From positions 1-49,803 of the forward strand of contig JABSOX010000038.1 in the NCBI GenBank assembly GCA_013215655.1: DNA of 49,803 bases, written 5' to 3'. Shown here one piece after another: positions 1-49,803 of the stretch. Positions within the stretch are counted from its first letter, which is position 1. Each line of letters starts with the position of its first letter. The stretch comes from Colwellia sp. Lineage in GTDB: Bacteria; Pseudomonadota; Gammaproteobacteria; Enterobacterales; Alteromonadaceae. The translations under genes were made by a program, and so were the position numbers. The notes under the pieces were generated by a model that saw only the letters and a program-made list of their open reading frames with translations, had not been told where the DNA came from and searched no databases.

Positions 1-50
1 CAGTGATCCCAATAGATTTGGCTCTCACATGTTTATAGCAGCCATAAATA

Positions 51-77
51 AACAGCGGCTAATAGCCGCTGTTTTTT
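51..77. terminator. Intrinsic terminator, perfect 10-bp stem
   Basis: AACAGCGGCT (51-60) pairs with AGCCGCTGTT (64-73) around a 3-base loop. A run of T follows on the plus strand, and the minus-strand copy is followed by TTTATTT. It can end transcription of the minus-strand gene that stops at 103, and also of a plus-strand gene to the left of the window. Confidence 0.85.
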
Positions 78-102
78 AGTTATTGCTGTGCTTAAGTCAA
101 TC

Positions 103-3100
103 TTAGTTACATGCTCCTAGATCTTCAAACCAGTGTAGAGTTCCTGCAGCTGGAGGAGTCCACATTGCCGTCAGTGTTCTCCAGTTGTGACCCTCGTAGC
201 TGAATGTTTCACCCGTATTATAAATATGTCCTGAAACAAACGCTGCAATACAAGGTGTTCCAGTTGAAGTGTCATTGGTGACTGTTACTGCCGTGACGGC
301 GCTATTGCTGAGCGCGCCATCACTTACCGTTAAGCTAATATTGGCGATGATATTCGCCGAAACGTTGGCTGCAGTAAATGTTGGATTGGCCGTTGTTGTT
401 GAGCTAAAACTACCGGCGCTAGCTGGTGACACACTCCATTGATAGGTCAGTGTAGTGTTGGCATCTGGATCAGTAGAATTTGAACCAGTTAAAGTAATCG
501 TTCCACCTTCTAGTACACTGGCCGCTGAAGATGAAACCACAGCTGTCGGTGCATTATTATTTCCTGAATTACATGAAATTTCAGTCCAGAACCAAGTAGA
601 AGCAGATGTTGGCGCTTCCCAAACACCCGGGTTATTTTGAGCTACAAAACATGAACCGTTGTAAGATACAACATCACCATTGGTTACTACTGTTTGACCT
701 GCAATCCATGGCGTTATAGTTGTTCCGGTTGTGTCATCAGTTATTGTTAATGATGTAGAGGCAGCATTGCTAAGCTCGCCATCACTAACCGTTAAACTAA
801 TGTTAGCAATAACATCTGCCGAAACATTAGCAGCTGTAAAGGTTGGATTAGCCGCAGTTGTTGAACTGAAGCTTCCTGCGCTTGCTGGCGACACACTCCA
901 CTGATAAGTCAGTGTAGTATTGGCATCTGGATCAGTAGAGTTAGCACCGGTTAAGGTAATCGACCCACCTTCTAATACACTCGCCGCCGATGATGAAACT
1001 ACGGCTGTCGGTGCACTATTGTTTGATGTTGAGTCGGTAACCGTTACTGATGTTGAGGCACTATCGTTGAGCTCACCATCACTTACAGCTAAAGTGATAT
1101 TAATATTAGTGTCAGCCGCTACTTCGGCTGCAGTAAACATTGGATTTGCCACTGTCGTAGAGCTGAAACTACCGGCGCTGGCTGGCGACACGCTCCACAA
1201 ATAAGTCAGTGTAGTATTAGCATCAGGATCGGTAGAGTTAGCACCGATTAAAGTAATCGTCCCACCTTCTTGTACACTAGCCGCCGATGATGAAACCACG
1301 GCTGTCGGTGCACTATTGTTTGATGTCGAATCGGTAACTGTTATCCATGTTGAGGCGCTATCGCCAAGCTCTCCATCACTAACAGCTAAGGTGATATTAA
1401 CACTAATATCCGCTGTAACATCGGCTGCAGTAAACGTTGGGTTAGCGATCGTTGATGAATTGAAACTACCGGCATTGGCTGACGACACACTCCACTGATA
1501 AGTCAGTGTGGTATTAGCATCGGGATCGGTAGAGTTAGCACCCGTAAAGGTAATAGTACCACCTTCGACAACACTGGCCGCAGAAGACGAAAGTACTGCT
1601 GTCGGAGCGTTATTACCTGTGTCGCCGCTGTTTACCAAAACGCCATGGGAGGCGGCATTGCTGGATAAACCATTAACACCTTTTAACTGAAAATAAAACT
1701 CAGTGGTCTCGCTAACGTTTGGCAAGGTAATTGAGGTACTTAAACCTGTTGGGTTGGCAATGGTTGCTAGTGGAGAGAGTGGCTCAACTTGGGTCCACTG
1801 ATAATTACTTGTGCCTGAAACACTACCACTTACATTTATCACAGCGCCGCTATTGGCTGTAATATCTCCACTGGCCGTGATGATAGGTCTTGCTGGAATA
1901 CTGATACCACCAAGCTGAGATATATCGCCGGTCATTTCAGAAAACATCTCGGCTGTTAGGTCGACTAACTTAAGGCCAATAAATTCTATTCTAGCCCAAG
2001 AGTCGAAACCTACCTCTAGGTGACCGTCTGCATTTTCCCACGCTTTCAAGTTGGAAACTGCGACATGCCTTTCTGGAACAATTTTGTCGATCATTGGGCG
2101 GAAGCCATTAATGGTCGCTCTAGGGCTCCAACCCATTACGACGGTTTGTGTATGGACAATATAGTCATCCAAGTTTGTGGGTAGGCTACTGCTAGGCACG
2201 CCTTGCAGCAAAATAGATTGATTGCCAGGTAGTGTTAGTATGGTACCTGTCTGGTCGCTGGTACTTGCAATTGTCATCTGAGTAAGTGGCGTTCCTGCCC
2301 ATTCTACGCCGAGTGAAATAAGGTCTTGTCCAACGCTAAAGTCGCTGATAGTCGTCTGTGTATTGCCCGGAGCGTGTTTTTGGATAACGACCTGATCTTT
2401 GCCGCCACCTGTGGTTACAGTATCACTGCCCCAACCTGCAAACAGCATTTCAGGATGTTGTGTTCCAGAAACGATGTCATTGCTCGGTGTGTCAAACACG
2501 GTGTCGTGACCTCTGAACATCTCCATATAAAAGCCAGCGGTAGTGCCTGTCTCATCGCCGGCGTCTGTACCTTCAAAAATTGCGTTAATAACGCCTAGCG
2601 CACCGCGCAAATGGGTGGCCGCTATAATACCGGACATGGTGATGGTGGTAGTTTTGGTGACTTGTGCACCATTTTCCAAATGAATATAGTCATAACTTGT
2701 GCCCAAAATATCTGACCAGTCTTTGCCTCTTGCTTGCATCAGCTCACGAAACTTGATGTAGTTAGAGCGCATAAGGGCGCGAATAATTTGTTCTTGTTTT
2801 GCAGGTATGCGCATATCATCAAATTGATAAATGTCATTCTTGCCGCTAAAAGTACCTTTCCACTCGTTAACTTGGGGTGTTATCAAGTCAACAGTTCCAC
2901 CAGGCCATCTAAAGGTAATTGTCTCTTTGGTATTAGTACAGGTGGCTTCACTCTGTAGACCTGTGCCGATACCAGCCCAGTCGCTGCCGGGACGGGCGGA
3001 ATAATATTTGCTGAGGCCTCTCTCTGTTTCGGGAATGTAAAAGCCGGAGGTGATAAGCGTCGCTTCACCGTTTTGGTAGCCGACAAAGCCCCAAGCATTG

Positions 3101-3501
3101 AGAGAGCTATATTGCATTTTTCTGATCATTCGCTTGCGCTCTGCAAGAGAGGCGTCGTTGTTGTAAAAACGATCAACATCCAATTTTTGGAAATATCTTT
3201 TTACCGAATGAGTTTCACCGACAACATCACCATTACAGGCCATATCTATGCGGCCGGGAATGTCATTGCCGAGGTTATCTTTTTTTAGGTAGCTGTATGT
3301 GCGGGCAGTGTCATCGTTGTAACCCGTTTGGTAACCATTGACTATCGCATCCGTAGTGTCGGGCAGCCCCGATTCAAAACCACGGAGTGCGTCTAAAAAG
3401 TTTGTCATATCGCCGGCACTTGCCAGTTGGGCCTGTCCGCCCATTGTTAAGCATATACAGGCGGTTAAATATTTCATTTTTGCTTTCATATTTGCTTTCA
3501 T
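103..3501 (-). CDS. Large secreted multidomain protein: lysozyme-like N-terminus, RTX-type segment, PKD/cadherin-like repeats, two chitin-binding-type modules
   Basis: A secreted 1132-residue protein. Residues 1-29 form a signal peptide ending QLASA; ATG at 3501 has an AAGG sequence about ten bases upstream, but Met5 or Met9 could also start it. Residues about 31-335 resemble the lysozyme-like domain found ahead of RTX repeats in other marine proteins: a Glu in FESG near the start, then VGYQNGEATLI, then GIIAATHLRGALG. Residues 335-430 contain an RTX-like GWGSDTVTTGGGKDQVVI segment. From about 545 there is one diverged Ig-like domain, then four PKD/cadherin-like repeats of roughly 100 residues (629-727, 727-827, 827-927, 980-1077). 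Two aromatic-rich modules like CBM5/12 lie at 930-979 and 1083-1132. Family knowledge suggests polysaccharide or cell-wall degradation outside the cell. The enzymatic activity is inferred only from resemblance of the first domain. Confidence 0.8.
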   Translation of the reverse strand: MKANMKAKMKYLTACICLTMGGQAQLASAGDMTNFLDALRGFESGLPDTTDAIVNGYQTGYNDDTARTYSYLKKDNLGNDIPGRIDMACNGDVVGETHSVKRYFQKLDVDRFYNNDASLAERKRMIRKMQYSSLNAWGFVGYQNGEATLITSGFYIPETERGLSKYYSARPGSDWAGIGTGLQSEATCTNTKETITFRWPGGTVDLITPQVNEWKGTFSGKNDIYQFDDMRIPAKQEQIIRALMRSNYIKFRELMQARGKDWSDILGTSYDYIHLENGAQVTKTTTITMSGIIAATHLRGALGVINAIFEGTDAGDETGTTAGFYMEMFRGHDTVFDTPSNDIVSGTQHPEMLFAGWGSDTVTTGGGKDQVVIQKHAPGNTQTTISDFSVGQDLISLGVEWAGTPLTQMTIASTSDQTGTILTLPGNQSILLQGVPSSSLPTNLDDYIVHTQTVVMGWSPRATINGFRPMIDKIVPERHVAVSNLKAWENADGHLEVGFDSWARIEFIGLKLVDLTAEMFSEMTGDISQLGGISIPARPIITASGDITANSGAVINVSGSVSGTSNYQWTQVEPLSPLATIANPTGLSTSITLPNVSETTEFYFQLKGVNGLSSNAASHGVLVNSGDTGNNAPTAVLSSSAASVVEGGTITFTGANSTDPDANTTLTYQWSVSSANAGSFNSSTIANPTFTAADVTADISVNITLAVSDGELGDSASTWITVTDSTSNNSAPTAVVSSSAASVQEGGTITLIGANSTDPDANTTLTYLWSVSPASAGSFSSTTVANPMFTAAEVAADTNINITLAVSDGELNDSASTSVTVTDSTSNNSAPTAVVSSSAASVLEGGSITLTGANSTDPDANTTLTYQWSVSPASAGSFSSTTAANPTFTAANVSADVIANISLTVSDGELSNAASTSLTITDDTTGTTITPWIAGQTVVTNGDVVSYNGSCFVAQNNPGVWEAPTSASTWFWTEISCNSGNNNAPTAVVSSSAASVLEGGTITLTGSNSTDPDANTTLTYQWSVSPASAGSFSSTTTANPTFTAANVSANIIANISLTVSDGALSNSAVTAVTVTNDTSTGTPCIAAFVSGHIYNTGETFSYEGHNWRTLTAMWTPPAAGTLHWFEDLGACN
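270..1620 (-). repeat. Near-identical in-gene direct repeats of about 300 bp
   Basis: Four copies of a roughly 290-300 bp unit lie inside the large secreted protein gene. The same boundary text, centred on ACACT(G/C)GCCGC, recurs near 525, 980, 1283 and 1572. The first two copies are separated by an extra 150 bp that encodes the first chitin-binding-type module. The high nucleotide identity suggests recent expansion and a risk of copy-number change or assembly collapse. Confidence 0.8.
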
Positions 3502-4173
3502 GTTGTGTATTTACCTTATTGGGTTAGTCAACAATGGTTAACAGCACTCAAATATTTTTTTGGTGCTATGAAAGGGCATTTATCCATCATCTCCAACGAA
3601 CGTAAGATTAAATTGTAGCGAGTAAAAATGCTCCGACAACAACACATTAAATAGCAGCGAATAATAAGTCAAGTGTTTTGACTAATTATTATTAACAAAT
3701 AAATAACAAGAAAATGACAATACCCATCACTCAATTTTAATAAAACAAACCTCTTAGCAATGGTTAATAAACAGACCGTAAGTAAGACATTTCCTGATGA
3801 CAACAGTTAACAAGGTAATTGTTCCTAAGCTTGTGGTTGAGGTGAATTCCTAGTACAAACATCTGATTTTAAAAGTGTCTAAAATTGATTTTATTGGCCG
3901 TTTTGACAGGTAACAACAAGGTTCAAATTACCTTTTATTGTACTATTTACCTCCATGAAATTTGAACTGTTTGATATTCAGTATTTTATAGCGTTACCGC
4001 CAGTGGTAGTGGTAGTGGTAGTGGTAGTGGCGATTTTATCACGACAATGCCTGATATCAGAGGATAAACGAGCGGCAAAGATAGTGAATATTTTGAAGTG
4101 ACTTTTGTCGCTGATAGGGTCATAAAATTTCATCAATCACGGAGTATTGATAATGTTATTTATACACTACACA
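3502..4173. other. Intergenic region with a GGTAGT microsatellite
   Basis: This AT-rich 670-bp gap holds the promoter of the large secreted protein at its left end. At its right end is a hexamer microsatellite (4002-4030) inside a short open frame. No RNA gene or strong hairpin was seen. Confidence 0.6.
3955..4101 (+). other. Doubtful 48-residue ORF across the GTGGTA repeat
   Basis: ATG at 3955 opens a frame that reads MKFELFDIQYFIALPP, then a run of nine valines from alternating GTG and GTA codons, then a basic tail ending at TGA 4099-4101. It would be a small single-pass membrane peptide. There is no Shine-Dalgarno sequence. The overlapping frame reads a Ser-Gly linker (codons AGT GGT) followed, after one TAA at 4065, by a plausible strand-forming stretch EYFEVTFVADRVIKF up to TAG 4179. 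The segment may therefore be the decayed tail of a secreted protein instead. Confidence 0.25.
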
Positions 4174-5277
4174 CTATTTAGGATGAAAAATAATATATTG
4201 GTGCGGCTTAATTTGTATTGTTATTTGTTGACCTCTTTCTAAGAGGACTTCACTGTAAAAGCTCACATATTTAAAAGCTAACTCAGAGTTATTAGTTAAA
4301 CTACTTAGTAAATAATGATAGCCCTGCTCGGTAATGACAACATCATCAACCTGAGCATTATTATTTTTTTCTTGGCTATTATTTAAACATAGTTCAATGA
4401 ACTGTGGTTTTAACAAGAGCTCGGTATTCTTTCCAGCAAACAGAACATCATTATCGACATTGATACAACCTAATGCTGATTGAACTTTAGTTTTTCCATT
4501 ATTACCATATTCTATTTTCTGAAGTGGTATACAAGTACCTAATTGTAAAAAATCAGCTACTTGCCAAGTTTTAGGCTGTTGACAAACTTGTAATGGACTA
4601 CCTACTTGTAATATTTTACCTTCTGCCATAACCGCCATTTGATCAGCAAAGGTGAAAACTTCATCCTTATTATGGGTAACAAAAATAGCACTGATCTTTA
4701 ACTGTTTTAATAACTTACGCATTTCTAACATCAGTTCTTTACGTAAACGGGCATCAATATTTGAAAATGGCTCATCTAATAATAATAATTTTGGCTGACG
4801 CGCCAATGCTCTAGCAATAGCCACTCGTTGTTGTTGCCCACCAGAAAGTTGATGGGAAAATCGCTGTTCGAGGTTATCTAGTTTAAGCAGCTTAATTAAA
4901 CTGGACAAACGTAATTGCTGTTCAGTTTTGCTAAGCTTATCAATACCAAAAAGTATATTTTGCTCAACAGTTAAATGAGGAAATAGTGCATAATCTTGAA
5001 AAATCATCCCTATATTACGATGCTCAGGAGCAATCATTTCATTTACTGTAATAAGTAATTTTTGTTGTTTTTGATGCTCGCCAATATTTAACGTTATTTC
5101 CCCATAAGTTTGTGCAATAAAACCCGCTAAGGTATTTAACAAGGTTGTTTTTCCACAACCACTAGGACCCACTAAGCCTAATATATCACCTGTAGTTAAT
5201 CGTAAATTAACATCATCAAGAATGATCTTGTTTTGCAGTTTTACTGATAAATTATTTATAACTAAAAGTTCAGTCAC
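4174..5277 (-). CDS. fbpC: Ferric iron ABC transporter, ATP-binding protein
   Basis: ATPase subunit of an Fe(III) importer of the Fbp/Afu/Sfu type, acting on the cytoplasmic face of the inner membrane. In its 367 residues it has Walker A GPSGCGKTT near residue 40, signature LSGGQQQR near 144, Walker B LLLLDEP near 164 and the H-loop VTHNKDE. The C-terminal 130 residues are the regulatory domain usual in CUT-type iron and polyamine ATPases. The start is GTG at 5277 and overlaps the fbpB stop (GTGA), so translation is coupled to the permease. An MgtA/PotA-type substrate is possible from this subunit alone, but the neighbouring FbpA-like protein points to iron. Confidence 0.92.
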   Translation of the reverse strand: MTELLVINNLSVKLQNKIILDDVNLRLTTGDILGLVGPSGCGKTTLLNTLAGFIAQTYGEITLNIGEHQKQQKLLITVNEMIAPEHRNIGMIFQDYALFPHLTVEQNILFGIDKLSKTEQQLRLSSLIKLLKLDNLEQRFSHQLSGGQQQRVAIARALARQPKLLLLDEPFSNIDARLRKELMLEMRKLLKQLKISAIFVTHNKDEVFTFADQMAVMAEGKILQVGSPLQVCQQPKTWQVADFLQLGTCIPLQKIEYGNNGKTKVQSALGCINVDNDVLFAGKNTELLLKPQFIELCLNNSQEKNNNAQVDDVVITEQGYHYLLSSLTNNSELAFKYVSFYSEVLLERGQQITIQIKPHQYIIFHPK

Positions 5278-6938
5278 ACACTACTCTCACTGTTATTACT
5301 ATTTGATATCAATGCTTCATCTTTATAATTATTAAGCCAAATGATGGGGATAAGACCTAACAGCACAATAAAAATAGCTCCTAACGCGCCCTGCTCTAGC
5401 ATTTCATCAGAAATTAACTGATATATTTGAGTACTTAAGGTTTCAAAGTTAAAAGGTCGTAACAATAATACTGCAGGTAATTCTTTCATCGCTTCAATAA
5501 AAACTAATAACCAAGCAACCCAAAGTGAATTATTTAAAAGAGGAAAATGTACCTTTTTTAACATTTTTGATAAACCCGCTCCTAAACTTGCCGGAGCAAA
5601 ATCAACAGACAAGGGGATTTGCTCAACACCACTAGCCAGTGTGCCATTGGCAATAGCAGCGAAACGCACAACGTAAGCAAAAATAATGGCAAAAATGGAA
5701 CCTGATAATAAAAGGCCCGGTTCTGTGAACTTAAAAAACCGAGCACTGTCATTAATAAAATGATCGAGTGGGCCAAACGTTGCTAACATCGCCATAGCTA
5801 ATACAGTACCAGGAATAGCATAACCAAATCCTGAAATTATTTGTGGTATTCCCCGCCATGAATCACGACTTAAGCGTTGATATAAAATGAAAATAAAAGC
5901 AAAAAACACAGTTATTGATGCTGTAATGAATGCAATTTCAACGCTATTTTTGCCGCTCGGTAATAGCATTAAAAACTGCTCAATATTGCTATATTCAAAC
6001 GCCATTATTAATAACAAAACAAAAGGTAATACAAAACCAAAAAATGCTAATAACCAACAAAAACTAGTCGCAAAAAACTGCTCAAATTGAGTTAATACAA
6101 TTAAGTATTGATTTTTATTGGGGCGATTTGATTGATGATTTTGTTTGGCTCGAGCTCGTTGCTCACTTACTACCACAATTAAAATAAATAGCATTAAAAT
6201 ACTGGCTAAGGCATTAGCCGCAGGTAAATCCCCATAACCTAACCAAGTATCATAAATGGCTGTCGTTAAAGTATTTACAGCAAAATATTGCACGGTAGCA
6301 AAATCAGCAAGAGTCTCCATCAATACTAAACTAGCAGCAATAGCAATGGCAGGTCGAGCCAAGGGTAATGCGACTTTAAAAAAACTTTGCTTGGTTGATA
6401 AACCTAGTAGTCGGCTTGCTCTTAATAAGTTCTGGTCTTGTTGTTCAAATGCAGTACGCGCCAACATGTAAACATAAGGGAAAAGTACCAAAGCGATAAC
6501 AATTATCGCACCTGGTAAGGTTCTCATATCAAAAAAGGTATAGTCATTAGGTGATTGCCAAGCAAACCACGCACGAAGTGTACGTTGAACTGGCCCTGCA
6601 TAATCAAATAAGTCAGTATAAAGATAAGCAACTAAATAAGCAGGCATAGCCAAAGGCAACAATAATAACCAGCGTAATATTTTTTTTCCGATAACATCAG
6701 TGTGAACAATAAACGAAGCACTGCTCACGCCAAAAAAAACACTGAGAAATACCACTCCAAAACCTAATAACAACGTATTGTTAATATAAGTAGGTAAAAC
6801 TGTTTGCCATAGGTGAGTGAATAAGTCAGTTGAAGCATTGAAACCAGCAAATAACATCACCGCTGCGGGGATCATTAAAATAAAGGCAATAAGCCAACAA
6901 ATATTTCGCCAAATACTGTTGGTTTGACTCGCTATCAC
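5274..6938 (-). CDS. fbpB: Ferric iron ABC transporter, fused permease
   Basis: Inner-membrane permease of the Fe(III) importer. Its 554 residues hold two consecutive BPD_transp_1 halves, each with about six membrane segments, and EAA-like loops (ASRLLGLSTKQSFFKVALPL near 180, and ASLGAGLSKMLKKVHFPLL near 450). The likely start is GTG at 6938; no clear Shine-Dalgarno sequence precedes it. A six-codon reading frame starting ATG AGC stops at a TGA that overlaps this GTG, so reinitiation is possible. The gene follows fbpA after 76 bp that contain a terminator hairpin, and its stop overlaps the fbpC start. Confidence 0.92.
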   Translation of the reverse strand: MIASQTNSIWRNICWLIAFILMIPAAVMLFAGFNASTDLFTHLWQTVLPTYINNTLLLGFGVVFLSVFFGVSSASFIVHTDVIGKKILRWLLLLPLAMPAYLVAYLYTDLFDYAGPVQRTLRAWFAWQSPNDYTFFDMRTLPGAIIVIALVLFPYVYMLARTAFEQQDQNLLRASRLLGLSTKQSFFKVALPLARPAIAIAASLVLMETLADFATVQYFAVNTLTTAIYDTWLGYGDLPAANALASILMLFILIVVVSEQRARAKQNHQSNRPNKNQYLIVLTQFEQFFATSFCWLLAFFGFVLPFVLLLIMAFEYSNIEQFLMLLPSGKNSVEIAFITASITVFFAFIFILYQRLSRDSWRGIPQIISGFGYAIPGTVLAMAMLATFGPLDHFINDSARFFKFTEPGLLLSGSIFAIIFAYVVRFAAIANGTLASGVEQIPLSVDFAPASLGAGLSKMLKKVHFPLLNNSLWVAWLLVFIEAMKELPAVLLLRPFNFETLSTQIYQLISDEMLEQGALGAIFIVLLGLIPIIWLNNYKDEALISNSNNSESSV

Positions 6939-6953
6939 AAGTATTTACTGCTC

Positions 6954-6988
6954 ATAAAAAACGACTTGATAGGCACTTATCAAGTCGT
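6954..6988 (-). terminator. Perfect terminator hairpin between fbpA and fbpB
   Basis: On the minus strand ACGACTTGATA (6988-6978) pairs without mismatch with TATCAAGTCGT (6971-6961) around a 6-base loop and is followed at once by TTTTTT. It lies after the fbpA stop and before fbpB. Partial termination here would give more binding protein than permease. Confidence 0.88.
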
Positions 6989-7014
6989 AAGGCATAGAGA
7001 TAAAGGTTAAAAGG

Positions 7015-8040
7015 CTATAAATCAAATTGTGCTATATCAATTAATTTCAAAGCAGTTTTTCGTTGTTTAGCGATAGTTTCTAACGATAAACTATCGGCTT
7101 TAAATGCTCCCCATGAAGCAACTAATGTTGATGCTGTAACATCACTACGAACAGGATATTCCATATTTGTTTCTGCATATAACTGCTGTGCAGGAATAGA
7201 AACTAGAAACTCCATTAATGTTTTAGCATTTTGCTTGTTTGGCGAATATTTAGCTAATGCCATACCTGAGATATTAACATGAGCACCACGATTCTTTTGA
7301 TTAGGAAAGTTAATATTTACTGCATCAGCCCAATTTTTTTGCTTTTCATCTTTTAACATCTTGCCAAAGTAATAACTATTGCCTAATGATATATCACAAA
7401 GATTTTGATGAATCGCTTGTACCTGCGCACGATCACTACCTTGAGGTTTACGTGCTAAATTATTTTTAAATTTTTCTAGCCAAACTAATGTATCTGTCTC
7501 ACCATGTTCAGCAATCATCGAGGCAACTAACGCTACATTATAAGGATGTTTACCACTACGAGTACAAATTCGTCCTTGATACTTCTCGTCAGCTAAGTCT
7601 TCATAATTAAAATCTATATTGCCCAAACGTTTAGCCGAGTAAATATTACGAACACGTGTTGTTAATGCAAACCAAGTATCATCTTGCGCACGATATTGCT
7701 TTGGAATAGCACCATTAATTTTTGATGAAGTAAATTTTTGTAATAGATCTTTATCGTGTAATTCAATTAAACGACTGATATCCGTTGTTAACAATACATC
7801 CGCGGGGCTGTACTTCCCTTCACGTGACAAACGTTCAGCCATGCCTTTTTTTGCGAAAACCACATTAACTTTAATGCCACTTTGATGAGTGAACTTATCA
7901 AAAAGAGGCTTCACCAAGAAAGGTTGACGATAAGAATAAACATTTACTTCTTCAATGGCATGAGCCGTGAATGATAAAAAACTTATAACGCTAATAACTG
8001 CGCCCATAACACATTGTAAGAATAAAGCTTTGCTTAACAT
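7015..8040 (-). CDS. fbpA: Ferric iron ABC transporter, periplasmic Fe(III)-binding protein
   Basis: Periplasmic receptor that captures ferric iron and delivers it to FbpBC. The product has 341 residues with a signal peptide ending at AHA (about residue 28). It continues EEVNVYSYRQPFLVKPLFDKF, the typical start of FbpA/IdiA/FutA-type proteins. The adjacent tyrosines Tyr223-Tyr224 in GNSYYFGK match the Fe-liganding Tyr pair of this family, and VNVYSYRQ supplies a further Tyr. ATG at 8040 is preceded by TTAGG. It is the first gene of the fbpABC set, and a Fur-box-like sequence lies about 115 bp upstream. Confidence 0.93.
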   Translation of the reverse strand: MLSKALFLQCVMGAVISVISFLSFTAHAIEEVNVYSYRQPFLVKPLFDKFTHQSGIKVNVVFAKKGMAERLSREGKYSPADVLLTTDISRLIELHDKDLLQKFTSSKINGAIPKQYRAQDDTWFALTTRVRNIYSAKRLGNIDFNYEDLADEKYQGRICTRSGKHPYNVALVASMIAEHGETDTLVWLEKFKNNLARKPQGSDRAQVQAIHQNLCDISLGNSYYFGKMLKDEKQKNWADAVNINFPNQKNRGAHVNISGMALAKYSPNKQNAKTLMEFLVSIPAQQLYAETNMEYPVRSDVTASTLVASWGAFKADSLSLETIAKQRKTALKLIDIAQFDL

Positions 8041-8155
8041 AACAACCTAAGAAGTCCTTATACCCAAACCATTTAAAATTGTTGAATATATTGAGTGACT
8101 AGTAATTAATAATGCGAATAGCTTAATGAAAACCACTCAAACCGTCAACGCATTT

Positions 8156-8174
8156 ACGAATTATTATCATTTGC
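8156..8174 (-). promoter_or_regulatory. Candidate Fur box upstream of fbpA
   Basis: Read on the minus strand, the 19 bases GCAAATGATAATAATTCGT match the Fur consensus GATAATGATAATCATTATC at 13 of 19 positions, including the uninterrupted AATGATAAT core. It lies 116 bp upstream of the fbpA start, as expected for an iron-repressed uptake operon. Confidence 0.55.
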
Positions 8175-8201
8175 ATTATTAGGTAGCTAGGGATAAATGA
8201 A

Positions 8202-8423
8202 GTAGCGATAAGTCAATTTCATATTTCTAAGAAATTAGAAAGGGTGGGTTCTTCAGAAATAAGCATTGAAGAAGCTATTTGAAATGCAACAGTTGAATGC
8301 TATAAATCAGTAAAAAATATGGACGAGTTTGATGTCGTAGGAACGCGCAGTCATATTATTGAAAGTAAAGTAGGCCACTATCAAGTAACCCTAAAAATAG
8401 GCTTTAAAATCGAAAAAAGTTAA
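8202..8423 (+). pseudogene. Dodecin family gene, inactivated
   Basis: One frame reads a dodecin-like sequence: ERVGSSEISIEEAI, then a TGA at 8280-8282, then NATVECYKSVKNMDEF and HYQVTLKIGFKIEKS to TAA 8421-8423. Dodecins are small (about 70-residue) flavin-binding proteins that form 12-mers, and the SSPxSxEEAI and VTLKxGF landmarks are recognisable. There is no ATG, GTG or TTG at the expected place; the frame starts around GTA GCG at 8202. Missing start plus internal stop indicate a dead gene. Confidence 0.82.
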
Positions 8424-8456
8424 AATTTCAGCCTATAACTCAGCCATAAACATCAT

Positions 8457-9266
8457 TTAATACCGACAAGCGATATTATTTAAAATAGTCTCTGAAGCGA
8501 CCTGTCCCAAGAAGTCTTGTGTCGTTTTTTCAACATCAATACTGTCTATATAAGGTAAAATGTCTGCAGACATACCGGTGACCACTTCATAAAAAACAAG
8601 AGAAGTCAGCAACGCTCCCATTAAAGCAGCATGATTACCATCATCGGCATGTAACTTTAAAGCAGGTTGAAGTGCTAATGCACGATCCCATGCTAATCCT
8701 ACAGGAGCAACACAACTTGCCTGCAACGCCGCAATAGATAAATGTAAATCATGAACTTTCCTGCCCTCATTATCATTACCTCGTTGAGGATGTTCAGGAA
8801 ATAATACCGGTGTAGTACTCTGTGTTTTAGCAAGTTGGATCCATGTTTGTGCTGCTGATGTTGGGTAATTAACAACCCCACTTTGTGAATATTTCTGGGC
8901 TTGCAAGACCACATGACTCCATTGATTAGTGGTAAGTAACTCAACGGATGAAGGATTACTTAAACGTTCTTGTAAATAATCGCCGCTAGTAGCGGATTTA
9001 ATATAAGCAGTTTTTTCAGGTAAGCCATGTTCAATTAACGTTTTAAGTAAATAAGGAAGGCCGACCACATGGCTATTACCAAAAAATAAAACCCTATAAT
9101 CATTAACACCACTATTGTCAGGAATAGCGATATTATCTGCACTTAATGTGGGGATTGTTGAGTTATAAGTATTCGTTACTGTGGCGTTTTTTTGACTGCT
9201 ACTGCCACCACAATTAACTAAAAGAACAAATAAAATACTACAAACTAGCGACTTAAACATTGCCAT
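8457..9266 (-). CDS. SGNH-hydrolase-like lipoprotein
   Basis: A 269-residue exported lipoprotein. The signal peptide ends in the lipobox LLVNC with lipidated Cys19, followed by GGSSS. The mature part starts with VLFFGNSHVVG around Ser65. This is a variant of SGNH block I in which GNSH replaces GDSL; the same pattern occurs in DUF4886-type SGNH proteins. The matching C-terminal block is HADDGNHAALMGALL, where Asp and His would complete the triad. An esterase or deacetylase role in the envelope is inferred; the substrate is unknown. It is divergent from the binding-protein gene at 9418. The Asn before Ser is normal for the family. Confidence 0.75.
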   Translation of the reverse strand: MAMFKSLVCSILFVLLVNCGGSSSQKNATVTNTYNSTIPTLSADNIAIPDNSGVNDYRVLFFGNSHVVGLPYLLKTLIEHGLPEKTAYIKSATSGDYLQERLSNPSSVELLTTNQWSHVVLQAQKYSQSGVVNYPTSAAQTWIQLAKTQSTTPVLFPEHPQRGNDNEGRKVHDLHLSIAALQASCVAPVGLAWDRALALQPALKLHADDGNHAALMGALLTSLVFYEVVTGMSADILPYIDSIDVEKTTQDFLGQVASETILNNIACRY

Positions 9267-9417
9267 CCTCCATAAAATTAACTGCTATAATTAAACTAAT
9301 CTTGTTGTAACACTTTAGATAATAATCAATATCCATTAAATTAATCATTTCATTGGGTATAACAATAATAACGACCTTTTCTAAGTAATTACATGATGAA
9401 TCATTGGTCATTGCTAC

Positions 9418-10245
9418 ATGTTAAACATATTAAAAGTAAATTATAAAGTTCAAATTATTTTATTGTTATTGTTAATATCCAATTTTACTTATGCCTGTAC
9501 GTTAACAATTGCCGTCGCTAAGAACTTTCCACCCTACCATATACAAAATGCAGACGGTAGCTGGCATGGCATTAGTATTGATATTGCTGAAGCTTTAGTT
9601 AATGGCGTTGGTTGTCAGTTAAAAGTCAAAGAAATCCCTTGGATCAGAGCAATAAAGTTATTAGAAAAAGGTGAAATTCAGCTCTTATCAAATTACACAC
9701 AAGACAAAAATCGTATTACATTTTCTCAATTTATCGGTCCTCATCATATTGAAAAAGTTGTTTTAATCGCTCATAAAGAAATAAGCACTAACGTTAATAA
9801 CGTCGCCATGCTGTCAGAGTTTAATGGTTTGATAGGTATAACCAGAGGAAACTCCTTTGGCGTAGAGTTTAATAAAAAGATATTAGAAAAAGAAAATATT
9901 ATAGGAAAGATGGTCTATATACAAAATAATATTAATCGTCATAAAATGCTCTTTTCAGGCAGAGTAGACGCGATGTTTGATGATGAGCTTTCCGCTATTT
10001 ACCTTTTAGCACAATACGGTGAAATTAGCCGTGATTTTGATATCCGTTTTTCTTTAAAAGGTAATCCTGTGTATTTTGGTATCAGTTCAATCGCTATTAA
10101 AAATGAATTGCGAACTAAGCTAAATAACAGTTGGTTAAAAATTATAGATTCTAATACGCTTAATAAGATCTACCAAAACTACGGACTTGAGCTCGATCAA
10201 AGAGAATTAACCGCCTACCCCACGGTTTTAATTAAGACAAAATAA
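9418..10245 (+). CDS. Periplasmic substrate-binding protein, family 3 (amino-acid type)
   Basis: 275 residues with a signal peptide ending near ISNFTYA (residue 25). The mature protein starts CTLTIAVAKNFPPYHIQNADGSWHGISIDIAEAL, the classic N-terminus of SBP_bac_3 proteins, where the aromatic and acidic residues bind amino acids. IPWIRAIKLLEKGEIQLLSNYT continues the fold. No transporter genes adjoin it, so it may be an orphan receptor or a sensor-like protein, as often found in Alteromonadales. ATG at 9418 lacks a good Shine-Dalgarno sequence, and no better in-frame start is visible. A 12-bp inverted repeat follows the gene. Confidence 0.82.
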   Translation: MLNILKVNYKVQIILLLLLISNFTYACTLTIAVAKNFPPYHIQNADGSWHGISIDIAEALVNGVGCQLKVKEIPWIRAIKLLEKGEIQLLSNYTQDKNRITFSQFIGPHHIEKVVLIAHKEISTNVNNVAMLSEFNGLIGITRGNSFGVEFNKKILEKENIIGKMVYIQNNINRHKMLFSGRVDAMFDDELSAIYLLAQYGEISRDFDIRFSLKGNPVYFGISSIAIKNELRTKLNNSWLKIIDSNTLNKIYQNYGLELDQRELTAYPTVLIKTK

Positions 10246-10287
10246 CCTATTCGAAAACCCTACAATCCATAGTTGTGGCAGTACCGC

Positions 10288-10324
10288 TTATTAAGACAAT
10301 TATTTGTCATATTTGTCTTAATAA
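10288..10324. repeat. Perfect 12-bp inverted repeat
   Basis: TTATTAAGACAA at 10288-10299 is the exact complement of TTGTCTTAATAA at 10313-10324, with a 13-base spacer. It lies 43 bp after the binding-protein stop. No U-tract follows, so it could be a weak terminator, an mRNA-stabilising hairpin or an operator. The rest of the 10246-10554 gap shows nothing else. Confidence 0.6.
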
Positions 10325-10554
10325 TATTTAAAACCTTATTAATATACTATTTAGTTTAAGCCCTCGTTCTACAATACAAAATGGGTGAAACACTTCCTTT
10401 CAACATATAACACCGACAAAACCGATAACCAATTGAATTACAATAATTAATGCGATATGGTTATTTCCATTAAGAATTTTGAAGTAGGTTGCCCGTTATA
10501 AGTGAAAGCGGAAACTTCGCCTTCTGAAAATCGGTTATATTTCTAGGAGTTAAC

Positions 10555-10920
10555 TTGAGTTCACGATTTAATAAAAAGGCTTTTATTCGATGGAAGGTCT
10601 ATATTGATCGCTCAAAAATGTATATTGGATATATACAATTTTTGCTGATAATTTTTGTTTTTATCAAATCTCTAGGTGATAACTCCGTAACAGACTTTGT
10701 ATTTACAAATCCTCTTATCGCAATACCTGTTATTTTAATCATATTTGTATTTTTCTCTTTGACAATTGGTTATCTTGATTCTCGGCTTGGATTTCGTGAA
10801 GAAGAAATTAGAAACCATTCAAAATCTAATCCCGTATTAATGGATATTCAAAAGTCTATTGCAGAGCTAAATGATAAAATTACACAAATGGAAAAAAGTA
10901 AAAATGATTGCGATAACTAA
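10555..10920 (+). CDS. Small membrane protein of unknown function
   Basis: 121 residues, not recognised. It starts at TTG 10555 with a good TAGGAG Shine-Dalgarno sequence 7-8 bases upstream. Two hydrophobic segments (about residues 24-40 and 53-73) suggest two membrane spans. A charged C-terminal helix with SIAELNDKITQMEKSK looks like a short coiled coil. It could be a phage or plasmid-derived accessory protein; nothing in the sequence assigns a function. Confidence 0.6.
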   Translation: MSSRFNKKAFIRWKVYIDRSKMYIGYIQFLLIIFVFIKSLGDNSVTDFVFTNPLIAIPVILIIFVFFSLTIGYLDSRLGFREEEIRNHSKSNPVLMDIQKSIAELNDKITQMEKSKNDCDN

Positions 10921-11049
10921 GCTGTCATCGAGACACACGGCTAATTAATAGGCTCATATTTTTCTAAAGTGCGAGCTTAAAATATATTTTTGTTGTGCGA
11001 TAAAGGTACTATTGATAGCGCTTTGGACTTTTCAAATATTGGAGTAGTA

Positions 11050-11511
11050 ATGAAGTTTGTTTTAAAAATTGGATTAGTATTAACGTGTGTAATTCTTTCA
11101 AATACAACGTTTGCAGCAAGTTGTGATTCAAGCTGCCAGTTAAACCAGATCAACTCATATTTTACAGCCTTAGATAAAATTAGTCGTCAAGGATCAAGCA
11201 TTGACGATATCGACTCCTTATTATCTATAATGCATGATGACGTTAAATATATTCACGTAGAATACGAAGCAAATTTTAACAAAGTATCATGGCGTAAAGC
11301 GTTTATTCGTAACTTAAAGCGTGGAGCTTATCAAAATACCAACAATAATGAGATGCGCATAATAAAAACTATTATGGGTAAAAATCACATCGCCATAGAA
11401 TACTCTCACGGTGTCATTCAAGAAAATAATACTTGGCAGCAAACAGAGCCTTTACTTGTTATCTTTGGTTTTAAAGGTGGCAAAATATCATTAATCAAAG
11501 AATTGTGGTAA
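11050..11511 (+). CDS. Secreted NTF2/SnoaL-like small protein
   Basis: 153 residues. The chosen start is ATG 11050, preceded by GGAGTAGTA, and gives a clean signal peptide (MKFVLKIGLVLTCVILS to TFAA). An upstream in-frame TTG at 10990 would add 20 residues and spoil the signal peptide. The mature part (YFTALDKISRQGS, then MHDDVKYIHVEYEANFNKVSWRKAF, then a C-terminal strand pair) has the look of an NTF2-like alpha+beta cone. The two cysteines at the mature start could form a disulfide. Function unknown; the fold assignment is from pattern only. Confidence 0.6.
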   Translation: MKFVLKIGLVLTCVILSNTTFAASCDSSCQLNQINSYFTALDKISRQGSSIDDIDSLLSIMHDDVKYIHVEYEANFNKVSWRKAFIRNLKRGAYQNTNNNEMRIIKTIMGKNHIAIEYSHGVIQENNTWQQTEPLLVIFGFKGGKISLIKELW

Positions 11512-11548
11512 AAAATCCTCGAGAATAATAAATAAGGACATTTCGAAT

Positions 11549-12037
11549 ATGAATAAGATTGAGCCAACTTTTAATGGCAGTGTTTCACAAATTGAACCAC
11601 AGAAAACAGAAATGGATAGCGACAATCTAAAGATTTCGAAATTTCCTAGTTTGTTTCAAAGAGACTTTGGAACATTAGTTGATTACATTTTCGTTTTTTT
11701 CTGTGCCTACCATCTTGCTGTCAATTTATTACCCCAATCAAATGAAATTTCAGTTCAATTCGGTATTGTGTTACTCGCGCTATTCTTGTATGACTCAATT
11801 TTAACCGCCTATTTCTGTACACTGGGACAATTGTTATTTCGATTTAGGATCCGAGAATACGCCACTCTGCAACGAATTCCGATCCATTTATCACTGGTAA
11901 GATCGGTTCTAAAACTTCTTTTGGGCGGCTATTCAATGATTGCAATAATTTTTAATCGAGAGCGCAGAGCTGTTCACGATTACGCAACAGGTTCAATAGC
12001 AATATCGCCAAGTGATATAAGCGATGAAACTAATTAG
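11549..12037 (+). CDS. RDD family membrane protein
   Basis: 162 residues. The RDD pattern is visible: Arg-Asp in FQRDFGTLVDYIFVF at the first membrane helix, a second helix near residues 70-90, GQLLFRFRI after it, and RRAVHDYATGSIAI near the C-terminus. RDD proteins are small inner-membrane proteins, some of which act as ion exchangers; the role here is not known. The gene follows the secreted protein after 37 bp with AAGGA upstream, so the two may be co-transcribed. Confidence 0.75.
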   Translation: MNKIEPTFNGSVSQIEPQKTEMDSDNLKISKFPSLFQRDFGTLVDYIFVFFCAYHLAVNLLPQSNEISVQFGIVLLALFLYDSILTAYFCTLGQLLFRFRIREYATLQRIPIHLSLVRSVLKLLLGGYSMIAIIFNRERRAVHDYATGSIAISPSDISDETN

Positions 12038-12226
12038 AGTGTAGATACAAGCCAATTAAAAAGTGATAGCGAACCCTTTGCTCGGTTTCGTTTCGCTTCA
12101 AATATTAGCAAATTACAAATCTCCATATTGTGACAAATTACCAAAGAAGAGTATGATGAAAGTCGATGATATTAAAGTTTCATTCCTAGCAAAAATTACG
12201 AAACGTCTAAACTTTTCTATCAAGCA

Positions 12227-12523
12227 TTGGATTTAAAAATGGATTTAACTGATAAAATCACAATCGTTGAAGCTGTCGCTAAAACAGGAAAAACAGGTTG
12301 TACTGCCTTAAGTTTATCTAAAAATGTATCGCCAGTAAGTTCCGTTATTCATCGTTTTTTAACTGATACCCCTGATTTATTTTGCAAAATTGGAGCAACT
12401 AGAAAGTACAGATTAAACCCCTTTAGTAAATTTAAAGGTAACGTGAATAAAATAAAGGCTGAATTACAAAAAACAGATGATAATAATAAAGAAATTTTCA
12501 ATATTAATAATTTTCATTATTAA
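12227..12523 (+). CDS. Small protein of unknown function, possible winged-helix fold
   Basis: About 94-98 residues. Either TTG 12227 or ATG 12239 could start it; ATG is preferred because TTG has no Shine-Dalgarno sequence. The segment TIVEAVAKTGKTGCTALSL, then SSVIHRFLTDTPDLFCKIGATRKYRLN, has the rhythm of a helix-turn-helix followed by a wing. The tail is charged and Asn-rich. A 27-codon frame starting ATGATG at 12153 overlaps its 5' end in another frame and could be a leader. I do not recognise the family. Confidence 0.4.
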   Translation: MDLKMDLTDKITIVEAVAKTGKTGCTALSLSKNVSPVSSVIHRFLTDTPDLFCKIGATRKYRLNPFSKFKGNVNKIKAELQKTDDNNKEIFNINNFHY

Positions 12524-12697
12524 ACTGCATAACACTAGTATTTGTTCAATAAAATTAGATATGTAACATTAACTAGGTCCATCTAACCTCACACTTTTAC
12601 CAACTATCCTAACACCGGGGTTAGTCGTTTATTACAACCAACAACCTTAAGCGTATTCGTATTCACAAAATAATTTTAAAATTCCCACTTTTGATGA

Positions 12698-12721
12698 TTA
12701 ATTCCCTGAACAGGGAATTAA
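12698..12721. promoter_or_regulatory. Palindromic upstream activator site, likely for the sigma-54 regulator at 17509
   Basis: TTAATTCCCTG (12698-12708) and CAGGGAATTAA (12711-12721) are exact inverted repeats separated by AA. A lone half-site AAATTCCC lies about 20 bp upstream. The palindrome is about 70 bp upstream of a -24/-12 promoter, the usual place for an enhancer-binding protein dimer. The only such regulator in the window is encoded in the same cluster. Confidence 0.65.
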
Positions 12722-12777
12722 TAACAATCCCTTCTCCTATATAAATAAAAATAACCATAGAAATCAATAGGTAAACT

Positions 12778-12794
12778 TTGGCATAAGATTCGCT
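12778..12794 (+). promoter_or_regulatory. Sigma-54 (-24/-12) promoter of the export operon
   Basis: TTGGCATAAGATTCGCT has the invariant GG (12780-12781) and GC (12792-12793) exactly 10 bases apart, with TTGGCA matching the -24 element. Transcription would begin near 12805, giving a short leader before ATG 12833. The presence of a sigma-54 activator gene in the cluster supports it. Confidence 0.7.
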
Positions 12795-12832
12795 ATTTAC
12801 TTGGCATAGCTTAACTATTTGATTTTTACATT

Positions 12833-14089
12833 ATGGACCTAACCGCAACACTTAATAAAACACCAACAAAGATAAGCAAAAAATTAATTACTGGCTGTTT
12901 GGTAACATCACTGACATTTGTATCTTTCTGGGGATTATCGTCTTTTAATAGTGAACCTAAAATACAAAATAAAACCTTACGTATCGCCACCATAAAACAA
13001 GGTGATTTTAACGTAAAGATCGACGGTTATGGTCGTCTTAGAGCTAAGCATCAACGATTATTAACCAGTCAATCACAAGCCATTGTTGAAAGTATTCAAC
13101 TTTATCCCGGCGCAATTGTTACCAAAGAGAGTGTCATCTTAACGCTTTCAGATCCTCGCCTTGAGCAAGATGTTGTTAATGCTCGTTTAGAGCTTGCTCG
13201 TCAACATGCTCAGTTCAAAGAACAAAAAATATCTCATAAAAGTCAATTATTAGAAAGAGATGCACAAATTGCTATATTAAAAAGTGAGTTGGAAATTGCT
13301 CAGTTAAGAGTAGAAGCAGAACAACAATTAATTGATAAAGGCATTGTCAGTGCACTCGACTTTAAACGCACCCAACTCAATGTTCGTCAATTAAAACAAA
13401 GAGTACAAATTGAATATCTTCGACAAGCTCAATTACAAGAAATGCAACAAGAGCGCTTAAAAATCAGTAAAGATTTAATCACTCAATTTGAACTTAATTT
13501 TGAAACCATCAATAACCGCTTTACGCGACTTACCGTACGAGCAGGCTTAGATGGTGTATTACAAACCTTACCGATTGAAATAGGCCAAAGTGTTATGCCC
13601 GGCACACAATTAGCGACTGTAGGCTCAGTAAAACAATTAGTTGCCGAGCTTCGAGTCCAACAAAATCAAGCAGATCAAATAACAATAGGTATGTTGGCCA
13701 TCATTAGTACTTTTGGCGAAAATATCACGGCTAAAGTTTTACGTATTGACCCGATAGTAACTGACGGTAGAGTATTGGTTGAACTTGATTTACTTGGTGA
13801 ACTTCCTAGTAATGCACGCCCAGACTTAACCGTAGAAGGCCAAATTCAAGTTAAAAGAATTAAAAATACCCTTTACGTAGAACAGCCACAAGATGCCTAC
13901 GGCTTCAAAAAGAAAGATATCTTTAAAGTAACCAGCGACAACAAATCAGCCCTACTGACCACCATTGAATTTGGTACACTTTCAGGTAATACCATCGAAG
14001 TGATCAATGGTGCTCAAGTAGGGGAAAAAATTATTATTTCAGATATGACGCAATGGCATAACAGCCAAAAAGTTTTAATAACCGAATAA
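12833..14089 (+). CDS. HlyD/MacA-type periplasmic adaptor (membrane fusion protein)
   Basis: Adaptor linking an inner-membrane ABC transporter to an outer-membrane channel. 418 residues: an uncleaved N-terminal anchor at about 20-37, a first lipoyl half and strand region at about 50-110, a long coiled coil rich in Gln, Glu and Arg at about 115-215, the second lipoyl half in LTVRAGLDGVLQTLPIEIGQSV, then a beta-barrel (LVAELRVQQNQADQI) and membrane-proximal domain. It is the first gene of the 12833-17355 transporter, 42 bp ahead of the ATPase, and sits just behind the -24/-12 promoter. No TolC-like gene is in the window, so a housekeeping TolC would have to serve. Confidence 0.88.
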   Translation: MDLTATLNKTPTKISKKLITGCLVTSLTFVSFWGLSSFNSEPKIQNKTLRIATIKQGDFNVKIDGYGRLRAKHQRLLTSQSQAIVESIQLYPGAIVTKESVILTLSDPRLEQDVVNARLELARQHAQFKEQKISHKSQLLERDAQIAILKSELEIAQLRVEAEQQLIDKGIVSALDFKRTQLNVRQLKQRVQIEYLRQAQLQEMQQERLKISKDLITQFELNFETINNRFTRLTVRAGLDGVLQTLPIEIGQSVMPGTQLATVGSVKQLVAELRVQQNQADQITIGMLAIISTFGENITAKVLRIDPIVTDGRVLVELDLLGELPSNARPDLTVEGQIQVKRIKNTLYVEQPQDAYGFKKKDIFKVTSDNKSALLTTIEFGTLSGNTIEVINGAQVGEKIIISDMTQWHNSQKVLITE

Positions 14090-14131
14090 TCATTTAGTCA
14101 AACTATTACATTAGTCCCTTAAGGAAGCATC

Positions 14132-14902
14132 ATGAAAACGACAACAACTAATAATAACATCATAATTTCTTTAAAGAATTTATCTAAGAACTATACAAAT
14201 TCTGACATTGAAATTCAGGCATTAAACAATATTAATTTAGAAATTTGTAAAGGCGATTACTTGTCAATAAGTGGTCCTTCAGGCTGCGGTAAATCAACAT
14301 TATTATCCATTTTAGGATTGTTAGACTCACCCAGCCAAGGTGATTATTTCATCGAAAATGTTGATACCAATGCACTATCAATGGATCAACAAGCAGAGTT
14401 AAGAAACTTGCATATTGGCTTTGTTTTTCAATCGTTTAATCTTATTGATGAACTCAGTGTTTTTGATAATGTCGCTTTACCATTAACCTATCGTGAAGAA
14501 GCACTAGATAAAGAAGAAATAGAGAAACGTGTTATTGAGGCATTAACCCAAGTAGAAATGGAACATCGTCAAGGGCATAAGCCGAACCAACTTTCAGGTG
14601 GGCAACAACAACGTGTCGCTATAGCAAGAGCTTTAGCGGGTGCACCAACAATATTATTAGTTGATGAGCCAACCGGTAATTTGGACTCTAAAAATGGTGA
14701 TGCGGTTATGGATTTACTCAATAACCTCAATAAACAAGGTACTACTATTTGTATGGTTACTCATGATGTGCGTTATGCAGGTCATGCCAGTAAACAGATA
14801 CATTTATTAGATGGAAGAATAGTTAAACTTTCTGCAGCAAATGAAAGTATGACCTCAATCAATTCAGCCTCAGAAAACCTTGCTCAGCAACAAGCGGTGT
14901 AA
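14132..14902 (+). CDS. ABC transporter ATP-binding protein, MacB/LolD type
   Basis: ATPase of an exporter that works by mechanotransmission (MacB/LolD family). 256 residues with Walker A GPSGCGKST near 44, Q-loop GFVFQSFNL, signature LSGGQQQR near 154, Walker B ILLVDEPTGNLD near 175 and H-loop VTHD. AAGGA lies 8-10 bases before the ATG. The last 20 residues (after RIVKL) are an unusual Ser/Gln-rich tail. It is two bases from the permease start, so the two are translated together. Confidence 0.92.
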   Translation: MKTTTTNNNIIISLKNLSKNYTNSDIEIQALNNINLEICKGDYLSISGPSGCGKSTLLSILGLLDSPSQGDYFIENVDTNALSMDQQAELRNLHIGFVFQSFNLIDELSVFDNVALPLTYREEALDKEEIEKRVIEALTQVEMEHRQGHKPNQLSGGQQQRVAIARALAGAPTILLVDEPTGNLDSKNGDAVMDLLNNLNKQGTTICMVTHDVRYAGHASKQIHLLDGRIVKLSAANESMTSINSASENLAQQQAV

Positions 14903-14904
14903 TT

Positions 14905-17355
14905 ATGAATGCCTTTACTAAATTTCAACGTAAAACTAAAAGCCAGTTTTCTCTGGCCTATAAATCATTAAAAAATGCCCCCGGTTTTGTCGCTTCTGTG
15001 ATGATCACCATGTCATTAACCTTGGCGACTTTATTTGTTATTTTTTCTCTGGTAAATACTTATTTCTTCAAACCACTGAATGTACTGGATGAAAAGAATC
15101 TTTATGTCGTTGAACAAGAGGTTACCACTCCTGCTGGTGTTCACTCTGGGTATCAAAGCTATAAATCTATTGTGCACTGGTATAAAACCCAAAGTAGCTT
15201 TGAAAAACTCACCCCGGTAAGTCCAAATAATATGGTATTTACAAACTTACCCGGTGAACCCAAAGTTGTTGCTACTTTTGCTACACCAGATTATTACGAT
15301 ATCTTTAATGTTCCACTTATTTTAGGACAAAAATTTTCTCCTGATTTAAAACTCGACCAAACATCGGATGGTGTAATAATTTCTGAAAAATTTTGGCAAA
15401 AGTACTTTAATAAAGACCCTAACGTATTAGGAAAAACATTAAACGATGGTGAACGTTTATTTAAAATTATCGGCGTTATTGCTGATACTTTTGAACCTCC
15501 TTATATGTTTTATGAAGGTCAGTCGGAATTATGGTTGCATTTTGGTTCAGATCGACGTTTTTTTAATGATGGTGAATGGGATAACCCTTGGGATAATACA
15601 TATAAATCATTAAAACTTGTCGGCACGGCAAAAGTTGGAACAACTCAGCAAAATATCTTTAAAGACTTAAGTGATCGCATTGAAGAGATCCGCGCAGAAT
15701 GGTTAAAAGGCTATGAAACATCAACAGATTTTAAACCTTTAATAACTCCTTATCGCATTATTGAGTTAGGAGATAAAGGTCATTTAAGTTTATTCCTTCT
15801 TGCTGGAACTTTAGGTTTATTGCTAATTGCAGTAGTGAATGTTTGTAATCTATTTTTCTCTCGAGCACTCGCTCAACATAAAACACTCGCTTTACAAGCG
15901 GTATTAGGAGCAAAGCGAGGATTATTGTTTACAGCTATTTTATCGCAGACTTTACTGTTAATGACAGCATCAGTGCTTAGCGCATTATTTATTGCTGCAT
16001 GGGGTATTAAACTCTTTAAACACTTAGCCGCAGGAAAACTGCCCTTAGTGCAATCAATTACAATTGATACTAATCTATTATTGGTTGCCATAGCATTGAG
16101 TATTGTTTTGGCCTATATCTTTGCATTAGTGACTTCTCGTCTGGTAAATTACAAAGAATTGAGAGCGCAATTACAATCAAGTGGTAAAGGAAGTGTTAAC
16201 CAAGTATCAGGTCGAACTGTTCGAGCATTAGTTGGCGTGCAAATGGCATTAGCTTCTACCTTGATCATTTTTGCTTGTCTTGCCTTAACAAAAACTACTG
16301 ATACTCTTAATCGCCCCATGGGCAGTAAAGTGAGTAATATGTACTCGGTTACCGCCTTTATACGCGGTGAGAATGATGTATTATCGGTTACCGAACGTTT
16401 TGATAAAAATAAAAAAATTAAAGAGATTTTGGCAAAACAACCCAATATAAAACAGATATCCAGTGGTCGTAGTCCAGTTTCATTACGGATAACTCGTTCC
16501 AACCTAACCGATATGGATGGCAAACAAACCCCTTTTACTCCACAAGGTTGGGTTGGCGCAGATTATTTTGAACATACCGGTTTAAAAATACTTAAAGGTC
16601 GTACTTTTAGTGACGCAGCACTGCGAGGTGAAAAATTTGAAATGTTAATCACCCAAAGCTTAGCATTACAATTAGAACCTAACGGCGATGTACTAGGTAA
16701 GGTATATGATGGTCACGATCCAAAAGTTGAAGTAGTTGGTATAACTGAAGATTTTAACCATCCAAATTTTTATGACCAAGATAAAGGTGCACATATATGG
16801 TGGGCAAATCAACCTTTTGCATATGCCTACATTATCGAAACCAAACTTGGCTACAAACTGACTCAAGAAGACTTTTTATTAACCCTACGCAAAGAAGATG
16901 CGCGTTTTAATATTTGGGAATTTCGTTCACTAGAAGAAGAAGTAGGAAAACTAATCTATATGGATATTATCACCTTATATTTAAGTTATATTCTTGCAGG
17001 ATTTACCTTACTACTTGCTAGTGTCGGCATATACGGTGTATTGAGCTATAACTTAGGTTTACGACGTTTTGAGTTTGGTATTCGTATGGCATTAGGCGCT
17101 AAAAAATCTCGTTTATATAAGTTATTGATTAAAGATGCAATTGCGCCCTTAATGATCGGCCTTAGCTGTGCAATAATTATTACTATTGCACTATTTAGTC
17201 AATACCATGAGGCATTAAGCCCTTGGTTAACCTTTGATTTAAAGTTTGCATTGCCAGCATTAATCTTAACGCTAGCCATAGCATTATTAGCAAGCTTTAG
17301 ACCGATGCAAAAAATCATAAAAGAACGACCAATGAAAGCCCTACGTAATGAATAG
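14905..17355 (+). CDS. ABC transporter permease with two MacB/FtsX units
   Basis: Inner-membrane permease, 816 residues. It has two tandem MacB_PCD-FtsX units: a first helix at about 30-55 followed by a large periplasmic domain (GVIISEKFWQKYFNKDPNVLGKTL is a typical MacB_PCD stretch), helices at about 295-410, a helix at about 440 followed by a second periplasmic domain, and helices at about 690-790 containing GIRMALGAKKS. This double form of around 800 residues is common with separate ATPases and sigma-54 regulators. Substrate unknown: antimicrobial peptides, toxins or lipoproteins are all possible. It may be encoded with its own two-component system at 17509-20224. Confidence 0.88.
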   Translation: MNAFTKFQRKTKSQFSLAYKSLKNAPGFVASVMITMSLTLATLFVIFSLVNTYFFKPLNVLDEKNLYVVEQEVTTPAGVHSGYQSYKSIVHWYKTQSSFEKLTPVSPNNMVFTNLPGEPKVVATFATPDYYDIFNVPLILGQKFSPDLKLDQTSDGVIISEKFWQKYFNKDPNVLGKTLNDGERLFKIIGVIADTFEPPYMFYEGQSELWLHFGSDRRFFNDGEWDNPWDNTYKSLKLVGTAKVGTTQQNIFKDLSDRIEEIRAEWLKGYETSTDFKPLITPYRIIELGDKGHLSLFLLAGTLGLLLIAVVNVCNLFFSRALAQHKTLALQAVLGAKRGLLFTAILSQTLLLMTASVLSALFIAAWGIKLFKHLAAGKLPLVQSITIDTNLLLVAIALSIVLAYIFALVTSRLVNYKELRAQLQSSGKGSVNQVSGRTVRALVGVQMALASTLIIFACLALTKTTDTLNRPMGSKVSNMYSVTAFIRGENDVLSVTERFDKNKKIKEILAKQPNIKQISSGRSPVSLRITRSNLTDMDGKQTPFTPQGWVGADYFEHTGLKILKGRTFSDAALRGEKFEMLITQSLALQLEPNGDVLGKVYDGHDPKVEVVGITEDFNHPNFYDQDKGAHIWWANQPFAYAYIIETKLGYKLTQEDFLLTLRKEDARFNIWEFRSLEEEVGKLIYMDIITLYLSYILAGFTLLLASVGIYGVLSYNLGLRRFEFGIRMALGAKKSRLYKLLIKDAIAPLMIGLSCAIIITIALFSQYHEALSPWLTFDLKFALPALILTLAIALLASFRPMQKIIKERPMKALRNE

Positions 17356-17422
17356 AAGGTAACGAGTAAAAGTGTAATAAATAAAAGCATGAGTAAAAGG
17401 TAATATTTGATAAAAACTAAGC

Positions 17423-17464
17423 AGGCATTAATCCCTTGATATAATAATATTAATGCCTTACTTT
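17423..17464 (+). terminator. Hairpin after the permease gene
   Basis: AGGCATTAAT (17423-17432) pairs with ATTAATGCCT (17449-17458) around a 16-base loop and is followed by TACTTTT. It lies between the permease and the response regulator and may attenuate read-through into the regulatory genes. Confidence 0.5.
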
Positions 17465-17508
17465 TAAATACTTAAGTAATCAAACTACTTAAATTAAGAA
17501 AGAATGTT

Positions 17509-18870
17509 ATGAATGTAGTACTTATTGTTGATGATCAAATTGATGTTCGTATGTCAGCGTCAATTGCATTAACCAATCATGGTTATAGCTGTATTGAAGC
17601 CGATAGTCCGCTGCAAGCCATGGAAAAATTAAAGTCTCAACGTGTCGACTTAATTTTGCTCGATATGAACTTTAGCTTTGATACGACATCAGGCCAAGAA
17701 GGCTTATCTTTTTTAAAAAAACTTAAAGATGAAGGCATTCAATTACCTATCGTGGTAATGACGGGCTGGGCAAGTATTGAAATTGCCGTACAAACGATGC
17801 AACTCGGTGCTAATGATTTTATTGAAAAACCATGGAAAAATGCCCGTTTAGTTTCTATCGTAAAACAACAACTCAACAGTGCACAACTTAATCAAGAAAA
17901 CGAACGTTTTACCGCATTAAGTCGCTCAACTAAAGATAATAGCTTTGTTAAATCGCCACAAATGGTCGCCTTGTTGGAGAAAGCTAAACGCGCAGCAGCT
18001 AGCGGAGCAAATGTTTTAATTACCGGTGAAAATGGTACGGGAAAAAGCTTATTAGCACAATATATGCACGACCATTCTGAGCGTGCAGATAAACGTTTTG
18101 TCAGTGTTAATATGGGCGCAATTCCTGAGTCCTTATTTGAAAGTGAATTATTTGGTCATAAAAAAGGTGCTTTTACAGACGCCAAAGAAAACCGTTTAGG
18201 CCGTTTTGATATCGCATCAAACGGTACCTTGTTTTTAGATGAAATAGGCACTCTGCCCCATAATCTTCAGGCAAAAATATTAAGAGTATTGGAAACAGGC
18301 GAATATGAAGTCGTTGGTTCAAGCCAAACCCAGCAAACCAATGCCCGTATTATCTCAGCAACCAATGCAGATCTAGAGCAATTAATTGCTAAAGACAACT
18401 TTCGACGTGACTTACTATTTCGCTTAAATACTATCGAATTACATATTCCACCACTAAGAGAACGCCCTGAAGACATATTGGTTTTAGCTGAATATTTATT
18501 AAACAAACACAGTCAAAAATATCGTCGTAAAGGCATGACCATTCAGCCTGAAACACAAACAGCTATGTTAAAGCATCCTTGGCTTGGTAATGTCCGGGAA
18601 CTCAGTCATGCCATTGAACGAGCGGTGATCATGTCAGATAATAACAGTCTTGATATCCAGTCTCTTGGTTTAGGCAATCACGGTAGTGCCGACAATAATA
18701 CTCAACCCTTAATGACCTTAGAAGAAAGTGAAAAACGCACCATTATTCGTGCAATTGAACACTTTTCTGGCAATGTCGTTGCCGCGGGAGAATATTTAGG
18801 TTTAAGTAAATCGGCGATTTATCGCCGTTTAGAAAAACTCGGTGTCGACCCTAAGAAACTAGAACAATAA
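17509..18870 (+). CDS. Sigma-54-dependent response regulator (NtrC family)
   Basis: Cytoplasmic transcription activator, 453 residues. The receiver domain (1-120) has Asp8-Asp9, phospho-acceptor Asp52, Thr85 and Lys107. The AAA+ domain (about 150-375) has Walker A GENGTGKS at 173-180 and the sigma-54 contact loop at 220-225 reading GAFTDA instead of GAFTGA. The C-terminus (about 410-450) is a Fis-type helix-turn-helix, NVVAAGEYLGLSKSAIYRRLEKLG. It is 25 bp upstream of the histidine kinase. It probably binds the palindrome at 12698 and drives the promoter at 12778, which would link an external signal to exporter synthesis. Confidence 0.92.
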   Translation: MNVVLIVDDQIDVRMSASIALTNHGYSCIEADSPLQAMEKLKSQRVDLILLDMNFSFDTTSGQEGLSFLKKLKDEGIQLPIVVMTGWASIEIAVQTMQLGANDFIEKPWKNARLVSIVKQQLNSAQLNQENERFTALSRSTKDNSFVKSPQMVALLEKAKRAAASGANVLITGENGTGKSLLAQYMHDHSERADKRFVSVNMGAIPESLFESELFGHKKGAFTDAKENRLGRFDIASNGTLFLDEIGTLPHNLQAKILRVLETGEYEVVGSSQTQQTNARIISATNADLEQLIAKDNFRRDLLFRLNTIELHIPPLRERPEDILVLAEYLLNKHSQKYRRKGMTIQPETQTAMLKHPWLGNVRELSHAIERAVIMSDNNSLDIQSLGLGNHGSADNNTQPLMTLEESEKRTIIRAIEHFSGNVVAAGEYLGLSKSAIYRRLEKLGVDPKKLEQ

Positions 18871-18895
18871 AAATATTTTACTAAGGAAGTCATAA

Positions 18896-20224
18896 GTGAC
18901 CCATAAACTATCACTTGAAACAAAACTTATTGTTCTTTTTATATGTTCAGCATTATTGTTAATCATACCCTGTATTTACATCATCATCGATTTACAACTC
19001 GACTTACTTGAAGCATCAACGTTATTATTATTTTTTTTATTACCCGGTTATTGGTTATTTTCTCGTAGCTATAATTATATTACCGATATATTAGAGCGTA
19101 TCGGTTTACAGCTCGACTCTATTGGCAATGAAGAATTTAACAGTTGGCATTTAGCCGGATTTCAAGGTGGCAGAATTGACGCGTTAAGAAGTGACTTTCA
19201 ACGCTTAAGCAATAAACTCAATACCAAACGTTTTGAATATATGCATAATGAGTCGTTTTTATTTGAATTTATTAAAGAGCTTGAATTACCTATCTTGGTT
19301 TTAGACCACCACCAGCAAATATATTCTTCAAACAATAACTTTAACTTACTAGTGAAATCATCAACACATGATTTATTGGGTAAAAAAGTATCGTCCTTAG
19401 GCATAAGCTTAGTTGATAACAAATGGCAACAAACACCAGAATCACAGCTCCCTAAACGTTTTCAAATTGCGCAACATATCTTAAAAAGAAGTGGTCGAAA
19501 CTATCAATTACTGGTGTTGTTTTCCATTGAACAACAACTTCGAGATAATGAAAAACAAGTATGGCAACGCTTGATACGAGTACTTAACCATGAAGTACGT
19601 AATTCTCTCACTCCGATTTACTCGATGACTCAATCTTTACAAGAAATGAAGCTGGCAGGTCCATTAAAACCAGAACAGCAACAACTTGAAAAAAACATCT
19701 TAGAAGTCATTGAAAAGCGTTCGTTACAACTATTAGATTTCGTTGAAAACTACAGTGTTTTTAATAAGTTAGCGCCAGCAAAAATAGCGAAAACAACGTC
19801 TACAGCATTAAATTTACGACTACAAGCGTTATTTCCAACCCTTGCTATTACAGAGCATCCTGATATTCATTTTGAAGCCGATATAGGTCAACTTGAACAA
19901 GCACTGATCAACATTATTAAAAATGCCATTGAAGCCAGTGTTGCCAATGTTGACAATGTTGACAATTCATCAATAACAGCCGTTGTCATGAACTGGCATC
20001 AAGATAAGCAAAATACAACGATACAAATCATCGACTCAGGACTTGGCATTGCCAATCCTGATAATTTATTTGTGCCCTTCTACTCCACTAAAGAAAAAGG
20101 TACAGGTATAGGTTTGATTTTGAGTCGCGAATTTATACGAAATCAAGGGGGAGATCTCACTCTTGAAAATAACAAGGTTAGCCAAGGTGCTATCGCAGAA
20201 ATCATTCTAGTTGGTAGACGCTAA
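18896..20224 (+). CDS. Sensor histidine kinase partner of the sigma-54 regulator
   Basis: Inner-membrane kinase, 442 residues, starting at GTG 18896 with AAGGAAG upstream. Two membrane helices at about 12-60 with very little periplasmic loop suggest sensing within the membrane or from a partner such as the adjacent transporter. A PAS-like segment follows (FIKELELPILVLDHHQQIYSSN, about 120-190). The dimerisation box is LNHEVRNSLTPIYSM with the phospho-His, near residue 230. The ATPase domain has the N-box NIIKNAIEA, G1 DSGLGI and G2 GTGIGLILSREF. Confidence 0.9.
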   Translation: MTHKLSLETKLIVLFICSALLLIIPCIYIIIDLQLDLLEASTLLLFFLLPGYWLFSRSYNYITDILERIGLQLDSIGNEEFNSWHLAGFQGGRIDALRSDFQRLSNKLNTKRFEYMHNESFLFEFIKELELPILVLDHHQQIYSSNNNFNLLVKSSTHDLLGKKVSSLGISLVDNKWQQTPESQLPKRFQIAQHILKRSGRNYQLLVLFSIEQQLRDNEKQVWQRLIRVLNHEVRNSLTPIYSMTQSLQEMKLAGPLKPEQQQLEKNILEVIEKRSLQLLDFVENYSVFNKLAPAKIAKTTSTALNLRLQALFPTLAITEHPDIHFEADIGQLEQALINIIKNAIEASVANVDNVDNSSITAVVMNWHQDKQNTTIQIIDSGLGIANPDNLFVPFYSTKEKGTGIGLILSREFIRNQGGDLTLENNKVSQGAIAEIILVGRR

Positions 20225-20295
20225 AGTACAAATTAGAGCAATATTTAAGAATATGTTCAGCACCAAATAAAGCTAGAAATAGCATAGGAATAAAG

Positions 20296-21783
20296 ATGAC
20301 CATCAAGTGCTTAGTTTTACTTTTATTATTATTATTATCACCATTCCACTCTTTGTTAGCCAATTCATTACCAATCACCACTTACTCAATTAACCCCGAA
20401 ACAGTTAAACAACTGAACTTACAGTTGAAAATAAACAGTGAACGATATGGTATTGTTGGACAAGCAGTGCGCATCTTAAAAAACAATGAAGTGATTTATG
20501 ATGGCAGAGATGGTTTCGCCAATGTAGAACTGTCGGTGCCTGTAAACAATAAACATCGTTTTCCAAGTTACTCAGTAACAAAGTTATTTACCAGTGTGCT
20601 ATTAATGCAACTCGTAGAACGTGGTGATGTTGATATCCATCAATCAATACGCCATTATTTACCATACTTACCAGAGCATTGGCAAAATATAACAATTGAA
20701 CATAGCTTAAGCCATACTTCGGGCATTCCTCGCTACTTTGATCAAGTAATTAAAACAAACCAATTTTTACCAACAAAAAAAGCGGTGTTTATATCATTAA
20801 GTGAACAGCCTGAACATTTTAAAATAGGTTCTCAAAATAGCTACAATAATACCAATTTTTTGATTTTATCAGCGATATTAGAAAGGAAAACAGGAAAGAC
20901 CTATAGTGAGCTTGTACAAAGTATTATCATTGAACCGCTCAACTTAGTAAATACAGGACATGCCAGTGCTAAAGCGGTGATCAAAAATATGGTCAGTAGT
21001 TATGCAAGCACAAATGGAAAATTAATAAAAAACAGAGTTTTCGATTGGGCAGAGTATTCGTTTGCTCATTCAGCGCTTTATTCAACACCGGCTGACTTAA
21101 GCACTTTTATGAGCGCTTTAGTAACAGGTAAGTTTGTAAAAAAATCAACATTAAGAAAATTGTGGCAACCAATGCAGCTAAACAACGGTCAAGATGGACG
21201 TTATGCTTTTGGTTTTGAATATAAAATAAAAGATGGCTATCAACAAGTTGGGCACGATGGCGGCAACAGAGTTAAACTTCGTCATTATGTCAATAGTAAT
21301 CAAACGGATAGTTATACCATAACCTACATGAGCAATGGTAATTCTCACGGTGTATGGACCGATATATTAGCGGATAGCTTAATGGCCATTATTGATAAAA
21401 ATCAATTTATACTCGCAGACCTTAGCGAACAATTTATTTCTTTAGTATTACAAGCAACAATAAAAAACAACGATAAAAAACTACAACTATTCTATATTGA
21501 ACTATCAAAAGCACTTAACCACGATGCAACAGCCTTAGAGCGTTTCCTTGTTGATTACGCTTATGGAGTTCGATTTGGTGCCGGTATACAAGCATCATTA
21601 CCCGCGTTTGAGTTTTACACCAAAAAATTTCCAAAATCGGCTAATGCTTGGGAGTACTTGGCTGAAACTTGGCAGATTATAGGCAATAAAGAAAAAGCAC
21701 GTCAGTATTATCAGAAGGTGCTTGATATTGATCCGAAGTCAGTCAATGCAAAAAATCAGATCGAAAAATTAATAAGAGATTAA
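20296..21783 (+). CDS. Serine hydrolase of the beta-lactamase class C family with C-terminal TPR
   Basis: 495 residues, exported (signal peptide ending near LLANS). The catalytic SxxK is Ser93-Val-Thr-Lys96, the YxN motif is Tyr-Asn-Asn in SQNSYNNTNF near 185, and the third motif is replaced by GHDGG near 318, as in D-aminopeptidase and esterase members (EstB type). The last 80 residues contain a TPR-like pair (SANAWEYLAETWQIIGNKEKARQYYQKVLDIDPKS). Likely an envelope peptidase or esterase; beta-lactam resistance should not be assumed. AGGA precedes the ATG. It follows the kinase by 71 bp without a clear terminator. Confidence 0.85.
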   Translation: MTIKCLVLLLLLLLSPFHSLLANSLPITTYSINPETVKQLNLQLKINSERYGIVGQAVRILKNNEVIYDGRDGFANVELSVPVNNKHRFPSYSVTKLFTSVLLMQLVERGDVDIHQSIRHYLPYLPEHWQNITIEHSLSHTSGIPRYFDQVIKTNQFLPTKKAVFISLSEQPEHFKIGSQNSYNNTNFLILSAILERKTGKTYSELVQSIIIEPLNLVNTGHASAKAVIKNMVSSYASTNGKLIKNRVFDWAEYSFAHSALYSTPADLSTFMSALVTGKFVKKSTLRKLWQPMQLNNGQDGRYAFGFEYKIKDGYQQVGHDGGNRVKLRHYVNSNQTDSYTITYMSNGNSHGVWTDILADSLMAIIDKNQFILADLSEQFISLVLQATIKNNDKKLQLFYIELSKALNHDATALERFLVDYAYGVRFGAGIQASLPAFEFYTKKFPKSANAWEYLAETWQIIGNKEKARQYYQKVLDIDPKSVNAKNQIEKLIRD

Positions 21784-21810
21784 TAAGAAGAACCGAAGAT
21801 AGTGAGTCAA

Positions 21811-23178
21811 CTAAGGTCTTATTTTGGCTTGTTTATATTTTTCTTTATCAGAAAAAATAGCTTCTAGCTCATTGTTACGTGCCAACGCAGATATTTCCTT
21901 ATCAAAGTAGTTTTTTAAAAAATGCCCTTGTGCCGTATCATGAAAAACCAGAAATAAAGGTGAATTTTCAAGAAGTACCAGTTTGGGTAACTTTTGTAAT
22001 GACTCCAGTAAGTTATAGCCATACTCTAGAAAAACATCTACTTTACCGCTGTCCATCAACTTATTACACTGCGAATCTGATGTTTGAATAATATCTTTTG
22101 CCGATAAAAAGGAGACTTGTTTATATGAACTAGATCCCACTTCAGAACAAATAATCAAACTTTCATCTTTATTATTATACCGTTGTATTGCTTCTTTATT
22201 TTGACCAATGGCATATAAAGGATATTCATAATCAAGATGATATGATGAATAAATGACATCAGTTAATTCATTTGTACGATAAGCACCAACGAGAATATCG
22301 GCATCCCCTTGTTCAAATTCTCGAACAGCACGATCCCAAATTGAAACACTTGTATTTACTGTAAATCCTGTCGAAAATATAGCCCTCATCAGTTGCCAAT
22401 AAACGCCTGTTCCATCAGCATTGGTATAACCACTCCAATGCCCAGAAGTAAAATTTAACTGCTTAATTTGAGGTGACTCAACTTTTACAGTAGAAACAAT
22501 GCCATATTTAGTTTGTAATTTTGCAAGCACTCCTTCTTGTTCAAGTTTATTAAAAGCATTTAACAAAGGTTCTTTTAGAAAAGCGTATTGAGGAGAAAGA
22601 TAATGATAGTCAAAATGTTTATCTACTCTCTCAATTATAAAATGCGGATTTTCAATAATATTTTTATCTAACTCAAAATCCATTAATAACACCGAATCAA
22701 CTCTTCGTTTACGTAGCATTTGGTTAAGCTTTTCGGCATTTAAAATGGGAAATTTATGCACCTTACTTTTTAATGTATTGGCATACTGCTCTGAAACCAA
22801 GCTGCTCTTTGCATAGGTAATAGAACGAATATCTTCATTTAAACAATAACCACAACGCATGCGATCACTTACCTTTAGTAACTCAAAGTTTAATATTGGA
22901 AAAGGTATCTTTATCAATGAAGGATGATTTTTTTCAATAACATCGGCTCTCGCTAGCGCAGCAGTTAACTTATCATTTTGGACTAACTCTAACTCCTTTA
23001 CACCGCTAATGTCTTGCCATTCAATAGTATGACCTAAAGAGCCATAAACAATTGTTAATACTTCTTTTACATATTGAGCTTTTAATGACTTGGGAGGCAT
23101 TCTTAAATTTATAACATCTGCCAAAACGAATAATGGGAGAAATAATAAGATGAAAAAAACAAACTTTCTTTTTAACAT
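21811..23178 (-). CDS. Periplasmic protein with two binding-protein-like domains
   Basis: 455 residues with a signal peptide ending at FVLA (residue 20). It holds two SBP_bac_3-like halves. Residues 21-240 begin DVINLRMPPKSLKAQYVKEVLTIVYGSLGHTIEW. Residues 250-455 begin QLNFTSGHWSGYTNADGTGVYWQLMRAIF and contain AVREFEQGDADILVGAYRT. Two Cys in RMRCGYCLNEDIR may be disulfide-linked. The tandem arrangement resembles the sensor part of BvgS-type kinases, but no membrane or kinase domain follows. No transporter is next to it. Function unknown; possibly a soluble sensor. Confidence 0.75.
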   Translation of the reverse strand: MLKRKFVFFILLFLPLFVLADVINLRMPPKSLKAQYVKEVLTIVYGSLGHTIEWQDISGVKELELVQNDKLTAALARADVIEKNHPSLIKIPFPILNFELLKVSDRMRCGYCLNEDIRSITYAKSSLVSEQYANTLKSKVHKFPILNAEKLNQMLRKRRVDSVLLMDFELDKNIIENPHFIIERVDKHFDYHYLSPQYAFLKEPLLNAFNKLEQEGVLAKLQTKYGIVSTVKVESPQIKQLNFTSGHWSGYTNADGTGVYWQLMRAIFSTGFTVNTSVSIWDRAVREFEQGDADILVGAYRTNELTDVIYSSYHLDYEYPLYAIGQNKEAIQRYNNKDESLIICSEVGSSSYKQVSFLSAKDIIQTSDSQCNKLMDSGKVDVFLEYGYNLLESLQKLPKLVLLENSPLFLVFHDTAQGHFLKNYFDKEISALARNNELEAIFSDKEKYKQAKIRP

Positions 23179-23283
23179 TTATGAAGTTACCTATGAACAC
23201 TGCATTTTTAAACATAGAATGACTGATACCAAGCTACAGTGAATTTAATAAACTCTTTCACAAGTATAACAACGGAACCGATA

Positions 23284-23799
23284 TTGTCATCAATACCCAC
23301 CAATAAAGCAGAACTTATTAATGCAATTAGAAAGTGCATATAACAAGCTTTGTCTTGATTATGACAACATACCTGAAGTGCTAACACGTATAAACGGTAT
23401 TGAAGGTCATATCAAAGGAATACACATTAGCGTTAGGATACCTTGGCCTATTTAATAGGATGGGGAGAACTTGTATTGAAGTGGCATCATGAAAAATCTA
23501 AAGATAAACGTGTAGATTTCCTTGAAACTGGTTTTAAATGGCATGAATTAGGTTTGCTTGCGCAACATTTTCACCAGCAATATCAAGATAGCTCTTATCA
23601 AGAGCGACTAATTGAATTTGATACGACTATTACTAATATATTAGCTTTGATTAACAGCATTGACAATCAACGTTTATACGAAACCAAGAGGCACAAAAAA
23701 TGGACTTTAGGCCGTATGATCCAATTCAATACTTCTTCACCAATGAAAAATGTTCGCACAAAGATAAGAATATTTAAAAAACTTAATCGGTCAACTTAA
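23284..23799 (+). pseudogene. ClbS/DfsB family gene broken by two frameshifts
   Basis: The frame from TTG 23284 encodes PTNKAELINAIRK, then an extra T at about 23335 shifts it. The next frame continues with AYNKLCLDYDNIPEVLTRINGIEGHIKG up to ISVR; a missing G at about 23437 shifts it back. The last frame reads DTLAYLIGWGELVLKWH, then DFLETGFKWHELGLLAQHF and WTLGRMIQFNTSSP, which are signatures of the ClbS/DfsB (DUF1706) four-helix family. ClbS itself protects E. coli from colibactin. The original length would be about 170 residues. The 23443-23799 fragment could still be translated from TTG but lacks the first third. Confidence 0.85.
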
Positions 23800-23828
23800 G
23801 CCACTATCAAAACAAGTTTTTGCTAATA

Positions 23829-24389
23829 TCAAAGCTCAGATTTTATCTGCCAATTATCAATCAGAGTAATAAAATCATCTTGTTTTGATAATTTAAGAGC
23901 AACCGACAATACAGTATTGTCATCGATTTCAACTTCGTTATTACTTTTGTTAGGTCCTTTTTTAGCTCCTTTGGAAAAACTAACGCCAGCAGTTAAACCC
24001 ACTCTTTTTTTAAGACCTGATACTCTTTCTTGTTGGATAACTTCCAAGTTGGCTAGTGCTTTTGGGGCAAGTTTCAAAATATAAACATCCATTGCTGGAC
24101 TATCACTAAAAAAACCGTCAACTGCAGTCTCAGTTATCATACTGACAACTTCCAAAGGAAAATCTAATTTTCTTAGACCCTTTTTATCTTCAATGCTTGC
24201 AGACAAGTTTACTGAATCTATGGGGTCAAAATTTACCTTACTATTAATCGATACTTTCACCAAGATTCCTTTAGGGTCAACATTAAAAAAATCTACTGGT
24301 TTGCTATCAGAAAAATGCAACATCGTTGCATAAGGGATACTAGAGCATGACGTTAAAATAATTGTACATAATAAAATAAATGTTTTCAT
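23829..24389 (-). CDS. Small lipoprotein of unknown function
   Basis: 186 residues. The signal peptide ends in lipobox ILTSC with Cys15, followed by SSIP. The rest is predicted strand-rich with no recognised domain. A Lys/Gly-rich stretch (FSKGAKKGPNKSNNEVEIDD) is probably a flexible loop. The gene lies 8 bp downstream of the S41 protease lipoprotein, so the two form an operon and may cooperate in the envelope. Confidence 0.65.
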   Translation of the reverse strand: MKTFILLCTIILTSCSSIPYATMLHFSDSKPVDFFNVDPKGILVKVSINSKVNFDPIDSVNLSASIEDKKGLRKLDFPLEVVSMITETAVDGFFSDSPAMDVYILKLAPKALANLEVIQQERVSGLKKRVGLTAGVSFSKGAKKGPNKSNNEVEIDDNTVLSVALKLSKQDDFITLIDNWQIKSEL

Positions 24390-24397
24390 ATGAGACC

Positions 24398-25735
24398 TTA
24401 AAAAGTATTAGAATTAAAACGTTTAAACTGATCAAAGCCATCAAATGATTTTTTGTATAAAGGCTTTAATAGCGAACGTTTAATAACTTGATTATTTGAA
24501 CATTGATTATTATCCAGCAAATAAACGGCTTCAGCTAACATCGGGTCGTTTAAGTCGCCCCACCCTCCAGCAACTGTATCAACGGCAGGACAATCAACAG
24601 GAATACCATCAAAAAAATCACCAAATCCATCTGCATTATGATTATGATTGGTAATCGCTAATACAATTTGATCACATAATTGTGAAACTCTCATGCCTAC
24701 TGGCTTGCCATAAGTTTTTTGACCCACTAATTTCACTTCAATATAAGGTTTAAGCGAATTAATCAATACTTCACTACCTGAGGCAGACTCTTCAGTGGTG
24801 ATAAAAACAACCCGAGACATCGTTAAATAATGCTGAGCACCGTTAAGATTAAACATCTCAATATCACTTTGATGGTTAGCATTGTTCGTTGGTTTGTTGT
24901 AGATATTACCAGCAACAATATCACCACCAATTTGACTAGCAAGTTGATTAGACATTGTTGAAGTACCGCCGTGGTTATAGCGTAAATCAACGATCAGTTC
25001 ATCGACACCTTCATCATTAAAGTAAGCAAATGCTTTATTAAGATCTGCTGAGCTTGGGTCAATAAAGCTATTATAAACAAGATAACCTATTTTACCCGCA
25101 GCAGACTCTATTACCTTAGTTGCAAATATAGTATTAGTTGAAACTTCGCTTAATAACATCGACTGAGTAACAATAGCGTCATCAAGTGTCCGCCAAGTAA
25201 AAGAAACTTCATTGCTATCATCAATTGCAGACCAAAACTCTGACCAAAATTCGTTCCAATCAGGATTCTCTTGGCTAATAACGTCATTAAACACAGTATT
25301 GTTTATCGCAATAATTCGGTCACCTCGGCTTAAACCAATTTTTTGAGCATTACTATTATCAAAAACAAAACTAACAACCAATTCGTTATTAAGCTCATCA
25401 ACTTTCACTGCCATGCCATAACCGACATTTGTGGCATTAACAAATTGATCATCGTAATCGGCTTTTGTCATCATAAAGCTAAAACGATCAACGGGGTTAT
25501 TTTCTTTGATGTTATTGAGTAGATCTTCTATCGAAGTAAAATCATCAAGAATAGTGCTGTGATCTAATGACTCATTCCATAAATACCAGTCGTCCATATA
25601 ATCCCATAAAGCGATATTTTTTAACGTTTGATCCTGACACACCTTAGGATCTACAGTGATCACTGAAATTTGTTGTGAATCCCAACAACCTTGTAATAAA
25701 AGACAAAAAAGTAACATTGAAAAAATAGACTTCAT
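24398..25735 (-). CDS. S41 family C-terminal-processing-type peptidase, lipoprotein
   Basis: 445 residues, lipid-anchored through Cys17 in LLLQGC. A leading domain (30-95) is followed by a PDZ-like domain (about 100-195, GYGMAVKVDELNNELVVSFVF and GLSRGDRIIAINN) and the S41 catalytic domain (about 210-400). The likely nucleophile is Ser319 in ESASGSE and the base Lys344 in GQKTYGKPVG, 25 residues apart as in Prc/CtpB. The family cleaves near C-termini; the target is unknown. It is the first gene of an operon with the 24389 lipoprotein. The protein ends with a basic, hydrophilic tail. Confidence 0.88.
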   Translation of the reverse strand: MKSIFSMLLFCLLLQGCWDSQQISVITVDPKVCQDQTLKNIALWDYMDDWYLWNESLDHSTILDDFTSIEDLLNNIKENNPVDRFSFMMTKADYDDQFVNATNVGYGMAVKVDELNNELVVSFVFDNSNAQKIGLSRGDRIIAINNTVFNDVISQENPDWNEFWSEFWSAIDDSNEVSFTWRTLDDAIVTQSMLLSEVSTNTIFATKVIESAAGKIGYLVYNSFIDPSSADLNKAFAYFNDEGVDELIVDLRYNHGGTSTMSNQLASQIGGDIVAGNIYNKPTNNANHQSDIEMFNLNGAQHYLTMSRVVFITTEESASGSEVLINSLKPYIEVKLVGQKTYGKPVGMRVSQLCDQIVLAITNHNHNADGFGDFFDGIPVDCPAVDTVAGGWGDLNDPMLAEAVYLLDNNQCSNNQVIKRSLLKPLYKKSFDGFDQFKRFNSNTF

Positions 25736-25966
25736 AGCAAAAATTAACCATTCATTGACGATATAAAAACGCTACTTTAAAGATTAAAAACATCGTCAAC
25801 AAGAGTGAAAACGGCAATAAGCGACGTATAAAACGTGAAGGGTATATCTAGCATCGAAATTAATTTTAATTAGTTGTTATTAAAAGAAAAATCAAAAAAA
25901 AACAATGAACATTATTTTGTTAATCGGTAGATGACTCTTACTTTATAAATAGATAAATAGACTAAA

Positions 25967-27628
25967 TTAAACTAAAGCTTTTACTTGGTTTAAATGTTTT
26001 CGGCCAACAGGAATTAATTCATTAAATATATTCACGTCATAATCTGCCGATGTTCTTCTTTGTAAAAGCATTGGGTTTAAAGGATTGATCAAATAGGATT
26101 TGTGCACCCGCATAAAAGATTCTTCGCCAAAACTCTCCAGCAAACTTTGTAAATTACAGGCTAATTCTATTTTAGTTTTACGGTTGTTCTTTTTATAAAT
26201 AACCAAACAATCATTGCCTAATGCCTGCACATAAATAATATCATCTAAAAAATGGGTTACTTTAGCCAATTCAGGAAAAAGTTTATGATCAACGACGTTA
26301 TTCAATATTTTATCTTTTAAGGTATTACTGACTTCCAGCTGCTTAACTAATTTTAACTGGGTTTGCTTAAGCTGCTGCTCAATTATCATTTCATTTTGTT
26401 GCTGCTGATAATAGATAGAAACTAAACCCGCACTAAAAATAATAATTTCGATTGCTGATGTTAATTGTAATAATGACCATGAAAAATTAAAGTCAATAAT
26501 ATTGCCTGCAGATAAACCCATAATACTGGCGACAATAAAAAATAGTACTGTTGCCGTTAAATAATACCAAGCGGCCGTAATCTGCTTTTTTACCGCTAAA
26601 ATTGCCGCACTGAAACAGCCAACAAAAATTAAAAAACTCACTAATAATCCTAGAGCATAACCCATTTGGTTTAACGACCCAGGTAGAAATGCTGCTAGTG
26701 TTAACCGCATTACGGCTAAAAAACTTAATATTAACTGAGTAATATTCAGCCCTTTATATAACCACAGAGAAAGTGTTTTAACTTGCAAATAATGTTTCGC
26801 AAATTCAGCTATCGCGACAACTAATAAAGCACCAATAATCACCGTTTTATTATGCAAATAATGCATATTTGGCAAGAGATACTCAAGCCAGCCCTGACCA
26901 GATAAAAACCATAAGCCTAATAGAAATAACATCGCACTATAGGCAAGATAAGACGGCTCTTTTAAGCGTAGATATAACATCAAATGATATAAGAAAAATA
27001 AGCCTAACATACCAAAAAATAAACCACTAAAAAGCGTTGAGTATTGTATATCCGCAAAGAATTCATCATTTTGAAAAACAAATAGTGACGCTCTTAAATA
27101 CCGCCCTTGTAGTTTTAAATAAAATGACTCGGATAACATGTCACTCGGTAAATTAGAAACAATATTATGATGAAACTGTGGATTACCGTGTATGACTTTT
27201 TTTTGCCATATTTTATTCTTGGTTAAATAGTGCAGCTCTAACGGCGTGTATATGCGATTTTTTTTAAGTACAAGGATCAGGTTTTCGCTTTGAGTTGATT
27301 TAACAGCTTGGCTCTCCAGCTTTACTTTCAACCATAAATGGTTGAGCTTGCCAAGATTTACATAATTATCGTTAACTACGTTATAGGGCTCTTTAACTAA
27401 TAGCAGTTGTTCTATCGTCCAATCATTTTGCGAAGATGGTACCACGCTAATACTTAATTGTTGTTCTGTCTGCAGTGGCGATGAGTTTTGGCTAATGATG
27501 AGAAAAAGTATACATAAAACAAGGGCGATAATGATCAACTGCCCTTGCTGTGTATAAGGTGATATTACTTTTTTTAAAAAATGTCGACTTTTAATATCTG
27601 TCGATACATTCAACTGAGAAGATGTCAT
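25967..27628 (-). CDS. 7TM-DISM membrane sensor with LytTR DNA-binding domain
   Basis: 553 residues. One N-terminal helix (about 28-48) precedes a periplasmic beta-rich DISM-type domain (about 50-200). Seven membrane helices run from about 205 to 410, then a coiled-coil linker follows (QQQQNEMIIEQQLKQTQLKLVKQL). A LytTR domain occupies the last 100 residues (VQALGNDCLVIYKKNNRKTKIE, then MRVHKSYLINPLNP and IPVGRKHLNQVKALV). It is a one-component membrane transcription factor without kinase or phosphorylation site. Signal and targets are unknown. A 100-bp gap separates it from the diguanylate cyclase upstream, which is on the same strand. Confidence 0.85.
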   Translation of the reverse strand: MTSSQLNVSTDIKSRHFLKKVISPYTQQGQLIIIALVLCILFLIISQNSSPLQTEQQLSISVVPSSQNDWTIEQLLLVKEPYNVVNDNYVNLGKLNHLWLKVKLESQAVKSTQSENLILVLKKNRIYTPLELHYLTKNKIWQKKVIHGNPQFHHNIVSNLPSDMLSESFYLKLQGRYLRASLFVFQNDEFFADIQYSTLFSGLFFGMLGLFFLYHLMLYLRLKEPSYLAYSAMLFLLGLWFLSGQGWLEYLLPNMHYLHNKTVIIGALLVVAIAEFAKHYLQVKTLSLWLYKGLNITQLILSFLAVMRLTLAAFLPGSLNQMGYALGLLVSFLIFVGCFSAAILAVKKQITAAWYYLTATVLFFIVASIMGLSAGNIIDFNFSWSLLQLTSAIEIIIFSAGLVSIYYQQQQNEMIIEQQLKQTQLKLVKQLEVSNTLKDKILNNVVDHKLFPELAKVTHFLDDIIYVQALGNDCLVIYKKNNRKTKIELACNLQSLLESFGEESFMRVHKSYLINPLNPMLLQRRTSADYDVNIFNELIPVGRKHLNQVKALV

Positions 27629-27728
27629 AAATCAATAAAGTTATAGAAAAAGGAAAAGTTATGATAAAAATGAACATAACTTTTCACTGGTAGTTTGTAA
27701 AGGAGCAAAACAAAGTTTAATCAATACA

Positions 27729-28730
27729 TCAACCAAATACACAACAATTACGACCAGAGCTTTTTGCTTGATATAAAGCGATATCCGCACGTTGAAAAAC
27801 AGATAACCAATTACTATCATTTTCGACTTGAGTAATACCAATAGAAACAGATATTGGCGGTAAGGTCGTATTAGTCTCGCGCTGCACTAATTTTAATTTA
27901 TTTATGGCGATACGGATTTTTTCAGCGACTTGATGCGCTTCGTTCTTGGTTTTATTTAACATCACCACCACAAATTCTTCTCCGCCATAACGTACAGCAA
28001 CATCTGTTTCAGCAATATTATCTTTAATGCTTTTAGCGACCCGTTTAATAACATTATCGCCAATGAAATGACCAAATTGATCATTCACCTTTTTAAAGTT
28101 ATCAATATCGATAGCAAGTGATGCATGGCTATTTTCTAAATTTACATCTTTAAGTTTTTCTTCACATCCTCTTCGATTCCAAAGCCCTGTTAAAGCGTCT
28201 AATAACGCTTCGTTTCGAGACTCTTCTAACTTAATTTTTAATAGATGCACTTCACTACTGGTTTTGGTTAACTCTTGTGTTAATGATTGATGCTGAAATT
28301 TTGATTTTTCGATGGTGCTAACCAAAAACTTAACAACTTGCTTCAATGATTTATTATCAGCACTTTGCGATAAAACATGATCAGCCTTTTTTAGGTTCTG
28401 TTGTGTTATTTTTTCATTAGCGACTTGCGATTCAATAGTTGAAAGGCTCTTTGAAAGTATTTTTTCAAATGGAGCTAAAATAACCTTTTCAATATTTTTA
28501 CTATTAGAAACAAAGTTATAAAAAAGTTGGTCCAAAAAATCTGGTTCTAATGGTGCATCATTTTTAAGTTTTTGATCGATTAACTCAGTGATCTCTCTAT
28601 TTCTTTTACTACTATAAAGGTAGATAACTGAGTAATTTGCTGGGCTTGGAGCAATTTTTTGTTCAAATAAAAATAAGTTTGCTTCTTCACTGATATTTAA
28701 TGCATCTTCGTAACTGTCTTTAATTAACAT
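27729..28730 (-). CDS. Diguanylate cyclase (GGDEF)
   Basis: 333 residues, soluble. Residues 1-165 form a helical, coiled-coil-rich N-terminal region (KTSSEVHLLKIKLEESRNEAL) without membrane spans, probably a dimerising signalling module. The GGDEF domain covers about 172-333, with DALTGLWNRRG at its start, DIDNFKKVNDQFGH and the active-site motif RYGGEEF. This is a functional-looking A-site producing cyclic di-GMP. The inhibitory I-site RxxD expected five residues upstream reads AETD, so the Arg is missing and product inhibition is probably lost or weak. Confidence 0.92.
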   Translation of the reverse strand: MLIKDSYEDALNISEEANLFLFEQKIAPSPANYSVIYLYSSKRNREITELIDQKLKNDAPLEPDFLDQLFYNFVSNSKNIEKVILAPFEKILSKSLSTIESQVANEKITQQNLKKADHVLSQSADNKSLKQVVKFLVSTIEKSKFQHQSLTQELTKTSSEVHLLKIKLEESRNEALLDALTGLWNRRGCEEKLKDVNLENSHASLAIDIDNFKKVNDQFGHFIGDNVIKRVAKSIKDNIAETDVAVRYGGEEFVVVMLNKTKNEAHQVAEKIRIAINKLKLVQRETNTTLPPISVSIGITQVENDSNWLSVFQRADIALYQAKSSGRNCCVFG

Positions 28731-28839
28731 ACTTCCTTTGCTCTTATTATTTTATAAAGGCTAGCTTTGTACAGTGTGTAAAATTTTATAGGAAAAAATT
28801 AGGCGCAACAAGTTAAAATTAGCCGTATAAACCATATAA

Positions 28840-28879
28840 ATTCATTATTTATTAATAATAATTCATTATTTAATAATAA
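28840..28879. repeat. Tandem 20-bp AT-rich repeat upstream of the cyclase
   Basis: The text ATTCATTATTTATTAATAA (28840) is repeated, with one short deletion, at 28861-28879. It lies 110-150 bp upstream of the diguanylate cyclase start. It could be a promoter UP-like element or a regulator site. Confidence 0.5.
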
Positions 28880-28942
28880 CAATTCACTAAATAGTAATAT
28901 TTTGTCCCATATATCACTGATTAGCATTCATTTGTGAACACA

Positions 28943-28972
28943 AAAAAGCAGTGCCATAAAACACTGCTTTTT
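28943..28972. terminator. Bidirectional terminator after the sugar transporter
   Basis: AAAAAGCAGTG (28943-28953) pairs perfectly with CACTGCTTTTT (28962-28972) around 8 bases. It sits directly after the transporter stop at 28995 on the minus strand and ends in a T-run on both strands. Confidence 0.85.
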
Positions 28973-28994
28973 GGATTCAACAATTTAAACCCAG

Positions 28995-30293
28995 CTAGGC
29001 TCCTGCTAAACCATCATTTTTATTACCCAAACTAATCGTTTTATTGGTAATTAACGGTTTGGCCCAAAGCCCAATTGAAAACATATATGCTAATGGCACT
29101 AAGACAAATAATGCCCCTAGTCGAAAATCTCCACTGGTATCAGCGATAAAGCCAACAATAACGGGTACTACAGCACCACCCGCAATACCTGAACATAAAA
29201 TACCGGCTACAGAGCCATGGTGTTCACGAACCGAGTTTAAGCCCAAAGACATGATGGCAGGAAACATAACGGATAAGAAGAAACCCGATGCAGCATAAGC
29301 CAATAAAGAAATCGACGTCGATGTGTATAAAGCCGTAAGGTAACTGACAATCGCGCCTGCAACAAATATCATCAATACTTTACGTGTATCTATTACTTTT
29401 AATAAAGCTAAACCTAATAAACAACCCACCGCCATTGCCGCCCAAAAGGCGCTCATGGTATCGGCACCAACCGTTAATGGGTCTACACCATGATATTCTT
29501 CTAAAAAGATCAACATTGAAGCGGCAATGCCTTGCTCCGCGCCAACATAACAAGCAATACCTAGGAAAAATAATAATACTGTTTTATTTTTTAGTAAACT
29601 AAGACATAACCCCATGCCGCCAACTTTTTCATCTTCATTGAGCTCAACACTGGGTAATTTTATAACAAATACAGCTAATAACAGCACCATCGATATTAGT
29701 GCAAACATCCAATACATTGAGATCCAAGGCATAGCAGCAGGCACTACATCACCCAAGAGTTGTACTACCAAGGATGATTCGTCGTTCATTTTAAGACTAT
29801 GGACAAAATACGCATTAATTTGTGGTGTTAACATACCACCAACAGCGAAGATCATTTGTGCAGCCGTTGAGAAAAAAGCATAGTGCTCTTCACCACCAGC
29901 AATACGTAATAACGGGTTAATGACGACTTGCAAAAAAGCCATGGCACAGCCAATAAAAAACAACGACATTAGCGCCATCGACATTGACGGAGCAGAAGCA
30001 AAAGCTAACGCCCCCAAAGCAGATAATAAACATGCTAAGGCCATGGTTGTTTTACCGCCAAATTTTTCGGTAAAGATCCCCGCGGGGATAGAAACAACAC
30101 CATAGGCAATAAAGAAAAATAAAGGGAAAAAACCAGCAACGGTATTATTGATATTAAAATCTTGTTTTATTAAAGGCAGTAACGGCCCCAAAATATTGGT
30201 GATAACTGAAATAGCCAAAAACGTTATTAAGACTAAAATCACTGCAGATATACTACGTTGTGATGCTGTCTCTAATGAAGACGTGGAACTCAT
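28995..30293 (-). CDS. FucP-type sugar MFS transporter
   Basis: 432 residues with 12 predicted membrane helices. The family signature of fucose/glucose/galactose:H+ symporters is visible in NILGPLLPLIKQDFNIN and FFPLFFFIAYGVVSIPAGIFTEKFGGK, in FLQVVINPLLRIAG and in the C-terminal VMFPAIMSLGLNSV. It imports a sugar through the inner membrane; which sugar (hexose or GlcNAc) cannot be told. It stands alone, with a strong terminator after it. Its upstream gap of 125 bp separates it from the CadC-like regulator, which reads toward it. Confidence 0.88.
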   Translation of the reverse strand: MSSTSSLETASQRSISAVILVLITFLAISVITNILGPLLPLIKQDFNINNTVAGFFPLFFFIAYGVVSIPAGIFTEKFGGKTTMALACLLSALGALAFASAPSMSMALMSLFFIGCAMAFLQVVINPLLRIAGGEEHYAFFSTAAQMIFAVGGMLTPQINAYFVHSLKMNDESSLVVQLLGDVVPAAMPWISMYWMFALISMVLLLAVFVIKLPSVELNEDEKVGGMGLCLSLLKNKTVLLFFLGIACYVGAEQGIAASMLIFLEEYHGVDPLTVGADTMSAFWAAMAVGCLLGLALLKVIDTRKVLMIFVAGAIVSYLTALYTSTSISLLAYAASGFFLSVMFPAIMSLGLNSVREHHGSVAGILCSGIAGGAVVPVIVGFIADTSGDFRLGALFVLVPLAYMFSIGLWAKPLITNKTISLGNKNDGLAGA

Positions 30294-30418
30294 TGTGTAT
30301 TCCTTATTTTAATAATTTATCTAATCATTTTGCCTGAGCCCTAAAGGTAAAAGAGAGACTATTCTATCGCATAAACATACTTTTCAACGATCTACTAAAA
30401 CAACACAAGAATAAATAC

Positions 30419-32704
30419 TTATTCTTGTGTCATCACGACCACGTCGGTGCGGTATTTATCTAGTTTCGTATAATATGCTGTTCTTCCATCATCACTAACA
30501 CTCAAAGTTCGACTTTCTTCTGTATCCATGACTTCTATCGGATATAACTCTTCAACCAATCCTGAAGATAAATCCATTTTAAATAACATTTTTAACTTTT
30601 TAACACTAGAATCTGCAGCATAATAAATTACGCCTAAATGCGCATCCCATGTAAAAGTATTTACCGTAGGCAACAGCATTTTATCTTTTGGCTTAGTCGA
30701 TGTTAAATGATCAAGAAGACGGGTGTGAACTTTCCTTGTACCAATTTTTTGATAATGTAAATTATTTCCATCAATAATATCAAATTGAGCAATAGGATGA
30801 CTCAATATAATTCGTTGTTGAGCTGTTGATAGATTCTTCTCCATAACGTGCCAAACATCATCTATTTCCTCATACCAATACATAAACAAACCATCTTGTG
30901 ACCACTTTCCCATTTTTACATTATTTGTTGAATCGAACAGTATAGAGTTCCCTAACTCCATATCAAACTGAACCATACGGCTTCGACCTTTATTTAATAT
31001 ACTCACTAATAACTGTTTGCCGTCAGATGACCACGTTGGTTCGCTTAACTTATCATTGTCTTTAACCTGAAATAATAAAAGATTAGCACGCGTATCTATT
31101 GTTCGAATCCACAGTGAGTCGACCCCAGATTCTGTTGAAATAAAAGCAAGAGACTTATTATCAGGAGCAAGTGTTGGATAATTAGTTTGTGGCATATTTT
31201 TAAGAAATGGTGCAGATATCAACTCACCATCTACACCTTGCACCGAACGCCAAATATTATATTGAGCCTCTCTTTCGATATAAGCAAACTTATCATTTTT
31301 TCGATCATAATCAAGACTACTGCTGTTGATCTCAACTAAAAATGTTGTTTCTTTGGAATTTAAGCCGACCTGCCAAATACCCTGTTCTTGACTACGTACG
31401 ATAAGATAATAAAGTGAATTACCCGCTTCACTCCAAACAACCTGACTCACTTCTTCACCAGAGGAAGTTACCTCGGTGAATTCTCCAGATAATGTATCAA
31501 CCAAACCAATCACCCATAAATTATTATTGGGTTGAAAGTGCACGACAGCAATAGAATTTCCATCAGGAGAAAAACGAGGCCATAAATACCCCGAAGCATT
31601 TTCAGATGGTGCTAATAAGGTTTTATTTTTACCTGTATCTGTACTAACAAGTACCAAGCTTTCAATTTTTTTAATGTAGTTAAATATATTGGTGACGAGA
31701 TACTGGCCATCTGGAGACCAATCCAAAGCATCCGTTTTTGACATAGGACATTCAGTTAATGTCTTTACTGTAGCTTCTTTAATGGTATAAACATTAATCG
31801 TACAACCTGTACTTTTAGAGAAGTGTTTATAAGCTATTTGGTTACCATCAGGAGAAAATGTCGGTGCGATATCATAAGAAGTTTCTTCATCTTCATGTGC
31901 AGCAGAGATGGTTATTAAAGACTTATTTGTAATTGATTGTAGTTTAACTCTTTGTCCCAAATTAGCGCGTAAATTACTCGCATAGGCCAAATACTTACCG
32001 TTAGGGCTAAAACGAACATTTCGCTCCATATCATCATCAAGCGTTAAGTAATTATTATCGTAAGTAATAGTAGGTTCTGCTGTTAATAATATTGCTTTAT
32101 TACTGGTGATGAAAAATGCCAAGAAAATTAAAGAGGCGACAATAAAAATAAACAATACAAAACGTTTTTTCATATTATTCGTTTTAACCATCGGAGGATC
32201 AGAAGGCGATAATGCTGTTGCTCCTTTATCTACTGAAGTCAATATAGAAGTAAGCGACTCCGTTGATAACTGTTGAGAAGGTATAACGTCATAATTTTCA
32301 TTCACTTTTGTTTCAGGCACTTTTGTTTTAGGCAATAAGGTTTCGTCATCCCTTTTTTCTTCTGAATGTTGCCAAGCAACGCTCTGTTTTAACCGATAAC
32401 CTTGTTTTGTTACTGTCTCAATGGTGTGTTGTTGACGAGCAGAGTCAGAAAAAACTTTTCGTAAATCAGAAATGGCTCGACTCAATACCATATCAGAGGT
32501 ATGCAAAGTCCCCCAAACCGCTAAAAGCAATTGTTCTTTTGAAAGTGTTTCGCCCTGATGTTTCGCTAATTCAATTAGAACCGCCAACATTTTTGGCGTA
32601 ATTAATGTTTCTTTATCTTCATGAATAACCAAATTTCTCGAAGGGAGAACAGCATAATTTCCTATTGAAAAACTTGGTTCTTTAGTGGCTATATCTTTAG
32701 TCAT
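30419..32704 (-). CDS. ToxR/CadC-like membrane transcription regulator with TolB-type propeller
   Basis: 761 residues. Residues 1-110 are an OmpR-type winged helix (LIELAKHQGETLSKEQLLLAVWG, then VLSRAISDLRKVFSD and IETVTKQGYRLK). A polar linker leads to one membrane helix at about 178-197 (RFVLFIFIVASLIFLAFFIT). The periplasmic part, about 205-761, has repeated FSPDGNxIA and WSPDGQYL motifs of a TolB/WD40-like beta-propeller that can bind a ligand or protein. The architecture is common in Alteromonadales. It is divergent from the first NHL gene with 173 bp between them. The phased TCAA repeats in this gap recur upstream of two more NHL genes, making it the leading candidate regulator. Confidence 0.88.
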   Translation of the reverse strand: MTKDIATKEPSFSIGNYAVLPSRNLVIHEDKETLITPKMLAVLIELAKHQGETLSKEQLLLAVWGTLHTSDMVLSRAISDLRKVFSDSARQQHTIETVTKQGYRLKQSVAWQHSEEKRDDETLLPKTKVPETKVNENYDVIPSQQLSTESLTSILTSVDKGATALSPSDPPMVKTNNMKKRFVLFIFIVASLIFLAFFITSNKAILLTAEPTITYDNNYLTLDDDMERNVRFSPNGKYLAYASNLRANLGQRVKLQSITNKSLITISAAHEDEETSYDIAPTFSPDGNQIAYKHFSKSTGCTINVYTIKEATVKTLTECPMSKTDALDWSPDGQYLVTNIFNYIKKIESLVLVSTDTGKNKTLLAPSENASGYLWPRFSPDGNSIAVVHFQPNNNLWVIGLVDTLSGEFTEVTSSGEEVSQVVWSEAGNSLYYLIVRSQEQGIWQVGLNSKETTFLVEINSSSLDYDRKNDKFAYIEREAQYNIWRSVQGVDGELISAPFLKNMPQTNYPTLAPDNKSLAFISTESGVDSLWIRTIDTRANLLLFQVKDNDKLSEPTWSSDGKQLLVSILNKGRSRMVQFDMELGNSILFDSTNNVKMGKWSQDGLFMYWYEEIDDVWHVMEKNLSTAQQRIILSHPIAQFDIIDGNNLHYQKIGTRKVHTRLLDHLTSTKPKDKMLLPTVNTFTWDAHLGVIYYAADSSVKKLKMLFKMDLSSGLVEELYPIEVMDTEESRTLSVSDDGRTAYYTKLDKYRTDVVVMTQE

Positions 32705-32763
32705 ATGTTTCCAAGTAAGTTTTTCAATAATAAGAAGTTATTTATACTAACAATAAAAAAAAT

Positions 32764-32800
32764 TCAATAAAAAATCAACAAAATACAAAGTCTCTTTCAA
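32764..32800. promoter_or_regulatory. Phased TCAA repeat operator, site A (upstream of the first NHL gene)
   Basis: TCAA occurs at 32764, 32775 and 32797, that is 11 and 22 bp apart. The 16-base block TCAACAAAATACAAAG (32775-32790) is identical to sites B and C. The site lies 78 bp upstream of ATG 32878 and 60 bp upstream of the divergent regulator start, so it could control both. Confidence 0.65.
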
Positions 32801-32877
32801 GACGGTTACTACGGAAGTTCATAAAATATGAAGCTAATCAACTAGTAAAAAAATTATACCGAACAGGATCTCACCCA

Positions 32878-33729
32878 ATGAAATTAAGATATAACCTTGT
32901 CAGAAAATGCTTAATAACCATGGCTATTTCATTTTCATCACTATCAACAGCCATCAACTATAGCGTTCATACAATAATGCCATCAAGTGGTAATGATGCA
33001 CTTCGCTTTGATAAAAGTGGCAATCTTTATGTATCTTACTCTGGCGATTTTGGTGCAGCCGGTTTATCAGGAACAGTGGTTAGAAAAATAGCAACAGACG
33101 GCAACATATCAACTCATGTCAATGATTTAAGAGGCTCATTGGGTACTGACTTCGACTCCAACGACAACATGTATGTTGCCAATTACAATACCGGTGAAAT
33201 TAACAAAATAACGCCCTCTGGTGAATCGTCTCTATTTATTGATATGGGTTCAGCAGGTTTTGCCAGTGGCATTGTCATCAATTCAAAAAATGAAATATTT
33301 GTCGCCAGTTATGCCGGTAATGTTATTTTTAAAGTTAGTATTAGTGGCACTAAACAGCTATGGATAGAAGATAAGCGGCTCGATGGTCCTGTTGGTATTG
33401 TATTAGACGAAAGCGATAATATTTATGTGGGAAATTACAACAATGGCAGAGTATTTAAAATAGATAACAATAAAACCATCACTGAATTAGCTTCTGCTCC
33501 GGTAGGTCTTGGTTATATTACCTACGCAAAAGGTATAGTTTACGGCACTGGTTACAGTAAAGATATTATTTACAAAATCCCCACAGACGGCAGTCCTACG
33601 AGTGAATTAGAAGGTTCAGCTCAAGCGGGTTTTAAATTTCCTAACGGTATTACCACCAGTCGCGACGGTAAAAGACTTTATGTCTCTAATTATCAGAATA
33701 ATAAGATCATTGTTATTGAAGATTTTTAA
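32878..33729 (+). CDS. Secreted NHL/SMP-30-like beta-propeller protein 1
   Basis: 283 residues with a signal peptide ending near LSTA (residue 24). The mature part is built of about six NHL-type blades: LRFDKSGNLYVSYSG, DFDSNDNMYVANYNTGEINKITPSGES, IVLDESDNIYVGNYNNGRVFKID, ending DGKRLYVSNYQNNKIIVIE. AGGA lies ten bases before ATG 32878. It has no sorting tail, unlike its paralogues at 34240 and 37018. NHL proteins bind proteins or sugars, or act as lactonase-like enzymes; no catalytic residues are assigned. It follows a divergent membrane regulator, its likely controller. Confidence 0.8.
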   Translation: MKLRYNLVRKCLITMAISFSSLSTAINYSVHTIMPSSGNDALRFDKSGNLYVSYSGDFGAAGLSGTVVRKIATDGNISTHVNDLRGSLGTDFDSNDNMYVANYNTGEINKITPSGESSLFIDMGSAGFASGIVINSKNEIFVASYAGNVIFKVSISGTKQLWIEDKRLDGPVGIVLDESDNIYVGNYNNGRVFKIDNNKTITELASAPVGLGYITYAKGIVYGTGYSKDIIYKIPTDGSPTSELEGSAQAGFKFPNGITTSRDGKRLYVSNYQNNKIIVIEDF

Positions 33730-33766
33730 GTTTAAATTTGATTAACTGTCTAAGTTTTGCATTCCC

Positions 33767-33799
33767 AATAACTCTTAAACGACCTGTTTAAGAGTTATT
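33767..33799 (+). terminator. Perfect 14-bp hairpin after NHL protein 1
   Basis: AATAACTCTTAAAC (33767-33780) and GTTTAAGAGTTATT (33786-33799) pair without mismatch around a 5-base loop, 38 bp after the stop codon. The T-run after it is short. Confidence 0.75.
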
Positions 33800-34076
33800 T
33801 CAAAAATAATACAGCTGAAAGCCACATCACCCAAATTGAATTATCGCTAATTATTAACAACTGATGTTCACAAGCTCCACATTTTTAACAAAAAAGCTTA
33901 AAGTTAACTAACACTATAAGAGGTTTATCAGCAGTAAGCAGTCAAATCTTTACGTCCGTTTATGCACAGCTGGCCTAAAAAGCAATCAAAACCTCGTCAA
34001 TAATTAGTATTCCTCACTTCCGCTCAGTGATTAAAGTGAATATTGAATTTAAAGTCCAACCGTCTGCTGTTGGCAG

Positions 34077-34103
34077 AAAAGCAGTCCTTTAGTGACTGCT
34101 TTT
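34077..34103. terminator. Bidirectional hairpin
   Basis: AAAAGCAGTC (34077-34086) pairs with GACTGCTTTT (34094-34103) around 7 bases, with A and T runs on each side. It may be a second terminator for converging transcripts, or a leftover from a lost gene. Confidence 0.75.
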
Positions 34104-34194
34104 TCATATCTAGGAAAGGACCACAATGGTAGTAAGTGTGATCATATTCTGTTGATGATTGGTAAACTCAAACATTATGCGTAGTCACATAAAA

Positions 34195-34216
34195 AACCGG
34201 CTATCTACTACCGGTT
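34195..34216 (-). terminator. Terminator after the 34240-36405 gene
   Basis: AACCGG (34195-34200) pairs with CCGGTT (34211-34216). On the minus strand the hairpin is followed by TTTTTTATG. It is 24 bp beyond the stop codon of the double NHL protein. Confidence 0.7.
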
Positions 34217-34239
34217 ATTTGTAAATTAAAATGACATAC

Positions 34240-36405
34240 TTATTTTTTAATTTTACGACTCTTAAAGCGTCCTAATAGTAATATACCCATCAACATAATA
34301 ATTGAACCAAACCCACTAGTACCACCACTACTGCTTTTTGAAACAACTGCCATTTCTACCGCTGCTGCAGGCGCTGTGCTAACGTTAAGTGCAACTTTAA
34401 CCGCTTGTGTACTTTTACCATTGGCGCCTGTATAAGAATAACTATAGCTATCTACACCGGTATAATCTGTATCGGGTATATAAGTTATACCCTGTGCACC
34501 GTGAACCGTTAATATACCGTGGTTTGCAGGTACAACTATGGTCAAATTCAACGCACTGATATCTAAATCAACAATATCATCGTTTGCAAAAACATCATTG
34601 GTCGTCGCTCTATTTTCAATAACATCAAATTGATCTGCCTGTGCAAAACTATTTGAATATAGTGGCATCGCTGCTGTTGCTAGTGATATTTTTCTCAGTT
34701 GATTAGGTGAACAATAATCCGTAATAAAGAGCTCATTACCCGTTGTTAAAGCCGCAATACCATTTGGACAGGCAAATTTTGCTTGATCACCATCACCATT
34801 TGTTAAACCCCCTTCACCCGTACCCGCTAACGCTAAAACATCACCTTCACGGCTAATACGATATATTTGGTGTCCGCCAATACCTGAGGCATAAACATAA
34901 CCTGAAGCATAAGTAATATAACCGATAGTAAAGTATTCAGGTCCATCAATATGCGCTAATAATGTTAATTCACCACTATTAGAAATCGTGAAAATATCGC
35001 CATTATTGTAATTGCCAACATGTAGTAGCCCGTTTTCATCAAAAACAATGCCCACAGGTCCATTTAATAATGGATCTTCACTAAAAAGTGATACCTCGCC
35101 ACTCGTGTTAATTCGTAATATTTGATTGGCATTATAAGAAGCAACAAAAATATTATCAGCACTATCTATGGCAATACCTGCAGGCACAACATCAAGGCTG
35201 GCAACGGTAGTAACGGTACCATCACTGGCGACCGATTTTATCGACATATCATTTACATTAGCAACGATAACATTACCATGAGAGTCAACAGCATTGCCTA
35301 ATGGTCCGGCTAATTGATCCGTTAAAATTGAATGAGTACCATCGGTATTCACTTTGATAATACTGGTACCATCAAATTCCGTATATTGAGGATTAAGTGT
35401 ATTGCCAACATTAGAAATATAAACGGTGCCATCTGGTGCCACTGAAACGCCATCATTAGCAGCGATTTCAAAACCATCTATTACAGTAGAAACAACAGGT
35501 TGTATTCTTAAAGAACGAATAAGGCCATTGCCATTAACACCGCCGCCACAGTATTCATTCCAGTAAAGCATATCGCCGTATGGATTTGCGGTAATACCGT
35601 TTGGACAGGCAAATGTTGCCGTTTCCGCAGCACCGTCATCCAAACCGGGGTCGCCTGTTCCTGCAATTGATGTGACTACACCTTCCAAAGTGACTCGATA
35701 TAGCTGATGAGAGCCAATACCCGATGCATAAATATTGCCCGATGCATACGTTATATAACCAATATTAAAGAAATCAGGTCCTTCAATATGAGCAAGGAAA
35801 GTAGCAACACCTTCTGCTGATATCGAATAAATATTACCGTTATTGTAATTTGCGGTATAAAGGGTGCCCATCGCATCAAAAACGATACCGACAGGACCAT
35901 TTAATTGCTCGTCGTCAGAAAATAAACTCACCTCTCCTGATGCCGTTATTTTGGTGATGTTATTGCTATTATAAGAAGCAACAAAAAGGTTGTTGTCATT
36001 ATCTATCGCTACTCCAGCTGGATAAACATCCAATTGTGCAAACGTTGTTGTTATGCCATCAGGGCTTACTTTTTTAATGGTTTGATCATTAATATTTGCA
36101 ACATAAATATTGCCCATACGATCAACGGCATTACCTAAAGGGCCTTGCATTTCTTCAGACAATACCGAGATATTCCCGTTTGCCGCTATTTTGATCAACC
36201 CAGTACCGCTAAATTCAGTATATTGTGGATTTAAGGTATCACCTACATTAGATGCATAAATATTACCCTTTGTATCGATACTCAGACCGTCATTAACCCG
36301 AAGAGGAAAATCAGTATAAGCTGTATTTACGGTAGTAGCAGCCGCTTGTCCGCAAGATAAAATCAGTAATGATTTCATCGTTAATTTTGATAGTTTTCTT
36401 AACAT
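34240..36405 (-). CDS. Secreted double NHL-propeller protein with GlyGly-CTERM tail
   Basis: 721 residues when started at ATG 36405, which has GGGATAAATAAC upstream; a TTG 11 codons earlier is less likely. A signal peptide (MLRKLSKLTMKSLLILSCG to AAA) is followed by two homologous NHL propellers of about 290 residues, each with blades such as DNDNNLFVASYNSNNITKITASGE and VFDENGLLHVGNYNNG. Each ends in an ATFACPNGI or AKFACPNGI blade. A cadherin-like domain (about 595-680, YIPDTDYTGVDSYSYSYTGANGKS) precedes the tail SSSGGTSGFGSIIMLMG, a hydrophobic helix and RFKSRKIKK. This is a GlyGly-CTERM signal normally cut by rhombosortase after type II secretion. Confidence 0.85.
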   Translation of the reverse strand: MLRKLSKLTMKSLLILSCGQAAATTVNTAYTDFPLRVNDGLSIDTKGNIYASNVGDTLNPQYTEFSGTGLIKIAANGNISVLSEEMQGPLGNAVDRMGNIYVANINDQTIKKVSPDGITTTFAQLDVYPAGVAIDNDNNLFVASYNSNNITKITASGEVSLFSDDEQLNGPVGIVFDAMGTLYTANYNNGNIYSISAEGVATFLAHIEGPDFFNIGYITYASGNIYASGIGSHQLYRVTLEGVVTSIAGTGDPGLDDGAAETATFACPNGITANPYGDMLYWNEYCGGGVNGNGLIRSLRIQPVVSTVIDGFEIAANDGVSVAPDGTVYISNVGNTLNPQYTEFDGTSIIKVNTDGTHSILTDQLAGPLGNAVDSHGNVIVANVNDMSIKSVASDGTVTTVASLDVVPAGIAIDSADNIFVASYNANQILRINTSGEVSLFSEDPLLNGPVGIVFDENGLLHVGNYNNGDIFTISNSGELTLLAHIDGPEYFTIGYITYASGYVYASGIGGHQIYRISREGDVLALAGTGEGGLTNGDGDQAKFACPNGIAALTTGNELFITDYCSPNQLRKISLATAAMPLYSNSFAQADQFDVIENRATTNDVFANDDIVDLDISALNLTIVVPANHGILTVHGAQGITYIPDTDYTGVDSYSYSYTGANGKSTQAVKVALNVSTAPAAAVEMAVVSKSSSGGTSGFGSIIMLMGILLLGRFKSRKIKK

Positions 36406-36515
36406 GTTATTTATCCCGACTTGCAAGTTTTGATTCAATGTGTGTAATTTGAATTTATCTTTGTTTTTTAGTTAAACTGAACGGAATTAATTTAGTGCTT
36501 TAAGTCATTAACGTA

Positions 36516-36552
36516 TTGAAAGTAACTTTGTATTTTGTTGAAATTTTGTTGA
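36516..36552. promoter_or_regulatory. Phased TCAA repeat operator, site B
   Basis: On the plus strand TTGA occurs at 36516, 36538 and 36549, the mirror of site A with the same 22- and 11-bp spacing. The block at 36526-36541 is the exact complement of TCAACAAAATACAAAG. It lies 111-147 bp upstream of the 36405 start. Confidence 0.65.
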
Positions 36553-36658
36553 AAGCCCTTTCTACATGGGGAAAACAAAAAACTGAAATGAGAAGTAGAG
36601 AATACCGTGATTGTTTTTACTTTCTGTCAGGCAAAGGTCTTTATAACGGAATTTTGAT

Positions 36659-36870
36659 TATACCATTTCGTCTAAATAGGTGGTCAATGATTGCGCAGAA
36701 AAAAATTAACAAGAGCAAGGCGCTTGATTGAGTAATAGCTGGCTATTAGGATTGAAAGCACAGGTTTTTAGTTCCAGACAAAACCTAAGTACTCACATCC
36801 CTGTGAGCAACGCAGCACTTGTTGATTTTAACAAGCAAGAGTGAGCAAATATTTAGATGGATTGGTATTA
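36659..36870. mobile_element. MITE-like repeat, copy 1 (212 bp)
   Basis: The ends are imperfect inverted repeats: TATACCATTTCGTCTAAATA on the left, and on the right the complement reads TAATACCAATCCATCTAAATA. The inside is about 90% like the copy at 42992. Copy 1 has about 49 extra bases (36761-36809). There is no coding capacity. The structure is that of a small non-autonomous element. Confidence 0.75.
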
Positions 36871-36905
36871 ATATCTAAACTGAAGGATTGATTACATAAA
36901 AATAA

Positions 36906-36938
36906 AAAGGCTTACAATTCATAAGAAAATAAGCCTTT
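36906..36938 (-). terminator. Terminator after the third NHL gene
   Basis: AAAGGCTTA (36906-36914) pairs with TAAGCCTTT (36930-36938). On the minus strand the hairpin is followed by TTATTTTT. It lies 45 bp beyond the TAG at 36983 of the original, unshifted frame. Confidence 0.75.
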
Positions 36939-36982
36939 ACATTAGATTTTACGTTCTACTTTACTGGCTAAAATCGTTTTGG

Positions 36983-37070
36983 CTATTTCTTAAATGCTCT
37001 GAACAAAAACAACAACATCAAAACTGAATAACCAATAGTTCCACCACCTGATGATTTTTCCACTTTTGGT
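36983..37070 (-). pseudogene. Out-of-frame GlyGly-CTERM tail of the third NHL gene
   Basis: In the frame next to the annotated one, the minus strand reads PPKVEKSSGGGTIGYS, then a leucine-rich helix and RAFKK before TAG 36983-36985. This is a complete GlyGly-CTERM sorting signal like that of the 34240 gene. The annotated frame instead ends in a Gln/His-rich tail at 37018. The switch point lies in the ACA/ACC repeat tract at about 37060-37135. Confidence 0.8.
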
Positions 37071-37986
37071 GGTGCTGTGGTTGTTGCTGTGTTGTTGCTG
37101 GTGTTGTGGTTGTGGTTGTGGTTGTGGTTGTGGTTGTTGACGTTACTTCATTAAGATTTTCGATAACGATAATTTTGTTACTTCGAAAGTTTGATACATA
37201 AAGCTTGGTTCCATCCGCATTGGCTACTATGTCATTTGGAAAGTTAAATCCGCCTAGTGATGACCCTTCTAATTCGGTAACAGCTCCACCATCAGTGGGA
37301 ATTTGATAAATTCTATTGCTATCTATACCTGTGGCATAAACCATACCATTCGCATACGTTATATATGCGTTACCTTGATTATCTGGTGAACTATCTAGTT
37401 CCGTAACAGATTTAGCTCTATCGATTTTAAATATTCTGCCATTATTATAATTCCCCACATAGATATTTTCATCTTCATCTAGCGCAATTCCTACGGGAGC
37501 ATTAAGGCCATTACCTTGTAACCAAATTTCACTTTCACCACTAGCCGAAACTTTATAAACGACGCTATCATTAAAACTGGTAACAAACAGCTCATCTTGT
37601 TTATTTATAACGATTCCATTAACATTAATTATATTACTGAATCGACTCTTTGTACCTTCAGGTGTTATTTTTGTAATTATTCCCGAGTTATAATTAGCAA
37701 CGTACATATTTCCCATAGAATCAAAATCAATGTCTAGAGGCCCAGCTAAATCAGAAACCGCGATAGTTATTTCACCATCAATGGCTATTTTATATATTTT
37801 ATCACCCGTTAAGTTGCCTGCAATATATGAGACATATAAGTTACCCTCAAGATCAAAAATTAGCCCATCATTACCGCTATTAGGCATAGTAGCAAACGTA
37901 CTATAGTCTACAGCTGACGTTATCACTGAAAAACCTGTAAGTAATGCAAAAGTAAAACTTGCGATAAGTGTGTTTTTAAACTTCAT
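37018..37986 (-). CDS. Secreted NHL-propeller protein 3, probably frameshifted at its C-terminus
   Basis: 322 residues in the present frame, with a signal peptide ending at TSAV (about residue 26). The propeller is closely related to protein 1: STFATMPNSGNDGLIFDLEGNLYVSY, IDFDSMGNMYVANYNSGIITKITPEG, IALDEDENIYVGNYNNGRIFKID, TKLYVSNFRSNKIIVIEN. A run of 12 Thr follows, encoded by a hexamer repeat, then a Gln/His-rich tail. The neighbouring frame encodes the proper GlyGly-CTERM tail, ending at 36983. As read, the protein would be secreted but not sorted. The start has AAGAG upstream. A gene switched on and off by indels in the tract is possible, but a hexamer change alone would not shift the frame. 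Confidence 0.75.
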   Translation of the reverse strand: MKFKNTLIASFTFALLTGFSVITSAVDYSTFATMPNSGNDGLIFDLEGNLYVSYIAGNLTGDKIYKIAIDGEITIAVSDLAGPLDIDFDSMGNMYVANYNSGIITKITPEGTKSRFSNIINVNGIVINKQDELFVTSFNDSVVYKVSASGESEIWLQGNGLNAPVGIALDEDENIYVGNYNNGRIFKIDRAKSVTELDSSPDNQGNAYITYANGMVYATGIDSNRIYQIPTDGGAVTELEGSSLGGFNFPNDIVANADGTKLYVSNFRSNKIIVIENLNEVTSTTTTTTTTTTTTPATTQQQPQHHQKWKNHQVVELLVIQF

Positions 37987-38160
37987 TTTATTTTATCTCT
38001 TATAGTTATAAATTTACTTAACATTCTCTTTATTCGCCATTTTTGTATGAAAATAAGGAGAAACTCTAAACAACCGTAAGATCAAAACTGATTGGCTATT
38101 TAGCAAAACTGCTACCACTTTGAACAATTCATGAATGTAAAATATGACGACAATAAAGTC

Positions 38161-38197
38161 TTGAAATTATCTTTGTATTTTGTTGATATTTTGTTGA
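38161..38197. promoter_or_regulatory. Phased TCAA repeat operator, site C
   Basis: TTGA on the plus strand at 38161, 38183 and 38194 has exactly the spacing of site B. The block 38171-38186 is again the complement of TCAACAAAATACAAAG. It lies 175-211 bp upstream of the start at 37986. Confidence 0.65.
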
Positions 38198-38269
38198 AGG
38201 CCCTTTCTACGTAGAAAAAAACATTGAGCTGAGAAGAGAGGTATAGGTTGGTTTTATTTTCTTTCAGAC

Positions 38270-38304
38270 AAAAAAAAGCGTTTATCTGCTGGGCAAATAA
38301 ACGC
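38270..38304 (-). terminator. Intrinsic terminator of metR
   Basis: On the minus strand GCGTTTAT and ATAAACGC pair around 11 bases and are followed by eight T. It lies about 130 bp past the metR stop at 38436 and insulates NHL gene 3 from metR transcription. Confidence 0.85.
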
Positions 38305-38435
38305 GCTATAAAAACATGAAACACTAAGGGAAATATAAACGTCTCGTATACTATGAGTAGCCATTTATAATAAAGTTCACCGTTATTTAAAAAATAATAA
38401 AAATAAATGTAAATTAATTTCAAATAACAAAAAAA

Positions 38436-39326
38436 TTAGCTTAATCTTGACGCACTAGCCATTTCAACAAAGCTATGCAAATACTCGATTTCCACATCTT
38501 TTTCACGCAGTCCAATAAATATTTGTTTATAAATACCCTTTTTACCTAATCGCAACGCTTTGATTGGTAAGGTTTGCGTATATTGCTCAACTAACCATGC
38601 CGGTAATGCAGAAACACCACGTCCACTTGCTACCATTTGCAACATGATATCTGTGGTTTCAATGACCTTATGTTTATAAGGGCTACATTGTGCAGGCAAC
38701 ATGAACTTGCTAAAAATATCTAAGCGTTCCATTTCAACAGGATAGGTAATTAAAGTTTCATTGCTCAATTGCTCTGGCATTACATATTCCGCGGAAGCTA
38801 ATGCATGATTTTGATCAACAACTAAAACTAACTCGTAATCAAACACCGGGGTATAAACCAAACCGCGTTTAAATAATGGATCGGGTGTTACTAAAGCATC
38901 AATTTCATGGCTAAATAAAGCGCCAATACCACCAAATTGAAATCGTTGTTTGACATCAACATCAACATCTGACCATTTTTTTAAATACGGTGAGACCACA
39001 GTTAATAGCCATTGATAACAAGGATGACACTCCATGCCAATTCTTAACGACCCTCTTCGCCCCTGTGATATTTGCTGCATCAACTGTTCAGTATGCTCAA
39101 GTTGCGGCAATATTCTATTGGCAAGAGATAACATCGACTGTCCTGCTTGTGTAAAACGTAATGTCCTTCCCTCTTTTGACCAAATTTTAACGCCTAGCTG
39201 TAACTCCAGTTTTTTAATCGCATGACTCAGTGCCGATTGCGTTAAACATAAAGAATCTGCAGCTTCGGTTAAAGTACCTAATCGATCAATCTGTCGGATA
39301 ATCGCTAAATGGGTACGTTCAATCAT
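38436..39326 (-). CDS. metR: MetR, LysR-type activator of methionine synthesis
   Basis: 296 residues. The N-terminal winged helix is TLTEAADSLCLTQSALSHAIKKLE, with the SALSH core usual in MetR. The effector domain starts with RGSLRIGMECHPCYQWLLTVV, the MetR hallmark (IExHxCxQWL), where homocysteine acts as co-inducer. It is divergent from metE with 200 bp between, the standard metR-metE arrangement. Cytoplasmic DNA-binding protein, expected to activate metE and repress itself. Confidence 0.93.
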   Translation of the reverse strand: MIERTHLAIIRQIDRLGTLTEAADSLCLTQSALSHAIKKLELQLGVKIWSKEGRTLRFTQAGQSMLSLANRILPQLEHTEQLMQQISQGRRGSLRIGMECHPCYQWLLTVVSPYLKKWSDVDVDVKQRFQFGGIGALFSHEIDALVTPDPLFKRGLVYTPVFDYELVLVVDQNHALASAEYVMPEQLSNETLITYPVEMERLDIFSKFMLPAQCSPYKHKVIETTDIMLQMVASGRGVSALPAWLVEQYTQTLPIKALRLGKKGIYKQIFIGLREKDVEIEYLHSFVEMASASRLS

Positions 39327-39424
39327 TTTATCTCTCGCTCTTTTTTCTTAACTCATTATGAGTAACTTAATTATTGCTAACCAATTATTGCAAACTCGGC
39401 TAATGTTAATTCAGCACCGATACA

Positions 39425-39437
39425 TGAGTGAAATTCA
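39425..39437 (+). promoter_or_regulatory. Candidate MetR box between metR and metE
   Basis: TGAGTGAAATTCA matches the MetR consensus TGAA-N5-TTCA with a single mismatch. It lies about 90 bp upstream of metE, a suitable distance for activation. Confidence 0.5.
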
Positions 39438-39526
39438 TTTATCCATGCATTTATACCATTATTATTCATTGATTAGTTTATTTATCATGCCCTCAGACAA
39501 TAAATACCCTTAACGAGAATAAATAG

Positions 39527-41812
39527 ATGGCTACATTACATAATCTTGGCTTCCCAAGGATCGGCACTAAACGTGAACTTAAATTTGCATTAGAAAAGTT
39601 TTGGCAAAAGAAAATACCTGTAGAGCAATTACAAAATACTGCACAAGAATTACGTAAGAAACATTGGCAACATCAACAAGCATTGAGTTTTGTCCCTGTA
39701 GGCGACTTTTCATTTTATGATCAAGTCCTTGATACCAGTTTTTTATTAGGTAATGTGCCAGATCGCGTAGAAAATCTTGAAGGTACAAACTTAGATAATT
39801 ATTTTCGTATCGCTCGTGGCCGCTCAGCTATTGATACCGGTTGCAGTTGTGTACACGCAGGTGAAATGACCAAGTGGTTTGATACAAATTATCATTATAT
39901 TGTGCCTGAATTTACCGCTGACACAGAATTTAATTTAGATTGTAAAACATTGCTTAAACAGATTTCAGAAGCCAATATTCTTGGCCACAAAGCCAAACCT
40001 GTATTATTAGGACCTGTCTCCTATTTGTGGCTTGGTAAAGAGAAAGACCAATCTAATAAAATTGATTTATTAGATAAAATACTGATTGCTTACACTGAAT
40101 TATTGGCTCAATTAGCAACACGTAATGTTGATTGGGTACAAATTGATGAGCCGATATTAGTCACTGAATTAGATAATGACTGGCAACAAGCAATCACTAA
40201 AACCTATCAATTGTTAGGTAATAGTCCGATAAAAATCCTACTAGCGACTTATTTTGGTCAATTAAAAGAAAACTTGCCATTGTTATGTGAATTACCTGTA
40301 GCAGGTGTTCACCTTGATGCGATTAATGCTAAAGATGAAGTCAGTACATTAATTGATAATTTAACAACAGACAAAAATGGCAATGAAAAAATTGTTTCAT
40401 TAGGAATAATAAACGGTCGAAATATCTGGAAAACTGACATTATAGCTTTACTGAGTTGGTTAGAGCCCGTAGCAGAACAATTAGGTAAACGTTTATGGTT
40501 AGCCCCTTCATGTTCGCTGTTACACGTCCCCGTTGATCTTAATAATGAAGAAAAACTCGACCCAGAAATTCGCAGCTGGTTAGCCTATGCCATACAAAAA
40601 TTGGCCGAACTTGAATTAGTCGGCAAAGTACTTAATGACGGTAGAGCAAGCTGTGTACAAGCATTAGCCGATAATGCCGCGGCCATTGAAAGTCGTCGCA
40701 GTTCATTACGTGTACATAACCAAACAGTTAAGAAACGTGTTGAAGCGATTAGTGACGATATGAGTAATCGACAATCACCTTTTGCTGAGCGTAATACACT
40801 ACAAAAAGGCATTTTTAATTTACCTAAATTTCCAACCACAACTATCGGCTCTTTCCCACAAACGACAGAAATTCGCCAAGCTCGCCGCCAATATAAAAAT
40901 GGTGATATTGACCAAGCAAGCTACCAAAAACTCATGCAGGAAGAAATACAACACTGTGTCGATATTCAACATCAATTAGGTCTAGATGTATTAGTTCATG
41001 GTGTACCTGAACGTAATGACATGGTTGAGTACTTCGGTGAACAACTTGATGGTTATGCCTTTAGTCAATTTGGTTGGGTACAATCATATGGTTCTCGTTG
41101 TGTTAAACCGCCGATTATTTTTGGTGATATCTCGCGTCCACAAGCCATGACAGTAGAGTGGAGTAAATTTGCACAAACATTAACAAATAAACCAATGAAA
41201 GGCATGTTGACGGGTCCTGTGACAATTTTGAATTGGTCATTTGTACGTGATGACCAACCACGTTCAACAACATGTTTACAACTTGCACTAGCAATTCGCG
41301 ATGAAGTATTAGATCTTGAAGCTGCAGGCATTAATATCATTCAAATTGATGAAGCCGCATTACGAGAAGGTTTACCATTACGTCGTGCGCAGTGGCAAGA
41401 ATATATCGATTGGGCAATACAATCTTTTAAACTGAGCGCCAATGGCGTAAGTGATAAAACACAAATTCATACACACATGTGTTACTCAGAATTTAACGAC
41501 ATGATCGCAGCAATTGCAGACATGGACGCCGACGTTATTACCATAGAAACTTCTCGTTCTGATATGGAACTACTTGACGTTTTTGATGAATTTAACTACC
41601 CCAATGATATTGGCCCCGGCGTATATGATATTCATACCCCAAATATTCCAACGGTTGAATACATGGTTAACTTAATGAAAAAGGCGGCAAAACGTATTCC
41701 AGCAGAAAACTTATGGGTAAACCCCGATTGCGGTTTAAAAACCCGTGGTTGGGCTGAAGTAAAACCCGCCTTAGAAAATATGGTTAAAGCAGCAATACAA
41801 TTGCGAGGTTAA
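39527..41812 (+). CDS. metE: Cobalamin-independent methionine synthase
   Basis: Transfers the methyl group of 5-methyltetrahydropteroyl-triglutamate to homocysteine in the cytosol. The 761 residues are a normal length. The start [26 protein letters not shown] is the family's N-terminus. The C-terminal catalytic half has the zinc ligands in THMCYSEF (His, Cys) and [11 protein letters not shown] (Cys), plus the homocysteine-binding GSFPQT and [14 protein letters not shown]. The gene is divergent from metR and probably depends on it. A hairpin terminator follows. Confidence 0.97.
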
Positions 41813-41863
41813 TAAGTGACGAATTGCTAACAAGTAACTTGTTGCTTGATATCACAACTTAAG

Positions 41864-41906
41864 AAAAGCTATAGTTTAGAGATATAACTAAAAGCTATAG
41901 CTTTTT
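41864..41906 (+). terminator. Terminator after metE
   Basis: AAAAGCTATAG (41864-41874) pairs with CTATAGCTTTT (41895-41905) and ends in a T-run. The right arm is also self-complementary. Confidence 0.75.
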
Positions 41907-41940
41907 AATCACCAATTAATACTGATTATAGGTAGATGAT

Positions 41941-42801
41941 ATGGAATTACGTTCACTTAAATACTTTCAAGCTGTTTATGAACTTGGCAGTCTTAGTGCT
42001 GCTGCACGAGCGTGTTTTATTTCGCAACCTTCCATTACTAGCGCTATTCAGCAATTAGAATCGACCTTAAATATTAGTCTATTTGTACGCCATGCTCGTG
42101 GGGTTCTACCAACACCTGCCGCTGATAAACTCTACCCTCTCGCCAAAGAAATGTCTGATAACGCCAAATCTATTAGTCATTTGTTTTCAGATGGCCCAAA
42201 AGCCGTGCCCTTACGATTAGGAATAATGCGCTCATTGGGGGCGCAACGTATGAGTTTTTTACTGAAAAATATTTCTGAGAAAATTAACAACCTAGAAATA
42301 ACCTTAGTTGAACCAGAAGAGCCCTGTGACGCCAGAGTTGTATTAGCGCAATCCGTTGCTAGTAACGAAAGTTTTGTCCCAATTTGGCAAGACAATTATC
42401 AACTCGCTGTACCTCAACATTGGTCAATAGCTAAAAAATCCATGATTGAAATTTCGGATTTAGAAGGCATCCCTTTTATTAGCCGGGCCCCTTGTGATGC
42501 ATTAAATAAATTAACCGATGTAATGGGTAACGCCTCGATACGTTTTCAACCTAGAGCCAATATCAAAACCATAGAATACGCTTGGCAACTTGTCTGTGCG
42601 GGTATCGGTGCAGCTTTATTACCTGACTGGCAAGAAATTATTGATGCCGAAGGATTAGCATTAATTCCAATAAAAAACATCGACTTAATTAAACATATCG
42701 GCCTAGCATTTAAAACCAATAAAGAAGAGCAACCACTGATTGTGGCTTTAAAAGGAATTTGTGCAACAACGAATACAAAACGTCCTTCAATTAACATTTA
42801 A
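41941..42801 (+). CDS. LysR family transcription regulator
   Basis: 286 residues. The winged helix is MELRSLKYFQAVYELGSLSAAARACFISQPSITSAIQQLE; a substrate-binding domain follows from about 90 and ends with VCAGIGAALLPDWQEII. A target cannot be named. It stands alone between the metE terminator and a MITE. Confidence 0.85.
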   Translation: MELRSLKYFQAVYELGSLSAAARACFISQPSITSAIQQLESTLNISLFVRHARGVLPTPAADKLYPLAKEMSDNAKSISHLFSDGPKAVPLRLGIMRSLGAQRMSFLLKNISEKINNLEITLVEPEEPCDARVVLAQSVASNESFVPIWQDNYQLAVPQHWSIAKKSMIEISDLEGIPFISRAPCDALNKLTDVMGNASIRFQPRANIKTIEYAWQLVCAGIGAALLPDWQEIIDAEGLALIPIKNIDLIKHIGLAFKTNKEEQPLIVALKGICATTNTKRPSINI

Positions 42802-43208
42802 CGAACAACTATATACCCGTTACCTAGAATCCACACACAGCAAACTAATAATAAATACATAAAATTCAGAACAATAAAGAATCTACAAAAATAAACGCCA
42901 CGTCAATGTTGCAATAATGTTAACAGAAGCGCAAAATAACCATATCACAAGATATAATAGATCATCTGATTTAGTATCAAAAAATGTTAAGTATACCATT
43001 TCGTCTAAATAGGTAATCAATGATTGCGCAGAAAAAATTAGCAAGAGCAAGGCGCTTGATTGAGTAATAGCTAGCTATTAGGATTGAAAGCAACGCAGCA
43101 CTTGTTGATTTTAGCAAGCAAGGGTGAGCAAATATTTAGATGAATTGGTATTAGTTAAGTTTATTGATAGCCATTTAATCTAAACATATGAATGAGTAGT
43201 TAATTAAC
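42802..43208. other. Gap holding a MITE copy
   Basis: This 407-bp gap contains the 42992-43153 MITE. The first 190 bp are AT-rich, with no recognised signal. Confidence 0.7.
42992..43153. mobile_element. MITE-like repeat, copy 2 (162 bp)
   Basis: Same element as 36659-36870 without the 49 extra bases. It starts TATACCATTTCGTCTAAATA and its right end ATTTAGATGAATTGGTATTA is an imperfect complement of the left end. It is inserted between a LysR gene and a small ORF. Confidence 0.75.
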
Positions 43209-43385
43209 ATGAGTAATAGCCGAGCAAAAGCCAACGTAACTTTAATCATAACTTTAATTTCTGCGATGATTTCAGCATGGACATTTTGGTATTTATTTAC
43301 CAAGAACAGTACTGAAATAACAAATCCCTCTGCACAAACGATCATGAAAAAAAACATTTCGCTTGTCAAGAAAGGCAAAGTCTGA
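43209..43385 (+). CDS. Possible 58-residue single-pass membrane protein
   Basis: ATG 43209 to TGA 43383-43385 encodes a short basic N-terminus, a hydrophobic helix (VTLIITLISAMISAWTFWYLF, about residues 10-30) and a basic tail ending KKGKV. GAG lies 13 bases upstream, a weak ribosome site. The membrane-helix layout with positive charges on both sides is plausible for a real small protein. No family is recognised. Confidence 0.4.
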   Translation: MSNSRAKANVTLIITLISAMISAWTFWYLFTKNSTEITNPSAQTIMKKNISLVKKGKV

Positions 43386-43412
43386 CGTTATGCCACTTTA
43401 TTTAAAAGGGAA

Positions 43413-43961
43413 TTAAAACGGGTTTAAACTATACCCTTCTTGCTGCAGTACCGCATTTGCGGTCATTGCAGACAATGCCATTTGCACGCCCTGATGTAGA
43501 TTTTTATTCACTATTTCATAATAAGCTGCCGACTGACCACATAAATAGATGCGTACTTTGTTTTTTATCAATAACGATAACAATTCATTATTGGGATTAT
43601 TTTTACCGTATTGTCTTTGATAACTCTCGTTATTCAGTAAATCAAAGCCAGCTTTACCATGAATAACTAAGGCAAGTTGAATGTTCGCTGGCAAAATACC
43701 ATTAGCGGCATGCATATTAAAAAAACGAGCAACACTATTAATTCTGCCGTTTTCTTTATCTTCACTACCCTGCTCACTGGTATCAAATACTACTTTAAAA
43801 ACGGCATCATTATTTAAAATCAAATCTTGCTTAACAGTGGCGTGTTTACCATAACCTTTAATGATAGGGCCATCTTTAAAACTATCGGCATTAGCAAAAC
43901 AATGTGAGCTAATTAATAATTCCGTAATTAATAATGCCGTCATTAATGTTATATATTTCAT
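43413..43961 (-). CDS. DsrE-family periplasmic protein
   Basis: 182 residues starting at ATG 43961, giving a clean signal peptide (MKYITLMTALLITELLIS to CFA). A longer frame back to 44072 would overlap the divergent gene and has no signal peptide. The mature part contains FKVVFDTSE, IQLALVIHGKAGFDLL, VRIYLCGQSAAYYEI and a closing VQMALSAMTANAVLQQEGYSL, the DsrE/DsrF fold with its conserved Cys in YLCGQS. Some relatives take part in sulfur transfer; here function is unknown. Confidence 0.75.
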   Translation of the reverse strand: MKYITLMTALLITELLISSHCFANADSFKDGPIIKGYGKHATVKQDLILNNDAVFKVVFDTSEQGSEDKENGRINSVARFFNMHAANGILPANIQLALVIHGKAGFDLLNNESYQRQYGKNNPNNELLSLLIKNKVRIYLCGQSAAYYEIVNKNLHQGVQMALSAMTANAVLQQEGYSLNPF

Positions 43962-44089
43962 CTTATTTTTAATCTCATTTAGTAAAACACTTAATTTTGT
44001 TATTATTTTCAGTGTATATTTTTTATTATGACAATTCTTTGTTAACCTTGCCTGAGGAAATAATAATATCAACCAGTAAAGGACAATTG

Positions 44090-45298
44090 ATGCTCAAATT
44101 TATAATATTTATAACATTTATAACATTTTCCCTAGTATTTATATCACCATTAACTTTAGCCGACGCCACTCCGAATTATGAATTAGTCACTAAACTAAGT
44201 ACTATCATTGATGCAAAACCGATCAAACGATTACCTCCTAAATACCCCGTCAACGAAGCAAGATCTGGTCGAGATGGCTGGGTGGTAATGAGCTATATTG
44301 TTGAACCTAATGGCTCTACCAGTAATATTCTAATTGAAGATTCTTCAGGAAGTCGAGGGTTTGAAAAAGAAGCTCGTCGGGCATTAAAAAAATGGACGTT
44401 TCTGCCCGCAAGTGAAAATGGCGAAGCCATTCAACAATGTAAAAATACCGTGCAATTAGATTTTAGGATGATGCGTGAAAATAAGAGTGTTACTAAAAAG
44501 TTTTATCGTTTATATAATAACTTAGATGAGGCACTTAAACTGAGTAATCAAGAGGATATAGTTAACTTGCATCAAAAAATGATAAATTTCAAACTTCATA
44601 CCCATCTTGAAAGTTATTATAAATTCTCAATTCTTGCAGAATATGAAAAGCGTAAAGAAAACAAAGCGTCTCAGCTTAACTACCTAGATAAAGCATTAAG
44701 GTTTTCTGGTAGTTATGGTTACTTCAAACGATTAAATAACGAGGAAGATGTCTCTGCTGATGGTATTAAAATGAAAATAGGTGAAAACTATGAAAAACTA
44801 AAAGCTAAATTACAAAGTAAAACAGATAAAAACAAAGAGCAGATGTTCTATGCGTCTTATCATAATAAGCTTTTATTAGAACTTAGTTTAAACAAAGTCT
44901 CTGCCGCATTAGATTCTATTGATCATCTTTTATTATTAACCATTAACAAAAAACAACATCCTTCTTATCTAAAACAGAAACATTTACTTGAGCAATTCAT
45001 TCAAAGTGATACGCCTATTTCCACTTCTGGGAATATTGGTGAAAAATCTTTCTGGCAACACAATTTACTTCGAAATCAATTTAGTTTTATTGATATAAAA
45101 GGTGCGCTGACTAAAATAGATTTACGTTGCAGCAATAAACGCCATGTTTATACCATTAATGATAAATCAACATGGACAATTCCACAGGTTTGGCAAGGTT
45201 GTTCAGTATATGTTTATGGTGAAGACAATTCTTCGTTCACATTGATAGAAACGAATAGTACAGCAAAAAATAATGAACTTGCTTTAAACAAGCCATAA
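44090..45298 (+). CDS. Secreted TonB_C-domain protein with helical C-terminus
   Basis: 402 residues from ATG 44090, which has AAAGGA 6 bases upstream; an ATG-less extension to 43997 is not supported. After a signal peptide (ending near TLADA) comes a TonB C-terminal-type domain (about residues 38-125: RLPPKYPVNEARSGRDGWVVMSYIVEPNGS, then FEKEARRALKKWTFLPA). The rest (130-402) is helix-rich and TPR-like, then a strand-rich end. True TonB has the domain at its C-terminus behind a membrane anchor and a Pro-rich span; none is present, so an energy-transducer role is unlikely. Confidence 0.75.
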   Translation: MLKFIIFITFITFSLVFISPLTLADATPNYELVTKLSTIIDAKPIKRLPPKYPVNEARSGRDGWVVMSYIVEPNGSTSNILIEDSSGSRGFEKEARRALKKWTFLPASENGEAIQQCKNTVQLDFRMMRENKSVTKKFYRLYNNLDEALKLSNQEDIVNLHQKMINFKLHTHLESYYKFSILAEYEKRKENKASQLNYLDKALRFSGSYGYFKRLNNEEDVSADGIKMKIGENYEKLKAKLQSKTDKNKEQMFYASYHNKLLLELSLNKVSAALDSIDHLLLLTINKKQHPSYLKQKHLLEQFIQSDTPISTSGNIGEKSFWQHNLLRNQFSFIDIKGALTKIDLRCSNKRHVYTINDKSTWTIPQVWQGCSVYVYGEDNSSFTLIETNSTAKNNELALNKP

Positions 45299-45306
45299 AA
45301 TTATTC

Positions 45307-45330
45307 TGGGGAAGATAATAATCTTCCCCA
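45307..45330. terminator. Hairpin between converging genes
   Basis: TGGGGAAGAT (45307-45316) and ATCTTCCCCA (45321-45330) pair perfectly around AATA. It lies between the TonB_C-domain gene and pilU. A long U-run is lacking, so it may be a moderate terminator for both. Confidence 0.65.
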
Positions 45331-45367
45331 AAGCCAAAGTTTAAAACTGTCTAATGCCAAACCTTAA

Positions 45368-46495
45368 TCATTCTTCTTTAGGCTCTAAACCTTCAATAGT
45401 TACGCCACTTAAAGCGCCTGTTCCACCTTGATCATTACTACGTAATTTAATCATTAAGCGTAAGTCATTAGGTGAATCCGCATGGTGTATGGCATCAGCA
45501 TAATTAATTAAACCTTTTTGGTATAAATCAAATAAAGCGCCATCAAAGGTTTGCATCCCCTGCTCTTTTGATTTTTCCATGACTTCTTTAATACTACCTA
45601 TATCACCTTTTTTAATTAGCTCTGCGATATAAGGAGAATTAAGTAAAATTTCAATGGCGGCAACGCGACCATGTCCATCTTTAGTTGGAATAAGTTGCTG
45701 CGCAATAATACCTCTCAAATTTAGTGCCAAATCAAATAACAATTTATCATGTTGATTTGCTGGTACTAAATGCATAATACGGTCAATGGCTTGGTTGGCA
45801 TTATTGGCATGTAACGTGGCAATACATAAATGACCCGTTTCTGCGAAACTTAATGCATGTTCCATCGTTTCTCGATTACGAATTTCACCAATTAAGATAA
45901 CATCGGGCGCTTGTCGTAGTGAACTTTTTAATGCGGCATCAAAGCTTTCGGTATCTAAACCTACTTCACGCTGCGTTATCATACATTTAGCATGCTCATG
46001 CACAAACTCAACGGGATCTTCAATGGTTAAAATATGGCCTCGTGAATTTTTATTACGATAGCCAATTAAGGCTGCCATTGAAGTAGACTTACCCGTGCCC
46101 GTACCACCAACAAATAAAACTAAACCACGTTTAGACATCACCACATCTTTTAATACTGATGGTAAACCTAAATCATCGGCCTCAGGAATATCGGTGACGA
46201 TACGACGAATAACCATACCAGCCATATCTCGTTGCCAAAATGCAGAGACCCGAAAGCGACCAATATCATCAATAGAAATAGCAAAGTTACATTCTTTGGT
46301 ATCTTCAAAGATGCCTTTATTTTTTTCAGTCATGGCATCATGTACTAGCCCCAAAGATTCATCTGCAGTTAATACATGTTCATCTATCGGCTGTAGCTCA
46401 CCATTAATTTTAGCACTTACCGGAAGTTTGGCAGTAACAAACATATCAGAGGCTTCATGCTGTACCATTTTTTTTAATAAATCATGAAAATTCAT
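45368..46495 (-). CDS. pilU: Type IV pilus retraction ATPase PilU
   Basis: Hexameric cytoplasmic ATPase that helps PilT retract type IV pili. 375 residues with Walker A GGTGTGKSTSM near 132, Asp box ILTIEDPVEFVHEHAKC, Walker B APDVILIGEIRNRETM and the His box HLCIATLHANN. The C-terminus (GGTGALSGVTIEGLEPKEE) is longer than that of PilT, as usual for PilU. It is 17 bp downstream of pilT. Confidence 0.94.
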   Translation of the reverse strand: MNFHDLLKKMVQHEASDMFVTAKLPVSAKINGELQPIDEHVLTADESLGLVHDAMTEKNKGIFEDTKECNFAISIDDIGRFRVSAFWQRDMAGMVIRRIVTDIPEADDLGLPSVLKDVVMSKRGLVLFVGGTGTGKSTSMAALIGYRNKNSRGHILTIEDPVEFVHEHAKCMITQREVGLDTESFDAALKSSLRQAPDVILIGEIRNRETMEHALSFAETGHLCIATLHANNANQAIDRIMHLVPANQHDKLLFDLALNLRGIIAQQLIPTKDGHGRVAAIEILLNSPYIAELIKKGDIGSIKEVMEKSKEQGMQTFDGALFDLYQKGLINYADAIHHADSPNDLRLMIKLRSNDQGGTGALSGVTIEGLEPKEE

Positions 46496-46512
46496 ATTAT
46501 TACCTTAGTATT

Positions 46513-47559
46513 CTAATATCCGGATGAAAACTGACTTTTATCCATAGCTTTTTCCATTGCCGCTTGTTTTGTAATTATGCCGCGATTAACCAAATTCAAT
46601 AAACATTGATCCATGGTTTGCATACCATGTGACATACCCGTTTGAATCGACGAGTACATTTGCGCAATTTTATCTTCACCAATAAGGTATCGAATAGCCG
46701 GTACACCGATCATAATTTCATGAGCAGCAACACGACCACCACCAACTTTATTAATTAAGGTTTGTGAAATTACCGCACGCAACGACTCCGATAACATCGA
46801 ACGCACCATAGATTTCTCTTCTCCAGGGAATACATCAATAATACGGTCAATAGTTTTTGGTGCTGAGGTGGTATGTAACGTACCAAATACTAAGTGACCG
46901 GTTTCCGCTGCGGTCATCGCTAAACGAATAGTTTCTAAATCACGCATTTCACCAACAAGAATAACGTCAGGGTCTTCACGTAACGCTGAACGTAAAGCAG
47001 CACTAAAACTTAAAGTATCGCGATGTACTTCACGTTGGTTGATTAAACACTGTTTATTTTCATGAACGAATTCAATCGGATCTTCAATAGTTAAAATATG
47101 ATCGTTTTTGGTACTGTTAATATAATCAACCATCGCCGCTAACGTTGTAGATTTTCCCGAACCTGTCGGCCCTGTAACTAAAACTAAACCACGTGGCGTA
47201 TTTGAAATATCACGAAAAATATCGGGACAACCTAAATCATCAAGTGATAAAATTTTGCTAGGAATAGTACGAAATACCGCAGCAGGGCCTCGATTTTGAT
47301 TAAACGCATTAACCCTAAAACGGGCTAGATTTGGTACTTCAAAGGAAAAATCGACTTCTAAATTTTCTTCATATTCTTTACGTTGACGATCATTCATAAT
47401 GTCGTAAACTAGCGCATTGACGTCTTTTTCATCAAAAGCAGGTATATTTAGCTTCCTGACATCGCCATCAACACGTATTAACGGCGGACTACCTGATGAT
47501 AAATGTAAATCAGACGCATTATTTTCAACACTAAACGCAAGTAATTCGGTAATATCCAT
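46513..47559 (-). CDS. pilT: Type IV pilus retraction ATPase PilT
   Basis: Main motor of pilus retraction and twitching. 348 residues: N-terminal PAS-like domain (NASDLHLSSGSPPLIRVDGDVR), Walker A GPTGSGKSTTLAAM near 130, Asp box ILTIEDPIEFVHENKQC, Walker B DPDVILVGEMRDLETI, His box HLVFGTLHTTSAPKTIDRI, and the C-terminal PilT motif AIRYLIGEDKIAQMYSSIQTG. It is divergent from yggS with 80 bp between them, a conserved arrangement in Gammaproteobacteria. Confidence 0.96.
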   Translation of the reverse strand: MDITELLAFSVENNASDLHLSSGSPPLIRVDGDVRKLNIPAFDEKDVNALVYDIMNDRQRKEYEENLEVDFSFEVPNLARFRVNAFNQNRGPAAVFRTIPSKILSLDDLGCPDIFRDISNTPRGLVLVTGPTGSGKSTTLAAMVDYINSTKNDHILTIEDPIEFVHENKQCLINQREVHRDTLSFSAALRSALREDPDVILVGEMRDLETIRLAMTAAETGHLVFGTLHTTSAPKTIDRIIDVFPGEEKSMVRSMLSESLRAVISQTLINKVGGGRVAAHEIMIGVPAIRYLIGEDKIAQMYSSIQTGMSHGMQTMDQCLLNLVNRGIITKQAAMEKAMDKSQFSSGY

Positions 47560-47639
47560 ACTGACCTCTTAGTAAAATACTACCGCCGTATTATTCGACC
47601 ATAGTATTGGAAATTTAAAGACAACATTAAACAAAGTAT

Positions 47640-48320
47640 ATGACATCCATTAAAGATAATATCGCTTCCATTGAAGTGCAAATTTCACAAGCATGTAAAA
47701 ACGCCAATCGTCTAACCAATGAAGTAATACTACTCGCTGTTAGTAAAACAAAACCCATCGATTTAATTGAACAAGCTTATCTTGCTGGACAACGAGAGTT
47801 TGGCGAAAGTTATGTACAAGAGTCGGTAGAAAAAATTGCCAAACTCACTCATTTAACCGATATCTGCTGGCACTTTATCGGCCCTATTCAATCCAATAAA
47901 ACCCGTCAAATTGCAGAAAATTTTTCTTGGGTACATAGCGTCGACAGAATAAAAATTGCCAAGCGCCTTGATGGACATCGATATGGTCAAGATACTCCGC
48001 TAAGCATTTGTTTACAAGTGAATATTAGTGGTGAAACAAGTAAATCTGGCGTCACCATTGAACAATTACCTGAGCTAATAAATTTTGTTGAAAACTGTGA
48101 AAACCTTAAACTTCGTGGCTTAATGGCAATTCCGGAAAAAAACGCCCCCGCACAAGCATTTAGTCAAATGTACAAGCTATTTTTAGCATTACAAGAACAA
48201 CATCCCGATGTAGATACCCTCTCGATGGGCATGTCTGCTGATTTAGAAGCTGCCATTACTGCGGGTTCAACCATGGTGAGAGTAGGTTCAGCTATTTTTG
48301 GACAGCGTGAGTACAAATAA
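47640..48320 (+). CDS. yggS: Pyridoxal phosphate homeostasis protein YggS
   Basis: PLP-binding protein without known enzymatic activity that balances vitamin B6 and amino acid metabolism. 226 residues with a TIM-barrel fold. The PLP-binding Lys lies in LLAVSKTKP; FGESYVQE, HFIGPIQSNK, VHSVDR, LQVNISGETSKSG, GLMAIP and SMGMSADLEAAITAGSTMVRVGSAIFG are all family landmarks. It leads a likely operon with proC and yggT. Confidence 0.95.
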   Translation: MTSIKDNIASIEVQISQACKNANRLTNEVILLAVSKTKPIDLIEQAYLAGQREFGESYVQESVEKIAKLTHLTDICWHFIGPIQSNKTRQIAENFSWVHSVDRIKIAKRLDGHRYGQDTPLSICLQVNISGETSKSGVTIEQLPELINFVENCENLKLRGLMAIPEKNAPAQAFSQMYKLFLALQEQHPDVDTLSMGMSADLEAAITAGSTMVRVGSAIFGQREYK

Positions 48321-48419
48321 AAAAGTCGTTAACTAGTTCATTTTCTTTCACTTACTTAGCTGATATTTCGCTACAATAGTGCATAAATAATTTTCATCAA
48401 ATACTGAGAACAACAAACC

Positions 48420-49232
48420 ATGACCAAAATAGCATTTATTGGCGCAGGTAATATGAATGGCGCGATTATTTCAGGTTTGATCAAAAAAGGATATGATGCA
48501 ACACAGGTTATAGTGTCTAATCCTTCTGCTGAAAAACGTCTCGCTTTACATCAAAAATTGGGTGTTTTACATACCGACAATAATATTGAAGCGTCAGAAT
48601 TTGCCGACACGATTGTATTGGGGGTAAAACCTCATTTAATTACAGCTGTTTGTGCGGATATTAGTAAACATATCGATATTTCAAACAAGTGCTTTATTTC
48701 TATTGCTGCAGGTTGTACGGTTGCCCAAATGCAAACTTCATTAGCAAAGCCTTGCGCCATTATACGTACAATGCCCAATACCCCCTCACAACTCGGTCTT
48801 GGTGTTACTGGCTTATATTCAGCTAGTGGCGTAAGTGAAAATCAAAAACTCGTTGCTGAAGAATTAATGTCATCTGTAGGGATCATTAAATGGCTTGCCA
48901 GTGAAGATGAAATAGATAATATTACTGTCGTTTCTGGCTCTGGCCCCGCTTATTTCTTTTTATTTATGGAAGCGATGGAGCAACAAGCGTTAAACTTAGG
49001 GTTTACAGCTCAAGAAAGTCGAGAACTTGTTCAACAAACCGCTTTAGGTGCTGCGCAAATGGTTGTGCAAAATCAAATACCGATCAGTGAGTTACGTGCT
49101 AACGTAACATCTAAAGGTGGAACAACAAATGCCGCAATTCAGTCATTCATTAAAGACGGTTTGCCACAAGTTGTAACAAATGCGATGAATAGTGCATTGC
49201 ATAGAGCTAAAGAAATGGCGCAAAATAGCTAG
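48420..49232 (+). CDS. proC: Pyrroline-5-carboxylate reductase
   Basis: Last step of proline synthesis: reduces 1-pyrroline-5-carboxylate with NAD(P)H in the cytosol. 270 residues. The Rossmann motif is IAFIGAGNMNGAIISGL, with VLGVKP and IRTMPNTP following. The C-terminal dimerisation domain has VVSGSGPAYFFLFMEAM and VTSKGGTTNAAI. The 99-bp gap from yggS contains no clear terminator. Confidence 0.96.
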   Translation: MTKIAFIGAGNMNGAIISGLIKKGYDATQVIVSNPSAEKRLALHQKLGVLHTDNNIEASEFADTIVLGVKPHLITAVCADISKHIDISNKCFISIAAGCTVAQMQTSLAKPCAIIRTMPNTPSQLGLGVTGLYSASGVSENQKLVAEELMSSVGIIKWLASEDEIDNITVVSGSGPAYFFLFMEAMEQQALNLGFTAQESRELVQQTALGAAQMVVQNQIPISELRANVTSKGGTTNAAIQSFIKDGLPQVVTNAMNSALHRAKEMAQNS

Positions 49233-49303
49233 TATAAAATACATATTAACTTATTCAATGAAATAAATTAGTTAATGGTTCAATAAAATTTCCGGAGAAA
49301 TAA

Positions 49304-49803
49304 ATGGCAGCAATTAATTACCTGCTTGGTTTTGTCTTTGACGCAATGTTGATGATATTAGTAATACGTGTGTGGTTACAGCTAGTAAGAGCTGACTTTT
49401 ATAATCCCATGAGTCAATTTATAGTTAAAGTTAGTAATCCTCTAGTACTGCCCTTTCGCCGAGTAATTCCGGGGTTTGGTGGTATAGATTTAGCAACTTT
49501 AGTTCTCGCTTATTTAATTGCCTCACTTAAATTTATTATTATCCCGTTATTAAATGGTGGCGGGATTGATATAGTTTCGGCATCATTTTTAGGATTAATA
49601 TATCTAGTTAAACAAACGGGGGTTTTACTGTTTATCATCATGTTGGTGATGGCACTAATGAGCTGGGTAGTACAAGGTTATAACCCAACGCAATTGATAT
49701 TCCAGCAATTAACCGATCCTGTATTAAAACCTATTCGCCGCATAATTCCGAGTATCGGTGGTTTAGATTTATCCATTCTTGCCGCGTTTTTATTACTCAA
49801 TGT
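49304..49803 (+). CDS. yggT: YggT family membrane protein, cut by the window end
   Basis: ATG 49304 is preceded by GGAGAAATAA. The visible 166 residues show two YggT repeats, each with membrane helices around a VSNPLVLPFRRVIPGFGGIDL motif (second copy LTDPVLKPIRRIIPSIGGLDL). Only the last residues are missing. The family is an inner-membrane protein linked to osmotic or K+ stress tolerance and to cell division-site factors in plastids; role here not known. Confidence 0.92.
   Translation, partial: MAAINYLLGFVFDAMLMILVIRVWLQLVRADFYNPMSQFIVKVSNPLVLPFRRVIPGFGGIDLATLVLAYLIASLKFIIIPLLNGGGIDIVSASFLGLIYLVKQTGVLLFIIMLVMALMSWVVQGYNPTQLIFQQLTDPVLKPIRRIIPSIGGLDLSILAAFLLLN

Follow-up and report, generated by a model that had tools for sequence, protein, structure and literature searches.

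What controls the NHL propeller genes that lie beside a membrane-type regulator gene in this Colwellia sp. contig, and do they form a regulon of their own, as an initial annotation had proposed? We addressed these questions in a window comprising the whole stretch of 49,803 nucleotides, and compared its candidate operators with those of related genomes and of paralogous regulators.

The regulator and its NHL neighbours

The regulator gene (positions 30419..32704, minus strand), identified by open reading frame, domain search and an AlphaFold2 model, encodes a 761-aa protein. In the model, residues 12-111 form a winged helix, residues 114-179 a low-confidence linker, and residues 180-201 a single predicted helix of membrane type between the DNA-binding and C-terminal domains; a hydropathy peak of 3.0 begins near residue 182. 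The DNA-binding domain (32372..32671, minus strand) carries the recognition helix TSDMVLSRAISDLRKVF, identical in all eight window-type regulators compared. Residues 215-760 comprise the strands of a TolB/PD40-like propeller, presumably periplasmic, and Cys 301 and Cys 319 are invariant among 22 aligned relatives. The description of this protein as a CadC-like membrane regulator agrees with this predicted domain order and with a match of its N terminus to Trans_reg_C (PF00486, 52 bits against a cut-off of 26.2). The best PDB sequence match for the DNA-binding domain was CadC (5ju7, E 2.6e-14), and E. coli CadC has the same layout of N-terminal OmpR-type winged helix, one membrane helix (predicted here) and C-terminal sensor domain, but the propeller here replaces the CadC sensor domain. 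CadC proper was ruled out by the equivalog model (73.7 bits against a cut-off of 400), as was TolB proper (90.3 against 343.15), with which only the repeat type is held in common. A foldseek search with the whole regulator returned generic double-propeller proteins with low TM-scores.

NHL1 (32878..33729, plus strand, 283 aa) has a signal-peptide-like start and a predicted propeller, without a GlyGly-CTERM-like tail. NHL2 (34240..36438, minus strand, 732 aa) contains two NHL/Vgb-like regions, a Big_9 domain and a GlyGly-CTERM-like tail, and its translation probably begins at an ATG further downstream. NHL3 (37018..37986, minus strand, 322 aa) is an NHL propeller; its GlyGly-CTERM-like tail is encoded out of frame, beyond a TGTGGT-type repeat. 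Inspection by eye showed such a tail, of the type with Ser/Gly motif, hydrophobic stretch and basic end, in 9 of the 12 NHL proteins aligned, the others being NHL1 and its G004 orthologue, which have none, and NHL3; the GlyGly-CTERM model was absent among NCBIfam matches at E≤1 for the five NHL proteins searched. The rhombosortase model TIGR03902 scored over its cut-off in all four genomes searched and in none of 14 controls. Among the folds closest to NHL1 are those of Vgb, of the PknD extracellular domain and of the designed Pizza6, and the Pfam Vgb_lyase cut-off was exceeded by NHL2 and, barely, by NHL3. NHL1, however, fell below it (42.3 against 50) and the NCBIfam Vgb models were far under their cut-off. 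A search for related loci with NHL1 returned one distant contig (L013).

Phased TCAA operators and promoter geometry

Operator 1 (32764..32800, plus strand), with TCAA units at 0, 11 and 33 bp, lies inside the divergent region between the regulator and NHL1, which bears out the proposal that the two genes share this site. Operators 2 (36516..36552) and 3 (38161..38197), both on the minus strand, lie upstream of NHL2 and NHL3. The initial annotation had reported an exact block, TCAACAAAATACAAAG, three times in constant orientation relative to an NHL gene. We recovered it at 32775-32790 (plus), 36526-36541 (minus) and 38171-38186 (minus), each copy upstream of an NHL gene and reading toward it; the whole 5.56-Mb genome (G000) holds these three copies only, and none of the reversed control pattern. 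The identical 11- and 22-bp phasing of the TCAA cores was also confirmed, with the correction that the first unit of site 1 is TCAATAAAAAA. The pattern TCAA-N7-TCAA-N18-TCAA matched three times in the window, where shuffles gave an expectation of 0.01. The genome scan suggested for this pattern proved unspecific in its loose form (9 matches against 4 for the reversed control), but the TCAACAAAAT body was present in only three of the nine, namely the window sites. A random scatter of the motif through the genome, which would have counted against a regulon, was not found, given the restriction of the exact block and the lack of any comparable extra site for the profile described below. A fourth copy of the system is present elsewhere in the genome (G000:C19), where 12 bp separate the first two units of the operator.

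A -10-like hexamer follows the last TCAA of each operator by 21 bp: TAAAAT at 32822..32827 (plus strand), TAAATT at 36489..36494 and TACATT at 38134..38139 (both minus strand). Across the operators of eight genomes this distance is 21-22 bp, and in seven sequences the fixed-spacing hexamer had p=2e-4 against shuffles. Of the six TATAAT positions, the hexamer matches four to five in genus g1 and in G052 but no more than three in genus g14, where it is placed 1 bp further away. Sites 2 and 3 probably arose by duplication of a single upstream region, since their flanking DNA is also common to both, and this, together with the AT-rich local DNA, could suggest that the repeats are duplication remnants or AT-rich DNA without a regulatory role. 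However, in the 40 columns past the last TCAA of the seven sequences the only invariant positions are five, A and C at 2-3 and the T, A and T of the hexamer, and the operator is kept in genus g14, where promoter DNA is seemingly less AT-rich; we consider such an origin without function very improbable.

Phasing and promoter position, as read from the DNA, support an activator of the OmpR/PhoB type, for which both would be expected. PhoB binds 11-bp head-to-tail repeats that adjoin the -10 element and replace the -35, and the operators here have the same repeat layout in the same place. Differences are that the regulator of the window has no receiver domain, would recognize a different core, and carries a predicted membrane helix and propeller. 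If the sites were themselves Pho boxes bound by PhoB, the NHL genes would belong to a phosphate-starvation regulon, and the common layout before a -10 without a -35, as well as the related cores (TGTCAT and TTTCAA), would fit. Yet the genome's own phoBR-like gene pair has TGTCATAAAACTGTCAT upstream, a TGTCAT repeat differing at the core from the TTTCAAC or similar of our sites, on which grounds Pho-box identity was rejected. Furthermore, the operator profile found nothing strong in eight genomes without a regulator orthologue, where PhoB is assumed to be present. Control by PhoB thus appears highly unlikely.

The operators also differ from those of the better-known membrane-anchored relatives CadC and ToxR, which are short and AT-rich (PMC5430869, PMC8517210). 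For CadC the proposed consensus is TTAxxxxT in two head-to-head sites (PMC5430869), whereas the TCAA units here run head-to-tail at 11 bp. ToxR resembles our regulator in its membrane-anchored winged helix and direct-repeat operator, but the tox-box is TNAAA-N5-TNAAA with a period of 10 (PMC8517210), against TCAA-N7-TCAA with a period of 11 in the window; tox-box identity was ruled out on the basis of this period and core.

Occurrence across genomes and proposed mechanism

Of 12 close NHL genes in eight genomes, 11 are preceded by the phased operator. A profile (R1) was built from these 11 sites and scored in 16 genomes on the best 150 first-look candidates of each; at E≤3e-4 it returned only its 11 training sites (next best 0.0156), so that the informative part is the absence of others. 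Among the best 150 candidates each, nothing strong was seen in the eight genomes lacking a regulator orthologue. Such an orthologue (E≤1e-60) was detected in 7 of 395 family genomes, with the best two candidates per genome scored, and a second family search (n=400) gave the same seven; all seven have an NHL gene with the operator. These results support the operator tracking the regulator across genomes. The sole exception is G052, an 85% complete genome with operator and NHL gene, in which a regulator orthologue was not detected among all 53 candidates scored (best E 2.3e-17). An extra TCAA unit is present in the G003 site and in three of four g14 sites. In three of the eight window-type regions adjoining the regulator the 11-bp self-match fell short of p≤0.025, among them that of G003, which holds no operator.

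Site 1 occupies the region shared by both divergent genes, about 60 bp from the regulator start codon, and the regulator might accordingly bind the sites to repress the NHL genes or mainly to control its own promoter. Set against this are the constant spacing to a -10-like box that faces the NHL gene, the last unit falling where a -35 element would be, and the arrangement in G003, where another gene stands between regulator and NHL gene and the operator sits at the latter (a second NHL gene there has none). Repression or self-control therefore seems improbable, if less so than the alternatives above.

We favor with good confidence a ToxR/CadC-type membrane activator with a propeller sensor, serving a private NHL regulon through the phased TCAA operator. 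The 761-aa protein would be an inner-membrane-anchored one-component regulator, whose cytoplasmic winged helix would bind head-to-tail on the 11-bp phased units before the NHL genes. Since the last unit lies at the -35 position, 21-22 bp before the hexamer, the bound regulator would most likely substitute for the -35 contact and activate transcription as PhoB does, and the propeller would probably take up the signal, which the initial annotation had speculated might be the NHL proteins or their ligand. The outputs would be exported NHL propeller proteins, mostly with a tail of the rhombosortase-processed kind. The proposed new regulon holds in a narrow sense only, as a very small, dedicated group that comprises four NHL genes here and a single NHL gene with the operator in each of seven other genomes.

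A possible operator grammar among paralogous regulators

A first set of 65 regulators was drawn from 58 stretches picked by eye from the match list, four of which (L171-L174) yielded no regulator, and from nine sources (the window, L044-L046, L076-L079 and L081); matches on short ORFs, mostly of response-regulator size, were omitted. Long regulators examined numbered 22 in G000 and 24 in G003. Divergence from the upstream neighbor was seen for 62 of the 65, and 61 regions were analyzed (three regulators were non-divergent and one divergent region was <60 bp). Target-sense TCAN pairs numbered 72 at 11 bp, whereas other spacings averaged 11 and the antisense strand had 6, and paralogues with other recognition helices had other TCAN units, also spaced by 11 bp. 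Only 17 divergent regions lacking such a regulator served as controls; counted on both strands, they gave 8 TCA pairs at each of 11, 10 and 22 bp around an average of ~4, and may thus have a mild 11-bp excess. In a post hoc comparison, a -10-like hexamer was enriched at the window-operator offset, where 8 of 29 regions had one (expectation 0.63), as did 5 of 22 clusters; the cluster-level P was 2.3e-4 before and ~0.009 after correction for 40 offsets. An association between helix residues and the unit's base, likewise post hoc, had a permutation p of 5e-5 (23 of 38 clusters; three or four majority letters among the 23 were ties or near-ties).

Predictions fixed beforehand were then applied to a held-out set of 39 regulators from four genomes (matches on ORFs ≥520 aa in length, the window-type one excluded). 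Divergence was observed in 24 of 39, and the prediction of >80% therefore failed. As predicted, the 24 divergent regions contained 13 sense TCA pairs spaced by 11 bp, compared with 0-5 for any other spacing; antisense pairs numbered 5 at 11 bp and 0-5 at other spacings. For QR helices, TCAG was the majority unit in all three divergent regions with pairs, while a fourth, non-divergent QR regulator gave a G/T tie and a fifth no pair. The six NR and two NK regulators had no 11-bp pair, and the single SR case gave C/T instead of A, so that SR reading A is not general. KQ gave C as in the first set, and TQ gave A/G against T there. Post hoc, TANNNT occurred at offset 21 in two of six regions, at 34 in two and at 22 in none.

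Judged by sequence, then, the last base of the unit goes with the recognition helix in LQR regulators (TCAG), held-out genomes included. We give even chances to the broader proposal that the family has an enlarged repertoire of membrane regulators, each with private wiring that links a propeller sensor to one neighboring exported-protein gene via [TCAN-N7]n-TCAN-N21-TANNNT, with the helix setting the fourth base. Within that code Gln-Arg would read G and, more tentatively, Asn-Arg T, Asn-Lys C and the Ser-Arg of the window A.

Across the paralogous family, unit, period, strand and spacing from the -10 make up a sharp operator grammar, and recognition-helix residues can in part be related to operator bases. 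If true, this would give a ToxR-like family a recognition code that can be read, with targets predictable from sequence and directly testable for about twenty or more regulators per genome that have yet to be studied, and would provide a handle on the roles of the propeller sensors and of the NHL proteins paired with them.

Proposed operator sites and promoter layout

The block TCAACAAAATACAAAG, which the initial annotation had placed upstream of each of the window's three NHL-propeller genes (NHL1 to NHL3, with operator sites 1 to 3), was confirmed at all three places by exact match search, and no further copy was found anywhere in the 5.56-Mb genome. The TCAA-N7-TCAA-N18-TCAA phasing was likewise identical across the three sites (0.01 in window shuffles). 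The genome scan proposed for this pattern gave 9 matches vs 4 for a reversed control, so the specificity sits in the body of the site and not in the TCAA spacing alone. Sites 2 and 3 are likely duplicates, because their flanking DNA is also common to both. The shared element is real.

An alignment of 11 operator sites from eight genomes had 20 invariant columns out of 41. A profile built from them (R1) was searched against 16 genomes, scoring the best 150 first-look candidates in each, and its 11 matches at E<=3e-4 were its own training sites (next best 0.0156); in the eight genomes that lacked both the regulator orthologue and the operator, the best value was 0.0265. From these searches, the regulon appears to consist of four genes in the window's genome and one in each of seven other genomes.

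A −10-like hexamer begins at base 22 past the last TCAA in seven sequences (genus g1 and genome G052), with a total match of 29/42 where shuffles reached at most 28 (p=2e-4). Genus g14 has a weaker one from base 23, with 3/6 positions identical to TATAAT. No −35 match was found by reading at the usual place, where the last TCAA sits. The operator/−10 layout is the geometry of an activator that stands in for the −35 contact, as PhoB does. That the NHL sites might themselves be Pho boxes is disfavored by the phoBR-like genes of the same genome, which carry TGTCATAAAACTGTCAT upstream, unlike the NHL sites. The core of the initial reading is likely right, the regulator probably being a membrane activator with a private operator.

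The regulator and the NHL proteins

The regulator gene (30419-32704, minus strand) encodes PD40/TolB-like repeats as well as a winged helix of the OmpR type, and CadC is the top PDB sequence match for the DNA-binding domain. The AlphaFold2 model (mean pLDDT 83) places a winged helix at residues 12-111 and a further helix at 180-201, with a low-confidence linker (114-179) in between and strands running from 215 to 760. Across 22 aligned relatives, cysteines 301 and 319 never vary, which suggests a disulfide between them. For CadC-type regulators with propellers, nothing relevant was among the literature matches listed; most subscription papers lay outside this scope, so absence from print is unproven.

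All three NHL products have signal-peptide-like starts and NHL/Vgb-type propellers. NHL1 is a predicted propeller (mean pLDDT 90); among its closest solved folds are Vgb lyase, PknD and the designed Pizza6. Inspection by eye of 12 aligned NHL proteins showed a GlyGly-CTERM-like tail at the end of nine, including NHL2; it was not found in NHL1 or its G004 orthologue. In NHL3 the tail of its relatives sits out of frame, beyond a 6-base repeat, which may reflect a sequencing error or a real loss; this TGTGGT-type repeat, in about 10 copies, lies within the end of the gene (37018-37140). Such tails reportedly go with rhombosortase (PMC3237569, PMC6219818), which scored above its cut-off in 4/4 genomes searched vs 0/14 controls.

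Elsewhere in the window, a 297-bp tandem repeat (753-1605, 2.9 copies) lies within a long ORF (103-3501, minus strand), and a LysR-type regulator gene is divergent from one with a cobalamin-independent methionine synthase-like product (38436-41812), which we take to be a MetR/MetE-like arrangement.

Distribution among relatives

NHL relatives (E<=0.001) were present in three of the six genomes of the genus, the same three that held a regulator relative (E<=1e-60). At the latter threshold a regulator orthologue occurred in 7 of 295 family genomes, and in the identical seven among 395 (best three and best two candidates scored per genome, respectively). NHL relatives at E<=1e-20 were found in 12 of the 295: the seven regulator-bearing genomes, G052 (53% identity) and four remote genomes (34-35%). 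Reading and ungapped alignment place the operator ahead of NHL in each of the seven genomes and in G052; none was visible by eye in the 500 bases before the four remote genes. No regulator orthologue was found in G052, which is 85% complete, with all 53 candidates scored (best E 2.3e-17).

In the relative G003, the regulator's divergent neighbor is another exported-protein gene and the operator lies farther along, at the NHL gene, which argues that the conserved target is NHL and not the regulator's own promoter; the second NHL gene of G003 lacks the operator. The intervening gene (L045, 8562-9695) encodes an exported protein that is esterase-like by eye, and the DNA upstream of it holds only a weak TCAA/TCAT pair.

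The window's own genome has a second regulator/NHL pair (contig C19, L046 8431-11860), whose regulator gene is cut by the contig end; the remainder looks to be at the end of contig C103 (L047). In G224, a remote NHL gene has a different CadC-type regulator in tandem behind it (L081, 3601-7684), an independent pairing of an NHL protein with a membrane regulator.

Proposed operators of the paralogous regulators

Paralogues at E<=0.001 gave 45 matched stretches in the window's genome and 43 in G003, in places several per gene. We assembled a first set of 65 long CadC-type regulators (22 and 24 from these two genomes), of which 62 were divergent from the upstream neighbor; 56 of 61 divergent neighbors had a hydrophobic stretch near the start, in signal-peptide fashion. 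Across 61 divergent regions, significant self-match (p<=0.025) was most frequent at shift 11, with 27 regions (mean z 2.84), vs 10 regions at shift 10, 7 at shift 22 and 0-5 at any other shift; with the window type removed, shift 11 stood at 22/53. On the strand pointing to the neighbor, TCA pairs numbered 72 at 11 bp, 46 at 22 and 24 at 33 (other spacings: mean 11, up to 22), vs 6 at 11 bp on the opposite strand, and TCA ranked first in enrichment among the 64 triplets. TANNNT occurred at offset 22 in 8 of 29 non-window-type regions with a TCA train (background 0.63 per offset), or 5/22 by cluster (P 2.3e-4, uncorrected for the 40 offsets). For CadC a consensus in head-to-head arrangement has been proposed (PMC5430869), and the tox-box is described for ToxR (PMC8517210; see also PMC6733452).

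The fourth base of the TCAN unit tracked the residue pair in the recognition helix (23 clusters, permutation p 5e-5; a post hoc test with some ties): QR went with G in 8/10 clusters, NR with T in 4/4 and NK with C in 2/2, while SR gave one A and one T; 15 of 38 clusters lacked any such TCA pair. Predictions were set down beforehand for 39 held-out regulators. These came from four genomes, each of a different genus; one genome, G126, had also given the first set a window-type orthologue, excluded here. Divergence was 24/39, under the predicted 80%. Sense-strand TCA pairs peaked at 11 bp, with 13 there vs 0-5 elsewhere and 5 on the antisense strand at 11 bp. QR had TCAG in all three informative divergent regions, NR and NK helices came with no pair at that spacing, and the only SR helix that did have a pair read C/T. 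Thus both the 11-bp period and the letter for QR hold; the remainder of the helix-base code stays tentative, and strict divergence does not apply everywhere.

Regulators with the helix LTN(A/V)IWNLR (L122, L127, L145, L163) adjoin genes for exported proteins of 789-969 aa, possibly outer-membrane receptors. An AT-rich unit repeats at 11 bp in place of TCAN in the intergenic DNA of the first three; that of L163 has no significant repeat.

The family-wide operator grammar, proposed here from sequence, would be a larger result than the finding in the window.
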